A stretch of DNA of 64,000 nucleotides from positions 2,614,607 through 2,678,606 of the forward strand of contig NZ_DS990556.1 of the NCBI RefSeq assembly GCF_000155635.1. The letters run 5' to 3'. Below, piece by piece: positions 1 through 64,000 of this stretch. Source of the DNA: Cyanobium sp. PCC 7001. GTDB taxonomy: Bacteria; Cyanobacteriota; Cyanobacteriia; PCC-6307; Cyanobiaceae. Made by a program: the position numbers and the translations under genes. The notes under the pieces were generated by a model that searched no databases, was not told where the DNA came from, and was given only the letters and a program-made list of their open reading frames with translations. Position 1 is the first letter of the stretch. Each line of letters begins with the position of its first letter.

Positions 1-79
1 CCCGACCCCCTTACAGTTGGCGCCCCAGGCCGGGCCTGGCTCTCCCGGTCCCGGGCCCCGTCCGTTCGCTTGCCCGTCG

Positions 80-1318
80 ATGTCCCTGAATCCCCTGTTC
101 CCCCGGCAGCCCGGCTGGCAGGCACCGCTGAGAACAGGGGTCTGTGGACTGGTGCTCGCCCAGTGCGCCCTCACCGCCGTCCCAGCGGCCGTGCGTTCGG
201 CGCCTCAGGCCTACCCGATGCCTGGAGAGGCTTCGACCCCATCGGTGGCCCCTCCTTCCGAGGGTCGGCCGTCCCGTCTGGAGGGGACAAGCGTGGTGAA
301 GCGCCAGTCCCAGGATCCCCGCCACAGCGGCTTCCGCTACCGCCTGGCTCCTGGCGATCGGGTCAGGGTCACCGTGTTCAAGGTCGAGGGCTATGGAGCT
401 GAAACCGAGGTCCTCAGCGACGGCACCATCAACCTGCCGCGGATCGGCTCGGTGAACGTCTGGGGCATGACCCTCGATGAGGCGAACAACCGGATCACCG
501 CCCTCTACAGCGCCATCCTCAGGCGCCCCCTCGTCTATATCGATCTGATGGCACCCCGCCCGGTGCGGGTGTCCCTGGTGGGGCAGGTCGAGCGGCCAGG
601 CTTCTACACCCTCAGCCGCGATCCCTCCTCCTCCACACTGAGGGCCTCAGGCCCTGGCCTTGAGGGGGTGGGAACGGTCGTTAACACGTCTGGTTGGCCC
701 ACGATGGTGGATGCGCTCCAGAGGGCCGGCGGCATCACGGCGCTGGGGGACCTCTCCAACCTGGTGCTGGTCCGCCGTGGCAATGCCCCCGGAGAACCGT
801 CCCGTGAGTACCGCTTCGATTACCTCAGCGTCTTGATGGGGAACGGCACCGCCGTGAACCCGCTGATCAATGACGGGGACATGATCAAGGTCGACAAGGT
901 GGAGGGGGTCCAGTCCAGTGAAGCCCTGATCGCCTCGGCCGCCTCCAATTTCGCCCCCGATGCCATCTCGGTGAACGTGGTGGGAGAGGTGGTCAGCCCG
1001 GGGGTCAAGCAGGTGAAGTCCAACAGTCCCCTCACCAATGCCGTGCTGGCGGCTGGAGGACTCGATCCCCAGCGGGCCAAGGCCTCCAACATCCGCCTGC
1101 TGAGGATGGAGGCCGACGGCTCGATCCTGTCGCGTCAGGTGGCTTTCGATCCAGCGGCACCGTTGGGTTCGGAGGCCAATCCCCCGTTGCGCAATGGCGA
1201 TGTGGTGGTGGTCTACCGCAACAACTGGACCCGCTTCAACGACACCCTCTCCCAGGCAGTTGCTCCACTGGGCCCCCTGCTCAACGCAGCCTCGCTGTAC
1301 AACATCCTCACCCGCTGA
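80..1318 (+). CDS. Polysaccharide biosynthesis/export protein (Wza/SLBB family)
   Basis: Predicted periplasmic or outer-membrane protein for capsule or exopolysaccharide export, 412 aa. The N-terminus carries a hydrophobic signal segment (about residues 15-35). A poly-export domain follows, beginning YRLAPGDRVRVTVF and containing LSDGTINLPRIG, and then repeated soluble-ligand-binding beta-grasp blocks (VSLVGQVERPGFYTL, VNVVGEVVSPGVKQV). The frame is open from a TTG at 17, but the ATG at 80 puts the signal sequence at the N-terminus and is preferred. No Wzc-type kinase or glycosyltransferase is adjacent, so its export cluster, if any, lies left of the window. Family assignment is good; the exported polymer is unknown. 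Confidence 0.85.
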   Translation: MSLNPLFPRQPGWQAPLRTGVCGLVLAQCALTAVPAAVRSAPQAYPMPGEASTPSVAPPSEGRPSRLEGTSVVKRQSQDPRHSGFRYRLAPGDRVRVTVFKVEGYGAETEVLSDGTINLPRIGSVNVWGMTLDEANNRITALYSAILRRPLVYIDLMAPRPVRVSLVGQVERPGFYTLSRDPSSSTLRASGPGLEGVGTVVNTSGWPTMVDALQRAGGITALGDLSNLVLVRRGNAPGEPSREYRFDYLSVLMGNGTAVNPLINDGDMIKVDKVEGVQSSEALIASAASNFAPDAISVNVVGEVVSPGVKQVKSNSPLTNAVLAAGGLDPQRAKASNIRLLRMEADGSILSRQVAFDPAAPLGSEANPPLRNGDVVVVYRNNWTRFNDTLSQAVAPLGPLLNAASLYNILTR

Positions 1319-1380
1319 TCTGATCATGACCAGCTGATCATTCTGGCCCGCAGATCAGCCGGCCTGCAGCGGGTCTGGGC

Positions 1381-2676
1381 TCACAGCCCCAGCCGCTGCC
1401 AGATCACCTCCAGGTTGGCCCGGTGCAGCTCGGTGGAGAAGCAGGCCGCCAGCTGATCCGGGCTCAGGCGGTTGGTCACCTCAGCATCCGCCTCCAGGTT
1501 GGCGCGGAAGTCGCCGCGCTCCCGGTTCCAGGCGGCGTGGGCGTTGCGCTGCACCAGGCGGTAGGCCTCTTCCCGGCTGAGCCCCGCCTCGACCAGGGCA
1601 AGCAGCACCCGCTGGCTGAAGACCACGCCTCCGTAAATGTTCATGTTGCGCGCCATGTTCTCGGGGTAGATCCCCAGCCCCTTCACCACCTCGGTCATCT
1701 CGCGCAGCATGAAGTGCAGAGTCACCGAGCAGTCGGGCAGCATCATCCGCTCCACCGAACTGTGGCTGATGTCCCGCTCATGCCACAGGGCGCAGTTCTC
1801 GAGCGCGGCCACGCTGTAGCTGCGCAGCACCCTGGCCAGGCCACTGATCCGCTCACTGCGGATCGGGTTGCGCTTGTGGGGCATGGCGGAACTGCCCTTC
1901 TGGCCCTTGGCGAAGTTTTCCTCCACCTCCAGAACATCGGTGCGCTGAAGGTTGCGGATTTCCGTGGAGAACCGCTCGAGGGCCGCACCCACCAGGGCCA
2001 GGGTCTGCACGTACTCGGCGTGGCGGTCCCGGGCGATCACCTGGGTGCTGGCCGTATCCGGCACCAGGCCCAGGCGTTCGCAGGCGATGGCTTCCACGCG
2101 GGGATCGGTGTTGGCGTAGGTGCCCATGGCTCCGCTGATCTGGCCCACGCTCACCACCGTCTCGAGGCGCTCGAGCCGCTCCTGATTGCGGAGCGCCTCC
2201 GCCAGCCATCCCGCCACCTTGAACCCGAAGGTGATGGGCTCCCCGTGGATGGCGTGGGAGCGGCCGATCATCACCGTGTCCTTGTGGGCCCCAGCGAGGG
2301 ATCGCAGGCCCTCCACCAGCTTCTCCAGCTCCTGGCGCAGCAGCTGGACCGAGGCCTTCATCTGCAGGGCCAGGCCGGTGTCCAGCACATCGGAACTGGT
2401 CATGCCGACGTGGATGTAGCGCCCGGCATCCCCGACGTGCTCGTTGACGTTGGTGAGGAAGGCGATCACGTCGTGACGCACCTCGGCCTCGATCTCGAGG
2501 ATGCGCGCCACTTCGAAGCGGGCCTTCGCCTTGATGGTGTCCACGGCTTCGGCTGGCACGTGGCCGAGTTCGCCGTTGGCCTCGGTGGCTGCGATCTCCA
2601 CGTCCAGCCAGCTCTGGAACTTGGCTTCCTCGCTCCAGATGGCGCCCATCTCGGGCAGGGTGTAACGCTCGATCAA
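1381..2676 (-). CDS. purB: Adenylosuccinate lyase
   Basis: Cleaves adenylosuccinate to AMP and SAICAR to AICAR, both releasing fumarate, in cytoplasmic purine synthesis. The 431-aa protein has the fumarase/aspartase signature GSSAMPHKRNP at residues 261-271 and the conserved SHAIHGEP (140-147) and TSSDVLDT (93-100) blocks. Length matches the bacterial family. The start is a TTG at 2676, supported by the typical N-terminus MIERYTLPEMG; no ATG lies suitably upstream. It is convergent with the export gene, 62 bp away. Confidence 0.97.
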   Translation of the reverse strand: MIERYTLPEMGAIWSEEAKFQSWLDVEIAATEANGELGHVPAEAVDTIKAKARFEVARILEIEAEVRHDVIAFLTNVNEHVGDAGRYIHVGMTSSDVLDTGLALQMKASVQLLRQELEKLVEGLRSLAGAHKDTVMIGRSHAIHGEPITFGFKVAGWLAEALRNQERLERLETVVSVGQISGAMGTYANTDPRVEAIACERLGLVPDTASTQVIARDRHAEYVQTLALVGAALERFSTEIRNLQRTDVLEVEENFAKGQKGSSAMPHKRNPIRSERISGLARVLRSYSVAALENCALWHERDISHSSVERMMLPDCSVTLHFMLREMTEVVKGLGIYPENMARNMNIYGGVVFSQRVLLALVEAGLSREEAYRLVQRNAHAAWNRERGDFRANLEADAEVTNRLSPDQLAACFSTELHRANLEVIWQRLGL

Positions 2677-2767
2677 GGACCGGTGGGCGGCAACGGCCCC
2701 ACCAATGTATGGGTCGGCTGATGGATGGGTCAGCGGCAGGGGGCAGCTGGAGTTGACGCTGCCGAAC

Positions 2768-3016
2768 TCAGGCAGCCGCAGTGAGCTGCCGGTGAGCCAC
2801 CTCCCACTGCACCAGTTGTCCCCAGCTCTGCTGGCGCACCCAGCAACGCCCTCCCCTGCATTGGATCAGCTGGAAGGGGGGAAGGTCGGACGGTTGATTG
2901 CGCAGTTTCACGAAGCTGCCCGGCTGGAGCAGCTCGACCACGTTCGAGGGGTGCCGGCCGAGGCCCTGATCAGGCCATGTCGGCTCGGGCCGTTCAGGGG
3001 ATCGACGGGGCTCCAT
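2768..3016 (-). CDS. Small conserved-type hypothetical protein
   Basis: An 82-aa basic protein of unknown function. The C-terminal half (LLQPGSFVKLRNQPSDLPPF followed by QLIQCRGGRCWVRQQSWG) reads like a compact all-beta fold and resembles small proteins I associate with picocyanobacteria; that resemblance is from memory, not a search. The frame is open to 3148, but that would collide with the divergent tlyA-like gene, so the ATG at 3016 was chosen. It sits directly upstream of purB on the same strand, with a 91-bp gap. Confidence 0.6.
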   Translation of the reverse strand: MEPRRSPERPEPTWPDQGLGRHPSNVVELLQPGSFVKLRNQPSDLPPFQLIQCRGGRCWVRQQSWGQLVQWEVAHRQLTAAA

Positions 3017-3174
3017 GCTGCCGCTCCAGGGCTGGTATCCATCTTCCCGGGGCTTTTGGTGCCAGCGTGAACATCCACGCAATCTGTTTGGTTTCGCCTG
3101 TGGTTTGATCAGGGAATCGCAACGCAGCGTGGCTGTCGTGGAAGACACCTACGGATGGTCAAGGTGGGCGGGCC

Positions 3175-4059
3175 TTGGCGCGTAAGCAACGCCTCGATCT
3201 GGAGCTGGTCGCCCGAGGACTGGCGGAGACGCGCCAGCGCGCCCAGCAGCTCATCCGTGCCGGCATGGTGCGAAGCGGTGAGCGCGTGCTGGACAAACCC
3301 GGCACCGATGTCACTGCCGATCTGCCGCTTCAGGTTCAGCGGCCGCCCCGCTTCGTCTCCAGGGGTGGGGAGAAGCTGGAGGCGGCCCTCCAGGCTTTTC
3401 CGATCCGGACCCAGGGCCGTGTCTGCCTGGATGGCGGCATCTCCACCGGAGGCTTCACCGACTGTCTGCTCCGCCACGGGGCTGCCCGCGTCTACGGCAT
3501 CGATGTGGGTTACGGCCAGACCGCCTGGAGTCTGCGCACGGATGCGCGCGTGGTGCTCAAGGAGCGCACCAACCTCCGTCATCTCACCCCCGAGCAGCTG
3601 TTTCAACCTGGCGATCCCAGGCCCGATCTGGCCGTGGCTGACGTCTCGTTCATTTCGCTTTGCCTGGTGCTCCCAGCCCTGGTGGGGTTGCTAGCCAGCG
3701 CATCTCCCCGGCCTCCAGCGGATCTGCTGCTGCTCGTCAAGCCTCAGTTCGAGGTGGGCAAGGCTCGCGTCGGCAAGGGGGGGGTGGTGCGCAGTGCCGA
3801 GGCCCACGCCGAGGCGATCAACGGCGTGATCACCTCCGCCGCGTCGCTTGGGCTGCGGGCCCAGGGTCTGGTGGCCTCTCCGCTCACCGGACCGGCCGGA
3901 AACCATGAATACCTGCTCTGGCTGCGCTCTGTGGCTGAGGGCGACGTCCAAGGGGCGGAGCCCACGGGCTTTGAAGGCGACTGGGCCCTGTCAGCGGACC
4001 CAGCCGAGCGAGAGGCCACCATCCAAAAGCTGGTGGCCAGCACCCTGGCCACCAGCTGA
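3175..4059 (+). CDS. tlyA: TlyA-family rRNA 2'-O-methyltransferase / S4-FtsJ protein
   Basis: Members of this family 2'-O-methylate rRNA and are often annotated as haemolysin A. The 294-aa protein has an N-terminal S4 RNA-binding domain (about residues 4-62) followed by an FtsJ-like Rossmann methyltransferase. The family linker FVSRGGEKLEAAL is present, as is the SAM-binding motif LDGGISTGGFTDCLL. A later block, DLAVADVSFISL, fits motif IV. The start is a TTG at 3175; I see no better in-frame ATG. Target nucleotides in cyanobacteria are not established from sequence alone. Confidence 0.9.
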   Translation: MARKQRLDLELVARGLAETRQRAQQLIRAGMVRSGERVLDKPGTDVTADLPLQVQRPPRFVSRGGEKLEAALQAFPIRTQGRVCLDGGISTGGFTDCLLRHGAARVYGIDVGYGQTAWSLRTDARVVLKERTNLRHLTPEQLFQPGDPRPDLAVADVSFISLCLVLPALVGLLASASPRPPADLLLLVKPQFEVGKARVGKGGVVRSAEAHAEAINGVITSAASLGLRAQGLVASPLTGPAGNHEYLLWLRSVAEGDVQGAEPTGFEGDWALSADPAEREATIQKLVASTLATS

Positions 4060-4088
4060 TCCGGAGTCTCGGCCAGGGACAGAACCGA

Positions 4089-4529
<441 letters not shown>

Positions 4530-4583
4530 CTACCTCTGGCGGGCTCCATAGGATCGCCACACCTGCGCACTGCTTCCATTCCC

Positions 4584-5048
4584 GTGACGGCTTCCCATCC
4601 ACCCGCGTCGAGTCAGGGGGCACCTGCTGCCGCTGCATCCCAGGCGGAGCCGGATGGCGCGACGCGCACTCCCCTGTACGGGGAGCGGGCGATCGCTGAG
4701 GCCAGCCTCCTCTGCTTCGAGAACCCCCGCCCCGGACGGGTCTACGAGATCAGCATCACCCTGCCGGAATTCACCTGTCTGTGCCCCTTCTCGGGCTACC
4801 CCGACTTCGCCACGCTGCAGCTGCTGTACCAGCCGGGCCCCCGGGTGATGGAGCTCAAGGCGATCAAGCTGTACGTGAACAGCTACCGCGACCGCACGAT
4901 CTCCCACGAAGAAGTGGTGAACCGCCTCCTGGATGACTTCGTCGCCGCCTGTGACCCGGTGTGGATGCAGCTGGAGGCTGACTTCAACCCCCGTGGCAAT
5001 GTGCACACGGTGATCCGTGCGTCCCATGGCGTTCGACAGCCCAGCTGA
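4584..5048 (+). CDS. queF: NADPH-dependent 7-cyano-7-deazaguanine reductase
   Basis: Reduces preQ0 to preQ1 in queuosine (tRNA) synthesis. The 154-aa protein is the short, unimodular QueF type. The catalytic region reads FTCLCPFSGYPDFATL, with the nucleophilic Cys at about residue 67 (the Cys before Pro) and the conserved Asp in PDF. The NADPH-binding-type block ELKAIKLYVNSYRD follows. The N-terminal 30 residues are Ala/Pro-rich and poorly constrained; the GTG at 4584 is my choice, and a TTG at 4527 is also possible. A queuosine-precursor transporter gene is at the other end of this window. Confidence 0.95.
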   Translation: MTASHPPASSQGAPAAAASQAEPDGATRTPLYGERAIAEASLLCFENPRPGRVYEISITLPEFTCLCPFSGYPDFATLQLLYQPGPRVMELKAIKLYVNSYRDRTISHEEVVNRLLDDFVAACDPVWMQLEADFNPRGNVHTVIRASHGVRQPS

Positions 5049-5089
5049 GCCGCAAGGCATGTTCCGGCTGGTCTGAACCCGATCCCCGA

Positions 5090-6457
5090 TCAGGCTGCCT
5101 CTCCCATCGGGGCGTCCGTCTGGGCCGGGTCCAGATCGCCCAGGAGATTCGGCAGCTCCTGGGCAAAGGCCGTGAGGTTGCGGTTGCACAGCCCGCCCAC
5201 GTGCAACCGCCCGCCTTCGGCGATCGCCCACAGCTGCCGCGTGGCCAGCACGCTCAGCCCACCGCCCAGCAGGGTGAGGGCGAAGCCGCTGTAGACCAGT
5301 GGCACGCCCGGATCGCGTTTCAACAGGATTCCGCTGGCAGGAAGGATCCCGCTCACCCGCATCGGCACGCCGTTCACCTCGAGCGGTTCGCCGCCGATGG
5401 CGATCTGGCCCAGCCTGGCGCCATCGGCACCGAACACGGCGACGGGGCCCTGCTCACTGGTGACGCTCAGCAGCACGGGATCGGAGCCGTCCGGTCGGGT
5501 GGGGAGCACCAGTCCCCAGATCTGATCACCCAGCTGGGGAAAGCTCTGCAGGGGCACCTCGAGCACCGGACTGTTGCCGAGTCTCAGGCTGACGGCCGCC
5601 AGACTCCAGTCGGCCTGGTAGAGGGTGATGCCCTGGAACCGCAGCGGGTGATTGACGCTGATGGTGGCAGCCTTGAGCAGGTTGGGGTCTGCTCCATCAC
5701 GTCCTTGATCGGGATGGTCAGCCTCCTGGTCGACCTGGCCGTTACCCCGCAGCAGACGCAGCGACGAACTGAACTGCTCCGGCCGGCCCGCCGGGTCCCG
5801 GGTGATCGCGAACTGATCCAGGGCCAGGGTGAGCGTGGTGTGGCCACGGCGGTCCACCAGTTCGAGGCTGCGCCCCGGGGCCAGGAACTGCTCGGCCCGC
5901 TGGCCCCCCAGGGCGCCCCAGGCGGCCCCCAGCATCAGAACCACCATCCCGGCATGCACAAGCAGCGGCCCCACCCGGCCGAGCACTCCCCGTCGGGCCG
6001 CCAGGCGCTCGTCAAGACGCCGTACCTGCCAGCCCCGTTGCCTCAGGCGGGAGTCCAGCCGCTCCAGGTCCGCCAGGGCATCGGTGCAGCTCAGGGTTTC
6101 GGCGACGGTGAGTTTGCTGAGCTGCCTCGGGGTGCGGTAATCGACCCAGCGCAGGGCTGCCTGCAGCGCGGGCCACTGGCGCCGCCAGCTGCACAGCACC
6201 AGGGAGAGCGCCAGCCAGGCCAGCAGGGCCAGAAACCAGCGGCTGGAGTAGACGTGATCCAGCTCGAGCCCCAGAACGGCGTCACCAGGCAGCAGGCCCA
6301 GCCACGGTTGGGGGTCATAGAGCTTGTGATAGAAGCTGGCGCTTTCCTGCTGGGGAATGAGCGTTCCCACCGCACTGGCCGCGGCGATCACCACCAGCAG
6401 GCCGATGGCCAGCTTCAGGTCTGCAATCCAGCCCACCAGACGGAGCAAGGGTGTCAT
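5090..6457 (-). CDS. ccs1: Cytochrome c biogenesis protein Ccs1/ResB
   Basis: Thylakoid-membrane component of system II cytochrome c maturation, working with CcsA to deliver and attach haem on the lumenal side. The 455-aa protein starts with a hydrophobic segment ([20 protein letters not shown]), has further membrane spans around residues 70-90 and 160-185, then a large lumenal domain and a final span near residues 390-410, as in ResB. It is last in a minus-strand operon ftsW-ccdA-ccs1, 10 bp after ccdA. Likely clients in this window include PsbV. Confidence 0.93.
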
Positions 6458-6467
6458 GGCCGCGGCA

Positions 6468-7196
6468 TCAGGCGAGGTTGGCCACCAGGGTGATCAGGCC
6501 GCTGCTCAGCAGGACCACACCGCTGATCGGGGGCACCCACTGGCCCAGCTGGCGCAAGCGCAACAGCCCGGGAAGGGTGGCGGCGGCCGTGCCAGCCAGC
6601 AGGAGGGGCATCACCTGGCCGGCCCCGAAGCTGGTGAGCAGCAGCATGCCCATCAGGGGCTGACCCATCTGGGTGAGCCAGCCCAGAAGCACGGCGAGCA
6701 CTGGGGTGGTGCAGGGTGTGGCGGCCAGGCCGAAGGCAAGACCAGCAGCCAGGGGGGCCAGGGGAGCAGGCACCCGCTGCCTCCAGCGTTCGGGATCGGG
6801 ACCCACCGGCAGGGAGAACCGCAGCAGCCCCAGCAGATTGAGCCCCATGGCCACGGCCAGCAGGGCCACAAGGGTGGGAACCAGGCCGGGGATCTGGCCG
6901 TAGACCCTGCCGAGCAGGCCGCTGGCCAGGCCCAGCAGCACCATGGCCATGACGATCCCACCAGCGAAGGAGGCGCTGCGCAGCCAGGGCAGAGCTGGAG
7001 CCTCGGAGTCCCGGAAGCCGGCCAGGTAGGCCACCGTGATCGGCAGCAGTGAGAGGGAGCAGGGCCCCAGGCTGGTGAGCAGGCCTCCGGCGAACACCAC
7101 CAGAAGGGTTGTGGGGCCTGGATGGCTGAGGGAGTGCTGGAGCAGCAACTCGCTGCTGCGGGCCCAGTCGGCCGCGTTTGCCCCGAAGTCCAACAT
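6468..7196 (-). CDS. ccdA: Cytochrome c biogenesis thiol transporter CcdA
   Basis: Membrane protein that carries reducing equivalents across the thylakoid membrane to keep apocytochrome haem-binding cysteines reduced. It is 242 aa with about six hydrophobic spans. The two redox cysteines sit in the expected contexts: LGPCSLS (Cys46) and ATPCTTP (Cys162). It lies 9 bp after ftsW and 10 bp before ccs1, which fits a shared cytochrome c maturation transcript. Confidence 0.95.
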
Positions 7197-7205
7197 GAAC
7201 CAACC

Positions 7206-8444
7206 CTATCGGGAAGGCTGCAGCCTCCGGCGACGGGGCTCCGGGGTGAGGCCGCCGGATTCCAGCGAACACCGGATCAGCAGACCGCAGATCAGCAGGC
7301 TCGCCATCAGCGAATTGCCGCCGTAGCTGATCAAGGGCAGCGGCAGCCCCGTGGTGGGCATCGCGCCGCTGGCCACGGCGATGTTCAGGATCGACTGGCC
7401 GATCAGCAGGGTCGTGGCCCCCATGGCCACCAGGCGTTGCTGGTTGCTGCGGCAGCTCAGGGCCACCCGCAGGCCCACGAAGCCGAACAGCAGCAGAAAC
7501 AGAAGCAGCACGGCCGAGCCGACAAAGCCGAACTCCTCGGCGTAGACCGCAAAGATGAAATCCGTGGTCTGAATCGGCAGGTATTGAAGCTTCTGGGTGG
7601 AGAGGCCGAAGCCTTCACCCAGAAGCCCGCCGGAGCCGATCGCCATCAGGCTCTGAACCAGTTGGTAGCCGTCCCCCTGGGCATCCCGCCAGGGGTCGAG
7701 AAAGGAGATCACCCGCAAGCGCTGGTACTCGTTGATCAGGATGCTGGCCGTGCCGAGCAGGCCTCCGGCTCCCGCTGCGCCCAGCAGCAGGGGATAGCCG
7801 ACGCCGCCTGCCAGGGCCATCAACCACAGCAGGAGACCGCTGAGGGCGGCGGTGCTGAGATTCGGCTGCTTGAGGATCAGCAGGATCAGGCCGCCGAACA
7901 CGCCCAGCCAGAGCAATTTCTGATCGAGGCTGATCCGGCGCCAGTGGGCGAAGAGGGCAGCACCCTGCAGCACCACGAAGGGCTTCACCAGTTCCGAGGG
8001 CTGCAGCTGGATCGGGCCCAGCACGAGCCAGCGGCTGGCGCCGTTGACGGTGCTTCCCACCACCAGGGTGGCGGCCACCAGCAGGGTGCCGATCAGAAGC
8101 GCGAGAGGGGCCAGATGCAGCCATCGGCGGATGCTGGTGCGCACCGCCATCCAGAGCAGCCCCCAACTGGCCACCATCCAGATGATCTGGCGCTTGATGT
8201 AAAACGCTCCGTCGCCCATCTCCCGCTCCGCCACCCACCAGCTCGCCGAGCCGAGCACCAGCAGCCCCATCACGCTCCAGAGGCCGACCAGAGCGAGAAG
8301 AAGCCGCGCCTCCGCCGGCCATTGCGCCCATGGCCAGGGCAGCAGGCTGCGGGCGAGGTCGCCCTGGTGCGGGCGGCGGCCAGGACGATTGGGGAGGGCG
8401 GCAGAGCGGGACAAGGTGGAGGAACCCGGCCGGAAGGAGGCCAT
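7206..8444 (-). CDS. ftsW: SEDS peptidoglycan glycosyltransferase FtsW/RodA
   Basis: Polymerises lipid II glycan strands at the septum (FtsW) or lateral wall (RodA). The 412-aa protein has about ten membrane spans after a basic cytoplasmic N-terminus of about 45 residues. SEDS hallmarks include the Pro-rich, Lys-containing block LQPSELVKPF and the C-terminal GLPLPLISYGGNS. The septal rather than lateral assignment rests on general resemblance only. It is the first gene of the operon with ccdA and ccs1; it lies 107 bp downstream of the phycobilisome terminator. Confidence 0.9.
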   Translation of the reverse strand: MASFRPGSSTLSRSAALPNRPGRRPHQGDLARSLLPWPWAQWPAEARLLLALVGLWSVMGLLVLGSASWWVAEREMGDGAFYIKRQIIWMVASWGLLWMAVRTSIRRWLHLAPLALLIGTLLVAATLVVGSTVNGASRWLVLGPIQLQPSELVKPFVVLQGAALFAHWRRISLDQKLLWLGVFGGLILLILKQPNLSTAALSGLLLWLMALAGGVGYPLLLGAAGAGGLLGTASILINEYQRLRVISFLDPWRDAQGDGYQLVQSLMAIGSGGLLGEGFGLSTQKLQYLPIQTTDFIFAVYAEEFGFVGSAVLLLFLLLFGFVGLRVALSCRSNQQRLVAMGATTLLIGQSILNIAVASGAMPTTGLPLPLISYGGNSLMASLLICGLLIRCSLESGGLTPEPRRRRLQPSR

Positions 8445-8544
8445 CAGGGCTCCCCATTGAGCCGCTTCCCTGCCCCTTTTGTCGAGTCTCAGGGCCGCCG
8501 CAGGAGCTGTCCGAGACCAGGCGCGTTGGGCTGGGGGCTGGCAG

Positions 8545-8577
8545 CAAAAAAGCCCGGCCGTCAGGGCCGGGCTTTTG
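8545..8577 (-). terminator. Rho-independent terminator of the apcA-apcB-apcC transcript
   Basis: A perfect 9-bp GC-rich stem (8551-8559 with 8565-8573) has a 5-nt loop. A run of A on the left reads as U on the minus strand, giving a standard terminator about 100 nt after the apcC stop. A shorter T run on the right could let it also work on the plus strand. Confidence 0.9.
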
Positions 8578-8590
8578 GATGCAATTCTGT

Positions 8591-8620
8591 TGGAAATCGC
8601 TGTGCAGATGGAAATCGCTG
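8591..8620. repeat. 12-bp direct repeat in the apcC 3' region
   Basis: The 12-mer tggaaatcgctg occurs at 8591-8602 and 8609-8620, separated by 6 nt, between the apcC stop codon and the terminator. It adds to several similar short duplications in spacers of this window. Confidence 0.7.
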
Positions 8621-8675
8621 CGTAAGATCCCGACGGCGGAGACTGGATCTCAGCAGACTGCTGGCTGGACTGGTC

Positions 8676-8876
8676 TCAGTTGCCCACGTTCACCTGACGG
8701 CGGCCCGTGGCCAGCTCGACCTTGAGGATCTTGCCGCCCTGCTTCATGATTCGCTGCTGCTCAGCAAACCAGCTCTCATAGGGCACCCACTTGGTGAAGT
8801 AGGTGTTCTGGAGTTCGCGCTGGGTGCGGGATTTCTCCGGACAGGGAATGCAGGCAGTGACCTTGAACAGACGCAT
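8676..8876 (-). CDS. apcC: Phycobilisome 7.8 kDa core linker
   Basis: Small linker that caps the allophycocyanin core cylinders. The 66-aa protein has the CpcD-like fold and hallmark sequences RTQRELQNTYFTK and GGKILKVELATG. It is the third gene of the apcA-apcB-apcC operon, 35 bp after apcB, and is followed by a strong terminator. Confidence 0.97.
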   Translation of the reverse strand: MRLFKVTACIPCPEKSRTQRELQNTYFTKWVPYESWFAEQQRIMKQGGKILKVELATGRRQVNVGN

Positions 8877-8911
8877 GGAAAGATCCTTGGAGGGGGTCCA
8901 GAGACGCTGGA

Positions 8912-9400
8912 TCAGTTGCCCAGACCAGAGCAGATGTAGTCGAAATAGACCGCCATCTCGCGGCCAGCATCAGGCCCCACAAGGGAGGCGGTGACTTCCT
9001 TCATGGCCTGGATCGACTGCACGGTGGCCCCGATGGGCACACCCAGGGAGTTGTAGGTTTCCTTGAGGCCGTTGAGCACGCGCTCGTCGAGAATCGAGGT
9101 GTCGCCAGCCAGCATGGCGTAGGTGGCGTAGCGGAGGTAGTAGTCCAGGTCGCGGATGCAGGCGGCATAGCGACGGCAGGTGTACATGTTGCCGCCCGGA
9201 CGGGTGATGTCCGAATAGAGCAGTGACTTGGCCACAGCCTCTTTGATGATGGCTGAAGCATTCGCACTGATGGTGGCGGCGGCACGGACGCGCAGTTCGC
9301 CGCTGGCGAAGTACTGCTCAAGCCGTCCCATGGCGGAACCATCCAGGTACAGGCCCTGGACGTCGGCCTGATTGATGACGTTGGTGATGGCGTCTTGCAT
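8912..9400 (-). CDS. apcB: Allophycocyanin beta subunit
   Basis: Forms the (alpha-beta)3 trimers of the phycobilisome core. The 162-aa phycobiliprotein has Cys81 in [13 protein letters not shown] for covalent phycocyanobilin attachment. The loop residue Asn71 (RPGGNMY), normally methylated in beta subunits, is present. Residue 75 is Cys (NMYTCRRY), where the sequences I recall have Thr, so there is a second thiol close to the chromophore site. It lies 42 bp after apcA. Confidence 0.97.
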
Positions 9401-9442
9401 GAATCCTGCTGATGGCGATGGAAGAGAGGGGAGGAAGCAGCC

Positions 9443-9928
9443 TCAGGAGAGGGCGCCGATGACGTAGTCGAAGTAGAAGCCAGCTTCTTCGGCGTCCGCG
9501 CCCGTGAGCATGCCGGTGGCCACATTCTTCATCTCACGGATGGCTTCAGCCATCGCATCGAGAGGAGTGCCGAGAGACCGATACATCTCCTTGGCACCGA
9601 TGATCCCGATCTCTTCGATGGGAGTGACATCGCCGGCAACCACGCCATAGGTCACCAGGCGGAGGTAGTAGTCCATGTCGCGGAGGCACGAAGCCGTCAT
9701 CTCCTCGCCGTAGGCATTGCCACCAGGGGAGATGACGTCGGGGCGCCGCTGGAACAGGGCACCGCCGGCGGTCTTGACGATCCGCTCGCGGCTCTCGCTG
9801 AGGACCTGAGCCACGCGCACGCGGCGTTGGCCCGCAGCGACGAAGGACTTGATCTGGTCGAGTTCGCCAGGGCTGAGATAGCGGGCTTCGGCGTCCGCGT
9901 TGATGATCGAGTTGGAGACGATGCTCAT
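9443..9928 (-). CDS. apcA: Allophycocyanin alpha subunit
   Basis: Partner of ApcB in core trimers. The 161-aa protein has chromophore Cys81 in [14 protein letters not shown] and the conserved [10 protein letters not shown] block. It is the first gene of the apcABC operon. The 394-bp spacer to apcE upstream should hold its promoter; I could not assign -35/-10 elements with confidence. High expression is expected. Confidence 0.97.
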
Positions 9929-10322
9929 GCAGTTCTGCCTCGAAACAAGCGGCCGCCTTGACGGAGACCGGTATCCGGTGGGTAAGGGAAAGATCGACTC
10001 GCGCCGATCGCCGAATCATTCTGCGCCAAGGGGCTGCGGTGGCTCCTGCTCCGGTAACAGTTCTTCACGGCGCATCGGTTTGTGAAAGCCCTTGTGCCGC
10101 AACGGTTTTGAAGGTTGTTTCCAATAGCGGTGAAACCCTCCGTCTGTTCACTGTGGATTTGAGATCTTGAGGCCGCGCCTGTTGTGAGCGGATTGATTTC
10201 CGTGGAGCAGTGTTAATTCCAGAAACAACAATGCCACCACCCGCGAACTTCATCGAAGGCGGTGGTGGTTGTTGCGGAGCCCCGGCGATGGCCTGGCGGG
10301 TTGTCTCCGGGTGGCTTGGGCT
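9929..10322. other. Intergenic region between apcE and apcA
   Basis: This 394-bp spacer has no convincing gene. It holds the inverted repeat at 10226-10274, which I read as the apcE terminator, and must contain the apcA promoter and leader on the minus strand. The stretch around 10070-10200 is visibly poorer in GC than its surroundings, as expected for a strong promoter, but no consensus element stood out. Confidence 0.6.
10226..10274 (-). terminator. Bulged hairpin after apcE, probable terminator
   Basis: The arms 10226-10231 plus 10234-10241 pair with 10261-10268 plus 10269-10274, giving a 14-bp stem with a 2-nt bulge and a 19-nt loop. On the minus strand the stem is followed by a U-rich stretch. 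It starts 49 nt after the apcE stop codon. The large loop makes it less certain than the other terminators. Confidence 0.55.
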
Positions 10323-13300
10323 TCAGAGGGCGCCCTTGGGGCTCGGTGTGAGACCGGCATTGCCGGCATAGAGCGCCGCCGTTCGGTTCACGGTCGTCAG
10401 CGGCTGACCGGGTGCAGTGCTGAGTCCACGGATGTAGGGGACCGTGTCCTGTCCGAAGACCTTGGCGTATTCAGGCGAGTTCAGCAGATCCTGAACGGCG
10501 GCCACCTGGCCCTGTTTGCCCCGGATCGCCAGAAAGCGGCTCACCTCCCCGGGCTGGGCAGCTCTGCCGAGCAGGGCGAGGTAGGCCGCGGAGGCGGCCC
10601 TCAGGGGAGCCATGCGGTTGAGGCGTTGCTGGAAGAGTTCACCGGTGGCGAGCTGCCCGACGAATTCGCCGGCCGTGAGCTGGGTGTTGCGGAACTGGGA
10701 TTCCGCATCCGTGAGACGCTCGGCAGCCAGGGGGACCCGGTTGAGCAGTTGCCGGTAGGTGGCTTCGAGAGCTTCCTGAACCTGGCTTTCGGTGGCCGTG
10801 CGGCCGATCCGCACGGGGCGCCCCAGGCTCTGGCGTCGCTTGAACCCCTGGGGCTGATCGGGACGCAGGGCTTTGCGCATGGCATCGCCGGGTTGCACGG
10901 CAGGCGCAGTGGCCAGGTTCGTGCTCTCGGCCTTGCGCCAGCCGCCGCTGGGGACCGCCGCCGGGGCAGGACTGGTGAAGCCCTTGCCGCCAGGCGTGCT
11001 CCAGTAGGGGCTCACGCCGGCGGGGCGCCAGGTGCGGGCCGGAGCCGGTTTCTCCCGGATGGTCTGGCTCTGCACCGCGTCGGTCGCAGGACGGTTCACC
11101 TCCCCCCCCGCGATCTTGGCGCTCCAACCCCCGCGGATGACCGTGGCGCGGTCCGGCAGGTTGCGCGGGGTGATGTCGCCGATGGTGCGGACGGCCATCG
11201 GAGGGGTGACTTCTGGCCGCTTGGCTGGGGTGAGATCGGGGTAGGCCGCGGCGATGAAGGGTCGGTTGAGGCCAGGCACCTTCCGGGCCGTGCGATCGGT
11301 GGGGGTGATGAAACGCTCGAAAGGAACGGTGTCTTCGCCGAAACAGTCGTTGTATTCGCGGCTGTTCAGCATGGCGTCGACGACGCCATAGAAGCCGAGC
11401 CGGGCCGCGGTATCGAAGAGGGCGTCGATCTCCCAGCGGCCGAAGGTGGGACGGCCGAGCAGCCGACGATGCATCACCTCGATGGCCTTGGTGATGTAGA
11501 GGCCACTCCAGTAACGCCGGCGGAAGGCGTTGGAGCGGGCGACCTGACGGACGAATTCTCTCAGGCTGATATCACCGTTTTCGAGCTTGATCTCCTCAAC
11601 CTTGTTGCGTTCGCCGGCATAGCCGGTGTTTCCCAGCACCTGGACGTAGACCGCATTGATGACCGCCTGGGTGCTGGATTCGGTTCCCCGCACGCTTGGC
11701 TGGCCGCCTCGTCTGGGCACGGAATTGCCACCGGTGGCGATCTGCTGCAGCCGCACCACCCGGGGCCCCACCCTGCGGGGCGCTGCCTTGCGGAACTGGG
11801 CGCTGTCCATCTGGCCGGGCTGGTTGAGCCCGTTGCCGATCAGAATCCTGCGGCTGTCGTAGCCGAAGGGGGCAGGCCTGGTGGCCACGCTGGCCGTGCC
11901 GGAGGGGAAGATGGCCCCATAGGTGAGGCCCAGGGGGTCATTCCCGCCGCCGTAGGGATGCTGGTCGGGGAAGGGCTGGCGGTAGGACGCGTAGAGCGTG
12001 ACGTACTGCGGAGCGCCTTCGAACGGCGCACTGAAGCGGAAGAGCTTGCGGTTGGATCCCCAGCCGGCACTCTCCTGGGCCTCTTCTCCGAGGTCTCGCA
12101 GATAGGGAACGGTTTCCTCGCCGAACACCCTGGCGTACTCCATGGAGTTCACCAGGCAGTCGACCAGACCGGGAAGGCCCTGGGCGCTGACGATGTCGAA
12201 GAACTTGGTGAATTCTTCCCTGGAGCTGATTCCTCTCCCGAGGAAGTGGCGGAAGGCCAGCTCCACGGCCCGGCTGTTGGAGAAGCGCCCATAGAACTGC
12301 TTCAGGTACTCCTTGCTGCGACCTAGGGCGCGGATGAACTCCCGCATGGAGATCTGACCCTGGCGGACCTGGGTGGCCTCGACAGGGCAGATTTCCTGGC
12401 CGTAGCCCTTGACGATGTCACGCTCAAACACCTGCCGGTAGGCAGCCCGGATGACCTCGGCCTTCTGAGTACCGGTCATCGCCGGCTTCATCACGAAGCG
12501 CTGGACCTTGCCCTGAGCTCCCAGGGCGTAGGTGGCCGGAAGCTGCAGCCCTTGCGTCACGGGGCTGCCGAGGCGCTGGCGTGCTGAGGGAGTGGGTATG
12601 GCCAGCTCGCTCAGCAGAACGTTGAAATACTGGATCACCAGTTGGCGGGTTTCCGGCTCCGCCTTGAACAGGCCGGCCGAGGCTGCCCGCATCTCCTGGA
12701 GGGCCACATTGGTGGCGGCCAGGGAGCACGCCTTCTCGAGCACATCCCGCAGGCCTCGGGTGTTCACCGCCAGGATGCTGGGATCTCCGGCCACGAGTGC
12801 ATAGCCCACGTAGCGGAGGAACCAGGCCAGATCCCGGATCGATTTCCGCATCCGGGCGGTGCCGTAGATGCCCACGGCGATGGGGGCGAATCCGGTGGGC
12901 AGCACGACCCGAACATCGGCATCGCCCCCGGCACCTTCCAGCAGGCGGCCGATCAGATTGCCCTTGCCGGTGGTTCCGGCGGCGCCTGCGAAGGTCTGGA
13001 CCGAGCGCTGGAACGCCGCCTGGTCAGCGGCGAGCGGGCTGCTGTCACCCGAGCGGGCCCCAGGGCTCAAGGGCGCATCCAGATAGGAGAGGGGTGTGCC
13101 CCCGGAAAAGATCCGATTGGCCGCCTTGGCCACGATGAAATCGGCGTTCTCCGAGAGCCGCTGGGCTGCAGCGACACGGCGCTGGCCGCTCTGGAAGAAG
13201 GTGATCAGGTTGTCGAGCTCGCCCCCGTCGGGGAAGCGATCCTCCTGCTCTGCCTGACGGACGCTGGACAGCGGCAGTGTGTCGTAACGCTGGGGAGCAA

Positions 13301-13334
13301 CCCTGGTGCTGCCGCTGCTGGCGGTCACGGTCAT
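10323..13334 (-). CDS. apcE: Phycobilisome core-membrane linker ApcE (LCM)
   Basis: Organises the allophycocyanin core, anchors it to the membrane and carries a terminal emitter bilin. The 1003-aa protein begins with a phycobilin-like domain (about residues 20-240) with the LCM loop insertion (about 80-155) and Cys203 in KACSLAATNVALQEM for the chromophore. Three linker repeats follow: near 260-430, 510-670, and a C-terminal one near 800-960, with Pro/Ala-rich connectors between. Three repeats imply a tricylindrical core. The frame is open to 13439; the ATG at 13334 gives the family N-terminus. It is upstream of apcA on the same strand but separated by a terminator-like hairpin. Confidence 0.97.
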   Translation of the reverse strand: MTVTASSGSTRVAPQRYDTLPLSSVRQAEQEDRFPDGGELDNLITFFQSGQRRVAAAQRLSENADFIVAKAANRIFSGGTPLSYLDAPLSPGARSGDSSPLAADQAAFQRSVQTFAGAAGTTGKGNLIGRLLEGAGGDADVRVVLPTGFAPIAVGIYGTARMRKSIRDLAWFLRYVGYALVAGDPSILAVNTRGLRDVLEKACSLAATNVALQEMRAASAGLFKAEPETRQLVIQYFNVLLSELAIPTPSARQRLGSPVTQGLQLPATYALGAQGKVQRFVMKPAMTGTQKAEVIRAAYRQVFERDIVKGYGQEICPVEATQVRQGQISMREFIRALGRSKEYLKQFYGRFSNSRAVELAFRHFLGRGISSREEFTKFFDIVSAQGLPGLVDCLVNSMEYARVFGEETVPYLRDLGEEAQESAGWGSNRKLFRFSAPFEGAPQYVTLYASYRQPFPDQHPYGGGNDPLGLTYGAIFPSGTASVATRPAPFGYDSRRILIGNGLNQPGQMDSAQFRKAAPRRVGPRVVRLQQIATGGNSVPRRGGQPSVRGTESSTQAVINAVYVQVLGNTGYAGERNKVEEIKLENGDISLREFVRQVARSNAFRRRYWSGLYITKAIEVMHRRLLGRPTFGRWEIDALFDTAARLGFYGVVDAMLNSREYNDCFGEDTVPFERFITPTDRTARKVPGLNRPFIAAAYPDLTPAKRPEVTPPMAVRTIGDITPRNLPDRATVIRGGWSAKIAGGEVNRPATDAVQSQTIREKPAPARTWRPAGVSPYWSTPGGKGFTSPAPAAVPSGGWRKAESTNLATAPAVQPGDAMRKALRPDQPQGFKRRQSLGRPVRIGRTATESQVQEALEATYRQLLNRVPLAAERLTDAESQFRNTQLTAGEFVGQLATGELFQQRLNRMAPLRAASAAYLALLGRAAQPGEVSRFLAIRGKQGQVAAVQDLLNSPEYAKVFGQDTVPYIRGLSTAPGQPLTTVNRTAALYAGNAGLTPSPKGAL

Positions 13335-13471
13335 TGACGAGAGCGAACCGGGCGGGGCCAACTTACGGCTGGCCCCGTGGCGGCCATGGGGGGCATGAAC
13401 AAATGTTTGCAGCCCCACCGTGGTCCGGGCTTCAGCCATGAAATGCTCGCCGGGTTGCCCGCTCCTGCTCC

Positions 13472-14671
13472 GTGTCCGTCAGCGATGCCGCCACGCCAAC
13501 GGTCAGTGCCTTCTACGACCGTTTCCCCTACCCCGGGGATCCACTTCAGGACGGTCCACCGCCCGGATACAACTGGCGCTGGTGCGTGGACAGTGCCTGG
13601 GCCTTCGTCCACGGTGCCCTGCCTGAGGCCCCGGCTGAGGGCGGCCGCCGCTGGACCGTGCTCGATGCGGGCTGCGGCACCGGGGTGAGCACCGATTACC
13701 TCTGCCACCTCAATCCGGGCTGCCGGGTCCTGGCCGTGGACATCAGTCCAGGATCCCTGGCGGTGGCCCGTGAGCGCACCCGGCGATCCGGTGCCCTTGC
13801 GCAGGCGGCCGAGCTGCGCATCGAGCAGCGCAGTCTTCTCGACCTCGCGGGTGAGGGCCCCTTCGACTACATCAATTCCGTCGGGGTGCTGCACCACCTG
13901 CAGGAGCCCGAGGCTGGCCTCAAGGCCCTGGCCCGCCTGCTGCGCCCGGGTGGTGTGCTTCACCTGTTCCTCTACGCCGAGGCCGGTCGCTGGGAGATCC
14001 ACCGCACGCAGAAGGCGCTGCAGCTGCTGGCGGCTGGCACCGGGGCGGAGGGACTGCGTCTCGGCCGCCAGCTGTTCAGCACCCTGCCCGAGTCCAACCG
14101 CTTACGGCGGCACCATGAGCAGCGCTGGGCGCTGGATACGGCGGCCGACGTCAACTTCGCCGACATGTACCTGCATCCCCAGGAAACCAGCTATGACCTC
14201 GAGGGTCTGATGCACTTCGTCGCCAGCGCCGATCTGAGCTTCGCCGGGTTCTCCAACCCGCAGGTCTGGGATCCGGCGCGGCTGCTGGGCGGTGAGCTGC
14301 TGGACCGTGCCCTCGCGCTGCCCAAGCCGCAGCAGTGGGCCCTGGTGGAGCAACTGGATCCGGACATCAGCCACTTCGAGTTCTTCCTGACCAAGGGGCC
14401 GGTCGAGCGCCAGTCCTGGACGGAGGACAGCGGGCTGCTGCAGTGTCGGGGGGAGGTCAACCGCTGCCTCTGGGGCTGGCCCTCGCGCGACCTGCTCGGT
14501 CCGGATCTGATGCCCCTCAGCATCGAGGCTGAGGACCTGGCCTTGCTCCAGGCCTGGCAGGGCCACCCGGGCAAGACCCTCGGCGCGCTGCCCCTCGCCA
14601 TGGAGTCCAGGGAACGTTGCCGCCGGGCCCGTCAGCTGTCAGGCCTGGGAGTGCTCCATCTGGTCGCTTAA
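13472..14671 (+). CDS. SAM-dependent methyltransferase with C-terminal extension
   Basis: A 399-aa protein with a class I methyltransferase core: motif I VLDAGCGTGVSTDYL, an acidic end of strand 2 (LAVDIS), and DYINSVGVLHHL for motif IV. The start of the protein (AFYDRFPYPG) is a pattern I associate with cyanobacterial methyltransferases of unknown substrate. The last 170 residues resemble no domain I can name; they include NFADMYLHPQETSYDL, shared by this type. It starts at a GTG, is divergent from apcE, and ends 60 bp before atpI. Confidence 0.85.
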   Translation: MSVSDAATPTVSAFYDRFPYPGDPLQDGPPPGYNWRWCVDSAWAFVHGALPEAPAEGGRRWTVLDAGCGTGVSTDYLCHLNPGCRVLAVDISPGSLAVARERTRRSGALAQAAELRIEQRSLLDLAGEGPFDYINSVGVLHHLQEPEAGLKALARLLRPGGVLHLFLYAEAGRWEIHRTQKALQLLAAGTGAEGLRLGRQLFSTLPESNRLRRHHEQRWALDTAADVNFADMYLHPQETSYDLEGLMHFVASADLSFAGFSNPQVWDPARLLGGELLDRALALPKPQQWALVEQLDPDISHFEFFLTKGPVERQSWTEDSGLLQCRGEVNRCLWGWPSRDLLGPDLMPLSIEAEDLALLQAWQGHPGKTLGALPLAMESRERCRRARQLSGLGVLHLVA

Positions 14672-14731
14672 CGCTGCGTGATAAGTTGCCGGGGCTTTTG
14701 CCCTACGGCGCGCTTGCAGGTCACCGTCCCC

Positions 14732-15160
14732 ATGGATTCCTGCTCCTCCCCCGCCGCAGGGTCCGAAGCAGGCTCCCAGGTCGCGGCTCCCGCCTCGCTT
14801 CTCCCTGCTCAGGAGAGGACTGAAACTGATGACTACGCCCGTCTCCAGCGCCGCCTTCTGGTGGCAACGGCGGCGGTCACGGTCGCCGTGGCTCTCGTCA
14901 CCTGGCTGCTGGTAAGCGGCTCAGCGGCCCGCAGCCTGGCCCTGGGGGGAGCCTGTGGGCTCCTCTACATGCGCCTGCTGGCCAGGAGCGTCGGCCGGCT
15001 CGGTCCGGAGTCGCGCTCCCTCGGTCGTTTTCAGATCGTGGTGCCCGCTCTGCTGGTGGTTGCGGCCGCCAAGGTTCCGGCCATTGAGCTGTTGCCGGCG
15101 CTGGCCGGCTTCGTTCTCTACAAGCCCGCCCTGCTCCTGCAGGCCTTCCTGAATCCCTAG
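14732..15160 (+). CDS. atpI: ATP synthase assembly protein AtpI
   Basis: Small membrane protein associated with c-ring assembly or ion supply for the F1Fo ATP synthase. It is 142 aa: a hydrophilic N-terminus of about 50 residues and four hydrophobic spans. The ATG at 14732 is preferred over the in-frame ATG at 14678 because the longer form adds an unlikely leader. It opens the atp operon and is 15 bp from the a-subunit gene. Confidence 0.88.
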   Translation: MDSCSSPAAGSEAGSQVAAPASLLPAQERTETDDYARLQRRLLVATAAVTVAVALVTWLLVSGSAARSLALGGACGLLYMRLLARSVGRLGPESRSLGRFQIVVPALLVVAAAKVPAIELLPALAGFVLYKPALLLQAFLNP

Positions 15161-15175
15161 AACCACCACACCTCC

Positions 15176-16298
<1,123 letters not shown>

Positions 16299-16372
16299 TC
16301 ATCGACCCGCGGGGATTGGCCACCCTCTCCCCGCGGTGACGGTTCTCCTGTCCACCCCGGCGCTCTTTCCCC

Positions 16373-16879
16373 ATGACCAGCTGGCTTCTGCTCACCGCAG
16401 CTGATGCCGCCTCCAGTGCCGCTGCCAGTGCCGCTGCCAGTGCTCCGGAGGGAGGTCTCTTCGACCTCGATGCCACCCTGCCGCTGATGGCGGTTCAGGT
16501 CGTCATCCTCACCTTCATTCTCAATGCCCTGTTCTTCCGGCCCGTGGGCCGGGCCGTGGAGGAACGCGAGGGCTTCATTGCCACCAGCCGCGCGGAGGCC
16601 AAGCAGAAGCTGGCCCAGGTGCAGCGCCTCGAGGCGGATCTCACCGAGCAGCTCAAGGAGGCCCGTCAGCATGCCCAGAAGCTGATCGTCGAGGCCGAAC
16701 AGGAGTCCGACAAGCTGTACCGCGAGGCGCTGGCGACGGCTCAGGCCGAAGCCATCGCCACCCGCGAGAAGGCCCGCCGCGACATCGAGTCCGAGAAGGA
16801 TCGCGCTCTCAGCGCCATCAAGACCGAGGCCGAACGACTCGGTTCCCTCATCGTCGATCGTCTGCTGGCTGCATCATGA
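16373..16879 (+). CDS. atpF2: ATP synthase Fo subunit b'
   Basis: Peripheral stalk subunit b' (also called atpG), specific to photosynthetic and related bacteria, paired with b. The 168-aa protein has an Ala/Ser-rich N-terminus, one membrane span (about residues 35-55, [20 protein letters not shown]) and a long charged coiled coil. It overlaps the b gene by 4 bp (ATGA). The leader is pyrimidine-rich without a Shine-Dalgarno sequence. Confidence 0.95.
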
Positions 16880-17406
16880 CCCTCCAGTTCTCTGCCACCG
16901 CCCTGTTCGCCCACCACGGCGGGTTCGGCATCAACGTCAATCCCTTCGAAACGAACCTGATCAACCTGATCATCGTGATCGGTGTGCTGGTCTGGTTCCT
17001 GCGCGGATTTCTGGGGGGGATGCTGGAACGCCGTCGTCAGGCGATCCTCGCCGACCTCTCCGACGCCGAGGACCGTCTCACCCGTGCCACCGCTGAGCTC
17101 ACCCGCGCCCAGGGTGATCTGGCCGCCGCTCAGCAGAAGGCCGAAACCATTCGCCGCGACGGCGTCGCCAGGGCGGCGGCCGTGCGTGAGGAGAGCGAAA
17201 AGCGCACCATCGAGGAAATGGCCCGGCTCAAGGAAGATGCGGTGGCCGATCTCAATGCCGAGGCGGCCCGTGTCTCTGACCTGCTGCGCCGCGAAGCCGC
17301 CCGGCAGGCCATCGAGAAAGCTCTGGCCTCCCTGCCGAAGAAGCTCGATGCGGCGGCCCAGAGTCGACTGATCGATCAGTCCATCCGCAATCTGGGGAAC
17401 GCCTGA
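16876..17406 (+). CDS. atpF: ATP synthase Fo subunit b
   Basis: Second peripheral stalk helix protein, 176 aa. One membrane span (about residues 27-45, [18 protein letters not shown]) is followed by a coiled coil rich in Ala, Arg and Glu. The start overlaps the b' stop (ATGA) and the stop overlaps the delta start (TGATG), so translation of the three genes is probably coupled. Confidence 0.95.
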
Positions 17407-17954
17407 TGCCTCTCCTTAACACCATCGCCACGCCCTACGCCGAAGCCCTGCTTCAGGTGGCTGAATCCCGCCGGGAGACCGACACGGTCGCCGACCAGGT
17501 GCGTGGCTTGCTCCGGGTCTGGAACTCCAGTGCCGAGCTCAGGGCCGCCATGGCCTCTCCTGTGCTGGAGCCCGAGGCCAAGAAGGCGGCGTTGGCCGCT
17601 CTTTTTGGAGCCGACCTCACGGCGTCGCTGCAGAACCTGCTGAAGCTGCTCGCCGATCGTCAACGCATCACGGTGCTGGACGCTGTGTTGCTCCGCTTCC
17701 TTGAGCTCTACCGCGACCTGCGTCAGATCACCCTGGCCAGGGTCACTGCGGCCACCCCGCTCTCTGACGATCAGCAGAGCCAGCTCAACGAGCGGGTCAA
17801 GGCCATTGCCGGCACGGACTCCGTTGAGTTCGAGATCCAGATCGACCCGTCCCTCATCGGTGGCTTCATCGTCAGCATGGGCTCCCAGGTGATCGACGCC
17901 AGCCTCTCCGGTCAGGTGCGTCGGTTGGGTCTGGCCCTGGCCCGCGTGGGCTAG
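17406..17954 (+). CDS. atpH: ATP synthase F1 subunit delta
   Basis: Links the top of F1 to the peripheral stalk. The 182-aa protein has the family pattern: an N-terminal helical domain starting with IATPYAEALLQVAES and a C-terminal block GGFIVSMGSQVIDASLSGQ. It shares one base with the b gene stop. Confidence 0.96.
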   Translation: MPLLNTIATPYAEALLQVAESRRETDTVADQVRGLLRVWNSSAELRAAMASPVLEPEAKKAALAALFGADLTASLQNLLKLLADRQRITVLDAVLLRFLELYRDLRQITLARVTAATPLSDDQQSQLNERVKAIAGTDSVEFEIQIDPSLIGGFIVSMGSQVIDASLSGQVRRLGLALARVG

Positions 17955-19541
<1,587 letters not shown>

Positions 19542-19554
19542 GGAGGCTGGGCAC

Positions 19555-20508
19555 ATGGCAAACCTCAAGGCAATCCGCGACCGCATCAGTTCGGTCAAGA
19601 ACACTCGCAAGATCACCGAGGCCATGCGGCTGGTCGCGGCCGCCAAGGTGCGCCGCGCTCAGGAGCAGGTGCTCCGCAGCCGCCCCTTTGCCGATCGGCT
19701 GGCCCGCGTTCTGGAAAATCTCCAGTCGCGGATGGGATTCGAAGACGTGGACGCTCCCCTGCTGGAGGAGCGTCCGGTCGCTTCGATCACCCTCCTCGCC
19801 ATCACTGGCGACCGCGGTCTCTGCGGCGGCTACAACGCCAACATCATCAAACGGACTGAGCAGCGCTTCTCCGAACTGAGCGAGCAGGGCTATGCCGTTG
19901 ATCTCGTGTTGATCGGCCGCAAGGCGATCACCTACTTCCAGAACCGCTCCAGCACCTACAAGATCCGCGCCACCTTCACCGGTCTGGAGCAGGTGCCCAG
20001 TGCCAATGAGGCCCGGGACATCGCCAATGAGGTTCTGGCGGAGTTCGTGTCCGGTTCGACGGACCGGGTGGAAATCATCTTCACCAAGTTCATCAACCTG
20101 GTGAGCTCCCGTCCCGTGATCCAGACTCTGCTGCCCCTCGATCCGCAGGGCATTGCCACCCCCGAGGACGAGATCTTCCGGCTCACCACCCGCGAAGGCC
20201 GTCTGGTGGTGGAGCCGGGGTCCTCGGCCAATGCTGCTCCGAACCTTCCCTCGGACATCGTGTTCGAGCAGAGCCCGGAGCAGTTGCTCAACGCCCTCCT
20301 CCCGCTCTACCTCCAGAACCAGCTGCTGCGTTCCCTCCAGGAAGCCGCCGCCTCCGAGCTGGCCAGCCGCATGACGGCCATGAACAATGCCAGCGACAAC
20401 GCCAAGGCTCTGGCCAAGACCCTGACCCTGGACTACAACAAGGCCCGCCAGGCGGCCATCACCCAGGAGATCCTCGAGGTGGTCGGCGGCGCCGCCGCGA
20501 TGTCCTGA
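19555..20508 (+). CDS. atpG: ATP synthase F1 subunit gamma
   Basis: Central stalk that rotates inside the alpha/beta hexamer. The 317-aa protein starts [17 protein letters not shown] and has the conserved DRGLCGGYN. Residues about 195-240 hold the insertion typical of cyanobacteria and chloroplasts; the two regulatory cysteines of the chloroplast form are absent. It has a good Shine-Dalgarno sequence (GAGGAGG) unlike several upstream genes, and is called atpC in plastid nomenclature. Confidence 0.98.
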
Positions 20509-20539
20509 GGCCTGAGCGGGCGGCCTGCAGCTCAAGCCA

Positions 20540-20568
20540 ACAACGGCCTCCTCATCGACGGCCGTTGT
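20540..20568 (+). terminator. Hairpin at the end of the atp operon
   Basis: A perfect 9-bp stem (20540-20548 with 20560-20568) with an 11-nt loop lies 31 nt after the gamma stop. There is no U tract after it, so it may be a processing or stabilising hairpin rather than an intrinsic terminator. Confidence 0.45.
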
Positions 20569-20649
20569 CCAACAGACCTGGTCTCCGGTGTTCCCTCGAG
20601 GGTGGCTGGTGGACCAGGTTTCTGCGTTGACTCCACCCCGGGCAGCTCC

Positions 20650-21363
20650 ATGGATGCCAGCACGCCAGCGGATCCGATCCTGCGGATTCAGCCGCTGTTT
20701 CCTGTGGCGTTGGGCCAGGTGCAGCTCCAGCCCGATCCACTCGATCTGGCGGTGCAGCTGCAGACGCTGCATCAGCTCCGGGGCGCTCTGCGCAGCAACC
20801 CGGACCCCGGTTGTGCCTGGACCGGCGATCTCAACGGCGTGTGGCAGCTGCAGTCCCATGCCACGTTCGCGCCGCTGGTGGCGGAGCTCAGCCGGCACGC
20901 CCACAGCTTTCTGGATCAGCTGGGGTTTCAGCGCGACAGGGTCGCCCTTCAGATTCAGCGTTGCTGGCCCGTGATCAGTGAGCCCGATCAGATCGTGGGA
21001 CGCCATCACCATCCCAACGCCCACCTCAGCGGTGTGTACTACTTCACGGGGGATGGATCCGGCCGCCAGGGGTGTCTGCGCCTGTTCCCGATCCGCCAGC
21101 TGAACGAGCTGGTGCCTGGCATGGCGGTGGGCCATGACGGCCCCCTGCGGCCTTCCGTCTGGAGCGGGCCGCACTGGGATGTGGCGCCCCGGGCGGGGCT
21201 GTTCGTGCTGTTCCCCTCCTGCCTGGATCATGCCGTGCTCCCCAACCTCGATCCTGACGATCTCTGCTGCTCCCTGAGCATCGACTTTGTGCTCACGGCT
21301 CCAGACGGTGAGCCTCCTCCGGAATACCTGGCTCCCCACCCCAGCTCCTGGCAGGCCTGCTGA
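20650..21363 (+). CDS. Putative 2-oxoglutarate/Fe(II)-dependent oxygenase
   Basis: A 237-aa cytoplasmic protein resembling the 2OG-Fe(II) oxygenase family defined by TIGR02466. The candidate iron site is in HHHPNAHLSGVYYF with a second His in SCLDHAVLPN, on either side of a jelly-roll-like core (GLFVLFPS). The usual HxD pair is not obvious; the His/His arrangement in the first motif may serve. Substrate unknown. The ATG at 20650 is preferred over a longer open frame from 20602. It lies 52 bp before the ferredoxin gene. Confidence 0.75.
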   Translation: MDASTPADPILRIQPLFPVALGQVQLQPDPLDLAVQLQTLHQLRGALRSNPDPGCAWTGDLNGVWQLQSHATFAPLVAELSRHAHSFLDQLGFQRDRVALQIQRCWPVISEPDQIVGRHHHPNAHLSGVYYFTGDGSGRQGCLRLFPIRQLNELVPGMAVGHDGPLRPSVWSGPHWDVAPRAGLFVLFPSCLDHAVLPNLDPDDLCCSLSIDFVLTAPDGEPPPEYLAPHPSSWQAC

Positions 21364-21414
21364 ACCGGTCAACTGGGAAGATGGGCGGGCTGCCACTACC
21401 AGACGGCGTCATCA

Positions 21415-21744
21415 GTGACTCAACCCCAGACCTTCACGATCACGGCGGTCTACGAGGGGGAATCCCACAGCTTCCCCTGCCGCGCCGATCAGACGGTGCT
21501 GGCTGCGGCGGAGGCCGCTGGTGTCCCCCTGCCCAGCTCCTGCTGCTCGGGGGTGTGCACCACCTGCGCCGCCCGCATCAGCGAGGGCACCGTGCACCAG
21601 CCCGATGCCATGGGGGTGAAGGATGACCTGAAGGAGGCCGGGTACGCCCTGCTGTGCGTCGCCTTCCCGACCAGCGATCTCACCCTCACGGCCGGCATGG
21701 AGGATGCCCTCTATGAGGCCCAGTTCGGCCAGTACCAGAAGTGA
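21415..21744 (+). CDS. [2Fe-2S] ferredoxin, plant type (divergent)
   Basis: A 109-aa electron carrier. The cluster ligands fit CX4CX2C...C: Cys43, Cys48, Cys51 and Cys81. An extra Cys44 sits next to the first ligand (SSCCSGVCTTC), and Cys22 is also present. It differs from the PetF in this window by a longer N-terminus and lacks the usual acidic C-terminus, so it is probably a specialised paralogue. It starts at a GTG and is 10 bp ahead of a small protein gene overlapped by a DUF3326 gene. Confidence 0.93.
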   Translation: MTQPQTFTITAVYEGESHSFPCRADQTVLAAAEAAGVPLPSSCCSGVCTTCAARISEGTVHQPDAMGVKDDLKEAGYALLCVAFPTSDLTLTAGMEDALYEAQFGQYQK

Positions 21745-21754
21745 GGCCATCGCG

Positions 21755-21982
21755 ATGAGTGGCTCGCTGCGTCTGCGACCGCTGCTGCTGCGGTTGCGGC
21801 GCCAGCCGGGTGCCCTCCGGCCGCAGGTGCTGGCCGCCCTTGAAGCTCACGGCCGGCCGCTGCGCTGGGCGATCACGGCCGTCGAGCGTGGGGCCGGGGA
21901 TGGCTGCCACGGGGCCACCCTCACCGTGGAGGCGGTGGTGTGGGGCCTGGATCCCATGCAGGAGCCCGCAGGCGAGGGATGA
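21755..21982 (+). CDS. Small protein of unknown function between ferredoxin and DUF3326 gene
   Basis: A 75-aa basic protein with an Arg/Leu-rich N-terminal half (LRPLLLRLRRQPGALRPQVL) and a more ordered C-terminal half (RWAITAVERG, ATLTVEAVVWG). No domain recognised. The evidence that it is real is position: it starts 10 bp after the ferredoxin stop and its own stop overlaps the next start (ATGA), which suggests translational coupling. Confidence 0.65.
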   Translation: MSGSLRLRPLLLRLRRQPGALRPQVLAALEAHGRPLRWAITAVERGAGDGCHGATLTVEAVVWGLDPMQEPAGEG

Positions 21983-23142
21983 GCACAGCGGAGCCCCTGC
22001 TGACCCTGATGCTGATTCCCACCGGCATCGGCTGCCAGGTGGGGGGCTATGCCGGCGACGCGCTGCCGGCGGCCCGCCTGCTGGCGGCAGCCAGCGGCTG
22101 TCTGGTGACCCATCCCAACGTGATGAACGGCGCGTCGCTCTACTGGCGCGACTCCCGCATCCATTACGTGGAGGGGGCGGCGCTCGATCGCTTCGCGGCA
22201 GGGGAGCTGGCCCTGCGTCCGGTGCGCTCGCAGCGGGTGGGGGTGGTGCTCGATGCGGGGATCGAAGCCGACCTGCGGCTGCGGCACCTGCAGCTGATCG
22301 AGGCCTGCAGGGCCACGCTGGGGCTGGATCTCGGCCCGGTGCTGCTCACGGATGCCCCACTGGAGGTGACGCTCGAGCAGGGACCCAGCGGCTCCAGCTG
22401 GGGCCGGCTGCAGCGGCCCGATGCCCTGCTGCGGGCCGGGGAGCGGCTGCGGGATGCCGGGGCTACGGCCATTGCGGTGGTGGCACGGTTCCCGGAGGAT
22501 CCGGCCAGTGAGGCCCTGGCGGCCTACCGCAGCGGGTGCGGGGTGGATGCCCTGGCCGGGGCCGAGGCCGTGATCAGCCATCTGCTCACCGACGCCCTGC
22601 AGCTGCCCTGTGCCCATGCCCCCGCCCTGCGTGCCCTGCCCCTGGATCCCAGGCTCGATCCCCGGGCTGCCGCCGAGGAGATCGGCCACACCTTCCTCCC
22701 CTGCGTGCTGGTGGGGCTGAGCCAGGCCCCCGATCTGGTGCCGATCGACGCCGGGGCTCGCGCGTCCTCCACAGCCCATGCCCTGGCGTCCGGCTGGCTT
22801 CACCCCAGCCGCATCGGCGCTGTGGTGGCCCCGCACACGGCTCTGGGGGGCTCCGCCGTGCTGGCCACAGCCGAACGGGGGATTCCCCTGATCGCGGTGC
22901 ACAATCCCGGCGTGCTGGAGGTGGATGCCGCCGCCCTGGGTCTGACGGCCCTCTCCGCAGCCAGTTACAGCGAAGCGGCGGGCCTGCTGCTGGCCCTGCG
23001 GGAAGGCATCCATCCAGGCGCCCTCAGTCGGCCGCTGTTGCCTCTGCCCCCTTTGCAGGCTTGGGACGGGGGGGAAAGGGCGGGGGATCCTCGGGCAGGA
23101 GCAGGGCACCCAGACGGCGAAACAGCCGCTCAGCTTCGTTGA
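21979..23142 (+). CDS. DUF3326-family protein
   Basis: A 387-aa protein of the cyanobacterial/plastid family DUF3326 (my recognition, not searched). It opens LIPTGIGCQVGGYAGDALPA, with further conserved-looking blocks THPNVMNGASLYW and GVVLDAGIEADLR. The Gly/Ala-rich alternation suggests a Rossmann-like or periplasmic-binding-like alpha/beta fold; function unknown. The start overlaps the preceding small gene. The last 40 residues are low-complexity and overlap the convergent hydrolase gene by 119 bp, so the true C-terminus deserves care. Confidence 0.8.
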   Translation: MSTAEPLLTLMLIPTGIGCQVGGYAGDALPAARLLAAASGCLVTHPNVMNGASLYWRDSRIHYVEGAALDRFAAGELALRPVRSQRVGVVLDAGIEADLRLRHLQLIEACRATLGLDLGPVLLTDAPLEVTLEQGPSGSSWGRLQRPDALLRAGERLRDAGATAIAVVARFPEDPASEALAAYRSGCGVDALAGAEAVISHLLTDALQLPCAHAPALRALPLDPRLDPRAAAEEIGHTFLPCVLVGLSQAPDLVPIDAGARASSTAHALASGWLHPSRIGAVVAPHTALGGSAVLATAERGIPLIAVHNPGVLEVDAAALGLTALSAASYSEAAGLLLALREGIHPGALSRPLLPLPPLQAWDGGERAGDPRAGAGHPDGETAAQLR

Positions 23143-24259
23143 CGTAACTTCCATCCGGCTGGAAGGCCTCTTCCTGGAACGTCACTGCCACGGCGATGGC
23201 GATGCGTCGCTCCGGGTGGTAGCCGAAGGCCGCGGCGTAGCCGCCGAACAGGGGTGTCTGGGTGAGCCAGCGCCCTGTGGTGATGATCCCCATGCCGAAG
23301 GTGTAACCCTCGCTCTGGGGGAAACAGGTGCCGCAGCCGGGCAGGGCCGTGGTGCGTCCGCGCAGGTCGGTGTTGACCATGGCCCGGTAGGACGCGGGCG
23401 TCAGCAGGGCTCCGCCCCCGATGCCGACCGCCGTGGTGTGGAGGTCATCGAGCGTGGTGGTCTGCACCGCCCCGGCCGGCAGCGTCCAGGAGGGATCCCA
23501 GAAACTGCTCTCCTCGAGAAAGCCCTGCTGGGGCGGGAGCGCCAGGGCGCTGCGCCGCTCCCCGGAGTAGGCGTGCAGGACGGGAGGGGGAATCGCCGCT
23601 GTCTTGGCGTCGCTGGTGTGCTTCAGCCCCAGGGGGTTGAGCACCTGCCGCTGCAGCAGCTGCTCCAGGGGTTCGCCGCCGGCCCGCTCGAGGGCCATCC
23701 CCAGCAGCAGCATGCTGGTGTGGGAGTAGTTCCAGTTGGTGCCTGGCGGATAGAGCAGGCTGGCCGGCTCGGCGAAGGCCAGCAGCTCCTCGCTCCGCCA
23801 GCGCCGGAAGGGGTCCCGCTCGAAGGCCGCGATGAACGCGGGGTTCTGGACATAGTCGCGGTAGCCGGCCGTCATCTGGGCCAGCTGACGCAGGCTCACC
23901 CGCTCGGCATGCGGCACCTCCGGCAGCCAGCGCCGCACGGGGGCGTCGAGGTCCACCACGCCCTGCTCCGCCATCCGCAGCAGCAGCGTGGCGAGGTAGG
24001 CCATGGCCACCGAGCCATTGCGGAAGCGCATCGCCGCTGTGGCGGGTTGCCCCGGCAACGACTCGCCGCTCACCATCCGGAGCAGGTCCTGTCCGTTCAC
24101 ACTCACCCGCACCAGCACGGCGCGCAGATGGCCCTGGCGTCGCGCATCGTCCACGGCGGCCCGCAGCTCGGCCGGATCGGCCGCCGCCCTGCCGGGGAGG
24201 GGCATCAGGCTCAGCAGCAGCACCAGCAGGAGGGGTCGGCAGCGGCGTGACAGGGGCAT
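23024..24259 (-). CDS. Beta-lactamase-family (class C/DD-peptidase fold) exported protein, catalytic motifs degenerate
   Basis: A 411-aa secreted protein: signal peptide (about residues 1-26, LLLVLLLSLMPLPGRAAA) and a serine beta-lactamase-like domain. Family landmarks align: FRNGSVAM for the FRIGSxxK box, LYPPGTNWNYSHTSMLLLG for the YxN box. However, the SxxK lysine is Met (Ser83, Met86), the YxN asparagine is His180, and the third box (usually HxG or KTG) reads FGGYAAAFGY. All three catalytic motifs therefore depart from consensus, which suggests a binding protein rather than an active enzyme. The ATG at 24259 lies six bases inside a GTG. Confidence 0.85.
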   Translation of the reverse strand: MPLSRRCRPLLLVLLLSLMPLPGRAAADPAELRAAVDDARRQGHLRAVLVRVSVNGQDLLRMVSGESLPGQPATAAMRFRNGSVAMAYLATLLLRMAEQGVVDLDAPVRRWLPEVPHAERVSLRQLAQMTAGYRDYVQNPAFIAAFERDPFRRWRSEELLAFAEPASLLYPPGTNWNYSHTSMLLLGMALERAGGEPLEQLLQRQVLNPLGLKHTSDAKTAAIPPPVLHAYSGERRSALALPPQQGFLEESSFWDPSWTLPAGAVQTTTLDDLHTTAVGIGGGALLTPASYRAMVNTDLRGRTTALPGCGTCFPQSEGYTFGMGIITTGRWLTQTPLFGGYAAAFGYHPERRIAIAVAVTFQEEAFQPDGSYVNEAERLFRRLGALLLPEDPPPFPPRPKPAKGAEATAAD

Positions 24260-24341
24260 GGTCACCGGGCGGGCCGAGGCTGAGGGTCAGGGGAACAACG
24301 GCGGGACATGACGCCCATCAACGCAGTGCAGCCGCGAACAT

Positions 24342-24367
24342 CCCCAGAAAATCACCCCAGAAAATCA
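24342..24367. repeat. Perfect 13-bp tandem duplication
   Basis: The unit ccccagaaaatca occurs twice without interruption, directly after the rlmH stop codon. It is one of several short tandem duplications in the spacers of this window. Confidence 0.9.
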
Positions 24368-24369
24368 TT

Positions 24370-24807
24370 TTATTCCCTGTGATAGGGCCCCCCCTGAAGA
24401 ATGGTCTGGGCCCGGTAGAGCTGCTCCAGCAGCAGAAGCCTGGCCAGCTCGTGGGGAAAGGTGAGGGCCGAGAGACTGAGCTGCCAGCGTGCCCTGGCCC
24501 GCAGGGCCGGGTCGAGGCCATCGGCGCCGCCGATCACGAAGGCCAGGCGATCGGAGCCGCAGTGGCCCAGATGCGCCGCCAGCTCGACCGAGCGAAAGGG
24601 GCGCCCCTCCTCGCTGAGGGTGATGAGCTGTTCATCGCTGCGCAGTTCGGCTCGGACCGCCTGGGCTTCCCGGGCGGGATCACTGTCCTTGAGCTCCACG
24701 ATGGTGAGCCCGGGCAGCCGGCGGCGGTAGACCTCGACGCCCTCCCGCACCCAGCCCTTGCGTACCTTGCCTACGGCGATGATGCGGATGCGACCGGGAT
24801 TCAGCAC
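24370..24807 (-). CDS. rlmH: 23S rRNA (pseudouridine1915-N3)-methyltransferase
   Basis: SPOUT-fold enzyme that methylates pseudouridine 1915 of helix 69 in 70S ribosomes. The 145-aa protein has the SAM-binding block [10 protein letters not shown] and the diagnostic C-terminus with [11 protein letters not shown] and PYHRE. It starts at a GTG, 12 bp after ald. Confidence 0.96.
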
Positions 24808-24819
24808 GCTTCGCCGGGC

Positions 24820-25932
24820 TCAGCGCAGGCAGGCCATCGGGTGGCGAGGCGCCACCCCCAGGGCTTTGGCCACGCCCGGGTGGCACACGGCGCCATCCAC
24901 GGTGTTGAGACCCGAGAGCAGTTCCGGCCGGTCGGTCACCGCCTCGGCCAGCCCCCGCCCAGCCATCACCAGGATGTAGGGCAGGGTGACGCTCACCAGG
25001 GCCTCGGTGGAGGTGAAGGGCACCGCACCGGGCATGTTGCCCACGGCGTAGTGCTGCACACCGTGCACCGCGTGCACCGGTTCGGTGTGGGTGGTCTCCC
25101 GGCTGGTGGCGATGCAGCCCCCCTGATCGATGGCCACATCCACGATCACCGAGCCCGGTTTCATCGTCTCCACCAGGGCCTCCTCCACCAGGGTGGGGGC
25201 ACGGCCTCCGGGGGTGAGCACGGCGCCGATCACCAGATCTGCCCCTGGCACCAGGCGTTCCACGAGGCTGCGGCTGCTCACCAGGTTCACCAGCCGGCCG
25301 CGGCGGTCCGCCTCCAGCTGGCGCAGCCGCTGGGGTGAGCGATCGAGCAGGAACACCTCCGCGTCCATGGCAGCAGCGATGCGGGCGGCGTTCCAACCCA
25401 CCGTTCCGGCACCCAGAACCACCACCCGCGCCGGTCGCACGCCCGTGCAGCCCCCCATCAGGATGCCCCGACCGCCATGGGGCTGTTCCAGCAGGTGGGC
25501 ACCCACCTGGGCGGCCAGACGGCCGGCGATCTCGCTCATCGGGGCCAGCAGGGGCAGGCTGGTGTCCTCGAGCTGCACCGTTTCATAGGCGAGGGAGGTG
25601 GTGCCGGCCTCCAGCAGAGCCCGGCCCACATCCGGGTAGGCGGCCAGGTGCAGGTAGGTGAACAGCACCAGATCACTGCGCAGGAAGCCGAATTCCTCCG
25701 GCTGGGGTTCCTTCACCTTCACCACCAGATGGGCCGCCCAGGCCTCCTCCTGATCCACCAGGCGGGCACCGGCGGCGGTGAAGTCGGTGTCGGCGATGCC
25801 CGCCCCCAGCCCCGCGCCGGCCTCCACCCGCACCTCCATGCCCTGGGACACCAGCTCCCGCACCCCGTCGGGGGTGAGGGCCACCCGGCGCTCGTCGCGC
25901 TTGATCTCTCGGGGCACCCCGATGCTCGCCAT
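24820..25932 (-). CDS. ald: Alanine dehydrogenase
   Basis: NAD-dependent reversible deamination of L-alanine to pyruvate and ammonium. The 370-aa protein (start ATG 25932, giving MASIGVPREIKRDERRVAL) has the NAD-binding fold VVLGAGTVGWNAARIAA and the catalytic Lys/His blocks VVKVKEP and LFTYLHLA. A longer start at 25974 or 25971 is possible. Position between nadE and rlmH puts an NAD user next to NAD synthesis genes; the nadE gap is 69 bp. Confidence 0.95.
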   Translation of the reverse strand: MASIGVPREIKRDERRVALTPDGVRELVSQGMEVRVEAGAGLGAGIADTDFTAAGARLVDQEEAWAAHLVVKVKEPQPEEFGFLRSDLVLFTYLHLAAYPDVGRALLEAGTTSLAYETVQLEDTSLPLLAPMSEIAGRLAAQVGAHLLEQPHGGRGILMGGCTGVRPARVVVLGAGTVGWNAARIAAAMDAEVFLLDRSPQRLRQLEADRRGRLVNLVSSRSLVERLVPGADLVIGAVLTPGGRAPTLVEEALVETMKPGSVIVDVAIDQGGCIATSRETTHTEPVHAVHGVQHYAVGNMPGAVPFTSTEALVSVTLPYILVMAGRGLAEAVTDRPELLSGLNTVDGAVCHPGVAKALGVAPRHPMACLR

Positions 25933-26001
25933 GGGGGCGGTGAGCGGCGGAGCCGAAGCCTGGGAGGCCATCAAACGCAGGAGGTGCTGCTCCAGCCTGG
26001 C

Positions 26002-27705
26002 TCAGCCGGCGGCGATCGGCATGCGCCAACCGCTGTCGAAGGCATGACCGCTCACCTTCAGCACCGGCGCAGCCTGGCGCCGCTTGAACTCAGCCCGCCG
26101 CAACAGGCGGGCCACCTGCTCTGCCATCGGGCCGAAACGGGGGTCCACGGCCAGCTCCTCGACGCTGCGGCGCTCTTCCACCAGCGCTTCGAGCAGGGGA
26201 TCCAGCCGGTCGTACTCCGGCAGGGAGTCGCTGTCGCGCTGATCCGGGCGCAGTTCGGCGCTGGGGGGTTTGGCGCGGATCGCCCTGCCCACCAGCTCCC
26301 CCTCCGCGGGCAGGCCGAGCTCCAGGCGGCAGGCGCTGGCTTCGGGGCTGTCCAGCCAGGCCGCCAGGGCGAACACGGTGCTCTTGTAGAGGTCGCCGAT
26401 CACGGAGAGCCCGCCGTTCATGTCGCCGTAGAGGGTGCAGTAGCCCACGGCCAGCTCGGATTTGTTGCCGGTGGAGAGCAGCAGCTGGCCTTCCTGATTG
26501 GCCACGGCCATCAGCAGGGTGCCGCGGATGCGTGACTGCAGGTTCTCCGCCGTCAGCCCGGTGGGGGCATGGCCGAGGGCCGGCTGCAGGGCCGCATCGA
26601 AGCCGGCCATCAGCGGCCCGATCGGCACGGTGCTGACGCGCAGGCCGAGGCGCTGCGCAAGCGCGCTGGCATCATCGACCGAGCCGGCCGAGCTCCAGGG
26701 CGAGGGCATCAGCAGGGCTCGCACGGCGGCGGGTCCCAGGGCGGCGGTGGCGATCACCGCCACCAGAGCCGAATCGATGCCGCCGCTGAGCCCCAGCAGG
26801 CCACACTGGAATCCGCATTTGCGGGCGTAGTCGCGGACGCCCAGCACCAGAGCCCGGAACACCTGCTCCATCGGTGGCGGCAGGGCCGGGGCGGGGAGGC
26901 TCGGGTCTGGGGACGTCGTGGTGGGGCTCCAGATCTCGAGCCCTTCCCGGCAGCTGGGCAGCTGGCAGGCCACCGCCCCACTGGACTCCACCACGAAGCT
27001 GGCGCCGTCGAAGACCAGCTCGTCGTTGCCCCCCACCTGGTTCACGTACACCACCGGGCAGCCCAGCCGCTGGGCTGCCCTGGCGGCCAGGGCGTGGCGC
27101 AGCTCCGTCTTGGCCGGGCTGAAGGGTGAGGCGGAGAGGTTGATCAGCAGCTCCACCTGCAGGCCCCGCAGGGCGGCCACCGGATCGGGACCGGCCAGCC
27201 GCTGGCCCTGCAGTTCCTCCTCCACCCAGAGGTCCTCGCAGACCGTGAGTCCGAGGCGCCACGGACGTTCCCCTCGCCTGAGCTCGAGCACGGCCGGCTC
27301 CGAGCCGGGCCGGAAGTAGCGCTGTTCGTCGAACACGTCATAGGTGGGCAGCAGCTGCTTGCGCGCCACCACCCGCCAGCCGCAGCTGTCCACCAGCGCC
27401 AGGGCGTTGTGGAGATTCGGCAGCTCCCGGCTGCCGCTCGTCTCGGCGATCCCCACCAGCAGTGCAGGGGCGTTCGCCTGGCCGGCCAGCGCACCGGCCA
27501 GCTGGTCCAGCACGGTGGTCTGGGCGGCCAGGCGGGCGGGATGGAGCAGCAGGTCCCGCGGTGGGTAGCCCCAGAGGGAGAGTTCGGGGGTGAGCACCAG
27601 ATCGGCCCCGGCCGCCGCTGCCTTCCGCCAGGCCCGGAGGATCCGCTCTGCGTTGCCAGCCAGGTCTCCCACCAGCGGGTTCAGCTGGGCCAGGGCGAGG
27701 CGCAT
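26002..27705 (-). CDS. nadE: Glutamine-dependent NAD+ synthetase
   Basis: Amidates deamido-NAD with ammonia channelled from glutamine. The 567-aa protein fuses an N-terminal nitrilase-type glutaminase (Glu in LTPELSLWGYPPRD, Lys in ARKQLLPTYDVFDEQRYF, Cys in GLTVCEDLW) to a C-terminal PP-loop synthetase (GLSGGIDSALVAV, STGNKSELAVGY). The start ATG 27705 shares one base with the nadD stop, so the two last steps of NAD synthesis are translationally coupled. Confidence 0.98.
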   Translation of the reverse strand: MRLALAQLNPLVGDLAGNAERILRAWRKAAAAGADLVLTPELSLWGYPPRDLLLHPARLAAQTTVLDQLAGALAGQANAPALLVGIAETSGSRELPNLHNALALVDSCGWRVVARKQLLPTYDVFDEQRYFRPGSEPAVLELRRGERPWRLGLTVCEDLWVEEELQGQRLAGPDPVAALRGLQVELLINLSASPFSPAKTELRHALAARAAQRLGCPVVYVNQVGGNDELVFDGASFVVESSGAVACQLPSCREGLEIWSPTTTSPDPSLPAPALPPPMEQVFRALVLGVRDYARKCGFQCGLLGLSGGIDSALVAVIATAALGPAAVRALLMPSPWSSAGSVDDASALAQRLGLRVSTVPIGPLMAGFDAALQPALGHAPTGLTAENLQSRIRGTLLMAVANQEGQLLLSTGNKSELAVGYCTLYGDMNGGLSVIGDLYKSTVFALAAWLDSPEASACRLELGLPAEGELVGRAIRAKPPSAELRPDQRDSDSLPEYDRLDPLLEALVEERRSVEELAVDPRFGPMAEQVARLLRRAEFKRRQAAPVLKVSGHAFDSGWRMPIAAG

Positions 27706-28289
27706 CAGGAGGGATCGGCAAGGCCGTAGAGATTGTGGTGCAGCAGCACCGGCCACACGCTGGCTGGAATCTGGCGGGGGTCCGGCTGCCGGCGCAGGGC
27801 GGAGCTGGCCGTGGGCGGGATGGCCAGGGGCAGCACCTCCAGCCGGGCACCCAGGCTTTCGAGGCTCTCCAGAGCGGCCCGGTCGATGGGCCAGCCATCC
27901 CGCGGCACGATCGCCAGGCGGCAGCGCCCCAGCACCGCTTGGCCCTGCTTCCAGCGGGGAATCTGGGGAGCCAGATCGCTGCCGACCACGAACACCAGCT
28001 CCCGGCCCGGCCAGGTCTGGCCCGCCCGATCGAGCGTCGTGATCGCCCAGGGACTGCTCAGTTCCTGGTGCTGCTCCAGGCGGGGATCCGCCAGCCCGTT
28101 CACCAGGGCCCCCAGCAGGGCGGCCCGCTCCGCCAGGGGGGCACCGTGCTGTTTGAGCGGATTGTCGCTGGCCCAGGTGGCCACGGTTGGGAAATGGTCC
28201 AGGAGCCCCTGGAGCAGGGCCTGATGGCCCAGCGTCGGGGGATCGGCGCTCGTGCCGAACAGGGCGATCACGCCATCGGGGGTCGTCAC
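27705..28289 (-). CDS. nadD: Nicotinate-nucleotide adenylyltransferase
   Basis: Forms deamido-NAD from nicotinate mononucleotide and ATP, feeding NadE. The 194-aa protein has the nucleotidyltransferase motif FGTSADPPTLGHQALL and a C-terminal TASSALRR in the position of ISSTxIR. The first motif departs from the more usual GGSFDPxHxGH, as in other picocyanobacteria to my recollection. The frame is open far upstream, but the GTG at 28289 forms a GTGA overlap with the previous gene, which decides the start. Confidence 0.92.
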   Translation of the reverse strand: MTTPDGVIALFGTSADPPTLGHQALLQGLLDHFPTVATWASDNPLKQHGAPLAERAALLGALVNGLADPRLEQHQELSSPWAITTLDRAGQTWPGRELVFVVGSDLAPQIPRWKQGQAVLGRCRLAIVPRDGWPIDRAALESLESLGARLEVLPLAIPPTASSALRRQPDPRQIPASVWPVLLHHNLYGLADPS

Positions 28290-29644
28290 GGCAGCAACCC
28301 TTCGCCCAGACCGCTGACGTGCTCCGAGGCCGCCCCGCTGCCTGTCAGCTCCGGCCAGCTGCCGAGCCAGCGGCGCACCGTGGGGTCGCTGACAGCCAGG
28401 CGCCGCAGCAGGGCCCCGGGGCGACCGCCGCGCCGCGCGTCCCGCATCAGTTCCAGGGCCGCCAGTTCGCCGGTGCGGCGGGTGGTGTGCACCGCCAGGG
28501 CCGCCTGGGCCATGGCCACAGGCGCGGCGGGGGCGAGGCTCAGGCCGGCGGTGAAGGGGGCGGCCACCAGCAGCACCTGGCGCAGACCGCTCAGCAGGGC
28601 CTGAATTCCCAGCTGGGCCCCGCCCAGCAGGGCGTTGTGCCCCGACAGGCGGGTGAGCAGCTGCCTGGCGGCGCCGGCTCCCATCGGCAGGCCGTACAGC
28701 CGGCATAGCTGCATCACCAGGGCGGTGTCGCAGGCGAGCCCCCCGGCCAGATCCAGCAGCACCAGTGGATTGACCGCCACCCCCGTGGCCTTGACGGCGG
28801 CGAAGCGGCCGATCAGCCCCTGGGCCGCCCGGCGGCTGTGGCGCAGACGGTGTTCCTGAAGCACCTGATGGAAACGCTCGGCGCTGCGCAGGCTGTTGAT
28901 GGCCAGCAGCAGTTCGCCCTGGCCTTCCAGCAGATCGATCAGGGCCTCCCGCAGCGGGGCGATCTGCGGCGGCCGCTGTTCGGAGCGCACCCGCCCGTCA
29001 GGCATCAGCGCGGCCTGGCGCGGGGCCGCGGCCACCGCGATCAGCTTCAGCGGCCTGGCCTGCGGCGGCAGACGACGTCGGATGCTGGCGAGGAGTGCGG
29101 GCAGTTCCTGCTGCGGCCAGCAGTCGCTGCGGTTGAGCACCAGCAGCAGGGGCTTGCCACTGGCCAGCAGCACCTCCAGGGCCTCCGATTCCACGCGGCT
29201 GAGGTCCGCGTCCAGCACCATCAGCACCAGATCGGCACCCAGCGCCACCCGCCCTGCCAGCCGGGCCCGGGAGGCGGCGGCGATCTCGTCGGTGCCGGGC
29301 GTGTCCACCAGTTCGGCCCCCTGCAGGCCCGCCAGGGGCTGGTGCCAGGCCGCGGCCCGCTGATGACGGGTGCAGCCGTGGGCGACATCGGTGGCGAAGA
29401 CCTCCTCCCCCAGCAGGGCGTTGAGCAGGCTCGACTTGCCCACGCCCACCCGTCCGAACACCGCGACCCTGGGCCGGCGCCGGGTGAGGCGCGACAGCTG
29501 GCGGTCCACCGCCGCCAGCTCCCCCCCCAGCAGGCCGGCTTCCTTGCCACTGAGCTGCAGGGACGCGCGCCATCGCTCCAGCAGCAGCCGAGCCCGTTCG
29601 GCCGCCGCCGGAGGCACCGGGCGATGGGTCGGAGCCCTGCTCAT
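28286..29644 (-). CDS. GTPase with C-terminal DUF697-type membrane domain
   Basis: A 452-aa Era/YcjX-like protein. G1 is FGRVGVGKSSLLNAL, G3 is VDTPGTDE, G4 is NRSD, all in the N-terminal third after a charged helical lead. The C-terminal half has hydrophobic Gly/Ala-rich stretches (about residues 300-400) as in DUF697 proteins. Function unknown; the family is common in cyanobacteria. Both ends overlap neighbours (ATGA with the CNNM gene, GTGA with nadD), so it is co-translated with them. Confidence 0.88.
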   Translation of the reverse strand: MSRAPTHRPVPPAAAERARLLLERWRASLQLSGKEAGLLGGELAAVDRQLSRLTRRRPRVAVFGRVGVGKSSLLNALLGEEVFATDVAHGCTRHQRAAAWHQPLAGLQGAELVDTPGTDEIAAASRARLAGRVALGADLVLMVLDADLSRVESEALEVLLASGKPLLLVLNRSDCWPQQELPALLASIRRRLPPQARPLKLIAVAAAPRQAALMPDGRVRSEQRPPQIAPLREALIDLLEGQGELLLAINSLRSAERFHQVLQEHRLRHSRRAAQGLIGRFAAVKATGVAVNPLVLLDLAGGLACDTALVMQLCRLYGLPMGAGAARQLLTRLSGHNALLGGAQLGIQALLSGLRQVLLVAAPFTAGLSLAPAAPVAMAQAALAVHTTRRTGELAALELMRDARRGGRPGALLRRLAVSDPTVRRWLGSWPELTGSGAASEHVSGLGEGLLP

Positions 29645-30657
29645 GCCCCGGCCTCCCCCTCGGCGGGCTGGGGACGGCGCCACCAGCCCGCCAGCACCGC
29701 CAGCACCGCCTCGGCGCCGATCACCCCCACGAAGCCCCCGAACTCATCCACCACCACCCGCACGCCGCCGCTGTTGCGGCGAAACCCGGTGAGCAGCCGA
29801 TCCGCCCGGATCATCTCCGGCACGTACTCCACAGGCTCACTCAGATCGGCGGGAGTGCGCTGGCCATGGCCTTCCAGCAGGGCGGCGAGCAGCCGTTCCC
29901 GGCTGGCGACACCGAGGATTTCATCCACTTCCTCCCCCAGCACCACCCACCAGGGGTCGGGGGTGCTCAGCAGCACCTCGCGGGTTTCCGAGAGCCGGCT
30001 GGCACCGCGCAGGGTGGGCGCCGCCACGCGCGGGGTCATCAGGTCGCGGGCGGTGAGATCGTTGAGCTGGAACACCTTGGCGATCATGGCGGCCTCATCG
30101 GCCTCGATCTGGCCCTTCTGGGAGCCGAGCCTGGCCAGCAGGCGGATCTCCTCCTCGTCGGTGTTGATCTCGTTCTCGGCCGTGATGGCCGGCAGCACGC
30201 GCTCCAGCAGCAGCACCAGGGGGAACATCAGCTGACCGAGCAGATGCAGTGCCGGTGCCGCGGCCAGGGCCACGGGCAAGGCCAGTTTGCTGCCGAGGGC
30301 CTTCGGCAGGATCTCCCCCAGCAGCATCACCAGCAGGGTGAGCCCCACGGAGAACAGGGGCAGGGCGGGCCCCTCCACGCCGTAGCGGCCGAAGACATGG
30401 GCGGCATAGCCCCCCAGCATCAGGCTGCCAAAGATGTTGAAGCCGTTGTTGGCGACCACCAGCACCGAAAGGGTGCGGCCGAGCCGCTGGCGCAGCTGGG
30501 CCAGCCGGCGAGCCCCCCGCACGGGTTTGGGGCGGTCCGCCAGTTCATGGAGCCGCACCGGATTGACGGTGAGCAGGGCCGCCTCCACCCCGGAGCACGC
30601 CGCCGAACCCACCAGTACCACCGCCACCAGGAGGACCAGGACCAGCAGGTCATTCAT
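29641..30657 (-). CDS. CNNM/HlyC-CorC family membrane protein (DUF21 + CBS)
   Basis: A 338-aa integral membrane protein. DUF21 spans roughly residues 1-155 with about three to four membrane segments and the conserved FSVGLTLLVMLLGEILPKALG. CBS-like pair follows (about 190-330; LTARDLMTPRV, VVVDEFGGFVGVIG). Relatives are linked to magnesium or cobalt efflux. The usual C-terminal CorC_HlyC domain seems to be missing. It is the first gene of the coupled run leading to nadD and nadE. Confidence 0.9.
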   Translation of the reverse strand: MNDLLVLVLLVAVVLVGSAACSGVEAALLTVNPVRLHELADRPKPVRGARRLAQLRQRLGRTLSVLVVANNGFNIFGSLMLGGYAAHVFGRYGVEGPALPLFSVGLTLLVMLLGEILPKALGSKLALPVALAAAPALHLLGQLMFPLVLLLERVLPAITAENEINTDEEEIRLLARLGSQKGQIEADEAAMIAKVFQLNDLTARDLMTPRVAAPTLRGASRLSETREVLLSTPDPWWVVLGEEVDEILGVASRERLLAALLEGHGQRTPADLSEPVEYVPEMIRADRLLTGFRRNSGGVRVVVDEFGGFVGVIGAEAVLAVLAGWWRRPQPAEGEAGA

Positions 30658-30773
30658 TCAGAAGGTCGGCCGGAGAGTCGGCGGGCTGGTGGCGGGCATC
30701 GCTCCATTAAATCGGCCCGGGCCGCGGCTGTCCCACAGTGGCCGTCAGGATTGGCACAGCCGGACGGCCTGGA

Positions 30774-32081
30774 ATGGAGATCTACGCCGAGCGTCGCGCG
30801 CGCTTTCTGCAGCAGCTGGGTGGAGCGGCGGCGGTGATTCCTGCGGCACCCCTGGTGACCCACCACGCCGATTGCGAGTACCCGTTTCGCCAGGACAGCG
30901 ACTTCTGGTACCTCACCGGCTTCGATGAACCCGATGCGGTGGCGCTGTTCCTGCCCCACCGGGAGGACGCTCCCTTCGTGTTGTTCGTGCACCCCAAGGA
31001 CCCCACGGCCGAGGTGTGGCACGGTGTGCGCTGCGGCACCGAGGGGGCGGTGGAGCGCTTCGGGGCGGCCGTGGCCCACCCGCTGGCCGAACTGGCCGAG
31101 CGGCTGCCCCACTACCTCGAGGGAGCCGAGGGGATCGCCTTCCGCGTGGGTCGCCATCCGGCGGTGGAGCCGCTGGTGCTGAAGGCCTGGGCCCAGCAGC
31201 TCGACCGTGCTCCCCGCCGTGGTTCCGCCGCCCTGGGGCTGGTGGCGCCGTGCCCGATCCTGCACGCCCTGCGGCTGCGCAAGGGTCCGGAGGAGCTGGA
31301 GCGGCTGCGCGAGGCGGCCCGCATCTCGGCGGAGGCTCACGAACTCGCCCGTCAGGTGACCCGGCCCGGACTCAATGAGCGGCAGGTGCAGGCGGTGATC
31401 GAACAGCATTTTCTCGAGCAGGGAGCTCGCGGACCGGCCTACGGCTCGATCGTGGCCGGAGGCGACAACGCCTGCGTGCTCCACTACACCGCCAACAACG
31501 CCCGGCTGCGCGACGGGGATCTGCTGCTGATCGACGCCGGCTGCAGCCTCAGCGACTACTACAACGGCGACATCACCCGCACGTTTCCGGTGAATGGCCG
31601 TTTCAGCGCCGAGCAGCGTGAGCTCTACGCCCTGGTGCTGGCCGCCCAGGAGGCCGCCGTGGCCACCGTGGCGCCGGGCGTCACCGCGGAGGCGGTGCAC
31701 CTGGCGGCGGTGCGGGTGCTGGTGGAGGGCCTGATCGGGCTGGGCCTGCTCAGCGGCAGCGTGGACGGGGTTGTGGAGCAGGTGGCCTACCGGCACCTCT
31801 ACATGCACCGCACCGGCCACTGGCTGGGACTGGACGTGCATGACGTGGGGGCCTACCGGCTGGGCGAGCACCCGGTGGAGCTCGAGCCCGGCATGGTGCT
31901 CACCGTGGAGCCCGGGCTCTACGTGAGCGATCGCCTGCCGGTGCCCGAGGGCCAGCCCGCCATCGAGGAGCGCTGGAAGGGCATCGGCATCCGCATCGAA
32001 GACGACGTGGCCGTGAGCGATCGGGGTCATGACGTGCTCACCGCCGCCGCCCTCAAGAGCCTGGCGGCGATGGAGCGATGA
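30774..32081 (+). CDS. pepP: Xaa-Pro aminopeptidase
   Basis: Cytoplasmic dinuclear-metal exopeptidase that releases N-terminal residues preceding proline. The 435-aa protein has an aminopeptidase P N-terminal domain (HHADCEYPFRQDSDFWYLTG) and a pita-bread catalytic domain with metal ligands in DAGCSLSDYYNGDITRTF, HRTGHWLGLDVHD, TVEPGLY and RIEDDVAV. The ATG at 30774 is chosen over a GTG at 30738. The 3' end overlaps the convergent HAD gene by 29 bp. Confidence 0.95.
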   Translation: MEIYAERRARFLQQLGGAAAVIPAAPLVTHHADCEYPFRQDSDFWYLTGFDEPDAVALFLPHREDAPFVLFVHPKDPTAEVWHGVRCGTEGAVERFGAAVAHPLAELAERLPHYLEGAEGIAFRVGRHPAVEPLVLKAWAQQLDRAPRRGSAALGLVAPCPILHALRLRKGPEELERLREAARISAEAHELARQVTRPGLNERQVQAVIEQHFLEQGARGPAYGSIVAGGDNACVLHYTANNARLRDGDLLLIDAGCSLSDYYNGDITRTFPVNGRFSAEQRELYALVLAAQEAAVATVAPGVTAEAVHLAAVRVLVEGLIGLGLLSGSVDGVVEQVAYRHLYMHRTGHWLGLDVHDVGAYRLGEHPVELEPGMVLTVEPGLYVSDRLPVPEGQPAIEERWKGIGIRIEDDVAVSDRGHDVLTAAALKSLAAMER

Positions 32082-32844
32082 GCCGCTCCAGGCTGGCGAG
32101 CACGGAGTTCGTGCTGGCGATCACCCCGTCCGCTCCGGAGGCCCTCAGGGTTTCCTCGTAGGCGCGGCGCCCCTGGCCTGCCCCATGCAGGTGGGGAGGA
32201 GCCACCCCCAGGGCCAGAAAGCGCTGCTGGGGCTGAGCCTGGCGGGCGCGCACCACCGTGAGCACATCGGCCACCGTGTCGCCCAGGTAGGCCACCGGTG
32301 GGCTGGCGGGGCTTCCCAGCTCGGTGCCCGCCAGCGTCTGGGCCAGGCGCAGCAGACCGGTGGGATTGGGCTTGTCCGGCGCATCGCCCATGGCCACCAG
32401 GGGCGGGGCCGCCAGCCCGAGGCGCTCCTCCAGCACGTAGCGCGCCGAAGGGGGTTCGGCCCCGCTCACGAAGCCCCAGGCCACGCCGGCCTGGCTGAGC
32501 CGCTCGAACAGCCGCGGCTCCACCAGCAGGGGCTCCTGGCCGATGAAACCCCTCCACTGGCTTGGGTCACCCAGGGGGTCACCGCCGAAGTAGAAGCGGC
32601 TGAACACCGCGATCAGGGCGTCACGATCGGGCAGAGGGCGATGGCCGTGGCGCCGCAGGAGCTCCAGGGAGGCGTCCCAGTCGTTGTTCCAGCACCCTTC
32701 CGACTTCAGGGCATCCACCGTGGCCGCATCGGGAAGCCAACCGCAGTAGTGACGCACGGTTTCAGCCAGTGCCCGCCGGTAGCTGCCTGCCACATCACGG
32801 ATCACCCCGTCGATGTCGAACAGCAGGACAGCGCGGGGATTCAG
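32053..32844 (-). CDS. HAD-superfamily phosphatase (TIGR01548-like)
   Basis: A protein of about 263 aa with the HAD nucleophile motif LLFDIDGVIRD, threonine/serine motif II in GFVSGAEPPSARYVL, and acidic motif IV YLGDTVADV. It resembles the TIGR01548 subgroup of unknown substrate. The start is unresolved: between the nearest upstream ATG (32979, inside the divergent PSRP-3 gene) and the catalytic motif there is no in-frame ATG, GTG or TTG. I give the CTG at 32844, which places the motif near the N-terminus as usual. Confidence 0.82.
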   Translation of the reverse strand: MNPRAVLLFDIDGVIRDVAGSYRRALAETVRHYCGWLPDAATVDALKSEGCWNNDWDASLELLRRHGHRPLPDRDALIAVFSRFYFGGDPLGDPSQWRGFIGQEPLLVEPRLFERLSQAGVAWGFVSGAEPPSARYVLEERLGLAAPPLVAMGDAPDKPNPTGLLRLAQTLAGTELGSPASPPVAYLGDTVADVLTVVRARQAQPQQRFLALGVAPPHLHGAGQGRRAYEETLRASGADGVIASTNSVLASLERLIAPSPPGS

Positions 32845-32882
32845 GGGGTGGGTGCGGCTCGGCTGATAGGTTAGTTGTTTGA

Positions 32883-33383
<501 letters not shown>

Positions 33384-33472
33384 GTCCGCCGCGCGTGGAG
33401 GGATCTTCACGCTTTCCAGAGCACTCGTGTTCAGAGCCTCCGTCTTCGGTCAGGTGCACCCCTTGCTTGCTC

Positions 33473-33495
33473 AGCCCCCTGTCCGGGGGCTTTTT
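33473..33495 (+). terminator. Rho-independent terminator after ycf65
   Basis: A 7-bp stem (33473-33479 with 33485-33491), loop of five, then a T run. Confidence 0.88.
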
Positions 33496-33582
33496 CATGG
33501 CCTACGGAACTGAGGCAACAACTGGGGCAACAATTCCAATTCCCTGCCACAAGACATCAATCCGAGGCACAAGCCCACGCAC

Positions 33583-33609
33583 AAAAAAGGGCCATGGAAT
33601 CCATGGCCC
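33583..33609 (-). terminator. Rho-independent terminator of the atpD-atpC operon
   Basis: A perfect 9-bp stem with a 3-nt loop (33589-33597 with 33601-33609); on the minus strand it is followed by six U. It lies 63 nt after the epsilon stop codon. Confidence 0.92.
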
Positions 33610-33671
33610 AAAGAGAGGCGCCGCAGCGTTGAAGAGGTGTTCGTGTAGCGATCTGGATGCCCGACTGAGCG

Positions 33672-34082
33672 TCAGGCCTGGCCGCGGGTGGCCTGCATCC
33701 AGGCGCGAGCCTTGGCCAGGGCCTGCTGCGCCTTGAGCTTCTCGGTGCTGGGGCTCTGCCCTTCGAAAGCGGCGGCAGCCTGCTGGGCTGCCTCGAAGTC
33801 GGCCTGGGCGGCTGCGGCGTCGATGCTGCTGCCTAACTGGGCGCCGTTCACCAGCACAGTGACTTCATCGGCTTCCACCTCGGCAAAACCGCCGAGCAGG
33901 GCGATCGATGTCCAGCCTCCGGCCTCGCGGAGGCGCATCACGCCCGTGTCGAGTGCGGCCAGCATGGTGACATGGCCGGGCAGGATGCCCACCTGGCCGG
34001 TGGTGCTGGGCAGAATCACCTCATCGGCACTGCCGTCAAAAACGCTCTGGTCAGGGGCCAGAACTCGCAGGGTCAAAGACAT
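33672..34082 (-). CDS. atpC: ATP synthase F1 subunit epsilon
   Basis: Small F1 subunit that couples and brakes rotation. The 136-aa protein has the N-terminal beta-sandwich (SLTLRVLAPDQSVFDG, GQVGILPGHVTMLAAL) and a C-terminal helical hairpin. It is 30 bp after atpD on the second atp operon, as usual in cyanobacteria (atpE in plastids). Confidence 0.97.
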   Translation of the reverse strand: MSLTLRVLAPDQSVFDGSADEVILPSTTGQVGILPGHVTMLAALDTGVMRLREAGGWTSIALLGGFAEVEADEVTVLVNGAQLGSSIDAAAAQADFEAAQQAAAAFEGQSPSTEKLKAQQALAKARAWMQATRGQA

Positions 34083-34112
34083 CGTGAATCCTCAGGGTTG
34101 GCAGGGAGGGGA

Positions 34113-36127
<2,015 letters not shown>

Positions 36128-36207
36128 AGTGCTGATGCGCGCGCTCTGATCGCCTGGAAGTCTCACTTCCTGTGTTCGAGCTGTAGCCCATCCCTTCAGT
36201 GTCTTGA

Positions 36208-37878
<1,671 letters not shown>

Positions 37879-37903
37879 TCACCCTCGATCCTTCGCAGCC
37901 AGC

Positions 37904-37928
37904 GCGCCCCTTCGGGGGCGCTTTTTTT
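37904..37928 (+). terminator. Rho-independent terminator of groESL
   Basis: A 7-bp stem closed by a TTCG tetraloop (37904-37910 with 37915-37921) followed by seven T, 25 nt after the groEL stop. Confidence 0.95.
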
Positions 37929-37963
37929 GTCTCGTCAGATCCTGGCTCTGGCCAGGATCGTGT

Positions 37964-38284
37964 TCATTCGGTAGCGCTCCCGGGGGCCGGCAGAGGCGGT
38001 GGCGGCAGGGGGAAGCTGGATTCGCTCGGCGGGGCCTGGCTGGACTGGGGCGAAGTCGGGGTTGACTCGGCGCCGGGCAAGCCAATCGAGGGCACAACGA
38101 GCGGTTCGTTGGCGTTCTCCTTGCGGCGTTGTTCCTCGAGCTCTTGGCGCAGTGTCTGAATTTCCTGCTGATTCTTCAGCTCCCGTTGCTTCTGCTCATC
38201 CACAGCTCGGTACACCGCGACCACCGTGAGGCCGATCGTTCCGATGGCAGCGAAGGTTGAGATCGTCGATTGAAATCGGCTCAT
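37964..38284 (-). CDS. Small membrane-anchored coiled-coil protein, unknown function
   Basis: A 106-aa protein in three parts: an N-terminal membrane anchor (about residues 8-25, TFAAIGTIGLTVVAVYRA), a charged helical stretch likely to be a coiled coil (about 28-58, QKQRELKNQQEIQTLRQELE), and a Ser/Pro-rich tail ending in a run of prolines. I recognise no family. It converges on groEL and lies 35 bp from the groEL terminator. Confidence 0.7.
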   Translation of the reverse strand: MSRFQSTISTFAAIGTIGLTVVAVYRAVDEQKQRELKNQQEIQTLRQELEEQRRKENANEPLVVPSIGLPGAESTPTSPQSSQAPPSESSFPLPPPPLPAPGSATE

Positions 38285-38353
38285 TGCACTGAACTTTCAG
38301 ATCAGGTGTCAGACGAAACGTTCGGCCTGCGAAGCTGCCTCCCAACCATGCAA

Positions 38354-38396
38354 GGCACTCCGCCATGGCGCCGCACTCTAGCCATGGCGGAGTGCC
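38354..38396. repeat. Perfect 16-bp inverted repeat (11-nt spacer)
   Basis: Arms 38354-38369 and 38381-38396 are exact reverse complements, with an 11-nt centre. It lies between the SGNH-like gene (stop side) and the small coiled-coil gene (start side), both minus strand. No U tract follows on either strand, so it is either a terminator without a tail, an RNA-stabilising hairpin, or a binding site. Confidence 0.9.
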
Positions 38397-38413
38397 GTGC
38401 TGACCTGGGGTTC

Positions 38414-39118
38414 TCACTCCAGGGCCAGATGCCGTTTCAGCAGGGGGGCCAGGAGACGATCAAACAGCAGCCGCCAATAGGTGTCGGACATGTGGACCGG
38501 GTCTTGGCCATCGCTGCTGCGGAGGTAGCGGCGTTGCGTGACATGATCACGATCGAGCACGTCTGTGAACTGAGGACAGAGCAGAAGACCAGAGCTTCGG
38601 CAGAACGCCTCGAGATGCTCGCCGAACCGCTGCTTCACCGGCTTGGGAACCAGGCGGTAGGAGTCCATGCAGGCTTCGGGGTCACGAATGAGAATGACCT
38701 TGGCGCTGGTCAGCGTGGGGAACAGGGCGAGTGGCTCGTTGTACCACCGCAGCTCCCTGCCCCGACGCGTGATCATGGGGTGAAGCGGCAGACTCTCCAG
38801 ACTCAGCCTGAGCACAGCCTCGGAGAGGGGCAGCCCATCGCGAAAAGCGAACCAAGGCTGAATCCACTGCCCCACAAAGATGATGGCGGCATACTCCTGA
38901 AGATTCCGACGTGCCATGGACATGGTCCTGTTGCCGGTCACCGTGGTTCCCTCGACGCGATAACGGCCTCCCGCCGCACTCCAGTTGCGATTGGCAGGCG
39001 CTGCGGTGATGTAGTAATCGGGCACGTAGGCCTTGAGGAGTCCGGCGTGCAGTTCCTCGATGGCTGAGCACTTGGCGTTGGCAAGATGGGACCCCCCACA
39101 CCAGAGGATCCTGCTCAT
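38414..39118 (-). CDS. Putative SGNH-type hydrolase, coupled to GSCFA protein
   Basis: A 234-aa protein without a confident family match. The N-terminus ILWCGGSHLANAK could be an SGNH block I (nucleophile Ser), and the C-terminal DGQDPVHMSDTYWRLLFDRL closely resembles the block V Asp-x-x-His region of SGNH hydrolases. Between them are IIFVGQWIQPWF and RELRWYNEPLALF. Its ATG overlaps the GSCFA stop (ATGA), so the two are made together. GC content in this stretch is visibly below the surroundings. An esterase or acyl-transfer role on surface glycans is only a suggestion. Confidence 0.65.
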   Translation of the reverse strand: MSRILWCGGSHLANAKCSAIEELHAGLLKAYVPDYYITAAPANRNWSAAGGRYRVEGTTVTGNRTMSMARRNLQEYAAIIFVGQWIQPWFAFRDGLPLSEAVLRLSLESLPLHPMITRRGRELRWYNEPLALFPTLTSAKVILIRDPEACMDSYRLVPKPVKQRFGEHLEAFCRSSGLLLCPQFTDVLDRDHVTQRRYLRSSDGQDPVHMSDTYWRLLFDRLLAPLLKRHLALE

Positions 39119-40248
39119 TCGCCGAACGCCTCCAGCAAGGCCTCCTCGCATTGCAGATCGGCTCTGGCCCGCCCGGGGGTCTGAGGGGCAGCGCCCTGAA
39201 GGGCAGCCTTGTGGCGCTGGCGCCTGAGCCGGGCCACGCTGTGTCCCCGCTGACGCTGGCCGCCTCCACCAGCCTCCGGCTGCGCCTCCGGGCGGTGCGC
39301 CCGCGTGAAGGTCTGCATGGCGATGGCCACCCCTTCGGGACGCACCGATCGGAGGTTGGCTGCATAGAACAGGCCTCGGGCTGCCGGGTTGGTGATGATC
39401 TCGTAGGAGGGGAAGTAGTCGATGTCGTCGGAGCCTGCACAGAGTTCTCCGGCAGCGGCGCGAAGCACGGCCTTGGAATACGTGGTGGCTGCCAGCACAT
39501 GGTTGCCGCTGGCCGTTGCGGTGAGTGGCACGGGCGACACGGTGAGCAGCATCCGGAACGGTCTGCCGCGGCGGAGGCGTCCCACGACGCGCCTGAATTC
39601 CTGCAGGGCACTGACGACCTCGGAGCAACGGTAGTTCTGTGACTGATACACCTGAGGCTCAAAGTGGCCAGCGATGGTACCCGGCGCCGTGGGATACACC
39701 GTCTGGCTCCGCCCGTCGGAACGCACCCAGGCTTCGGTAAGCCCGAGGGTGAAGATGAACGCATCCATTCGCTTGAACATCAGCTTCACCCGGGAGAGGT
39801 GATAACGGCGGTGTTCCATCACCTCCGCGGCACTGCTGAGGCCTTCGGGCTCCACACCCGGACGCAGGGCATCGAAGAACCGCCCTTCACGTTGCCAGAC
39901 AACATCGGCTGGCCGGAAGCGTCCCTGCACTTCCCGGGCGAGCTGAAGCAGTTGCTGCGCCGTGTAGATATTCCCATACCTGCAGCTGTAGAGCGAGAAT
40001 CCAAAGCGCTGATGGTCTGGCTCGGCAAGCGAACAGGGAGGCTTTTCCAGGTCCAGCACATTGAACTTCTCATCTCTGAGGTGCGTGGTGATGTGCTGGG
40101 CAAAGCAACTACCAGCGGTGGCGATCTTTGTGTTGGGGCTCAGGATCCACTTGGGGGTGTAGAGCTCCTCGGCCGTGAAGGGCGAACTCTCGACCACGGC
40201 CCGACGCCAGAAGGCCCTTGTGGGGAGATCGCTGTAGGGATTGCGCAC
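39115..40248 (-). CDS. GSCFA-domain protein
   Basis: A 377-aa protein with the namesake motif ATAGSCFAQHI at residues 43-53 and other family blocks: FIFTLGLTEAWV, LTVSPVPLTATASG, and DIDYFPSYEII. The C-terminus is basic and low-complexity (about residues 318-365). The GSCFA family is related to SGNH hydrolases and has no settled function, though members turn up near polysaccharide genes. It starts at a GTG. Parts of the gene are near 52-58% GC, lower than neighbours, hinting at transfer. Confidence 0.87.
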   Translation of the reverse strand: MRNPYSDLPTRAFWRRAVVESSPFTAEELYTPKWILSPNTKIATAGSCFAQHITTHLRDEKFNVLDLEKPPCSLAEPDHQRFGFSLYSCRYGNIYTAQQLLQLAREVQGRFRPADVVWQREGRFFDALRPGVEPEGLSSAAEVMEHRRYHLSRVKLMFKRMDAFIFTLGLTEAWVRSDGRSQTVYPTAPGTIAGHFEPQVYQSQNYRCSEVVSALQEFRRVVGRLRRGRPFRMLLTVSPVPLTATASGNHVLAATTYSKAVLRAAAGELCAGSDDIDYFPSYEIITNPAARGLFYAANLRSVRPEGVAIAMQTFTRAHRPEAQPEAGGGGQRQRGHSVARLRRQRHKAALQGAAPQTPGRARADLQCEEALLEAFGE

Positions 40249-40325
40249 GACGAATCAGCGGCTGAGGGACATGGATGCCATCTGCAGGCCGGACAGCAGC
40301 GGGTGCCTGCAGGACCCCGTGAGAA

Positions 40326-40814
40326 TCAGGCGGGCTGGAAGCGCAGAGCGACGCCGTTGTTGCAGTACCGCTTGCCGGTGGGTCGGGGGCCGTCGTTGAA
40401 CACGTGCCCCTGGTGTCCTCCGCAGCGACGGCAGTGGTACTCGGTGCGGGGAATGATCAGCTTGAAATCCATCTTGCTGGCGATCGCCTGCGGCAGGGGC
40501 TGCCAGAAGCTGGGCCAGCCCGTGCCGCTGTCGTACTTGGTGTCCGAACTGAACAGGGGCAGGGCACATCCGGCACAGAGGTAGGTGCCACGGCGCTTCT
40601 CGGCATTGAGCGGGCTGGAGAACGGACGCTCGGTGCCCTCTTCGCGCAGCACCGTGAAGGCCTCGGGACTCAGCCGCCGCTTCCATTCGGCCTTGCTCAG
40701 CGCCCAGCGGGGGTCGGTGGCGGCAGCGGCGGCATCGGCACCGGCAGGCTTCGACACCAGGGCTGCGAGGCCGGTGCTCAGGCCTGCCAGGAGATGGCGT
40801 CGGAACATGGGCAT
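40326..40814 (-). CDS. msrB: Peptide-methionine (R)-S-oxide reductase with export signal
   Basis: Repairs methionine-R-sulfoxide. The 162-aa protein has zinc-binding pairs CAGC and CRRC, the block CGGHQGHVFNDGPRPTG and the catalytic Cys in RYCNNGVALRF. The N-terminus MFRRHLLAGLSTGLAALVSKP has twin arginines before a hydrophobic stretch and AGA, so it is probably exported to the periplasm or lumen by Tat. ATG at 40814 or 40808. Upstream lies the 14-bp tandem array. Confidence 0.93.
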   Translation of the reverse strand: MPMFRRHLLAGLSTGLAALVSKPAGADAAAAATDPRWALSKAEWKRRLSPEAFTVLREEGTERPFSSPLNAEKRRGTYLCAGCALPLFSSDTKYDSGTGWPSFWQPLPQAIASKMDFKLIIPRTEYHCRRCGGHQGHVFNDGPRPTGKRYCNNGVALRFQPA

Positions 40815-40864
40815 GGGTTGGTGGTGGATCCGGGTCGGAGGGTCGTTCAGGCGGCCTTGGCCGC

Positions 40865-40920
40865 GATCGTGACAGTTAGATCGTGCCAGTGAGATTGCGA
40901 CAGTGAGATTGCGACAGTCA
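40865..40920. repeat. Four tandem copies of a 14-bp unit
   Basis: Four contiguous 14-mers at 40865, 40879, 40893 and 40907: gatcgtgacagtta, gatcgtgccagtga, gattgcgacagtga, gattgcgacagtca. An 11-mer, gcgcacaacgt, follows at 40921 and again 28 nt later at 40949, keeping the same phase. The array lies 51 bp upstream of the msrB start, between msrB and secG. Confidence 0.93.
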
Positions 40921-40964
40921 GCGCACAACGTTCAACTCACTCCATTCGGCGCACAACGTCCAGT

Positions 40965-41195
40965 TCACGACAGCCATCCAGCGCTGAGTATCACGGCGAG
41001 GGCGAGAAAGATCACCAGCAGGGTCCAGGTGATGCGGTTCAGGGTCTGTTCGGCGCTGCGGGCACTGGTGAACATCGAACCACCGCTGGAGGCGAGCCCC
41101 CCCATGCCATCGCCCTTGGGGCTGTGGAGCAGAACGCTGAGAATCAGGAGAACGCCGCTGGCGGCCCAGACCCAGGCCAGAACGGAGGAGAGCAT
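40965..41195 (-). CDS. secG: Preprotein translocase subunit SecG
   Basis: Small accessory subunit of the SecYEG channel. The 76-aa protein has two membrane spans (about residues 5-24 and 55-74) separated by the characteristic loop HSPKGDGMGGLASSGGSMF. It is 36 bp after gpmI, the usual neighbour in cyanobacteria as I recall. Confidence 0.95.
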   Translation of the reverse strand: MLSSVLAWVWAASGVLLILSVLLHSPKGDGMGGLASSGGSMFTSARSAEQTLNRITWTLLVIFLALAVILSAGWLS

Positions 41196-41231
41196 GGCAG
41201 CGGCGACGGGGGCGGCTCGGGCCAGCTCAGG

Positions 41232-42893
41232 CTAGACGCTGAGGGTCTGACGCACGCGGCTCGGCGGAGCACCCACCGCAGCGGGCTGGACCAGGGAGGT
41301 GCCGGTCATGGTGGCTGGTTTGGGCAGGCCCAGGATCTCCAGCAGCGTGGGGGCGATGTCGGCAAGGCCGCCGCCTTCTCGCAGTTCCACGGCGTTGCCA
41401 TGGCCCGGCAGCTTGCGCTTTTCCCCCTCCACCAGGATCACCGGAACGGGATTGGTGGTGTGGGCAGTCCAGGGTCTGCCGTCGGGGCCGACCATCACCT
41501 CGGCATTGCCATGGTCTGCTGTGATCAGCAGGGTGCCTCCCATCCGGTTGGTGGCCTCCATCAGGCGGCCCACGCAGCGGTCCACCGTGCTGATGGCTTC
41601 GGTGGTGGCAGCGATCTGACCCGTGTGGCCGACCATGTCGGGGTTGGCGTAGTTGATCACCACTAGGGCATAGATCCCCTTCTGAATGGCCGAAACACAA
41701 CTGCTGGTGAGCTGTTCAGCTGACATGGCCGGGGCCTGGTCATAGGTGGCCACCCGCGGTGATGGGACCAGATGGCGGTCTTCCCCAGGGAAGGCCTGCT
41801 CGATGCCCCCGTTCATGAAATAGGTGACGTGGGGATATTTCTCTGTCTCCGCGGTGCGGAGCTGGCGCAGACCGGCTTCCGACACCACCTGCCCCAGCAG
41901 CCCGTCCAGGGACTCGGGGGGAAAGGCCACGCTCACGGGCAGCCCCTTCTCGTACTGGGTGAAGGTGACCACATCGAGTGCGGGATGGGCGTCGCGTTCG
42001 AAGGCGGTGAACTCGGGCTCCACCAGAGCCTTGATCAGCTGACGCACCCGGTCCGGGCGGAAGTTGAAGCAGATGACCCCATCCCCGTCGCGCAGGCGGC
42101 CTTCCTGGAGGCGCATCGGCTCAAGGAACTCGTCCTCCACGTCGGCGGCGTAGGAGGCGGCGATGGCCTCGGTGGGGGAGAGGCCGCGGGGCTGACGATC
42201 GTCGGTGAGGAGGCGGTAGGCCTTTTCCGTGCGGTCCCAGCGGTTGTCGCGATCCATCGCCCAGTAGCGCCCGCACACGGTGACGATGCGCCCCACTCCG
42301 GCAGCCCTGATCTGCTTCTCGATGGTGGCCACGAAACCGGGTGCGCTGTTCGGGGCGGTGTCGCGACCATCGGTGATCACATGCACACAGACATCGCTCA
42401 GGCCTCGGGCCGCCGCCCAGCGGAGCAGGCCACCGAGATGGTTGATGTGGCTGTGCACGCCACCGTCGGAGCACAGCCCGATCAGGTGGAGGGTGCCACC
42501 ACGGCTGCTGAGGTTGTCGGCCAGGGTGTTGATGGCTGGGTTCTTCGCCAGCGAGCCGTCCTGCACCGCCTGGCTGATGCGCACCAGCTCCTGGCGGATG
42601 ATGCGGCCGGATCCGATCGTCAGGTGGCCGACCTCGGAGTTGCCCATCTGCTCGTCCGGCAGGCCGACGGCAGCACCGCTGGCTTCGATCAGGGTGTGGG
42701 GGTAGGCGTGCCACAGGGCATCCATCACCGGGGTGTCGGCGATGCGGATGGCGTTGTGGGTGCCGTCGTGGCGATGGCCCCAGCCATCGAGGATGGCGAG
42801 CACCACCGGAGCCACCGAACCCTGGGTGGGGGGGCGATCCTGCAAGGCCGTCCCGGCGGCCTGGGCTCCGGATCCAGAGGCTGAACTTCCCAT
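41232..42893 (-). CDS. gpmI: 2,3-bisphosphoglycerate-independent phosphoglycerate mutase
   Basis: Interconverts 3- and 2-phosphoglycerate with a phospho-serine intermediate. About 553 aa from the ATG at 42893; family landmarks are [10 protein letters not shown], the nucleophile Ser in [12 protein letters not shown], and metal-binding [15 protein letters not shown] and [11 protein letters not shown]. The frame continues to 42983 through a Ser/Gln/Pro-rich stretch encoded by a 15-bp tandem duplication; ATGs at 42893 and 42917 both work. Confidence 0.96.
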
Positions 42894-42936
42894 CACTCCA
42901 GACGACGGCTGGGACATCAACGATGGGGAAGACAAA

Positions 42937-42966
42937 GGCTGGGAGGAATCTGGCTGGGAGGAATTT
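42937..42966. repeat. 15-bp tandem duplication upstream of gpmI
   Basis: The units ggctgggaggaatct and ggctgggaggaattt lie back to back with one mismatch. If the longer gpmI frame were translated, this would encode a repeated SSQP-type pentapeptide; more likely it is in the 5' leader. Confidence 0.85.
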
Positions 42967-43188
42967 GCTTTCACCCGACTCACCTCACACGCTGGAAAGC
43001 ACCTTCCAATGCCAACCTACAGCGCGGATGTGATGCCTCTGTCCCAACCGCCGGCCGCGTCAGCCTTTGGTCACATCCTGGACTCATGGCTCCTGCGGCC
43101 CGGCCCTTGCGAGCGTGCGCCAGCAGACACCTACCATCCGCAAGGAAGGACCCCCCGTTGAGCCTCCAAGCCTCCCGCACCTCCGCCC

Positions 43189-43773
43189 ATGGCCCGGCTG
43201 GAACTGCTCTCCAGTGCCGAGCTGGCCAGAACCCTGGACCGTCTGGCCACCCAGGTGCTGGAGATGGAGCCCGATCCCGCGGCCCTGCTGCTGCTGGGGA
43301 TCCCCACCCGGGGGGTGGCCCTGGCCGAGGTCCTGGCCCACCGTCTTGAGGCACTCTGCGGTCGCAGCGTGGATTGCGGCTCCCTCGATCCCACCTTCCA
43401 TCGCGATGATCTGGAACGGGTCGGCACCCGGCTGGTACAGCCCACGGCCATGCCGGTGGGACTGGAGGGCCGCCACGTGCTGCTGGTGGACGACGTGATC
43501 TTCACGGGGCGCACCGTGCGGGCTGCCCTGGAGGCCCTGCAGGCCTGGGGGCGGCCACGCCGGGTGAGCCTGCTGGTGATGGTGGACCGCGGCCATCGGG
43601 AGCTGCCGATCCAGCCGGACTTCTGCGGGCGGGTTGTTCCCACCCGCCGCCAGGATTCGATTCAGCTCTGCCTGCGCGGCATCGACGAGGAGGAGGGCGT
43701 GTTCCTGCTCACGCCGGGGGATGCGGACCCCGGCGCATGGGACCCATCCACAGCAGCCTCAGCCAGGTCCTAG
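43189..43773 (+). CDS. pyrR: PyrR-type uracil phosphoribosyltransferase / attenuation protein
   Basis: Binds pyr mRNA in some bacteria and has UPRTase activity. The 194-aa protein has the PRPP-binding motif HVLLVDDVIFTGRTV (about 96-110), preceded by GIPTRGV and followed by LVMVDRGHRELPIQPDF, both typical of PyrR. No pyrimidine operon or attenuator is seen nearby, so a regulatory role here is unproven. Its TAG stop overlaps the convergent ftrV stop in one CTAG. Confidence 0.93.
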   Translation: MARLELLSSAELARTLDRLATQVLEMEPDPAALLLLGIPTRGVALAEVLAHRLEALCGRSVDCGSLDPTFHRDDLERVGTRLVQPTAMPVGLEGRHVLLVDDVIFTGRTVRAALEALQAWGRPRRVSLLVMVDRGHRELPIQPDFCGRVVPTRRQDSIQLCLRGIDEEEGVFLLTPGDADPGAWDPSTAASARS

Positions 43774-44000
43774 GTCCCGTTCTGGACCGCTTCGAGCTCA
43801 TCGGCGCGGAAGTGGGCCCGGAACTTCCCGAAGGCCACGACCACCGGCAGGGTGGGGCTGATCACCCGGCCCTTCCAGGAGTCGAGCACGCTGAGAACCT
43901 CGCCCTGCTGACCCATCAGATCGAAGGCTTCGCCGCGGTGCTGGGGATGGTGGTACACCACCACGCTCTGGCAGACCTTGACCTGATCCCCTGGCTGCAT
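43770..44000 (-). CDS. ftrV: Ferredoxin-thioredoxin reductase, variable chain
   Basis: Non-catalytic subunit of the ferredoxin-thioredoxin reductase, which passes light-derived electrons to thioredoxins. The 76-aa SH3-like protein has VKVCQSVVVYHHPQHRGEAF, GQQGEVLSVL and PTLPVVVAFGKFRAHFRADE, all typical. ATG at 44000 chosen although the frame is open to 44150. The catalytic chain (ftrC) is not in this window. Confidence 0.94.
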   Translation of the reverse strand: MQPGDQVKVCQSVVVYHHPQHRGEAFDLMGQQGEVLSVLDSWKGRVISPTLPVVVAFGKFRAHFRADELEAVQNGT

Positions 44001-44068
44001 GAACGCGTGCGCTGTCTGGGCCCCAATCTTGTCATGGGCGGTCGCATCGCCTCGGAAGCGGGCGATGG

Positions 44069-44896
44069 TCAGCGCTGACAGCCGCTTTCGGGACCCGCTT
44101 CCACCACCTTGCCGCCGAGGGCCGCGCAGGCGGCCTGGAAGGCGGCCCATTCATCCATGCCGCTGGCGATCCGCCGCTGCACCTCCCGGTCGAGCTCATC
44201 GATCGGCACGGTGTGGGGGAGCGAGCCGTGGCCATCCCGCTCCCGGTCGGGGCCGCGCAGGGTGCTGATGCCCTGCTGCACCGTGGCTCTCACCGCTTCA
44301 CTCTGCTGTTTCCACCAGGGATGGTCGATCCGGTTGAGGGCCTCGAGAGCTTCCCACCAACGCTTCTCGGCACTGAGGCGCTCGGCGCGGCCCAGCAGTT
44401 GCTGGTTGCGGGTCCAGATCTCCTGGAGCCGGTTGCCCAGGGCACGCCGATCGGGCCGCCGGTGCTCGCCCATGGGCTCGAGCAGGGCCAGGCTGCCCTC
44501 CAGATCCCCGGCGTTGAAGCGTGCCAGCGCCCTGGTCTTGAGGTCCTGCTGCCAGTCGTCGAGCCGTTGGCGGTCTTCGGCCGTGCCGGCTTCGGAATTC
44601 ACCAGCTGAAGCTGCAGCCGCAGGGCCTCGCCCCACTGCTCGCCCTCCCAGAGCTGCCCGGCCTTGCGCCTCCGGCAGCGGCCCTGTTCGCTGGGGGCCC
44701 CGCCCCCCAGCCAGCGCAGGGCCTGCAGCTGCTCGCTGTACCGCAGACAGGCGTCCAGATCGCCGCGGGCCGAGGCGGCCTCCAGCCGACTGGGCAGCTG
44801 CTGCTCCCACCAGTAGGCCGCTCCAAGCGCGGTAGCGACCAGCCCGAGGGTGATGCCCAACCAGAATCGAGGCAGTCGGTGCTGACGCAGCGCCAA
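44069..44896 (-). CDS. Membrane-anchored protein of unknown function
   Basis: A 275-aa protein with one N-terminal membrane span (about residues 11-30, FWLGITLGLVATALGAAYWW) and a long helical, Leu/Gln/Arg-rich remainder with tetratricopeptide-like spacing (LDACLRYSEQLQALRWL, RALARFNAGDLEGSLALLEP, SAEKRWWEALEALNRI). No catalytic motif visible. It starts at a TTG and lies 68 bp upstream of ftrV and 88 bp after the Hsp70-like gene. Confidence 0.75.
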   Translation of the reverse strand: MALRQHRLPRFWLGITLGLVATALGAAYWWEQQLPSRLEAASARGDLDACLRYSEQLQALRWLGGGAPSEQGRCRRRKAGQLWEGEQWGEALRLQLQLVNSEAGTAEDRQRLDDWQQDLKTRALARFNAGDLEGSLALLEPMGEHRRPDRRALGNRLQEIWTRNQQLLGRAERLSAEKRWWEALEALNRIDHPWWKQQSEAVRATVQQGISTLRGPDRERDGHGSLPHTVPIDELDREVQRRIASGMDEWAAFQAACAALGGKVVEAGPESGCQR

Positions 44897-44984
44897 GGGG
44901 AAGCAGTCCGCCTGTAGACCATCCTTATGTAAGCGTCCGGGTGGGAGGACTGCAGCCGCAGGCCCATCCCGATCCAGCCCGTCG

Positions 44985-46544
44985 TCAGCGAACGCTGCCC
45001 AGCTCCAGAGGAGCCGAGCCTTCGCCCGTGAGCAGGTCGGTCACCGTGAGCATCAGCCGGCTCTGGGCGTCGATGCTGAAGGCCAGGCGCAGCCGGTCCT
45101 CGCCGGGGCGTCCGGGCGGATTCAGCTCCAGGGGCCTGGGTTGAACGGGCCAGGGCTCCACGCTGGCGCTGCCGGCCTGCCGCTGGCGCAGCACGGGCAG
45201 GCCGCCCTCGAACACCACCTCCCGGCGCTGTTCATCCAGCGGTTCGCCCAGAACCAGCTCCAGCGCCGACTGCCCTTCCCTGCTGCAGGCCAGCACCAGC
45301 TCCAGAGGCTGTTCGGTGGGCCAGCTCTGTCCCGCCATGAACAGGGGATGCCAATGGTGCCTCCCACTGCGCTGCTCCCAGCAGCGCAGGCTCACACCCC
45401 GGCTCAGCACGTCCCGCACCTGCACCCCCGGTGTGAGGGCGAGGGCACCGAGCGCCACCGCCTCCACCGGACGCTGAGCCCGGATGGCCAGCCCGCCACA
45501 GCGCGACTCCAGCCAGGCCTGGATCGCACCGAGCCTGCTGCCGCCACCCACCGGCAGAACGGCGGCGATCTGGGCCAGGCTGATCCCGGCGCGGCGCCCG
45601 GCGGCGAGCACCTGCTCCAGGAGGGCATCCAGCTCCTCCAGCAGACCGCGCTCCAGCAACAGGGCATCGAGCTCCCGGCGGTTGAGGCGCCACTCCCGGG
45701 GCTGTTCCCCGGCGGGCGCCACGATCACGCGGGCTTCGTCGCTCTCGCTGAGACGGCACTTCAGCCGCTCGGCCGCATCCAGCAGGGCAGGCGAGTCCCA
45801 GCCCGATGCCGAGGCTGGCGAGCCGAGGGAGCGGGCAATCCAGCGGTCGATGTCACGCCCCCCGATCGCCATCCCCGCCTTGCCGATCACCTGGGCGCAG
45901 CGAAGCGTTTGTCGGCTGTCCTGGAGATCCCTGCCGGCGAAGCGCAGCAGCTGGGCGATCGGCATCGCCCGCCCTTCACCTCCCTCCAGCCGCACCAGGG
46001 AGAGGTCGATCGTGCCGCCGCCCACATCCACCACCAGCACCGTGCTCCCCGGGGCCAGTCCGGCACCGATGGCCGCTGCGGTGGGTTCGTCCACCAGGGC
46101 CAGCTCGGGAACCTCCAGTTCCCGGCAGGCCTCCACCAGCCATCGGCGGTAGTGGCGGTAGCCCTCGACCGGGGCGGTGAGCACCAGCCGGCTCGGTGCG
46201 AGCCCCGGGGGGAGCGATCGCCAGATGCGCTGCAGCAGGAGGGCTCCAGCCGCTTCAGGTGGCAGGGGCAGACCGGAGCATGGTGCGGCGGGCTCACCGA
46301 TCCGTCGCTTGAAATCCCTGTGCAGTTCCGGGCCGCTGCCGGACGCCAGGCCGGCATCCAGCACCTGGCGGCCCACCAGGGGGCTCGGGCTGTCGGGAGC
46401 GGCGATCCACACCAGGGAGGGAACCACCGGGGGCTCGTCCAGGCAGTAGGGCGGCAGCGCCAGCAGGCCCGGCTGTGCTCCCGGCGCCTGGAACGCCACC
46501 ACCGTGGTGGTGCTGCCCAGGTCGATGGCCAGCGTGCCTGCCAT
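44985..46544 (-). CDS. Hsp70/DnaK-like protein, shortened C-terminus
   Basis: A 519-aa ATPase of the Hsp70/actin fold. Phosphate 1 is LAIDLGSTTTVVAF, phosphate 2 is LVVDVGGGTIDLSLV, and the adenosine motif is LPVGGGSRLGAIQAWL. After the nucleotide domain (about 1-375), a divergent beta-domain covers 385-519; the helical lid and EEVD-like tail of DnaK are absent. No DnaJ or GrpE gene is adjacent. Possibly a specialised chaperone or scaffold; function not established. Confidence 0.88.
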   Translation of the reverse strand: MAGTLAIDLGSTTTVVAFQAPGAQPGLLALPPYCLDEPPVVPSLVWIAAPDSPSPLVGRQVLDAGLASGSGPELHRDFKRRIGEPAAPCSGLPLPPEAAGALLLQRIWRSLPPGLAPSRLVLTAPVEGYRHYRRWLVEACRELEVPELALVDEPTAAAIGAGLAPGSTVLVVDVGGGTIDLSLVRLEGGEGRAMPIAQLLRFAGRDLQDSRQTLRCAQVIGKAGMAIGGRDIDRWIARSLGSPASASGWDSPALLDAAERLKCRLSESDEARVIVAPAGEQPREWRLNRRELDALLLERGLLEELDALLEQVLAAGRRAGISLAQIAAVLPVGGGSRLGAIQAWLESRCGGLAIRAQRPVEAVALGALALTPGVQVRDVLSRGVSLRCWEQRSGRHHWHPLFMAGQSWPTEQPLELVLACSREGQSALELVLGEPLDEQRREVVFEGGLPVLRQRQAGSASVEPWPVQPRPLELNPPGRPGEDRLRLAFSIDAQSRLMLTVTDLLTGEGSAPLELGSVR

Positions 46545-46607
46545 CGCGCCCTTCTAATCCCTCGCCTGAACCGTTGCGGCGGTCACCTACGGTGAGGTGA
46601 GTGTTCA

Positions 46608-46847
46608 GTGGATCAGATGCAGCGCGGCCTGGATGTCAACGCCAAGGATCTGGCCCAGCGTGCCGAAAGCCTGATCCGTCACTCCAGCAATCGCTACCTC
46701 ACGACCGTGCGGATCGCGTTCCGCGCCAAGCAGCGCCGCTTCGACGACTTCGACGGGCTGCTGGATGAGTCGATGATCAAGCCGGTGCAGCGGGCGATCG
46801 TCGAGCTCAGCGACGAACAGGACCAGCCCGCCCTGCTCCCCGGCTGA
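46608..46847 (+). CDS. rpoZ: RNA polymerase omega subunit
   Basis: Small RNA polymerase subunit aiding beta' folding. The 79-aa cyanobacterial (Ycf61) type has [20 protein letters not shown] and ends [12 protein letters not shown]. The GTG at 46608 is supported by an AGGTGAG Shine-Dalgarno-like sequence 6 nt before it; the ATG at 46617 is the alternative. Confidence 0.93.
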
Positions 46848-46908
46848 GGTTCCGCCGGCGGCGAGCGGCGACGTTCACACTTGCCTGACCTCACCCCGGC
46901 TGCCGTCA

Positions 46909-47328
46909 ATGCGTGTTCTTGAGGGACCCGGTTGGCGCCTGGCCGTTGCGGCCCAGGGCGACTGGCCGGTGCTGATCGGCGGCGATGGCTGGGCCGCGGA
47001 ATTCAGCTTGCTGGAGGCTCGTCTGCTGCGGCGGTGTGTGCTCCGCCTGGTGGAGCAGCTGGAGGCGATCGCCGACCAGCTCATGGCCGAGGAGGCCATC
47101 ACCCTGGAGGTCGAGCTCCCCTGCCCTCCCGGTTCGCTCTGGGTGGAGCTCGAGGGCCACTGCGCAGCGTGGCGGCTTCGCTTCGTGCTGGACCCGGGAG
47201 CCGGGGCCCGTGGCCTGGAAGGCAGCTGGAGTGAACAGGCCAGCAGCCCGCTGGCGGCTGCCCTCACCCACTGCGAGGCGCTGCAGCTGGAGGCGCCGGA
47301 TCTGCCGGAGGCGGAACCGGCCCGGTGA
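46909..47328 (+). CDS. DUF1818-family protein
   Basis: A 139-aa cyanobacterial protein of unknown function, recognised by the pattern GPGWRLAV...WPVLIGGDGWAAEFSLLEA and WRLRFVLDPG. It lies 61 bp after rpoZ. The last 65 bp overlap the convergent oxidoreductase gene, where its sequence is low-complexity. Confidence 0.82.
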   Translation: MRVLEGPGWRLAVAAQGDWPVLIGGDGWAAEFSLLEARLLRRCVLRLVEQLEAIADQLMAEEAITLEVELPCPPGSLWVELEGHCAAWRLRFVLDPGAGARGLEGSWSEQASSPLAAALTHCEALQLEAPDLPEAEPAR

Positions 47329-48181
47329 GTCGGTGGAGGGCGCTGTAGTCGAGCTGATCCAGCGGTGTGTCGCGCGCCCGCTCCAGCAGATCCGCCAGGC
47401 ACCTCAGCCCCATCGTGTCCAGGCCGTGCTGCCGCGCCGAAGCCAGGAAGAGCAGCAGATCCTTGCGAAGGTGCGCGGTGGGGAAGTTGGGGTGGCGGTA
47501 GTCATCGGCCAGCAGCCTCGGCAGCTTCTTCTCGAAGGTGGGGGCATGCAGGGCGCTGCCGCGCAGCACCGCCATGAACTGCTCCACGTTCACCCCGGCG
47601 GCCTGCACCAGCTGCAGCGACAGGCTGAAGGCATGGGTGAGGCTGGCGATCAGCTGGTTCAGCGCCAGCTTGGTGTCCAGCGCGCTGCCGATGGCCCCGA
47701 ACCATTCGGGGTTGGGGCCCAGCGCCAGCAGCAGGGGCAGGGCTTCCTGAAACAGCTGTTCGTCCCCCGCCACCATGATCTGCAGGGTTCCGGTGAGGGC
47801 TTCCGGCCGGCTGCCGAGCACGGGGGCCTCCAGGTAGGCGGCGCCCTGCCGTTGCAGTGCCACCGCCAGCTCGCGGCTGGTCTCGGGAGCGATCGTTCCC
47901 ATCTGCACCACCCGTTGCCCCTGCCACCGCAGGTTTTCGGCGCTCAGCAGCACCTCGCGGCAGGCCGGCCCATCAGCGAGCACCGCGATGACCCACCGGC
48001 AGGGTTGCACCGCCTCGGCTGCCGTGGCACAGGCCTCGGCACCGAGGGCCACCAGAGGCTGCAGCCGCTCGGGATGGCGATTCCACACCCGCAGCCCCAG
48101 GCCCCTCTGGAGCAGTCGCTGACCGATGGCCGAGCCCAGCAGGCCCGTGCCCAGCAGGGCGATCGGCGGCGAGGAGGACAT
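47264..48181 (-). CDS. NAD(P)-dependent oxidoreductase, 3-hydroxyisobutyrate dehydrogenase family
   Basis: A 305-aa beta-hydroxyacid dehydrogenase-like enzyme. The Rossmann motif IALLGTGLLGSAIGQRLLQRG is at the N-terminus. The substrate-binding signature (usually DAPVSGG) reads EAPVLGSRPEA. The catalytic Lys block is SALDTKLALNQLIASL. The Arg in NRHPERLQPL after strand 2 favours NADP(H), as in glyoxylate/succinic-semialdehyde reductases. The frame is open to 48562; the ATG at 48181 fits the family. Confidence 0.9.
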   Translation of the reverse strand: MSSSPPIALLGTGLLGSAIGQRLLQRGLGLRVWNRHPERLQPLVALGAEACATAAEAVQPCRWVIAVLADGPACREVLLSAENLRWQGQRVVQMGTIAPETSRELAVALQRQGAAYLEAPVLGSRPEALTGTLQIMVAGDEQLFQEALPLLLALGPNPEWFGAIGSALDTKLALNQLIASLTHAFSLSLQLVQAAGVNVEQFMAVLRGSALHAPTFEKKLPRLLADDYRHPNFPTAHLRKDLLLFLASARQHGLDTMGLRCLADLLERARDTPLDQLDYSALHRLTGPVPPPADPAPPAAAPRSG

Positions 48182-48576
48182 GAGGGCCTGGCGGATGCCC
48201 CCAGCTTCCGACAGCGTGCTCAGCTGAGTCCCAGTCCGCCGCAGCCCAGGAATCAGCATTGCTGATCGTTTTGCCCGGTCCCCCCTTCCCCAGAGGCGCC
48301 CGGGCTTTTCCCCAGGTTTTCCCAGCCCAGGATGGGGCCAGGGCAGGGGCCTGCCCGCCGCTGGGGAGAAGGCACGGCCAGCGGTGGGGAAAAGCATCGG
48401 CCCTTGACAGCTCCGGGCCCGCGCTTTGTGAGGGCATGTCGCTGCGCTGCAGCCCCCCACCCTGCTGATCCGGTGCGGGATCTCAGCATGGGAGAGGGCG
48501 CGGCGGTCCCATGGGGCGCGATTTGACGTGGGCCGTCGCCTGTGGAGTACTGGTGCCCACACGGAATCGGCTGGTG
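48182..48576. other. Divergent intergenic region, nothing recognised
   Basis: 395 bp between the oxidoreductase and the DUF2811 gene, which point away from each other, so both promoters should be here. I find no convincing gene, RNA, repeat or promoter consensus. Confidence 0.5.
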
Positions 48577-48876
48577 ATGTCCGACAGCCAAGGGCAGCGA
48601 GGATCTGAAGCTGGGGAACCCCCGGCAGGCCCGGTGATGGCGGCCGCGGGCGACCTGCCGGACTCCGGCACGGTGAGCCTCCAGGCCCGGGTTCCCGAGG
48701 AGCTGGTGCAATCGATGCGGCGCTTCCTCGAGTGCCATCCGAACTGGGACCAGTACCGGCTGGTGCAGGCGGCCCTGGCGGGGTTCCTGGTGCAGAACGG
48801 GGTGCAGAACCGCGACCTCACCCGCTGCTATCTGGCCAACCTCTTCCCCTCCCAGCCCGATTTCCGCGGTTTCTGA
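48577..48876 (+). CDS. DUF2811-family protein
   Basis: A 99-aa cyanobacterial protein of unknown function. After a variable 30-residue N-terminus comes the conserved part: SLQARVPEELVQSMRRFLE, HPNWDQYRLVQAALAGFL and NRDLTRCYLANLF. It looks like a small helical protein, perhaps a nucleic acid or protein binder by size only. ATG at 48577 chosen; upstream starts are possible. Confidence 0.8.
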   Translation: MSDSQGQRGSEAGEPPAGPVMAAAGDLPDSGTVSLQARVPEELVQSMRRFLECHPNWDQYRLVQAALAGFLVQNGVQNRDLTRCYLANLFPSQPDFRGF

Positions 48877-48946
48877 GAGCGCGGAGGTGGGCGAGGGTGT
48901 GGGCGCAGGTGCGGGGCGCTCAGCCGGCCGCCGGCTCAGGCCTCCC

Positions 48947-49717
48947 TCAGCCCTGCCGTCCGCCCTGCGGTCCGCTGACGGGCTCGGGAAACAACTGCCG
49001 GTAGGCCGCCACCTGGATGCAGGTGGCCACGGGCAGGGTGATGGCCAGTCCGACCAGCAGCAGCAGAAACCCCGCCAGCACCACCAGGCCCAGCACCAGG
49101 GTGAGCCCGAGAGCCTGAAGCCAGTGGGGGTCGATCGCCTCCCGTCCCAACCGGAACGCCTTCAGCGGGGCTGCCGGGCCGAGCACACTGATCGGCAGAC
49201 AGAGCAGCTGGTCGGTGACCAGATAGATCCCCACGGCCCATCCGGCCAGCAGGGGCAGCCAGGCCAGGGCCGGCTGGATCAGAGCGATCAGCCAGGCACT
49301 GGCCTGGGCCAGACGGGCGATCAGGCTCAGCACCAGCAGCACCAGGGCAAGGGTGCCGCCGCCCCGCAGCATCGCCCGACCGTCCGGACGCAGCATGCGG
49401 CGCAGCCGCGGGCGGTGATGGCCCAGCGCCGTCTGCGCCCCCTGCAGCAGACCCAGCGCCAGCCAGAGGTTGCTCAGCCACCAGATGATCCAGGCCAGCA
49501 GCAGAGTCAGCGCAGCCCAGCGATCGGGCTGGCCGAAGGGGGTGAGCAGCTGGTCCTGCTGGGACTGAATCGTGAGCTGGGCCAGCAGGTTGACGCCGCC
49601 GGTGAGCAGGGTGAAGAGCACGAATGGCACCGGCGCTGCCCGGAAGGCGGCCCAACCCTCTTCCACGGCATGCCGGATGGCGATGGCGGACGGCGCGGCG
49701 ACCCCGGGCTCCGCCAT
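48947..49717 (-). CDS. Polytopic membrane protein, unknown function
   Basis: A 256-aa protein with about five to six hydrophobic segments (for example FVLFTLLTGGVNLLAQL, LTLLLAWIIWWLSNLWLALG, LQALGLTLVLGLVVLAGFLL). The arrangement resembles DUF975-like or glycerophosphoryl-diester-like membrane domains, but I cannot assign it. The start shares one base with the EVE gene stop (TGATG), so the two are coupled. Confidence 0.78.
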   Translation of the reverse strand: MAEPGVAAPSAIAIRHAVEEGWAAFRAAPVPFVLFTLLTGGVNLLAQLTIQSQQDQLLTPFGQPDRWAALTLLLAWIIWWLSNLWLALGLLQGAQTALGHHRPRLRRMLRPDGRAMLRGGGTLALVLLVLSLIARLAQASAWLIALIQPALAWLPLLAGWAVGIYLVTDQLLCLPISVLGPAAPLKAFRLGREAIDPHWLQALGLTLVLGLVVLAGFLLLLVGLAITLPVATCIQVAAYRQLFPEPVSGPQGGRQG

Positions 49718-50172
49718 CAGCCCTCGAGGAGTTGCAGGAGGGTCTGGGCCGTGGCGTCGGGCACCGGCAGGATCGAGAGGCGGTTACCGCGCTTCACCAC
49801 GCCCAGCTGCTCCGGGTCAAACCGCTCCCGCAGGACATCGAGGCTGAGCAGGGCTGGGAACGTCCGCCGGTAGCGCAGGCGGGCACAGTCCCAGCGGGGT
49901 GAGTCCCGCTTCGCGGCGGCATCGAAATACTTGGATGCGGGGTCGAACTGGGTGGGATCGATCAACCCTGTTTCGATCACCTCCATCAGGCCGACGATGC
50001 CCGGTGGTTGGGTGTTGGAGTGATAGAAAAAGGCAAGGTCACCCGGTTCCATGCTGCGCATGAAGTTGCGGGCCTGGTAGTTGCGAATCCCATCCCACAG
50101 GGTGCTGCCTTCCCGCTCCAGGTCGTCGATGCCGTAGACCTCGGGTTCGCTTTTCATCAACCAGTAGGCCAT
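49717..50172 (-). CDS. EVE-domain protein
   Basis: A 151-aa PUA-like EVE protein; EVE domains bind modified bases in DNA or RNA. The N-terminus MAYWLMKSEPEVYGIDDLE, the block LWDGIRNYQARNFMRSM and GDLAFFYHSNTQPPGIVGLM are characteristic, as is the Asp/Pro-rich DPTQFDPASKYFD. ATG at 50172. No modification or restriction gene is adjacent, so a housekeeping RNA role is as likely as any. Confidence 0.92.
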   Translation of the reverse strand: MAYWLMKSEPEVYGIDDLEREGSTLWDGIRNYQARNFMRSMEPGDLAFFYHSNTQPPGIVGLMEVIETGLIDPTQFDPASKYFDAAAKRDSPRWDCARLRYRRTFPALLSLDVLRERFDPEQLGVVKRGNRLSILPVPDATAQTLLQLLEG

Positions 50173-50232
50173 GCTGATCGCCTGCCAGGTGGTCATGCTA
50201 CGGAGCAACCCCTGACCATCCCGGCGGGCTGG

Positions 50233-51654
50233 TCAGGGCCTGAGCGCGAGCACGAGGGAACGGAAATGCTCGCCGCGGGCCTCGAAGTCGGTGTACTGAT
50301 CGAAGCTGGCGCAGGCGGGTGAGAGCAGCACGGCCCTGCAGTGCAACTCCGCGGCCAGGGCCCTGGCCAGAGGGACGGCCTCGTTCAGCCCATCGCAGCG
50401 GTGAATGGCGCCTGCGAAGGACGCTCCCTCCAGCAACGCCTGAAATTCGGCCTGGGCCGCTCCGAACAGCACCACGGCCCGGGCCTTCTGGTGCAGGGCC
50501 TCCAGCCATCCCCTGGCCTCGCCGCGCTTCGCCTGCCCTCCGGCGAGCACCACCAGCGGACCCGCCAGAGCCCGCACCGCCACTTCGGCGGCGTCGTAGT
50601 TGGTGGCCTTGCTGTCGTTGTAGTAGCTGACACCGGCCTGCTGGTCGATCCGCTCCAGCCGATGGGGAACCCCCGGGAAGCTGCGAAAGGCGCACTCCAT
50701 CTGCTGCCCGGTGAGACCAGCCTCCAGGCCAGCGGCGATGGCCAGCATCATGTTCTGGCGGTTGTGCTCGCCCGGCATGGCGAGACAGTCCGCGGCCATC
50801 AGGTCCTGGCTGGTGCCGTTGTGATCGCGGATCACCCGTCCAGCCTCCACCCAGAGGTGGGGCCTGATCGCTTCGGGCAGCTCCTGCCTGGGACCTGCCG
50901 TCACCCAGCAGGCGCCGGGCCAGCTGGCGGCGTGCCGTTGCAGGTCGGGATCGTCGCCGTTGAGCACCTGCACCTGGCTGCGCTCCAGGAGACTGCGCTT
51001 GATGGCGCGGTAGGCCTCCAGGGTGCCGTGCCGCTCGAGGTGGTCCGGGGTCAGGGTGGTCCAGATGCCGACGCGCGGGGCCACCTCCGGCGCGGCCTCG
51101 ATCTGGTAGCTGCTCAGTTCCACCACCATCCAGGTCGGCAGTTCAGCCCCGCTGCCGCGGCGGTCGAGCACCAGTTCCGCGGCGGAGTAGCCGACGTTGC
51201 CGGCCATCGGCGCATCGAGCCCGCTGGCCTCCAGCAGGTGGTGCACCAGATGGGTCACGGTGGTTTTCCCGTTGGTGCCCGTGATGCCGATCCAGGGCAC
51301 GGGGCGGCTGGCCTCCCAGGCCGGCACCATCTCTCCCTGAACCCTCACGCCCCGGCTTCTGAGGGCGGTGAGCGCCGGCAGATCCCAGGGGATGCCTGGA
51401 CTGATGATCAACCGCTGCAGTCCTCCCGGCAGCTGCTCTTGCAGCTGGGCGAGGTTGACGGCGTCCAGGGGCACCCCGAGCCGCACGTCGATGCCCAGCT
51501 GCCGCAGGTCCTCCGCCCGCCGTTGGGCCTCGGGGGTGTCGGAGGAGTCGATCAGGCAGACACGCTGCCCCAGGCTGCGGAGGAGCCGCGCAGCTCCGGA
51601 ACCCGACCGGCCGATCCCAACGACTACCGAGGCATCCAGGGCCGGGGTGGGCAT
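50233..51654 (-). CDS. murD: UDP-N-acetylmuramoyl-L-alanine--D-glutamate ligase
   Basis: Adds D-glutamate in cytoplasmic peptidoglycan precursor synthesis. The 473-aa Mur ligase has the ATP motif GITGTNGKTTVTHLV, the central block EHNRQNMMLAIAAGLEAG, the carbamylated-Lys/substrate region VVELSSYQIE and YYNDSKATNYDA near the C-terminal domain. ATG at 51654, next to an in-frame TTG. It lies 33 bp downstream of the tRNA-Val gene. Confidence 0.97.
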   Translation of the reverse strand: MPTPALDASVVVGIGRSGSGAARLLRSLGQRVCLIDSSDTPEAQRRAEDLRQLGIDVRLGVPLDAVNLAQLQEQLPGGLQRLIISPGIPWDLPALTALRSRGVRVQGEMVPAWEASRPVPWIGITGTNGKTTVTHLVHHLLEASGLDAPMAGNVGYSAAELVLDRRGSGAELPTWMVVELSSYQIEAAPEVAPRVGIWTTLTPDHLERHGTLEAYRAIKRSLLERSQVQVLNGDDPDLQRHAASWPGACWVTAGPRQELPEAIRPHLWVEAGRVIRDHNGTSQDLMAADCLAMPGEHNRQNMMLAIAAGLEAGLTGQQMECAFRSFPGVPHRLERIDQQAGVSYYNDSKATNYDAAEVAVRALAGPLVVLAGGQAKRGEARGWLEALHQKARAVVLFGAAQAEFQALLEGASFAGAIHRCDGLNEAVPLARALAAELHCRAVLLSPACASFDQYTDFEARGEHFRSLVLALRP

Positions 51655-51687
51655 CAAGCGCGGCGCTGGTCGAGCGCTGAAGGGAAG

Positions 51688-51759
51688 TGGGCGATACTGG
51701 AATCGAACCAGTGACTCCTACCGTGTCAAGGTAGTGCTCTACCTCTGAGCTAATCGCCC
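51688..51759 (-). tRNA. trnV-GAC: tRNA-Val (GAC)
   Basis: 72 nt without an encoded CCA. The cloverleaf is complete: a 7-bp acceptor stem, D arm GCTC...GAGC, 5-bp anticodon stem CTACC/GGTAG with loop TTGACAC (anticodon GAC), 5-nt variable loop, and T arm ACTGG TTCGATT CCAGT with discriminator A. Confidence 0.97.
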
Positions 51760-51785
51760 TTCTGCAGGGTCATGAGCATCGACGG

Positions 51786-51850
51786 GATGGTCATGAAGAT
51801 GGTCATGGATTCCTGCCACCTCAAGAAATCTCAGGAAAGAAATCTCAGGG
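51786..51850. repeat. Two short tandem duplications in one spacer
   Basis: A 12-bp unit (gatggtcatgaa / gatggtcatgga) at 51786-51809 and a 14-bp unit (aagaaatctcagga / aagaaatctcaggg) at 51823-51850, each with one mismatch, lie 13 bp apart between tRNA-Val and the S4 gene. Confidence 0.85.
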
Positions 51851-51947
51851 GAGAGGACCGGCGACCAGCGACTGGTGCCCGGATGGCTGGAAACCTAGCA
51901 GCCGAGGTGTCGGCCCATCCCCGAGTGGGCTGCGGCGTTGTGGGTTC

Positions 51948-52733
51948 TCACCGCCTGGAGAGCTCGATCCGCCAGCGTTCCCGTTTGGTGGCGGTGATGG
52001 CCCGCACCTCAAGCTCCCCCCGGCCGCTCAGCTGCACCCGATCCCCCGCCTGCAGCTCCTGGCCAGGGCGGCTGGCCACCACCCAGTTGAGCCGAACGGC
52101 TCCGTCGCGAATCAGGGTCACCATCCGGTTGCGGGAGATGCCGAACCCCGCCGAAGCCACCGCATCCAGGCGGGTGGAGGCCTCCACCGTGTGGAGCTGG
52201 CGGGGCTGGCGCCGCGCCGGTGGTTGCAGCAGTGCCAGGGGAACCAGTTCACCGGTCACCGGCACGCTGCGCACCGTCAGGGTGAGCGCAGCGGTGGGCT
52301 CGGCAGCCTTGGCGACCACGATGGCCTGGGCTCCGCGATCCCCCCGCAGCCAGACATCCCCGATGGCCCCGTCGGCCCAGCCCTGCTGGATCAGAGCGCT
52401 TCTGAATTCGTCGGGCTCGGCGGGATCGAACAGGAAATTGCCGCTGAGGAGCAGCCCCAGCAGACCGGTGTCCAGGGGCTCGGGATCCAGTCCCGCCTCG
52501 CGGCGCGTCAGCAGCAGCCGGCAACGCTCCGCGCCGGCATGTCCCCCCGCGGCGCGGAGCTCCAGTTCGGCCAGCTGTCCCAGCCGTGCCATGGCCTCCT
52601 CCAGCACCGCGCCCTCGAGGAAGCCTGTCCACTGGGGCTGCCAGGTGTGCAGGGCCCGCTCCGCCGCCTCGATCACCTCCACGAGCTGATCGGGGTGGCG
52701 GCTGCCGGCCAGCAGGTCGGTGCGGGGCAGCAT
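51948..52733 (-). CDS. Photosystem II S4-domain protein (YlmH-like)
   Basis: A 261-aa RNA-binding protein. The N-terminal two thirds match the YlmH-type alpha/beta domain (FLEGAVLEEAMARL, LGLLLSGNFLFDPAEPDEFR, GDVWLRGDRGAQAIV), and the C-terminal S4 domain covers about 183-255 (RLDAVASAGFGISRNRMVTL). Homologues are named for a link to photosystem II in cyanobacteria (TIGR03069 type). The start shares one base with the stop of the membrane protein gene upstream. Confidence 0.9.
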   Translation of the reverse strand: MLPRTDLLAGSRHPDQLVEVIEAAERALHTWQPQWTGFLEGAVLEEAMARLGQLAELELRAAGGHAGAERCRLLLTRREAGLDPEPLDTGLLGLLLSGNFLFDPAEPDEFRSALIQQGWADGAIGDVWLRGDRGAQAIVVAKAAEPTAALTLTVRSVPVTGELVPLALLQPPARRQPRQLHTVEASTRLDAVASAGFGISRNRMVTLIRDGAVRLNWVVASRPGQELQAGDRVQLSGRGELEVRAITATKRERWRIELSRR

Positions 52734-53251
52734 CAGCTTTCCGCCAGCCGCACCACGGCCTGGGGTCGCGCCTCCTGCACGGTGCGCCAGGGCATGTCCA
52801 GGCCGTTGGGGGTTTCGGCCAGCAGCAGCCAGCTGCCCTCCTCCAGCCGGTTGCGCAGACCGCGGATGCGGTCGTCCTCCTCGGAGGTGACACTGGCCGC
52901 GGCGGCGAAGCTGCCCATCCAGCCCGAGCCCATGCCGAGCAGGCCGCCGATCAGGTGCTGACTCCAGGCACCGGCGAAGGCGAAGGTGTCCAGATCGGTG
53001 ATGAAGGTGAAGGTGAGCCCGGCGAAGAAGCCGAAGGGAATCAGCCAGCGGGCCATGCCGCGCTGCCGCAGCCGGCGGCCGGCGGCCGGATTGAGCCGAT
53101 CCACCGCGCTCAGCGGGGTCTCCCCTTCACCGATCGCCACCAGTTCCCGCATCGGCGGCTGCTGCTGCGCCAGACGCTCCTGCAGCTGGCGCAGCCGCTT
53201 GCGGTCGTTGAACACCACCACCACGCTCGTACCCACGCCGCCTTGCCTCAT
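52733..53251 (-). CDS. Membrane protein coupled to S4-domain gene, unknown function
   Basis: A 172-aa protein: N-terminal soluble region with VVVVFNDRKRLRQLQERL, two hydrophobic segments (about 68-90, WLIPFGFFAGLTFTFITDL, and about 98-120, Gly-rich), and a C-terminal soluble part ending in SWLLLAETPNGLDMPWRTVQ. No family recognised, but the fold order suggests a small integral protein with two cytosolic arms. Coupled to the S4 gene by a one-base stop/start overlap; divergent from serA. Confidence 0.78.
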   Translation of the reverse strand: MRQGGVGTSVVVVFNDRKRLRQLQERLAQQQPPMRELVAIGEGETPLSAVDRLNPAAGRRLRQRGMARWLIPFGFFAGLTFTFITDLDTFAFAGAWSQHLIGGLLGMGSGWMGSFAAAASVTSEEDDRIRGLRNRLEEGSWLLLAETPNGLDMPWRTVQEARPQAVVRLAES

Positions 53252-53320
53252 GAACGCGATCGGAGCGATTCTGGCTGCTCACTACACTGCACCTCCGGCT
53301 TTTCCTCCGACCCGCCGGGC

Positions 53321-54907
53321 ATGACCAAGGTTCTCGTTTCGGATCCCATCGACCAGGCGGGGATCGACATCCTGTCCCAGGTGGCCATGGTGGACCTGCG
53401 GCCCGGTCTCGCCCCCGAGGAGCTCGTCCAGATCATCGGCGACTACGACGCGCTGATGATCCGCTCCGGCACCACGGTGACCGCCGACATCATCGCGGCG
53501 GCAGGCAAGCTGCGCATCATCGGCCGCGCCGGCGTGGGCGTGGACAACGTGGATGTGCCGGCGGCCACCAAGCGCGGCGTGCTGGTGGTGAATTCACCGG
53601 AGGGCAACACGATCGCGGCCGCCGAGCATGCCCTGGCGCTGATGCTCTCGCTCTCCCGTCACGTGCCCCATGCCCATGGCAGCACCATGGCCGGCGGCTG
53701 GGACCGCAAGACCTATGTGGGCAACGAGCTCTACAAGAAAAAGCTCGGCGTGGTCGGTCTGGGCAAGATCGGCTCCCACGTGGCCCGGGTCGCCAAGGCG
53801 ATGGGGATGGAGCTGCTGGCCTACGACCCCTTCGTGTCGCCGGAGCGGGCCCAGTCGATGCAGGTGAAGCTGCTGCCCCTGGCTGACCTCTTCGCCGAGG
53901 CCGACTACATCAGCCTTCATCTGCCCCGCACGCCCGACACCGAGAACCTGGTGGATGCCGAGCTGCTGCGCAGCATGAAGCCCACGGCGCGTCTGGTGAA
54001 CTGTGCCCGCGGCGGCATCGTCGATGAGGCGGCCCTGGCCGAGGCCGTCGAGGCCGGGGTGATCGCCGGCGCCGCCCTCGATGTGTTCGCCAAGGAGCCC
54101 CTGGCGGCCGATTCCCCCCTGCGGAGCGTGAAGGAGCGGCTGGTGCTCACCCCCCACCTCGGGGCCAGCACGGCCGAGGCCCAGGAGAACGTGGCCATCG
54201 ATGTGGCCGAGCAGATCCGTGACGTGCTGCTCGGCCTGCCGGCCCGCAGCGCTGTGAACATTCCGGGCCTCAATGCCGAGGTGATGGAGCAGCTCAAGCC
54301 CCATCTGCAGCTGGCCGAGACCCTGGGGCAGCTGCTCAGCCAGCTGGCCGGCGGCGCCATCAGTGAACTGGAGGTGCGCCTGCAGGGTGAATTCGCCGGG
54401 CATCCGGCCCAGCCCCTGGTGGTGGCCGCGCTCAAGGGCCTGCTCTCCACCGCGCTTGGCGATTCGATCAACTACGTGAATGCCAGCCTCGAGGCCAAGG
54501 ATCGGGGCATCCATGTGCTCGAGGTGAAAGACGGCGCCGCCCGTGATTACGCCGGTGGCTCGCTCCAGCTCAGTTCCCGCAGCAGCCTGGGCAACCACAG
54601 CGTCACCGGTGCAGTGTTCGCCGACGGCGAGCTGCGGGTCACCAGCATCGACGAATTCCCGGTGAACGTGACTCCCAGCCGCCACATGCTGTTCACCCGG
54701 CACCGCGACATGCCCGGGATCATCGGCCAGATCGGTTCGGTGCTCGGCGAGCACAACGTGAACATCGCCTCGATGCAGGTGGGGCGGCGCATCGTGCGGG
54801 GGGATGCGGTGATGGTGCTCAGCCTCGATGACCCCATCCCCACCAGCCTGCTGGCCTGCGTGAATGACATCGACGGCATCCAGGAAGCCCACCCCGTGAC
54901 CCTCTGA
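53321..54907 (+). CDS. serA: D-3-phosphoglycerate dehydrogenase
   Basis: First step of serine synthesis from 3-phosphoglycerate. The 528-aa long form has the NAD-binding motif VVGLGKIGSHVARVAKAMG, catalytic Arg in NCARGGIVDE, Glu in FAKEPL, His in TPHLGASTAEA, an intervening allosteric-substrate-binding domain (about 305-445) and a C-terminal ACT domain (about 455-528) for serine feedback. ATG at 53321 gives the family N-terminus. Confidence 0.98.
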   Translation: MTKVLVSDPIDQAGIDILSQVAMVDLRPGLAPEELVQIIGDYDALMIRSGTTVTADIIAAAGKLRIIGRAGVGVDNVDVPAATKRGVLVVNSPEGNTIAAAEHALALMLSLSRHVPHAHGSTMAGGWDRKTYVGNELYKKKLGVVGLGKIGSHVARVAKAMGMELLAYDPFVSPERAQSMQVKLLPLADLFAEADYISLHLPRTPDTENLVDAELLRSMKPTARLVNCARGGIVDEAALAEAVEAGVIAGAALDVFAKEPLAADSPLRSVKERLVLTPHLGASTAEAQENVAIDVAEQIRDVLLGLPARSAVNIPGLNAEVMEQLKPHLQLAETLGQLLSQLAGGAISELEVRLQGEFAGHPAQPLVVAALKGLLSTALGDSINYVNASLEAKDRGIHVLEVKDGAARDYAGGSLQLSSRSSLGNHSVTGAVFADGELRVTSIDEFPVNVTPSRHMLFTRHRDMPGIIGQIGSVLGEHNVNIASMQVGRRIVRGDAVMVLSLDDPIPTSLLACVNDIDGIQEAHPVTL

Positions 54908-54964
54908 CGGGCTGGCGCCGCGCCGCGTCGAGCCCGGACCCCCGTACCTTCGCCCGCTGAATTG

Positions 54965-55867
54965 ATGGCCCTGTCCTGGTGGCGGCTGGAGCTCCCCGTG
55001 CCCCCCGAGCTGGAGGAGTCGCTGCTGTGGAAGCTGGAGCAGCTCGGCATCGGCCGGGTGGCGATCCAGCACCGGCCGGAAACGCCAGGCCAGCGGACGC
55101 TGCTGGCCTGGTTGCCGGACAGTGACTGGCCCGAGCCCGAGCGCCAGGCCCTCGAGGCTGCCCTGCAGGGGCTGGCCGAGCCCTTTGCCCTGGTGCTGCC
55201 TCCCGCGTGCTGGCAGCAGCAGCCCGAGGAGGACTGGAGCCTCAGCTGGAAGCAGCACTGGCAGCCCGACCCGGTGGGGCGGCGCCTGCTGATCCTGCCG
55301 GCCTGGCTGGAGCTGCCGCCCGAACATGCCGAGCGGCTGGTGATCCGCATGGATCCCGGCAGTGCCTTCGGCACGGGCAGCCACCCCACCACGCGGCTCT
55401 GCCTCGAGGCGATCGAGGCCCTGCCCGGGAGCGCCCTGGAGGGGTGCACCGTGGCGGATCTGGGCTGCGGCAGCGGCATCCTGGGCCTGGCGGCGCTGCT
55501 GCAGGGGGCTGGCCGGGTCTGTGCGGCCGACACCGACTCCCTTGCCGTGGGCGCCACCCGGGAGAACGCGCTGGTGAGTGGCTGCCAGGAGCGGCTGCAG
55601 GTGGTGCAGGGGTCGGTGGAGTCCCTGGCGGAGCTGCTGGGGGGCCAGACGGCCGACCTGCTGCTCTGCAACATCCTGGCGCCGGTCATCGAGGCGCTCT
55701 GCCCCGCCTTCACCTCGGTGCTGGCGCCCGCTGGCGTGGGCCTGCTCAGTGGCCTGCTGGTGGATCAGGCGCCCCGGCTGGAGGCGGTTCTGGCCGACGA
55801 GGGGTGGCGGAGCGAGCTGGTGGCCCAGCAGAGCGCCTGGGGGCTGCTGCGGATCCGGCGGGCCTGA
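54965..55867 (+). CDS. prmA: Ribosomal protein L11 methyltransferase
   Basis: Trimethylates ribosomal protein L11. The 300-aa protein has the hinge region MDPGSAFGTGSHPTTRLCLE, SAM motif I VADLGCGSGILGLAAL, and motif IV LLCNILAPVI. It lies 57 bp after serA. ATG at 54965, adjacent to an in-frame TTG. Confidence 0.96.
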   Translation: MALSWWRLELPVPPELEESLLWKLEQLGIGRVAIQHRPETPGQRTLLAWLPDSDWPEPERQALEAALQGLAEPFALVLPPACWQQQPEEDWSLSWKQHWQPDPVGRRLLILPAWLELPPEHAERLVIRMDPGSAFGTGSHPTTRLCLEAIEALPGSALEGCTVADLGCGSGILGLAALLQGAGRVCAADTDSLAVGATRENALVSGCQERLQVVQGSVESLAELLGGQTADLLLCNILAPVIEALCPAFTSVLAPAGVGLLSGLLVDQAPRLEAVLADEGWRSELVAQQSAWGLLRIRRA

Positions 55868-56032
55868 GGCGACCATCGGATGTCGCATAAGGCACGCTGA
55901 TCTGTGCTTGCCCTTTGATTGGCCTTCCGGCCCTCGGACCTGGAAATCGGCAGGAAGGGCCTGTGGCGGATGTATGAAGGGCGGGTCCTACAGGCCCGGT
56001 TGCCCGGGTGCCTGTGAGCCCCAATCCCTTCC

Positions 56033-56332
56033 ATGGCTTCCTACAAGGTCACCCTCATCAACGAGAGCGAAGGCCTCAACAAGACCATCGAGGTTCCTGA
56101 CGACCAGTACATCCTCGACGCCGCTGAAGAGCAGGGCATCGACCTCCCCTACTCCTGCCGTGCCGGTGCCTGCAGCACCTGCGCCGGCAAGCTCAGCTCC
56201 GGAACCGTTGATCAGTCGGACCAGAGCTTCCTCGACGACGACCAGATCGAAGCTGGTTTCGTGCTCACCTGCGTGGCCTACCCCACCAGCGACTGCACCA
56301 TCAAGACCCACGCCGAAGAAGAGCTCTACTGA
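56033..56332 (+). CDS. petF: Ferredoxin PetF ([2Fe-2S])
   Basis: Main photosynthetic electron acceptor from photosystem I, feeding FNR, FTR and nitrogen assimilation. The 99-aa protein has ligands Cys42, Cys47, Cys50 and Cys80 in [10 protein letters not shown] and VLTCVAYP, and the acidic C-terminus EEELY. High expression is expected. Its only terminator-like signal lies 260 nt downstream. Confidence 0.97.
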
Positions 56333-56640
56333 GTTCTGTCCCTGCGCTGCCAGCTTCGGACGTCGAGTCCGGAGGCGGCAGCAGTATCGAGCCTGGGATT
56401 GGCGGTCTGCGTCCCGACGGCCAGATCTCCAGCCTCTGAGTCGCTCCTGAGATCCGGGCTCCCTTTTTCTCGGGGTGTCCCGTCAGCCCACATCCTGGGA
56501 CCGGCTGCGACCCGATCCGGAGACCCGAGCCGGAGACCCAATTCGCGGATCGTCCGCCAGGCTCCCCCAGGCTTGTTCCCGGCTTTCGGCTCTGCCACCC
56601 TGCGGGGTGGTTTTTTCATGGCATTCCCGCACCCTCTTCC
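56333..56640. other. petF downstream region with distal terminator
   Basis: 308 bp with no convincing gene. A good terminator at 56595-56616 ends it, so petF mRNA either has a long 3' untranslated region or a separate small RNA is made here. I recognise no known RNA family in it. Confidence 0.5.
56595..56616 (+). terminator. Rho-independent terminator, 262 nt after petF
   Basis: A 6-bp stem (56595-56600 with 56605-56610), 4-nt loop, then six T. Confidence 0.85.
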
Positions 56641-57063
56641 GTGACGTCTGGCACCGGTTGTGTTCCCTCGGCAGGCCTGCTTCCCCGACCGGACCGGGAG
56701 CTGCTGGAACCCGGGAGCGAGCATGCCAGTGCCGGCGGGCAGTACAGCTTCCGGGTGCTGGGGGCCTGCTGCCGACTGTTTGATCGGGAGGAGCTGCCCT
56801 GGCCCTGCTGCAGGCTTGCCTGGCGCAGCAAGGAACCCAGCTGGCGACGCGTCGGTCGCCGCTTCGTGGCCGATCTGGCGGCCCGTCGCTGTCCGTCCTA
56901 TGCCGTGGAGCTCCTGCAGCCCGGAGCGCGCCCCAGTCCGTCGGTGATCACGCTGTTCCCGGTGCGTCTGAGTCCAGCCCTGCAGGAGTGGTGGTACAGC
57001 CGCTTGCCGGCCTCCCTGGACCCCGCCAACCACCAGCCCCCTCAGCCGGAGGACGGGCACTGA
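56641..57063 (+). CDS. Hypothetical protein
   Basis: A 140-aa open frame from a GTG at 56641. The middle part is ordered-looking and Trp/Arg-rich (LPWPCCRLAWRSKEPSWRRV, RRFVADLAARRCPSYAVELL, ALQEWWYSRLP) and has several cysteines; the ends are Pro-rich. No domain recognised. It begins 24 nt after the petF-side terminator and ends 3 nt before a perfect hairpin, an arrangement that fits a real monocistronic gene. Confidence 0.6.
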   Translation: MTSGTGCVPSAGLLPRPDRELLEPGSEHASAGGQYSFRVLGACCRLFDREELPWPCCRLAWRSKEPSWRRVGRRFVADLAARRCPSYAVELLQPGARPSPSVITLFPVRLSPALQEWWYSRLPASLDPANHQPPQPEDGH

Positions 57064-57066
57064 GAA

Positions 57067-57089
57067 AGCCGGTGTCCGGGACACCGGCT
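57067..57089. terminator. Perfect 10-bp hairpin between convergent genes
   Basis: Stem 57067-57076 with 57080-57089 and a 3-nt loop, just after the stop of the hypothetical gene. T tracts are short (three on the minus strand), so it is a weak or factor-assisted terminator for one or both directions. A smaller palindrome follows at 57134-57149. Confidence 0.6.
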
Positions 57090-57202
57090 GGAAAGGTGCT
57101 CGAGGGTGGGTTCAGGGTTGGTCTGAACTCTTGAAGGCCTTCAGGCCTTTGGGGATCAGCCCGTAGGCGCGATCGGCCGGAAGGCGGTCAGCCCGAGCGT
57201 GA

Positions 57203-57736
57203 TCAGAAATAGATCTTGCCGCCGCCCCACTGAACCCCCTGGGCCTTGGGAGCCACCAGGATGTAGCCGGCCATCAGCCGCAGGTCGTCGTCATCGAGGT
57301 CGCGCATCTTCACGAAGATGTCGCTGCTGCGCATGCTGGGGTGGATGTCCGCGATGCTGTATTCACCGTCGTAACTGGTGGGATCCTTCATGTAGTCCAC
57401 CAGGGCTTCCACGTTGTCCCGGGCCGGGGTGGCCAGGGCCAGGGTCTCGGGATCCAGCCCCACGTTCTGGTTGGTCTTGGTGATGCCGCCGGCGTGGCAC
57501 TCTCCGCAGCTGGAGTTGAACAGCTTGCGTCCGGCCTTGATCTCCGTTTCGGTGAAGGTCACGGTGGCGCCGTCTGGAGAGGCCGGAACCGTGAGCTGCT
57601 CAGCCGTCCACTGGGCGGCGATGGCCTCGCCACCGAAGCCGAGGCAGAGCAGCAGGGCCAGGGGCAGGGCCAGCAGGGTGCGGGCGACGGCCCGTGACGC
57701 TCTGCGAAGAGCCGATGGGGAGGGGGTGGAGGCCAT
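57203..57736 (-). CDS. psbV: Cytochrome c550 of photosystem II
   Basis: Extrinsic lumenal haem protein that stabilises the oxygen-evolving complex. The 177-aa precursor has a signal peptide (cleavage likely after GGEAIAA, residue 41), the haem site CGECH at 77-81, and the typical blocks TKTNQNVGLDPETLALATP and YMKDPTSYDGEYSIAD; it ends QWGGGKIYF. The mature form is about 136 aa, as expected. ATG at 57736. Its haem is attached through the Ccs1/CcdA pathway also encoded in this window. Confidence 0.98.
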   Translation of the reverse strand: MASTPSPSALRRASRAVARTLLALPLALLLCLGFGGEAIAAQWTAEQLTVPASPDGATVTFTETEIKAGRKLFNSSCGECHAGGITKTNQNVGLDPETLALATPARDNVEALVDYMKDPTSYDGEYSIADIHPSMRSSDIFVKMRDLDDDDLRLMAGYILVAPKAQGVQWGGGKIYF

Positions 57737-57864
57737 TGGGTTAAGCCGGCGGTGTGGCGGAGGGAGGTGTGGCGACGGAAACCGCATCGGAGACCTTGTA
57801 TCACGGGCAACGGGGCCACCGGTACGGAATCGGGCGAACTGTTGCAGGCCCGTCCACCCGCCCC

Positions 57865-58842
57865 TCACGCGGGATGGTCGTCGCCGTTGGTGGCCGGCTC
57901 CTGGGGCACCACGTCCAGGGTGAGGAAATCCTTGGCCAGCACGGTGTTGGGAAAGATCGCGCGCGCTTCGCCCAGCAGGTCGTCAGGGCTGATCGCGGTG
58001 CCCGGCACGTAGCGCGGACTCAGGTGGGTCAGCGCCAGCTGCCGCACCCCCGCGGCAAGCGCCGTCTGGGCAGCCATCGTGCTGGTGGAGTGCTGGCGCT
58101 GGAAGGCCAGCTCCGCTTCCCCGTGGGAGAAGGTGCTCTCGTGGATCAGCAGGTCGGCTCCGCGGGCCAGCTCCACCGCCGCCTCGCAGAACACGGTGTC
58201 GGTGCAGTACACCACGCTGGCGCCGGGCCGCGTCGGCCCGCACAGGCTGGCACCCCGGATGATGCGGCCATCCTCGAGGGTCACGGTCTTCCCCTGCTTG
58301 AGCGCGGCGTAGACCGGTCCCGGGGCAATGCCGAGGGCCTGGGCCCGTGCCACATCGAAGCGTCCCGCCCGGGGTTTCTGGTCGATCCGGTAGGCATAGG
58401 CCGGCACCCGATGGGTCAGCGCTGTGCAGCGCACCGTCAGCTCCCCGTCGTCCAGAAGCAGGGTGCCGGCCTCGGCGGCTCCCCTCACCCGATGGTGGCG
58501 GATGGTGTAGCCGATCCGTGTCGAGCTGGTGTGCAGAACACCCTCGAGGTAATCCCGCAGCCGGTCGGGCCCGTAGAGATCGATGCCGGGACAGTTGCCG
58601 GCCAGCCCCAGGCTGGCCAGCAGACCCGGCAGGCCGAACACGTGGTCGCCGTGCATGTGGGTCACGAAGATCCTGCGCAGCTGGCTCACCCGCAGGTCGC
58701 TGCGCAGAAACTGATGCTGGGTGCCCTCGCCGCAATCGAACAGCCAGAGCTCGCTGCGCTGGGGCAGACGCAGGGCCACCGCCGAGACGTTGCGGCTGCG
58801 GGTGGGCACACCGGAGCTGGTGCCGAGAAATGTGACCTGCAC
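57865..58842 (-). CDS. rnz: Ribonuclease Z
   Basis: Zinc endonuclease that trims tRNA 3' ends. The 325-aa metallo-beta-lactamase-fold protein has [15 protein letters not shown] (His62, His64, Asp66, His67), [11 protein letters not shown] upstream, and downstream ligands in [13 protein letters not shown] and LTHLSPRY. The GTG at 58842 gives the family N-terminus ([13 protein letters not shown]); the frame is open 30 bp further. Confidence 0.96.
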
Positions 58843-58907
58843 GGGCCCTGTGCCTCCCGTGCATGGTGCCACGTCGGCGCTGGCATCCCCGGAGGACGCT
58901 CGTCACA

Positions 58908-60320
58908 ATGAGGCGCCCTGGACCGGCGTTCCTCGTGGCGTTCTCCTCTGTGACCCCGTGGCAGGCATCGGCGTGGCGGCCCTCAGTGCTGCTGCCCGTG
59001 GTGCTGGCCGCGCCTGTGGTGGCCCTGGCCGGCAGTGGCGCCGCGTCGCTGGCCCAGCAGGGGGATCCTGAGGTGCGGGTGCTGCTGGCCAGCGCCGCGG
59101 AGATCAGCGTGCGCTCCCTGCAGCGGCCCCTGGTGTTGCGGGCTGAGGGTGGCGCCAGCCCCGCGCTGCTGGAGCTGCCCCCCACCGGCGTCCTGCAGCT
59201 GCGACTCACCAAGGGGCGGGTGCGGCTCACCGCCAGCGGTGTCGATCGGATCCTGCCCGTGGCGCGCTCCTACTGGCTGGAGCTCAAGCCAGGGCAGTCA
59301 CCGGCCGACACCGGCACGTTCCAGCTGCAGCAGCGCCACTACCGCGGCCGCCTGCAGGTGCGCCCCGAGGGAGCTGCGCTGCAGGCCATCAACCACATCG
59401 CCCTCGAGACCTATCTGCCCAGCGTGGTGGGCAGTGAGATGCCGCCGCGCTGGCCCCAGGCGGCGCTGCGGGCCCAGGCGGTGGCCGCCCGCACCTACGC
59501 CCTGCGCCAACGCAAGCCCCGGGCGGCCTTTGACCTCACCGCCACGGTGACCAGCCAGGTCTACAAGGGGGTGGAATCGGAGACGGACTCCACCCGTGAG
59601 GCCGTGGCCAGCACCCGCGGGCAGGTGCTGATGTACCGCAGCAGCCTCGCCAACACGGTGTTCCACAGCAGCAGTGGCGGCCGCACCGAGAACAGTGGCG
59701 ACATCTGGAGTCAGCAGCTGCCCTACCTGGTGAGCGTGCCCGATTTCGACCAGCGCAGTCCGGTGCACCAGTGGGAGAAGCCCCTGCCTCCGGATCTGCT
59801 GCGGCAGGCCTTCCGGGAGATCGGCGGTGTCAAGCGCATCGACGTGGTGGCCACAACGGCCACGGGGCGGGTGCGCCAGGCCCGGGTGATCGGGCCGGTG
59901 GGAACGCTGGTGGTGACCGGCCCCGAACTGCGCAGCCGCCTGGGGCTGCGCAGCACCCAGGTGCGCTTCGAGGTGCTCGAGCCCCCGTCCCGCCGACCGG
60001 CAGCACCGGAGAGCAGGCTGCAGCAGCCCGGACAGGGGCCCTGGGGGCCGATCACCCCACCTCCCCCGGTGATGGCCGTGATCGACTCCGCCAGCGGTGC
60101 CCTCGCCGAGCCCGTTCCGGCGCTGGCCGGGAGCTCCCGCCCTGCCTCTTCGCGTCCGTCCGCTCTTCCCTCGCTTGTGGCGATCGGCCGCGGCTTCGGC
60201 CATGGGGTCGGCATGAGCCAGTGGGGGGCTCTGGCCCTGGCGGAGCAGGGCCAGAGCCATGAACGGATCCTGAGCCACTATTTCCGAGGAACCGAACTGC
60301 GCCGCTACAGCCCCCCTTGA
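58908..60320 (+). CDS. SpoIID/LytB-domain protein (putative exported amidase/lytic enhancer)
   Basis: A 470-aa exported protein with an N-terminal hydrophobic segment. The SpoIID/LytB domain starts near residue 150: ALETYLPSVVGSEMPPRWP, LRAQAVAARTYAL, HSSSGGRTENSGDIW, and the C-terminal GRGFGHGVGMSQWGALALAEQG. In sporulating bacteria SpoIID is a lytic transglycosylase; cyanobacterial copies probably act on peptidoglycan too. A Pro/Ser-rich linker (about 365-410) splits the domain before the last motif. ATG at 58908 or 58863. Coupled to nagB by overlap. Confidence 0.92.
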   Translation: MRRPGPAFLVAFSSVTPWQASAWRPSVLLPVVLAAPVVALAGSGAASLAQQGDPEVRVLLASAAEISVRSLQRPLVLRAEGGASPALLELPPTGVLQLRLTKGRVRLTASGVDRILPVARSYWLELKPGQSPADTGTFQLQQRHYRGRLQVRPEGAALQAINHIALETYLPSVVGSEMPPRWPQAALRAQAVAARTYALRQRKPRAAFDLTATVTSQVYKGVESETDSTREAVASTRGQVLMYRSSLANTVFHSSSGGRTENSGDIWSQQLPYLVSVPDFDQRSPVHQWEKPLPPDLLRQAFREIGGVKRIDVVATTATGRVRQARVIGPVGTLVVTGPELRSRLGLRSTQVRFEVLEPPSRRPAAPESRLQQPGQGPWGPITPPPPVMAVIDSASGALAEPVPALAGSSRPASSRPSALPSLVAIGRGFGHGVGMSQWGALALAEQGQSHERILSHYFRGTELRRYSPP

Positions 60321-61102
60321 TCCCTCCCGCCCCGACGCCCCCGTCAAGGCCCAGGCTCATCCAGCTCGATGACGCCGAGGCCGTGGCCGGGGCGGTGGCG
60401 GCCCTGATCTGGGAGGAGCTGGCCAACAGCAGGCCCCTGCGGCCCCTCGGCCTGGCCACGGGCCGCACCATGGAGCCGGTGTATGCCGCCCTGGTGCAAC
60501 GCGCTCAGGCGGCTTCCGGGCAGGCGCTGCAGGCCCTGCGGCAGCGCTGGTTGAGCTTCAACCTGGACGAGTACGTGGGCCTGCCCGGCAGCGACCCCCG
60601 CTCCTTCGCCGCCTTCATGCGCACTTGGCTGGGGGAGCCGCTCGGGCTGGAGGGCGCGCAGCTTCGCCTGCCGGACGGCCTGGCCTGCGATCCCTGGGGC
60701 GAGGCCGTCCGCTATGGCGCCGCTGTGGCCCGCGCCGGTGGCATCGGGCTGCAGATCCTGGGACTGGGGCTCAACGGCCATGTGGGCTTCAACGAGCCGC
60801 CCTGCGGCCCGGAGGTCCCTTGCCGCTGCGTGCAGCTGAGCGCCATCACCCGGCGCCAGAACGCCGCGTCCTTCGGCGGGGATCCCCTCGCCGTGCCCCA
60901 GCGGGCGATCACGCTCGGCATGGCGGAGATCCTGGCCGCGCAGCGGATCGTGCTGGTGGTCACTGGCGCCGCCAAGGCGCCTGTGCTGCGGCGCCTGCTC
61001 ACCGATCCCCCGACGCCCGAGCTGCCCGCCAGCTGGTTGCAGCGCCACGGCGCCGTGACGGTGCTGGCGGACCGGGCTGCCCTGCCCGAGCGGCCGGATT
61101 AG
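60317..61102 (+). CDS. nagB: Glucosamine-6-phosphate deaminase
   Basis: Converts glucosamine-6-phosphate to fructose-6-phosphate and ammonium; the same fold includes 6-phosphogluconolactonases. The 261-aa protein has FNLDEYVGL with the catalytic Asp and the diagnostic [13 protein letters not shown], which favours NagB. It starts at a TTG whose last bases overlap the SpoIID stop (TTGA), so it may recycle wall amino sugars released by the neighbour. The stop overlaps yebC by 4 bp. Confidence 0.9.
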
Positions 61103-61935
61103 GTGGGGGCCGCCATCACGGCCTCGAGCAGGTCGTCCGGTGCGTCCAGGTTGGAGGTCACGCTGCGCACGTCGTCCAGATCCTCCAGGGCCTCGAGCAT
61201 GCGCAGGCACTGGCGCAGCGCCTCCGGATCCTGCACCGGGCAGCTCGTGTGGGGAATCCAGCGGTGTTCCCACTCGGAAACGGCGAAACCCCTCTGGCGC
61301 AGGCACTCCTGGAAGGCCTCCAGATCTGTGTAGCCGCACTGCACCTCGGCGGCGTCGCCCAGGAGCTCGTAGCCGAGGGCCGTGGGGCCACCCTCCGCCT
61401 CGATCGCGAGCAGGGCCTCCAGCAGGCCTTCCTCGGCGCTGGCAGCCGGCGTGCCGGCAGGGCTTCCCCCTGCCCAGGGGTGCCAGGTCCGATCCCCCTG
61501 GCCCTGCAGGCGCACCACCCCGCGCTGGTCGAACAGGTAGCTGACGCAGCCGGTCTCCCCCAGGTTGCCGCCGTGCTTGTTGAAGGCCAGGCGCACATCG
61601 GCGGCGGTGCGGTTGCGGTTGTCGGTGAAGGCCTCGATCAGCACGGCCACCCCGGCCGGCCCGTAGCCCTCGTAGCGAACCGTCTCGAACTGGTCGCCGT
61701 CGCTGCCCAGCTGGCCGGAGCCCTTGAGGATCGCCCGCTCGATGTTGAGGTTGGGCACACCGGCCGCCTTGGCCTTCTCGATGGCGGTGCGCAGCTGGAA
61801 GTTCCCCGCCGGATCGCTGCCCGCTCTGGCCGCCACGGTGATTTCGCGACCCAGGCGGGTGAACACCGCGCCGCGCTTGGCATCGACCACGGCCTTGGTG
61901 CGTTTGATCTGGGCCCATTTGCTGTGGCCGGCCAT
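61099..61935 (-). CDS. yebC: YebC/PmpR-family protein
   Basis: A 278-aa member of the TACO1/YebC family, linked to transcription control and, more recently, to relief of ribosome stalling at proline runs. It begins [22 protein letters not shown] and has [20 protein letters not shown] and [18 protein letters not shown], all diagnostic. It precedes truB, 36 bp away, on the same strand. Confidence 0.96.
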
Positions 61936-61971
61936 CGGAACGCGAAGCAGCTCAGGAACGGAAGGGTTGGA

Positions 61972-62859
61972 TCAGCCGGCCGCATCGAAGACCAGCCGGG
62001 GTTGCAGCAGGCCGTCCTCGGAGGCCCGTGCCACCCCAGCCAGATTGCCATCCGGGCCCAGCACGGCCACCGGCTGCCCGGCCGGATGGCTGCTGGTGGC
62101 CTCCAGGGTGCGGCCACAGCGCCAGCCCGCCAGCTCCTCGGGCTGCAGCTGGCGGCGGGGCAGGTGTCCCAGCGGTCCGAGGGGGTCGATCAGGGCCGGG
62201 GCTGGCGGCTTGTCGATGGCGTCCAGGGGCACCGCCTGGGCCAGCGTGAAGCCGAGGGCCTCCGTGCGCCGCAGCTCCGCCAGGCAGCCGCCACAGCCCA
62301 GAGCTGCGCCCAGATCCCGAGCCAGGGAACGGATGTAGGTGCCGGCCGAACACGTCACCCCCAGCCTCAGCCGGCCAGTGGTGGCATCCCAGTGCAGCAG
62401 CTCCAGGGATTCGATCGTCACGGGGCGGGGCTCCAGCACCAGCTCTTCGCCGCGGCGGGCCCTGGCATAGGCCCGCTCGCCGGCCACATGCACCGCAGAG
62501 ATCTGCGGCGGCACCTGGGTGATGGCGCCGCGGAACGGAGCCAGGGCCTGCTCCAGCTGGTCCCGCTCCAGTGCGGGCCAGGCCCGTTTCTCCAGCAGCC
62601 TGCCGGTGAGATCGTCGCTGTCGGTGCGCACCCCCAGCTGCAGCGTGCCCTCGTAGCGCTTGGCGCCGGCCAGGTAGGGCAGCAGCCGGGTGGCCGGCCC
62701 CAGGGCCAGGGGGAGCACGCCGGTGACCGCCGGATCCAGGGTGCCGCCATGGCCCACGCGCCGCAGGCCGTAGGCACGGCGGGCCCGGGCCACACAGGCC
62801 TGGGACGTGAGCCCGGCTGGCTTGTCCAGCACCAGGAACCCGCAGCACTGGTCAGCCAT
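61972..62859 (-). CDS. truB: tRNA pseudouridine55 synthase
   Basis: Makes pseudouridine 55 in the tRNA T loop. The 295-aa protein has the catalytic Asp42 in GHGGTLDPAVTGVLPL, KRYEGTLQLG, and the C-terminal VTCSAGTYIRSLARDLG. ATG at 62859 or 62871. Confidence 0.96.
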   Translation of the reverse strand: MADQCCGFLVLDKPAGLTSQACVARARRAYGLRRVGHGGTLDPAVTGVLPLALGPATRLLPYLAGAKRYEGTLQLGVRTDSDDLTGRLLEKRAWPALERDQLEQALAPFRGAITQVPPQISAVHVAGERAYARARRGEELVLEPRPVTIESLELLHWDATTGRLRLGVTCSAGTYIRSLARDLGAALGCGGCLAELRRTEALGFTLAQAVPLDAIDKPPAPALIDPLGPLGHLPRRQLQPEELAGWRCGRTLEATSSHPAGQPVAVLGPDGNLAGVARASEDGLLQPRLVFDAAG

Positions 62860-62901
62860 GCCCCCACCCATCAGCCTGGAAGCGTCCCATGTTCCGCCCC
62901 G

Positions 62902-63603
62902 ATGACCCTGCAGCAGCGTCGCGATCTGGCGTTTCTGGTGCTGGCGGGCCTGTTCCTGGGCAGCATGGCCATGCTGAACATCCTGGGGCTCACCCGCTTC
63001 CTGCAGCTGGGGGCCATCGGTTCCTGGCCGATCGTCGTGGCCGTGGGGGCCCTGCCCTACCCCGTCACATTCCTGTGCACCGACCTGATCAGCGAGATCT
63101 GGGGGGAGGAGAAGGCGAGCCAGCTGGTCTGGGTGGGACTGGCGCTGAACGGCTGGGTGGTGCTGGTGCTCTGGCTGGGTGGAGCGCTGCCGGGGTTGGC
63201 GGGAGCGCCGGAGGCCACCTTCTTCGAGGTGCAGCGGCTCGCCTTCGGCGCGGTGGGAGCCTCGATGCTGGCCTACCTCGCCGCCCAGTTCACCGACGTG
63301 CGGCTCTTCCATTTCTGGAAGCGGTTCAGCGGCGGCAAGGCCCTCTGGCTTCGGAACAACGGCTCCACCCTGGTGAGTCAGCTGGTGGACACCACCGCCG
63401 TGGTGCTGGTGAGCCACTACGCCAACCACCTGCTGCCCATCCGCCCCGGGGAGGCGGTGCTGCCCCAGCTGGCCAGCTACATCGCCAGCGGCTACCTGTT
63501 CAAGGCCCTGGCCGCCCTGGTGGACACCCTGCCCTTCTATGCCCTCACCGGCTGGCTGCGGCAGTGGCTGGAGGTGCCGGGTCCGGGCAGTGAGCTCGGC
63601 TGA
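62902..63603 (+). CDS. Queuosine precursor transporter (YhhQ/VUT family)
   Basis: A 233-aa polytopic protein of the COG1738 (DUF165) family, which imports preQ0/preQ1. Hallmarks are PYPVTFLCTDLISEIWGEEKA in the second span and HFWKRFSGGKALWLRNNGST with the downstream SQLVDTTAVVLVSHY. About six spans. Together with queF at the left end it suggests salvage as well as reduction of preQ0. It is divergent from truB, 42 bp apart. Confidence 0.92.
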   Translation: MTLQQRRDLAFLVLAGLFLGSMAMLNILGLTRFLQLGAIGSWPIVVAVGALPYPVTFLCTDLISEIWGEEKASQLVWVGLALNGWVVLVLWLGGALPGLAGAPEATFFEVQRLAFGAVGASMLAYLAAQFTDVRLFHFWKRFSGGKALWLRNNGSTLVSQLVDTTAVVLVSHYANHLLPIRPGEAVLPQLASYIASGYLFKALAALVDTLPFYALTGWLRQWLEVPGPGSELG

Positions 63604-63652
63604 GCTCTCCTCTGGCACGCCCTAGGTTTGGCCCGAACGATTCGGACGGTCA

Positions 63653-64000
63653 GTGGTCACGGCAGCAGAACCCAGGCAGGGAATCCTCGACGTGGACCAT
63701 TTCCTGGCGGATGGTTTCGATCTCCGGCAGCACCTGGCCGACTACCTCGCCATCGACCTGGCCGAACTGGAGCGGCGCTTGCCCTCCAGCACCGCCGAAC
63801 TGGCGGCGCTCCACCCCGGGGTCTTCGAGCTGGAGCAGGCCGGTCGCTTCTATGAGGACATGGTGGGCACGGCCCATCTGCTCGAGCTGGCCGCCTGGCA
63901 TCTGGGCAGTGCCGAGTACATCGCCGACACCCTGCGGCTGCAGCAGAGCTTCGCCCATGGCCAGGTGCTCGATTTCGGTGGCGGCATCGGCAGCCATGCC
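63653..64000 (+). CDS. SAM-dependent methyltransferase, partial (window edge)
   Basis: The first 116 residues of an open frame that runs off the right end. After a helical N-terminal domain (DVDHFLADGFDLRQHLADYL, EQAGRFYEDMVGTAHLLEL) comes motif I, VLDFGGGIGSHA, a class I methyltransferase signature. GTG at 63653 is the only start I find that allows the full N-terminal domain. Substrate unknown. Confidence 0.72.
   Translation, partial: MVTAAEPRQGILDVDHFLADGFDLRQHLADYLAIDLAELERRLPSSTAELAALHPGVFELEQAGRFYEDMVGTAHLLELAAWHLGSAEYIADTLRLQQSFAHGQVLDFGGGIGSHA

What the first reader, a model, noticed from the sequence alone, without database searches (positions are those of the whole stretch)
38414..40248. 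Lower-GC, translationally coupled SGNH-like / GSCFA pair
Two minus-strand genes overlap by ATGA. The second encodes a GSCFA protein; the first is unassigned but has a possible SGNH block I (CGGSHLA) and a good block V (DPVHMSDTYW). Hand counts give about 52% GC at 39961-40020 and 58% at 40081-40140, versus about 73% at 45181-45240, suggesting foreign origin. SGNH-clan proteins often remove or add acyl groups on glycans, so a two-enzyme surface modification unit is a reasonable idea; the substrate is unknown.
Basis: partly seen in the sequence, partly recalled or inferred. Interest (0 to 1): 0.55.

Follow-up and report, generated by a model that had tools for sequence, protein, structure and literature searches.

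The report
Paired esterase-fold proteins, probable O-acetyltransferase
Two overlapping bacterial genes encode a matched pair of esterase-fold proteins that most likely work together to attach acetyl groups to a sugar or other small molecule, and relatives of the first protein usually come with such a partner, which suggests what this unexplained protein family does.

Summary
GSCFA (40248-39115, minus) overlaps a 234-aa gene (39118-38414) by ATGA. The 234-aa protein has no Pfam or NCBIfam family but a predicted SGNH/GDSL fold, with Ser10 and Asp206-x-x-His209.

The pairing is general. Of 105 GSCFA loci examined (14 cyanobacterial, 91 from the family of Roseovarius), 88 have a homologue of the partner beside GSCFA (6 of 14, 82 of 91). 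All 90 GSCFA proteins in this sample with a C-terminal Cys-acidic tail have a partner: 85 of the SGNH family, 3 WcbI (one fused, one in two pieces), 2 alpha/beta-hydrolase-like.

A 2025 paper (PMC12828459) shows genetically that a GSCFA protein (PipG), its neighbour PipF and PipD are needed for O-acetylation of a peptide natural product; S18 and H211 of PipF and C47 of PipG matter. PipF-like proteins fall in the partner family, and the window pair keeps equivalent residues. In 20 genomes, 7 of 9 SASA (acetyl-esterase family) matches lie just downstream of the pair.

Best reading: a cytoplasmic two-subunit O-acyl(acetyl)transferase; substrate unknown. It is accessory (seen in 2 of 13 genus genomes at this locus); composition alone is weak evidence for foreign origin. 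GSCFA could be the partner proposed for WcbI in 2013.

The parts
39115..40248 (-). GSCFA-family protein, 377 aa (start GTG)
   Evidence: PF08885 1.8e-46; the only GSCFA match in its genome; AlphaFold2 model pLDDT 90.4, pTM 0.88, SGNH-type neighbours by VIA
38414..39118 (-). Partner protein, 234 aa, SGNH fold, PipF-like family, no Pfam/NCBIfam name
   Evidence: hit at 4.9e-6 by an HMM of 54 partners from the family of Roseovarius, the only one of 315 window ORFs hit at E<=1
39115..39118 (-). ATGA overlap (stop of GSCFA / start of partner)
   Evidence: sequence; same -4 offset in 42 of 62 motif-picked loci
40105..40107 (-). GSCFA Cys48, at the place of the SGNH block I nucleophile
   Evidence: invariant in 54 of 54 aligned GSCFA proteins, Cys in 92 of 92; model: strand 41-46, then S47-C48, helix from 49
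39118..39150 (-). GSCFA C-terminal tail CEEALLEAFGE after a low-confidence linker
   Evidence: Cys367 in 52 of 54; residues about 321-360 with low pLDDT, helix 368-375
39089..39091 (-). Partner Ser10 (block I GGSH), predicted nucleophile
   Evidence: Ser in 62 of 62 partners, but the 62 were chosen with this motif
38492..38503 (-). Partner Asp206-x-x-His209 (block V)
   Evidence: Asp in 58 of 62, His in 61 of 62, not used for selection
40326..40928 (-). Upstream flank: SelR (MsrB) protein
   Evidence: PF01641 2.5e-46; present in 13 of 13 genus genomes
37964..38284 (-). Downstream flank: 106-aa protein of unknown function, also beside groL in G099 and G072

Best explanation
The two genes encode the two subunits of a cytoplasmic O-acyltransferase, most likely an O-acetyltransferase of the PipF-PipG kind. 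Shown by sequence and prediction: both are SGNH-fold proteins; the partner carries Ser/Asp/His, GSCFA carries an invariant Cys at what I read as the equivalent nucleophile position and no DxxH that I could find; the genes overlap; in the sample examined, GSCFA proteins with the C-terminal tail do not occur without an acyl-transfer-type partner. Inferred: they form a complex; the partner's Ser10 carries the acyl group as an acyl-enzyme and passes it to a hydroxyl of the acceptor; GSCFA binds donor or acceptor, with Cys48 either relaying the acyl group from a thioester donor (acetyl-CoA) or shaping the joint active site; the conserved C-terminal Cys-acidic tail on its flexible linker docks on the partner or reaches into the site. 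The acceptor in this organism is unknown; an intracellular glycan precursor or a small metabolite are the likeliest.
For: [quoted passage not shown] the pipG deletion was complemented by pipFG, not by pipG alone; PipF S18/H211 and PipG C47 matter in vivo (PMC12828459, passages). PipF-like proteins of three Streptomyces clusters (NRPS, GSCFA, hypothetical, TauD dioxygenase) match an HMM of 54 partners from the family of Roseovarius at 9.5e-15 to 1.1e-12; the window partner matches it at 2.9e-5 (same test) and 4.9e-6 (ORF search). Partner next to GSCFA in 88 of 105 loci. Tail-bearing GSCFA proteins: 90, of which 85 have an SGNH partner and the other 5 a WcbI (L070 upstream, L122 fused, L132 in two pieces downstream) or an alpha/beta-hydrolase-like protein (L005, L074). 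Folds. Acetyl-esterase link: 7 of the 9 SASA matches in 20 genomes lie 1077-1245 bp downstream of the GSCFA match, six of the seven proteins also bearing RTX repeats.
Against: No activity measured for this pair; the only function I found in print for a GSCFA protein is in the pip cluster, and even there no acetylation was seen when pipDFG was supplied in E. coli, and the authors' complex model puts the important residues of PipF and PipG far apart, which speaks against a simple relay. Pip needs a third protein, PipD; SpcZ-like proteins, which I guess to be its counterpart, were not found in 7 genomes including this one (no positive control). The window has no natural-product or SASA gene at the pair, and SASA is absent from its genome. 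The GGSH subgroup is remote from PipF: direct hhalign of 3 PipF-like against 5 GGSH proteins is not significant (7.8%); the link runs through the wider family. GSCFA outside my sample can have other neighbours: in Tannerella and P. gingivalis it lies upstream of an alr/vanT-like gene (PMC13298647, passage; tail not examined), and 12 tail-less GSCFA loci here have no such partner. Foldseek gives GSCFA no PDB match better than 1.5e-2, with Ras-like GTPases in the same range. The partner model is moderate (pLDDT 71.6; TM-scores of the 11 best matches 0.39-0.54).
Confidence: 0.7

Rival explanations
1. The pair is an esterase/deacylase unit: the partner removes acyl groups and GSCFA is a regulatory or targeting subunit.
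For: SGNH-fold matches of the partner model are mostly esterases, lipases and thioesterases.
Against: PipF-PipG, the studied relative, is needed for adding, not removing, an acetyl group. In 7 of 20 sampled loci a separate SASA-type gene follows the pair. WcbI, a CoA-binding putative acetyltransferase, takes the partner's place in three surveyed loci.
Confidence: 0.14
2. The pair transfers an acyl group other than acetyl, or uses a carrier-protein thioester as donor.
For: Nothing in the sequence fixes the acyl group; the donor for PipDFG is not named as acetyl-CoA in the main text (term search).
Against: The studied relative gives acetylated products; WcbI binds CoA and acetyl-CoA (PMC4104973).
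Confidence: 0.1
3. One or both subunits at this locus are degenerate or unrelated in function: a mobile cargo pair kept by chance.
For: Patchy: close partner relatives in 3 of 201 family genomes, its own included; no pair seen at this locus in 11 of 13 genus genomes (in two of these the stretch ended before groL).
Against: Catalytic residues, overlap and tail are kept between the window and G099, whose proteins are 70% identical over both genes.
Confidence: 0.06

Closest known systems
PipF-PipG(-PipD) O-acetylation complex of pseudotetraivprolide biosynthesis, Pseudomonas entomophila (PMC12828459; passages found by term search, abstract among them; supplements not read)
   Same: GSCFA protein plus adjacent SGNH-type partner; conserved Ser, Asp-x-x-His in the partner and Cys in the GSCFA motif
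   Different: No NRPS cluster at the pair, no SpcZ-like protein found in the genome, partner of a remote GGSH subgroup; substrate unknown
GSCFA family PF08885 (SGNH clan); listed as without known function or structure in a 2022 review (PMC9487903, passages)
   Same: Window protein is a clear member
   Different: Here tied to a partner and an acyl-transfer role
WcbI family PF18588 (PMC4104973, passages, abstract among them): CoA-binding capsule protein, no activity found alone, proposed to need a partner that presents the acceptor
   Same: Occupies the partner position next to, or fused with, GSCFA in alphaproteobacteria (L174 Alloyangia plasmid, L070, L122)
   Different: Window pair has no WcbI; WcbI and the SGNH partner are not detectably homologous (hhalign 5%)
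SGNH O-acetyltransferases PatB and OatA and the esterase Ape1 (peptidoglycan)
   Same: Fold
   Different: About 10% aligned identity; as recalled, those act in the periplasm or outside with membrane acetyl-donor proteins, whereas both window proteins look cytoplasmic

Membership tests
GSCFA (PF08885) | Match over the curated cut-off | tested here: met
   159.2 bits against 25
GSCFA (PF08885) | GSCFA motif with Cys | tested here: met
   GSCFAQHI in the window; Cys in 92 of 92 proteins, His at +4 in 76 of 92
SGNH clan (partner protein) | Block I Gly-x-Ser | tested here: met
   GGSH, residues 8-11
SGNH clan (partner protein) | Block V Asp-x-x-His | tested here: met
   D206-H209; Asp 58 of 62, His 61 of 62
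SGNH clan (partner protein) | Fold | tested here: met
   Foldseek best 1.2e-4, the 11 matches with E<=0.001 all SGNH/GDSL-type; Z 12.4, 185 residues, 3.5 A; predicted model only
[quoted passage not shown]
   No canonical block III seen; position 83 is Gly in 41 of 62, position 84 variable
SGNH clan (partner protein) | Match to a named Pfam SGNH family | tested here: not met
   0 Pfam families at E<=1; a homologue in L055 reaches Lipase_GDSL_2 at 1e-3, below cut-off
PipFG-type acetylation module | GSCFA gene adjacent to a PipF-family gene | tested here: met
   HMM evidence; PipF itself was not held, three Streptomyces PipF-like proteins, named by cluster position, stood in for it
PipFG-type acetylation module | Residues shown to matter (Ser and His of PipF, Cys of PipG) | tested here: met
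   S10, H209 and C48 by motif and alignment with relatives; no alignment to PipF or PipG themselves
PipFG-type acetylation module | Third protein PipD | tested here: inconclusive
   SpcZ-like alignment A3 found nothing in 7 genomes, no positive control; SpcZ = PipD is my inference
PipFG-type acetylation module | Located in a detoxin/rimosamide-like NRPS cluster | tested here: not met
   Neighbours are SelR, a 106-aa protein and a GroL-like protein
PipFG-type acetylation module | O-acetyl transfer activity | not testable with these tools
   needs an assay
WcbI (PF18588) | Match to the WcbI model | tested here: not met
   no hit for either window protein; proteins in L174 (2.2e-29) and L122 (2.1e-18) do match

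The most novel reading that the evidence does not exclude
GSCFA proteins with the C-terminal Cys-acidic tail are the constant, Cys-bearing subunit of a whole class of modular acyltransferases whose second subunit is interchangeable between at least three enzyme types: SGNH serine (window type, PipF), WcbI (Cys, CoA-binding) and an alpha/beta-hydrolase-like protein. The class serves natural products in some bacteria and glycans or other metabolites in others. It would explain why purified WcbI was inactive, and the acyl group may be relayed between the two subunits' nucleophiles or by the mobile tail cysteine.
Probability: 0.4. Interest if true: 0.8.

Novelty: new variant of a known kind. Interest (0 to 1): 0.64.

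Why it matters
GSCFA was listed in 2022 as an SGNH family with no known function and no structure (PMC9487903, passages). If tail-bearing GSCFA proteins are one half of an acyltransferase, many unnamed gene pairs gain a testable function, a candidate class appears for the partner that WcbI was proposed to need, and a cytoplasmic, membrane-free route to O-acylation is added beside the AT3/OatA and PatB routes. The 7-of-9 link to a SASA-type, mostly RTX-bearing protein suggests that some bacteria encode the writer and an eraser of the same acetyl mark side by side.

Tried and rejected
Foreign origin from composition alone: rejected as weak. Pattern search with the single window protein in genome contigs found no relative; with a three-row alignment it found Roseovarius and a Synechococcus MAG. 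A weak hit in G284 proved a chance match on the other strand of an FAD-type gene, named by eye. No relative of the partner was found in the plasmid and phage collections (E<=1e-5) or by pattern scan of viral contigs; PADLOC and PHROGs give nothing for either protein, so a phage or defence role was dropped. WcbI as a distant homologue of the SGNH partner: hhalign 5%, not supported. No significant remnant of the pair was found in the empty site of G072. SASA is absent from seven pair-related genomes including the window's, so the writer-eraser idea is not supported here. An ORF chooser took wrong frames in several loci (L081, L112, L119, L129, L092, L115, L144); counts were redone with profile searches. 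Neighbour survey: 100 of 164 ORFs from 20 loci were scanned. The 20 loci were my choice among partner-positive ones, made before SASA was looked for.

Survey limits: 105 loci = 14 cyanobacterial, 2 of the Roseovarius genome, and 89 from the better-scoring part of the GSCFA matches in the family of G736 (one search listed more, unexamined, and held back further ones). L006 and L134 were dropped because GSCFA ran off the contig, and L015 because its match was partial. The partner HMM was trained on 62 of these same loci, picked by position and a G-x-S-H/N/Q motif; the other 26 positives and the leave-out tests are the independent part. For the tail count 14 of 105 loci were judged on the last 20 residues only, the rest on the last 32. 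Loci are related to one another, so counts are not independent events. The three partner-positive loci without the tail by my pattern are L066, L121 and L144 (the last has CEQ). 'Alpha/beta-hydrolase-like' rests on a GGSxGA-type motif read by eye and weak NCBIfam matches (4.2e-4, 3.8e-3), not on a Pfam family. groL, groES, gpmI, atpB, argJ, coaE and gatB are named by eye.

Full report
WHAT IS THERE. On the minus strand a GSCFA gene (40248-39115, 377 aa) is followed by a 234-aa gene (39118-38414) with an ATGA overlap. The first is GSCFA by Pfam (PF08885, 1.8e-46); the second has no Pfam or NCBIfam family. They lie between a SelR (MsrB) gene and a 106-aa gene next to groL, the latter named by eye. 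The genome has one GSCFA match.

FOLD AND RESIDUES. The AlphaFold2 model of the 234-aa protein (5 sequences, pLDDT 71.6, pTM 0.77) matches SGNH/GDSL enzymes: Foldseek best E 1.2e-4, all 11 matches with E<=0.001 of this type; VIA Z up to 12.4 with esterases, TesA 11.4, PatB 10.6. Ser10 starts the helix after strand 1; Asp206 and His209 form DxxH. The GSCFA model is good (54 sequences, pLDDT 90.4, pTM 0.88). Its best VIA matches are SGNH proteins too (Ape1, Z 11.3 over 210 residues, 3.9 A), though Foldseek alone is weak (best E 1.5e-2, other folds in the same range). Strand 41-46 ends at G46, then S47-C48, then a helix from 49, so Cys48 stands where SGNH enzymes have the nucleophile serine (my reading; no superposition was available). 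Cys48 is invariant in 54 of 54; I see no DxxH before the last helix of the domain, while E283 and R300 are invariant. After a linker of low confidence comes a conserved tail, in the window CEEALLEAFGE, with Cys in 52 of 54.

DISTRIBUTION. Within the family 3 of 201 genomes, the window's own included, have a close relative of the partner and 12 of 201 have GSCFA. The pair sits at the same place in the window genome and G099 (70% identity for both proteins). G072, the window's sister among 13 genus genomes in a gpmI/atpB/SelR tree (split of the two 100/100; of the two with G099 99/100), has SelR, the 106-aa gene and groL without the pair and without a significant remnant. The other ten genus genomes show no pair at this place, two of them on stretches that ended before groL. 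So one gain in the ancestor of three with loss in G072, or two gains, are both possible. G072 has its own GSCFA-partner pair elsewhere (GSCFA GC 0.56 near a gene of 0.73; partner found), and a Synechococcus MAG has one at GC 0.36-0.42 beside genes of about 0.6; both lie beside argJ-, coaE- and gatB-like genes that are 76, 59 and 90% identical between the two. Such modules do seem to move, perhaps with favoured sites. In a GSCFA tree the window and G099 proteins (100/100) fall with five other cyanobacterial and four alphaproteobacterial copies (98/95).

THE PAIR IS GENERAL. GSCFA is common in the family of Roseovarius (108 of 248 genomes). I looked beside 105 GSCFA genes (14 cyanobacterial, 91 from that family, the latter chosen from the better-scoring ones). 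In 62 the next gene downstream is a 180-320-aa protein with a G-x-S-H/N/Q block I, 42 of them with the same -4 overlap. A profile made from 57 of these, leaving out the GGSH group, finds the window partner at 2.1e-8 among 2670 ORFs, and hhalign joins the two groups at 99.4%. With the full profile, 88 of 105 loci have a partner within about 1.5 kb: 70 downstream, 18 upstream; 6 of 14 cyanobacterial and 82 of 91 others. Asp206 is kept in 58 of 62 and His209 in 61 of 62.

THE TAIL TELLS WHICH GSCFA HAS A PARTNER. A C-[ED]-[ED] tail is present in 85 of 88 partner-positive loci and 5 of 17 partner-negative ones. Those five are not alone either: L122 is a WcbI-GSCFA fusion (PF18588 2.1e-18 plus PF08885); L070 has WcbI directly upstream, cut by the contig end (48% identical to that of an Alloyangia plasmid), and L132 has WcbI-like sequence in two pieces downstream; L005 and L074 have an alpha/beta-hydrolase-like protein upstream, related to one on a Gemmobacter plasmid. 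In the Alloyangia plasmid WcbI precedes GSCFA with a -4 overlap. The remaining twelve partner-negative GSCFA proteins lack the tail.

WHAT IT PROBABLY DOES. In Pseudomonas entomophila, PipG (GSCFA), its always adjacent PipF and PipD are each needed for the last O-acetylation of pseudotetraivprolide; the pipG deletion was complemented by pipFG but not by pipG alone; changes in PipF Ser18 and His211 and PipG Cys47 matter; no acetylation was seen with pipDFG in E. coli, and the model puts the important residues far apart (PMC12828459; passages). I did not hold PipF itself. The equivalent proteins of three Streptomyces clusters with the order NRPS, GSCFA, hypothetical, TauD dioxygenase match the partner profile from the family of Roseovarius at 9.5e-15 to 1.1e-12, and have Ser20 and D..H at similar distances. 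So the window pair is, with its residues, a relative of PipF-PipG. WcbI binds CoA and acetyl-CoA, CoA being seen disulfide-bonded to Cys14; no activity was found, and it was proposed to work with a partner that presents the acceptor (PMC4104973, passages); GSCFA fits that description. A further link to acetyl chemistry: among 100 ORFs round 20 pairs the most frequent families were SASA and RTX repeats, 7 each; the SASA search over those 20 genomes gave 9 matches (one below the family's cut-off), 7 of them 1077-1245 bp downstream of the GSCFA match. SASA matches cover only part of the model.

AGAINST A UNIVERSAL RULE. In Tannerella and P. gingivalis GSCFA lies directly upstream of an alr/vanT-like gene (PMC13298647, passage); I examined no Bacteroidota locus, and the twelve tail-less GSCFA loci here have no such partner. 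The rule is claimed only for tail-bearing proteins of the sample.

MECHANISM, SHOWN AND INFERRED. Shown: predicted fold, residues, overlap, tail-partner association, homology to PipFG. Inferred: complex, acyl-Ser10 intermediate, role of Cys48 as relay or site-former, docking tail, acetyl-CoA as donor, a cytoplasmic place (no strongly hydrophobic stretch). The acceptor is unknown; the pair stands between housekeeping genes, so its neighbours do not tell.

LITERATURE. A search for GSCFA in 5.39 million open papers gave 7, of which I saw passages of four (PMC9487903, PMC12828459, PMC9503745, PMC13298647) and the listing of the rest. PipDFG gave 1; 'GSCFA domain' with acetyltransferase gave 1, a Chlamydomonas study by title; WcbI gave 45, one of the 15 shown being about the protein by title. 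In what I saw there is no statement of a general GSCFA-partner rule, of swappable partners or of the tail. Most subscription-journal papers and bioRxiv preprints are not in the library.

VERDICT. Real, conserved, and explained best as a two-subunit O-acyl(acetyl)transferase; a new variant of the PipF-PipG kind, and the broader rule about GSCFA partners looks new.

Noticed in passing
   Followed up: partly
L160, L161, L163, L165, L170, L171, L172: SASA-type gene just downstream of the GSCFA-partner pair, in six of the seven with RTX repeats in the same frame.
   Followed up: partly
L067, L069, L073, L077, L109; L177: A sulfotransferase-like gene (PKSGNTW-type motif) directly follows GSCFA, with the SGNH partner upstream instead.
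   Followed up: partly
L096 and L105 (one genome): Two GSCFA-partner modules lie convergent within about 4 kb.
   Followed up: no
37964-38284: 106-aa gene of unknown function between the pair and groL, found beside groL only in the window genome, G099 and G072 among the genus stretches examined.
   Followed up: no
L022 and L056: In G072 and a Synechococcus MAG the GSCFA-partner pair lies at the 3' end of an argJ-like gene, in opposite orientations: a possible insertion hot spot.
   Followed up: partly
L010, L012-L014, L016-L018: Tail-less GSCFA proteins in genomes of the window's family with no such partner; two of them (L012, L013) are in longer proteins without another Pfam domain.
   Followed up: no
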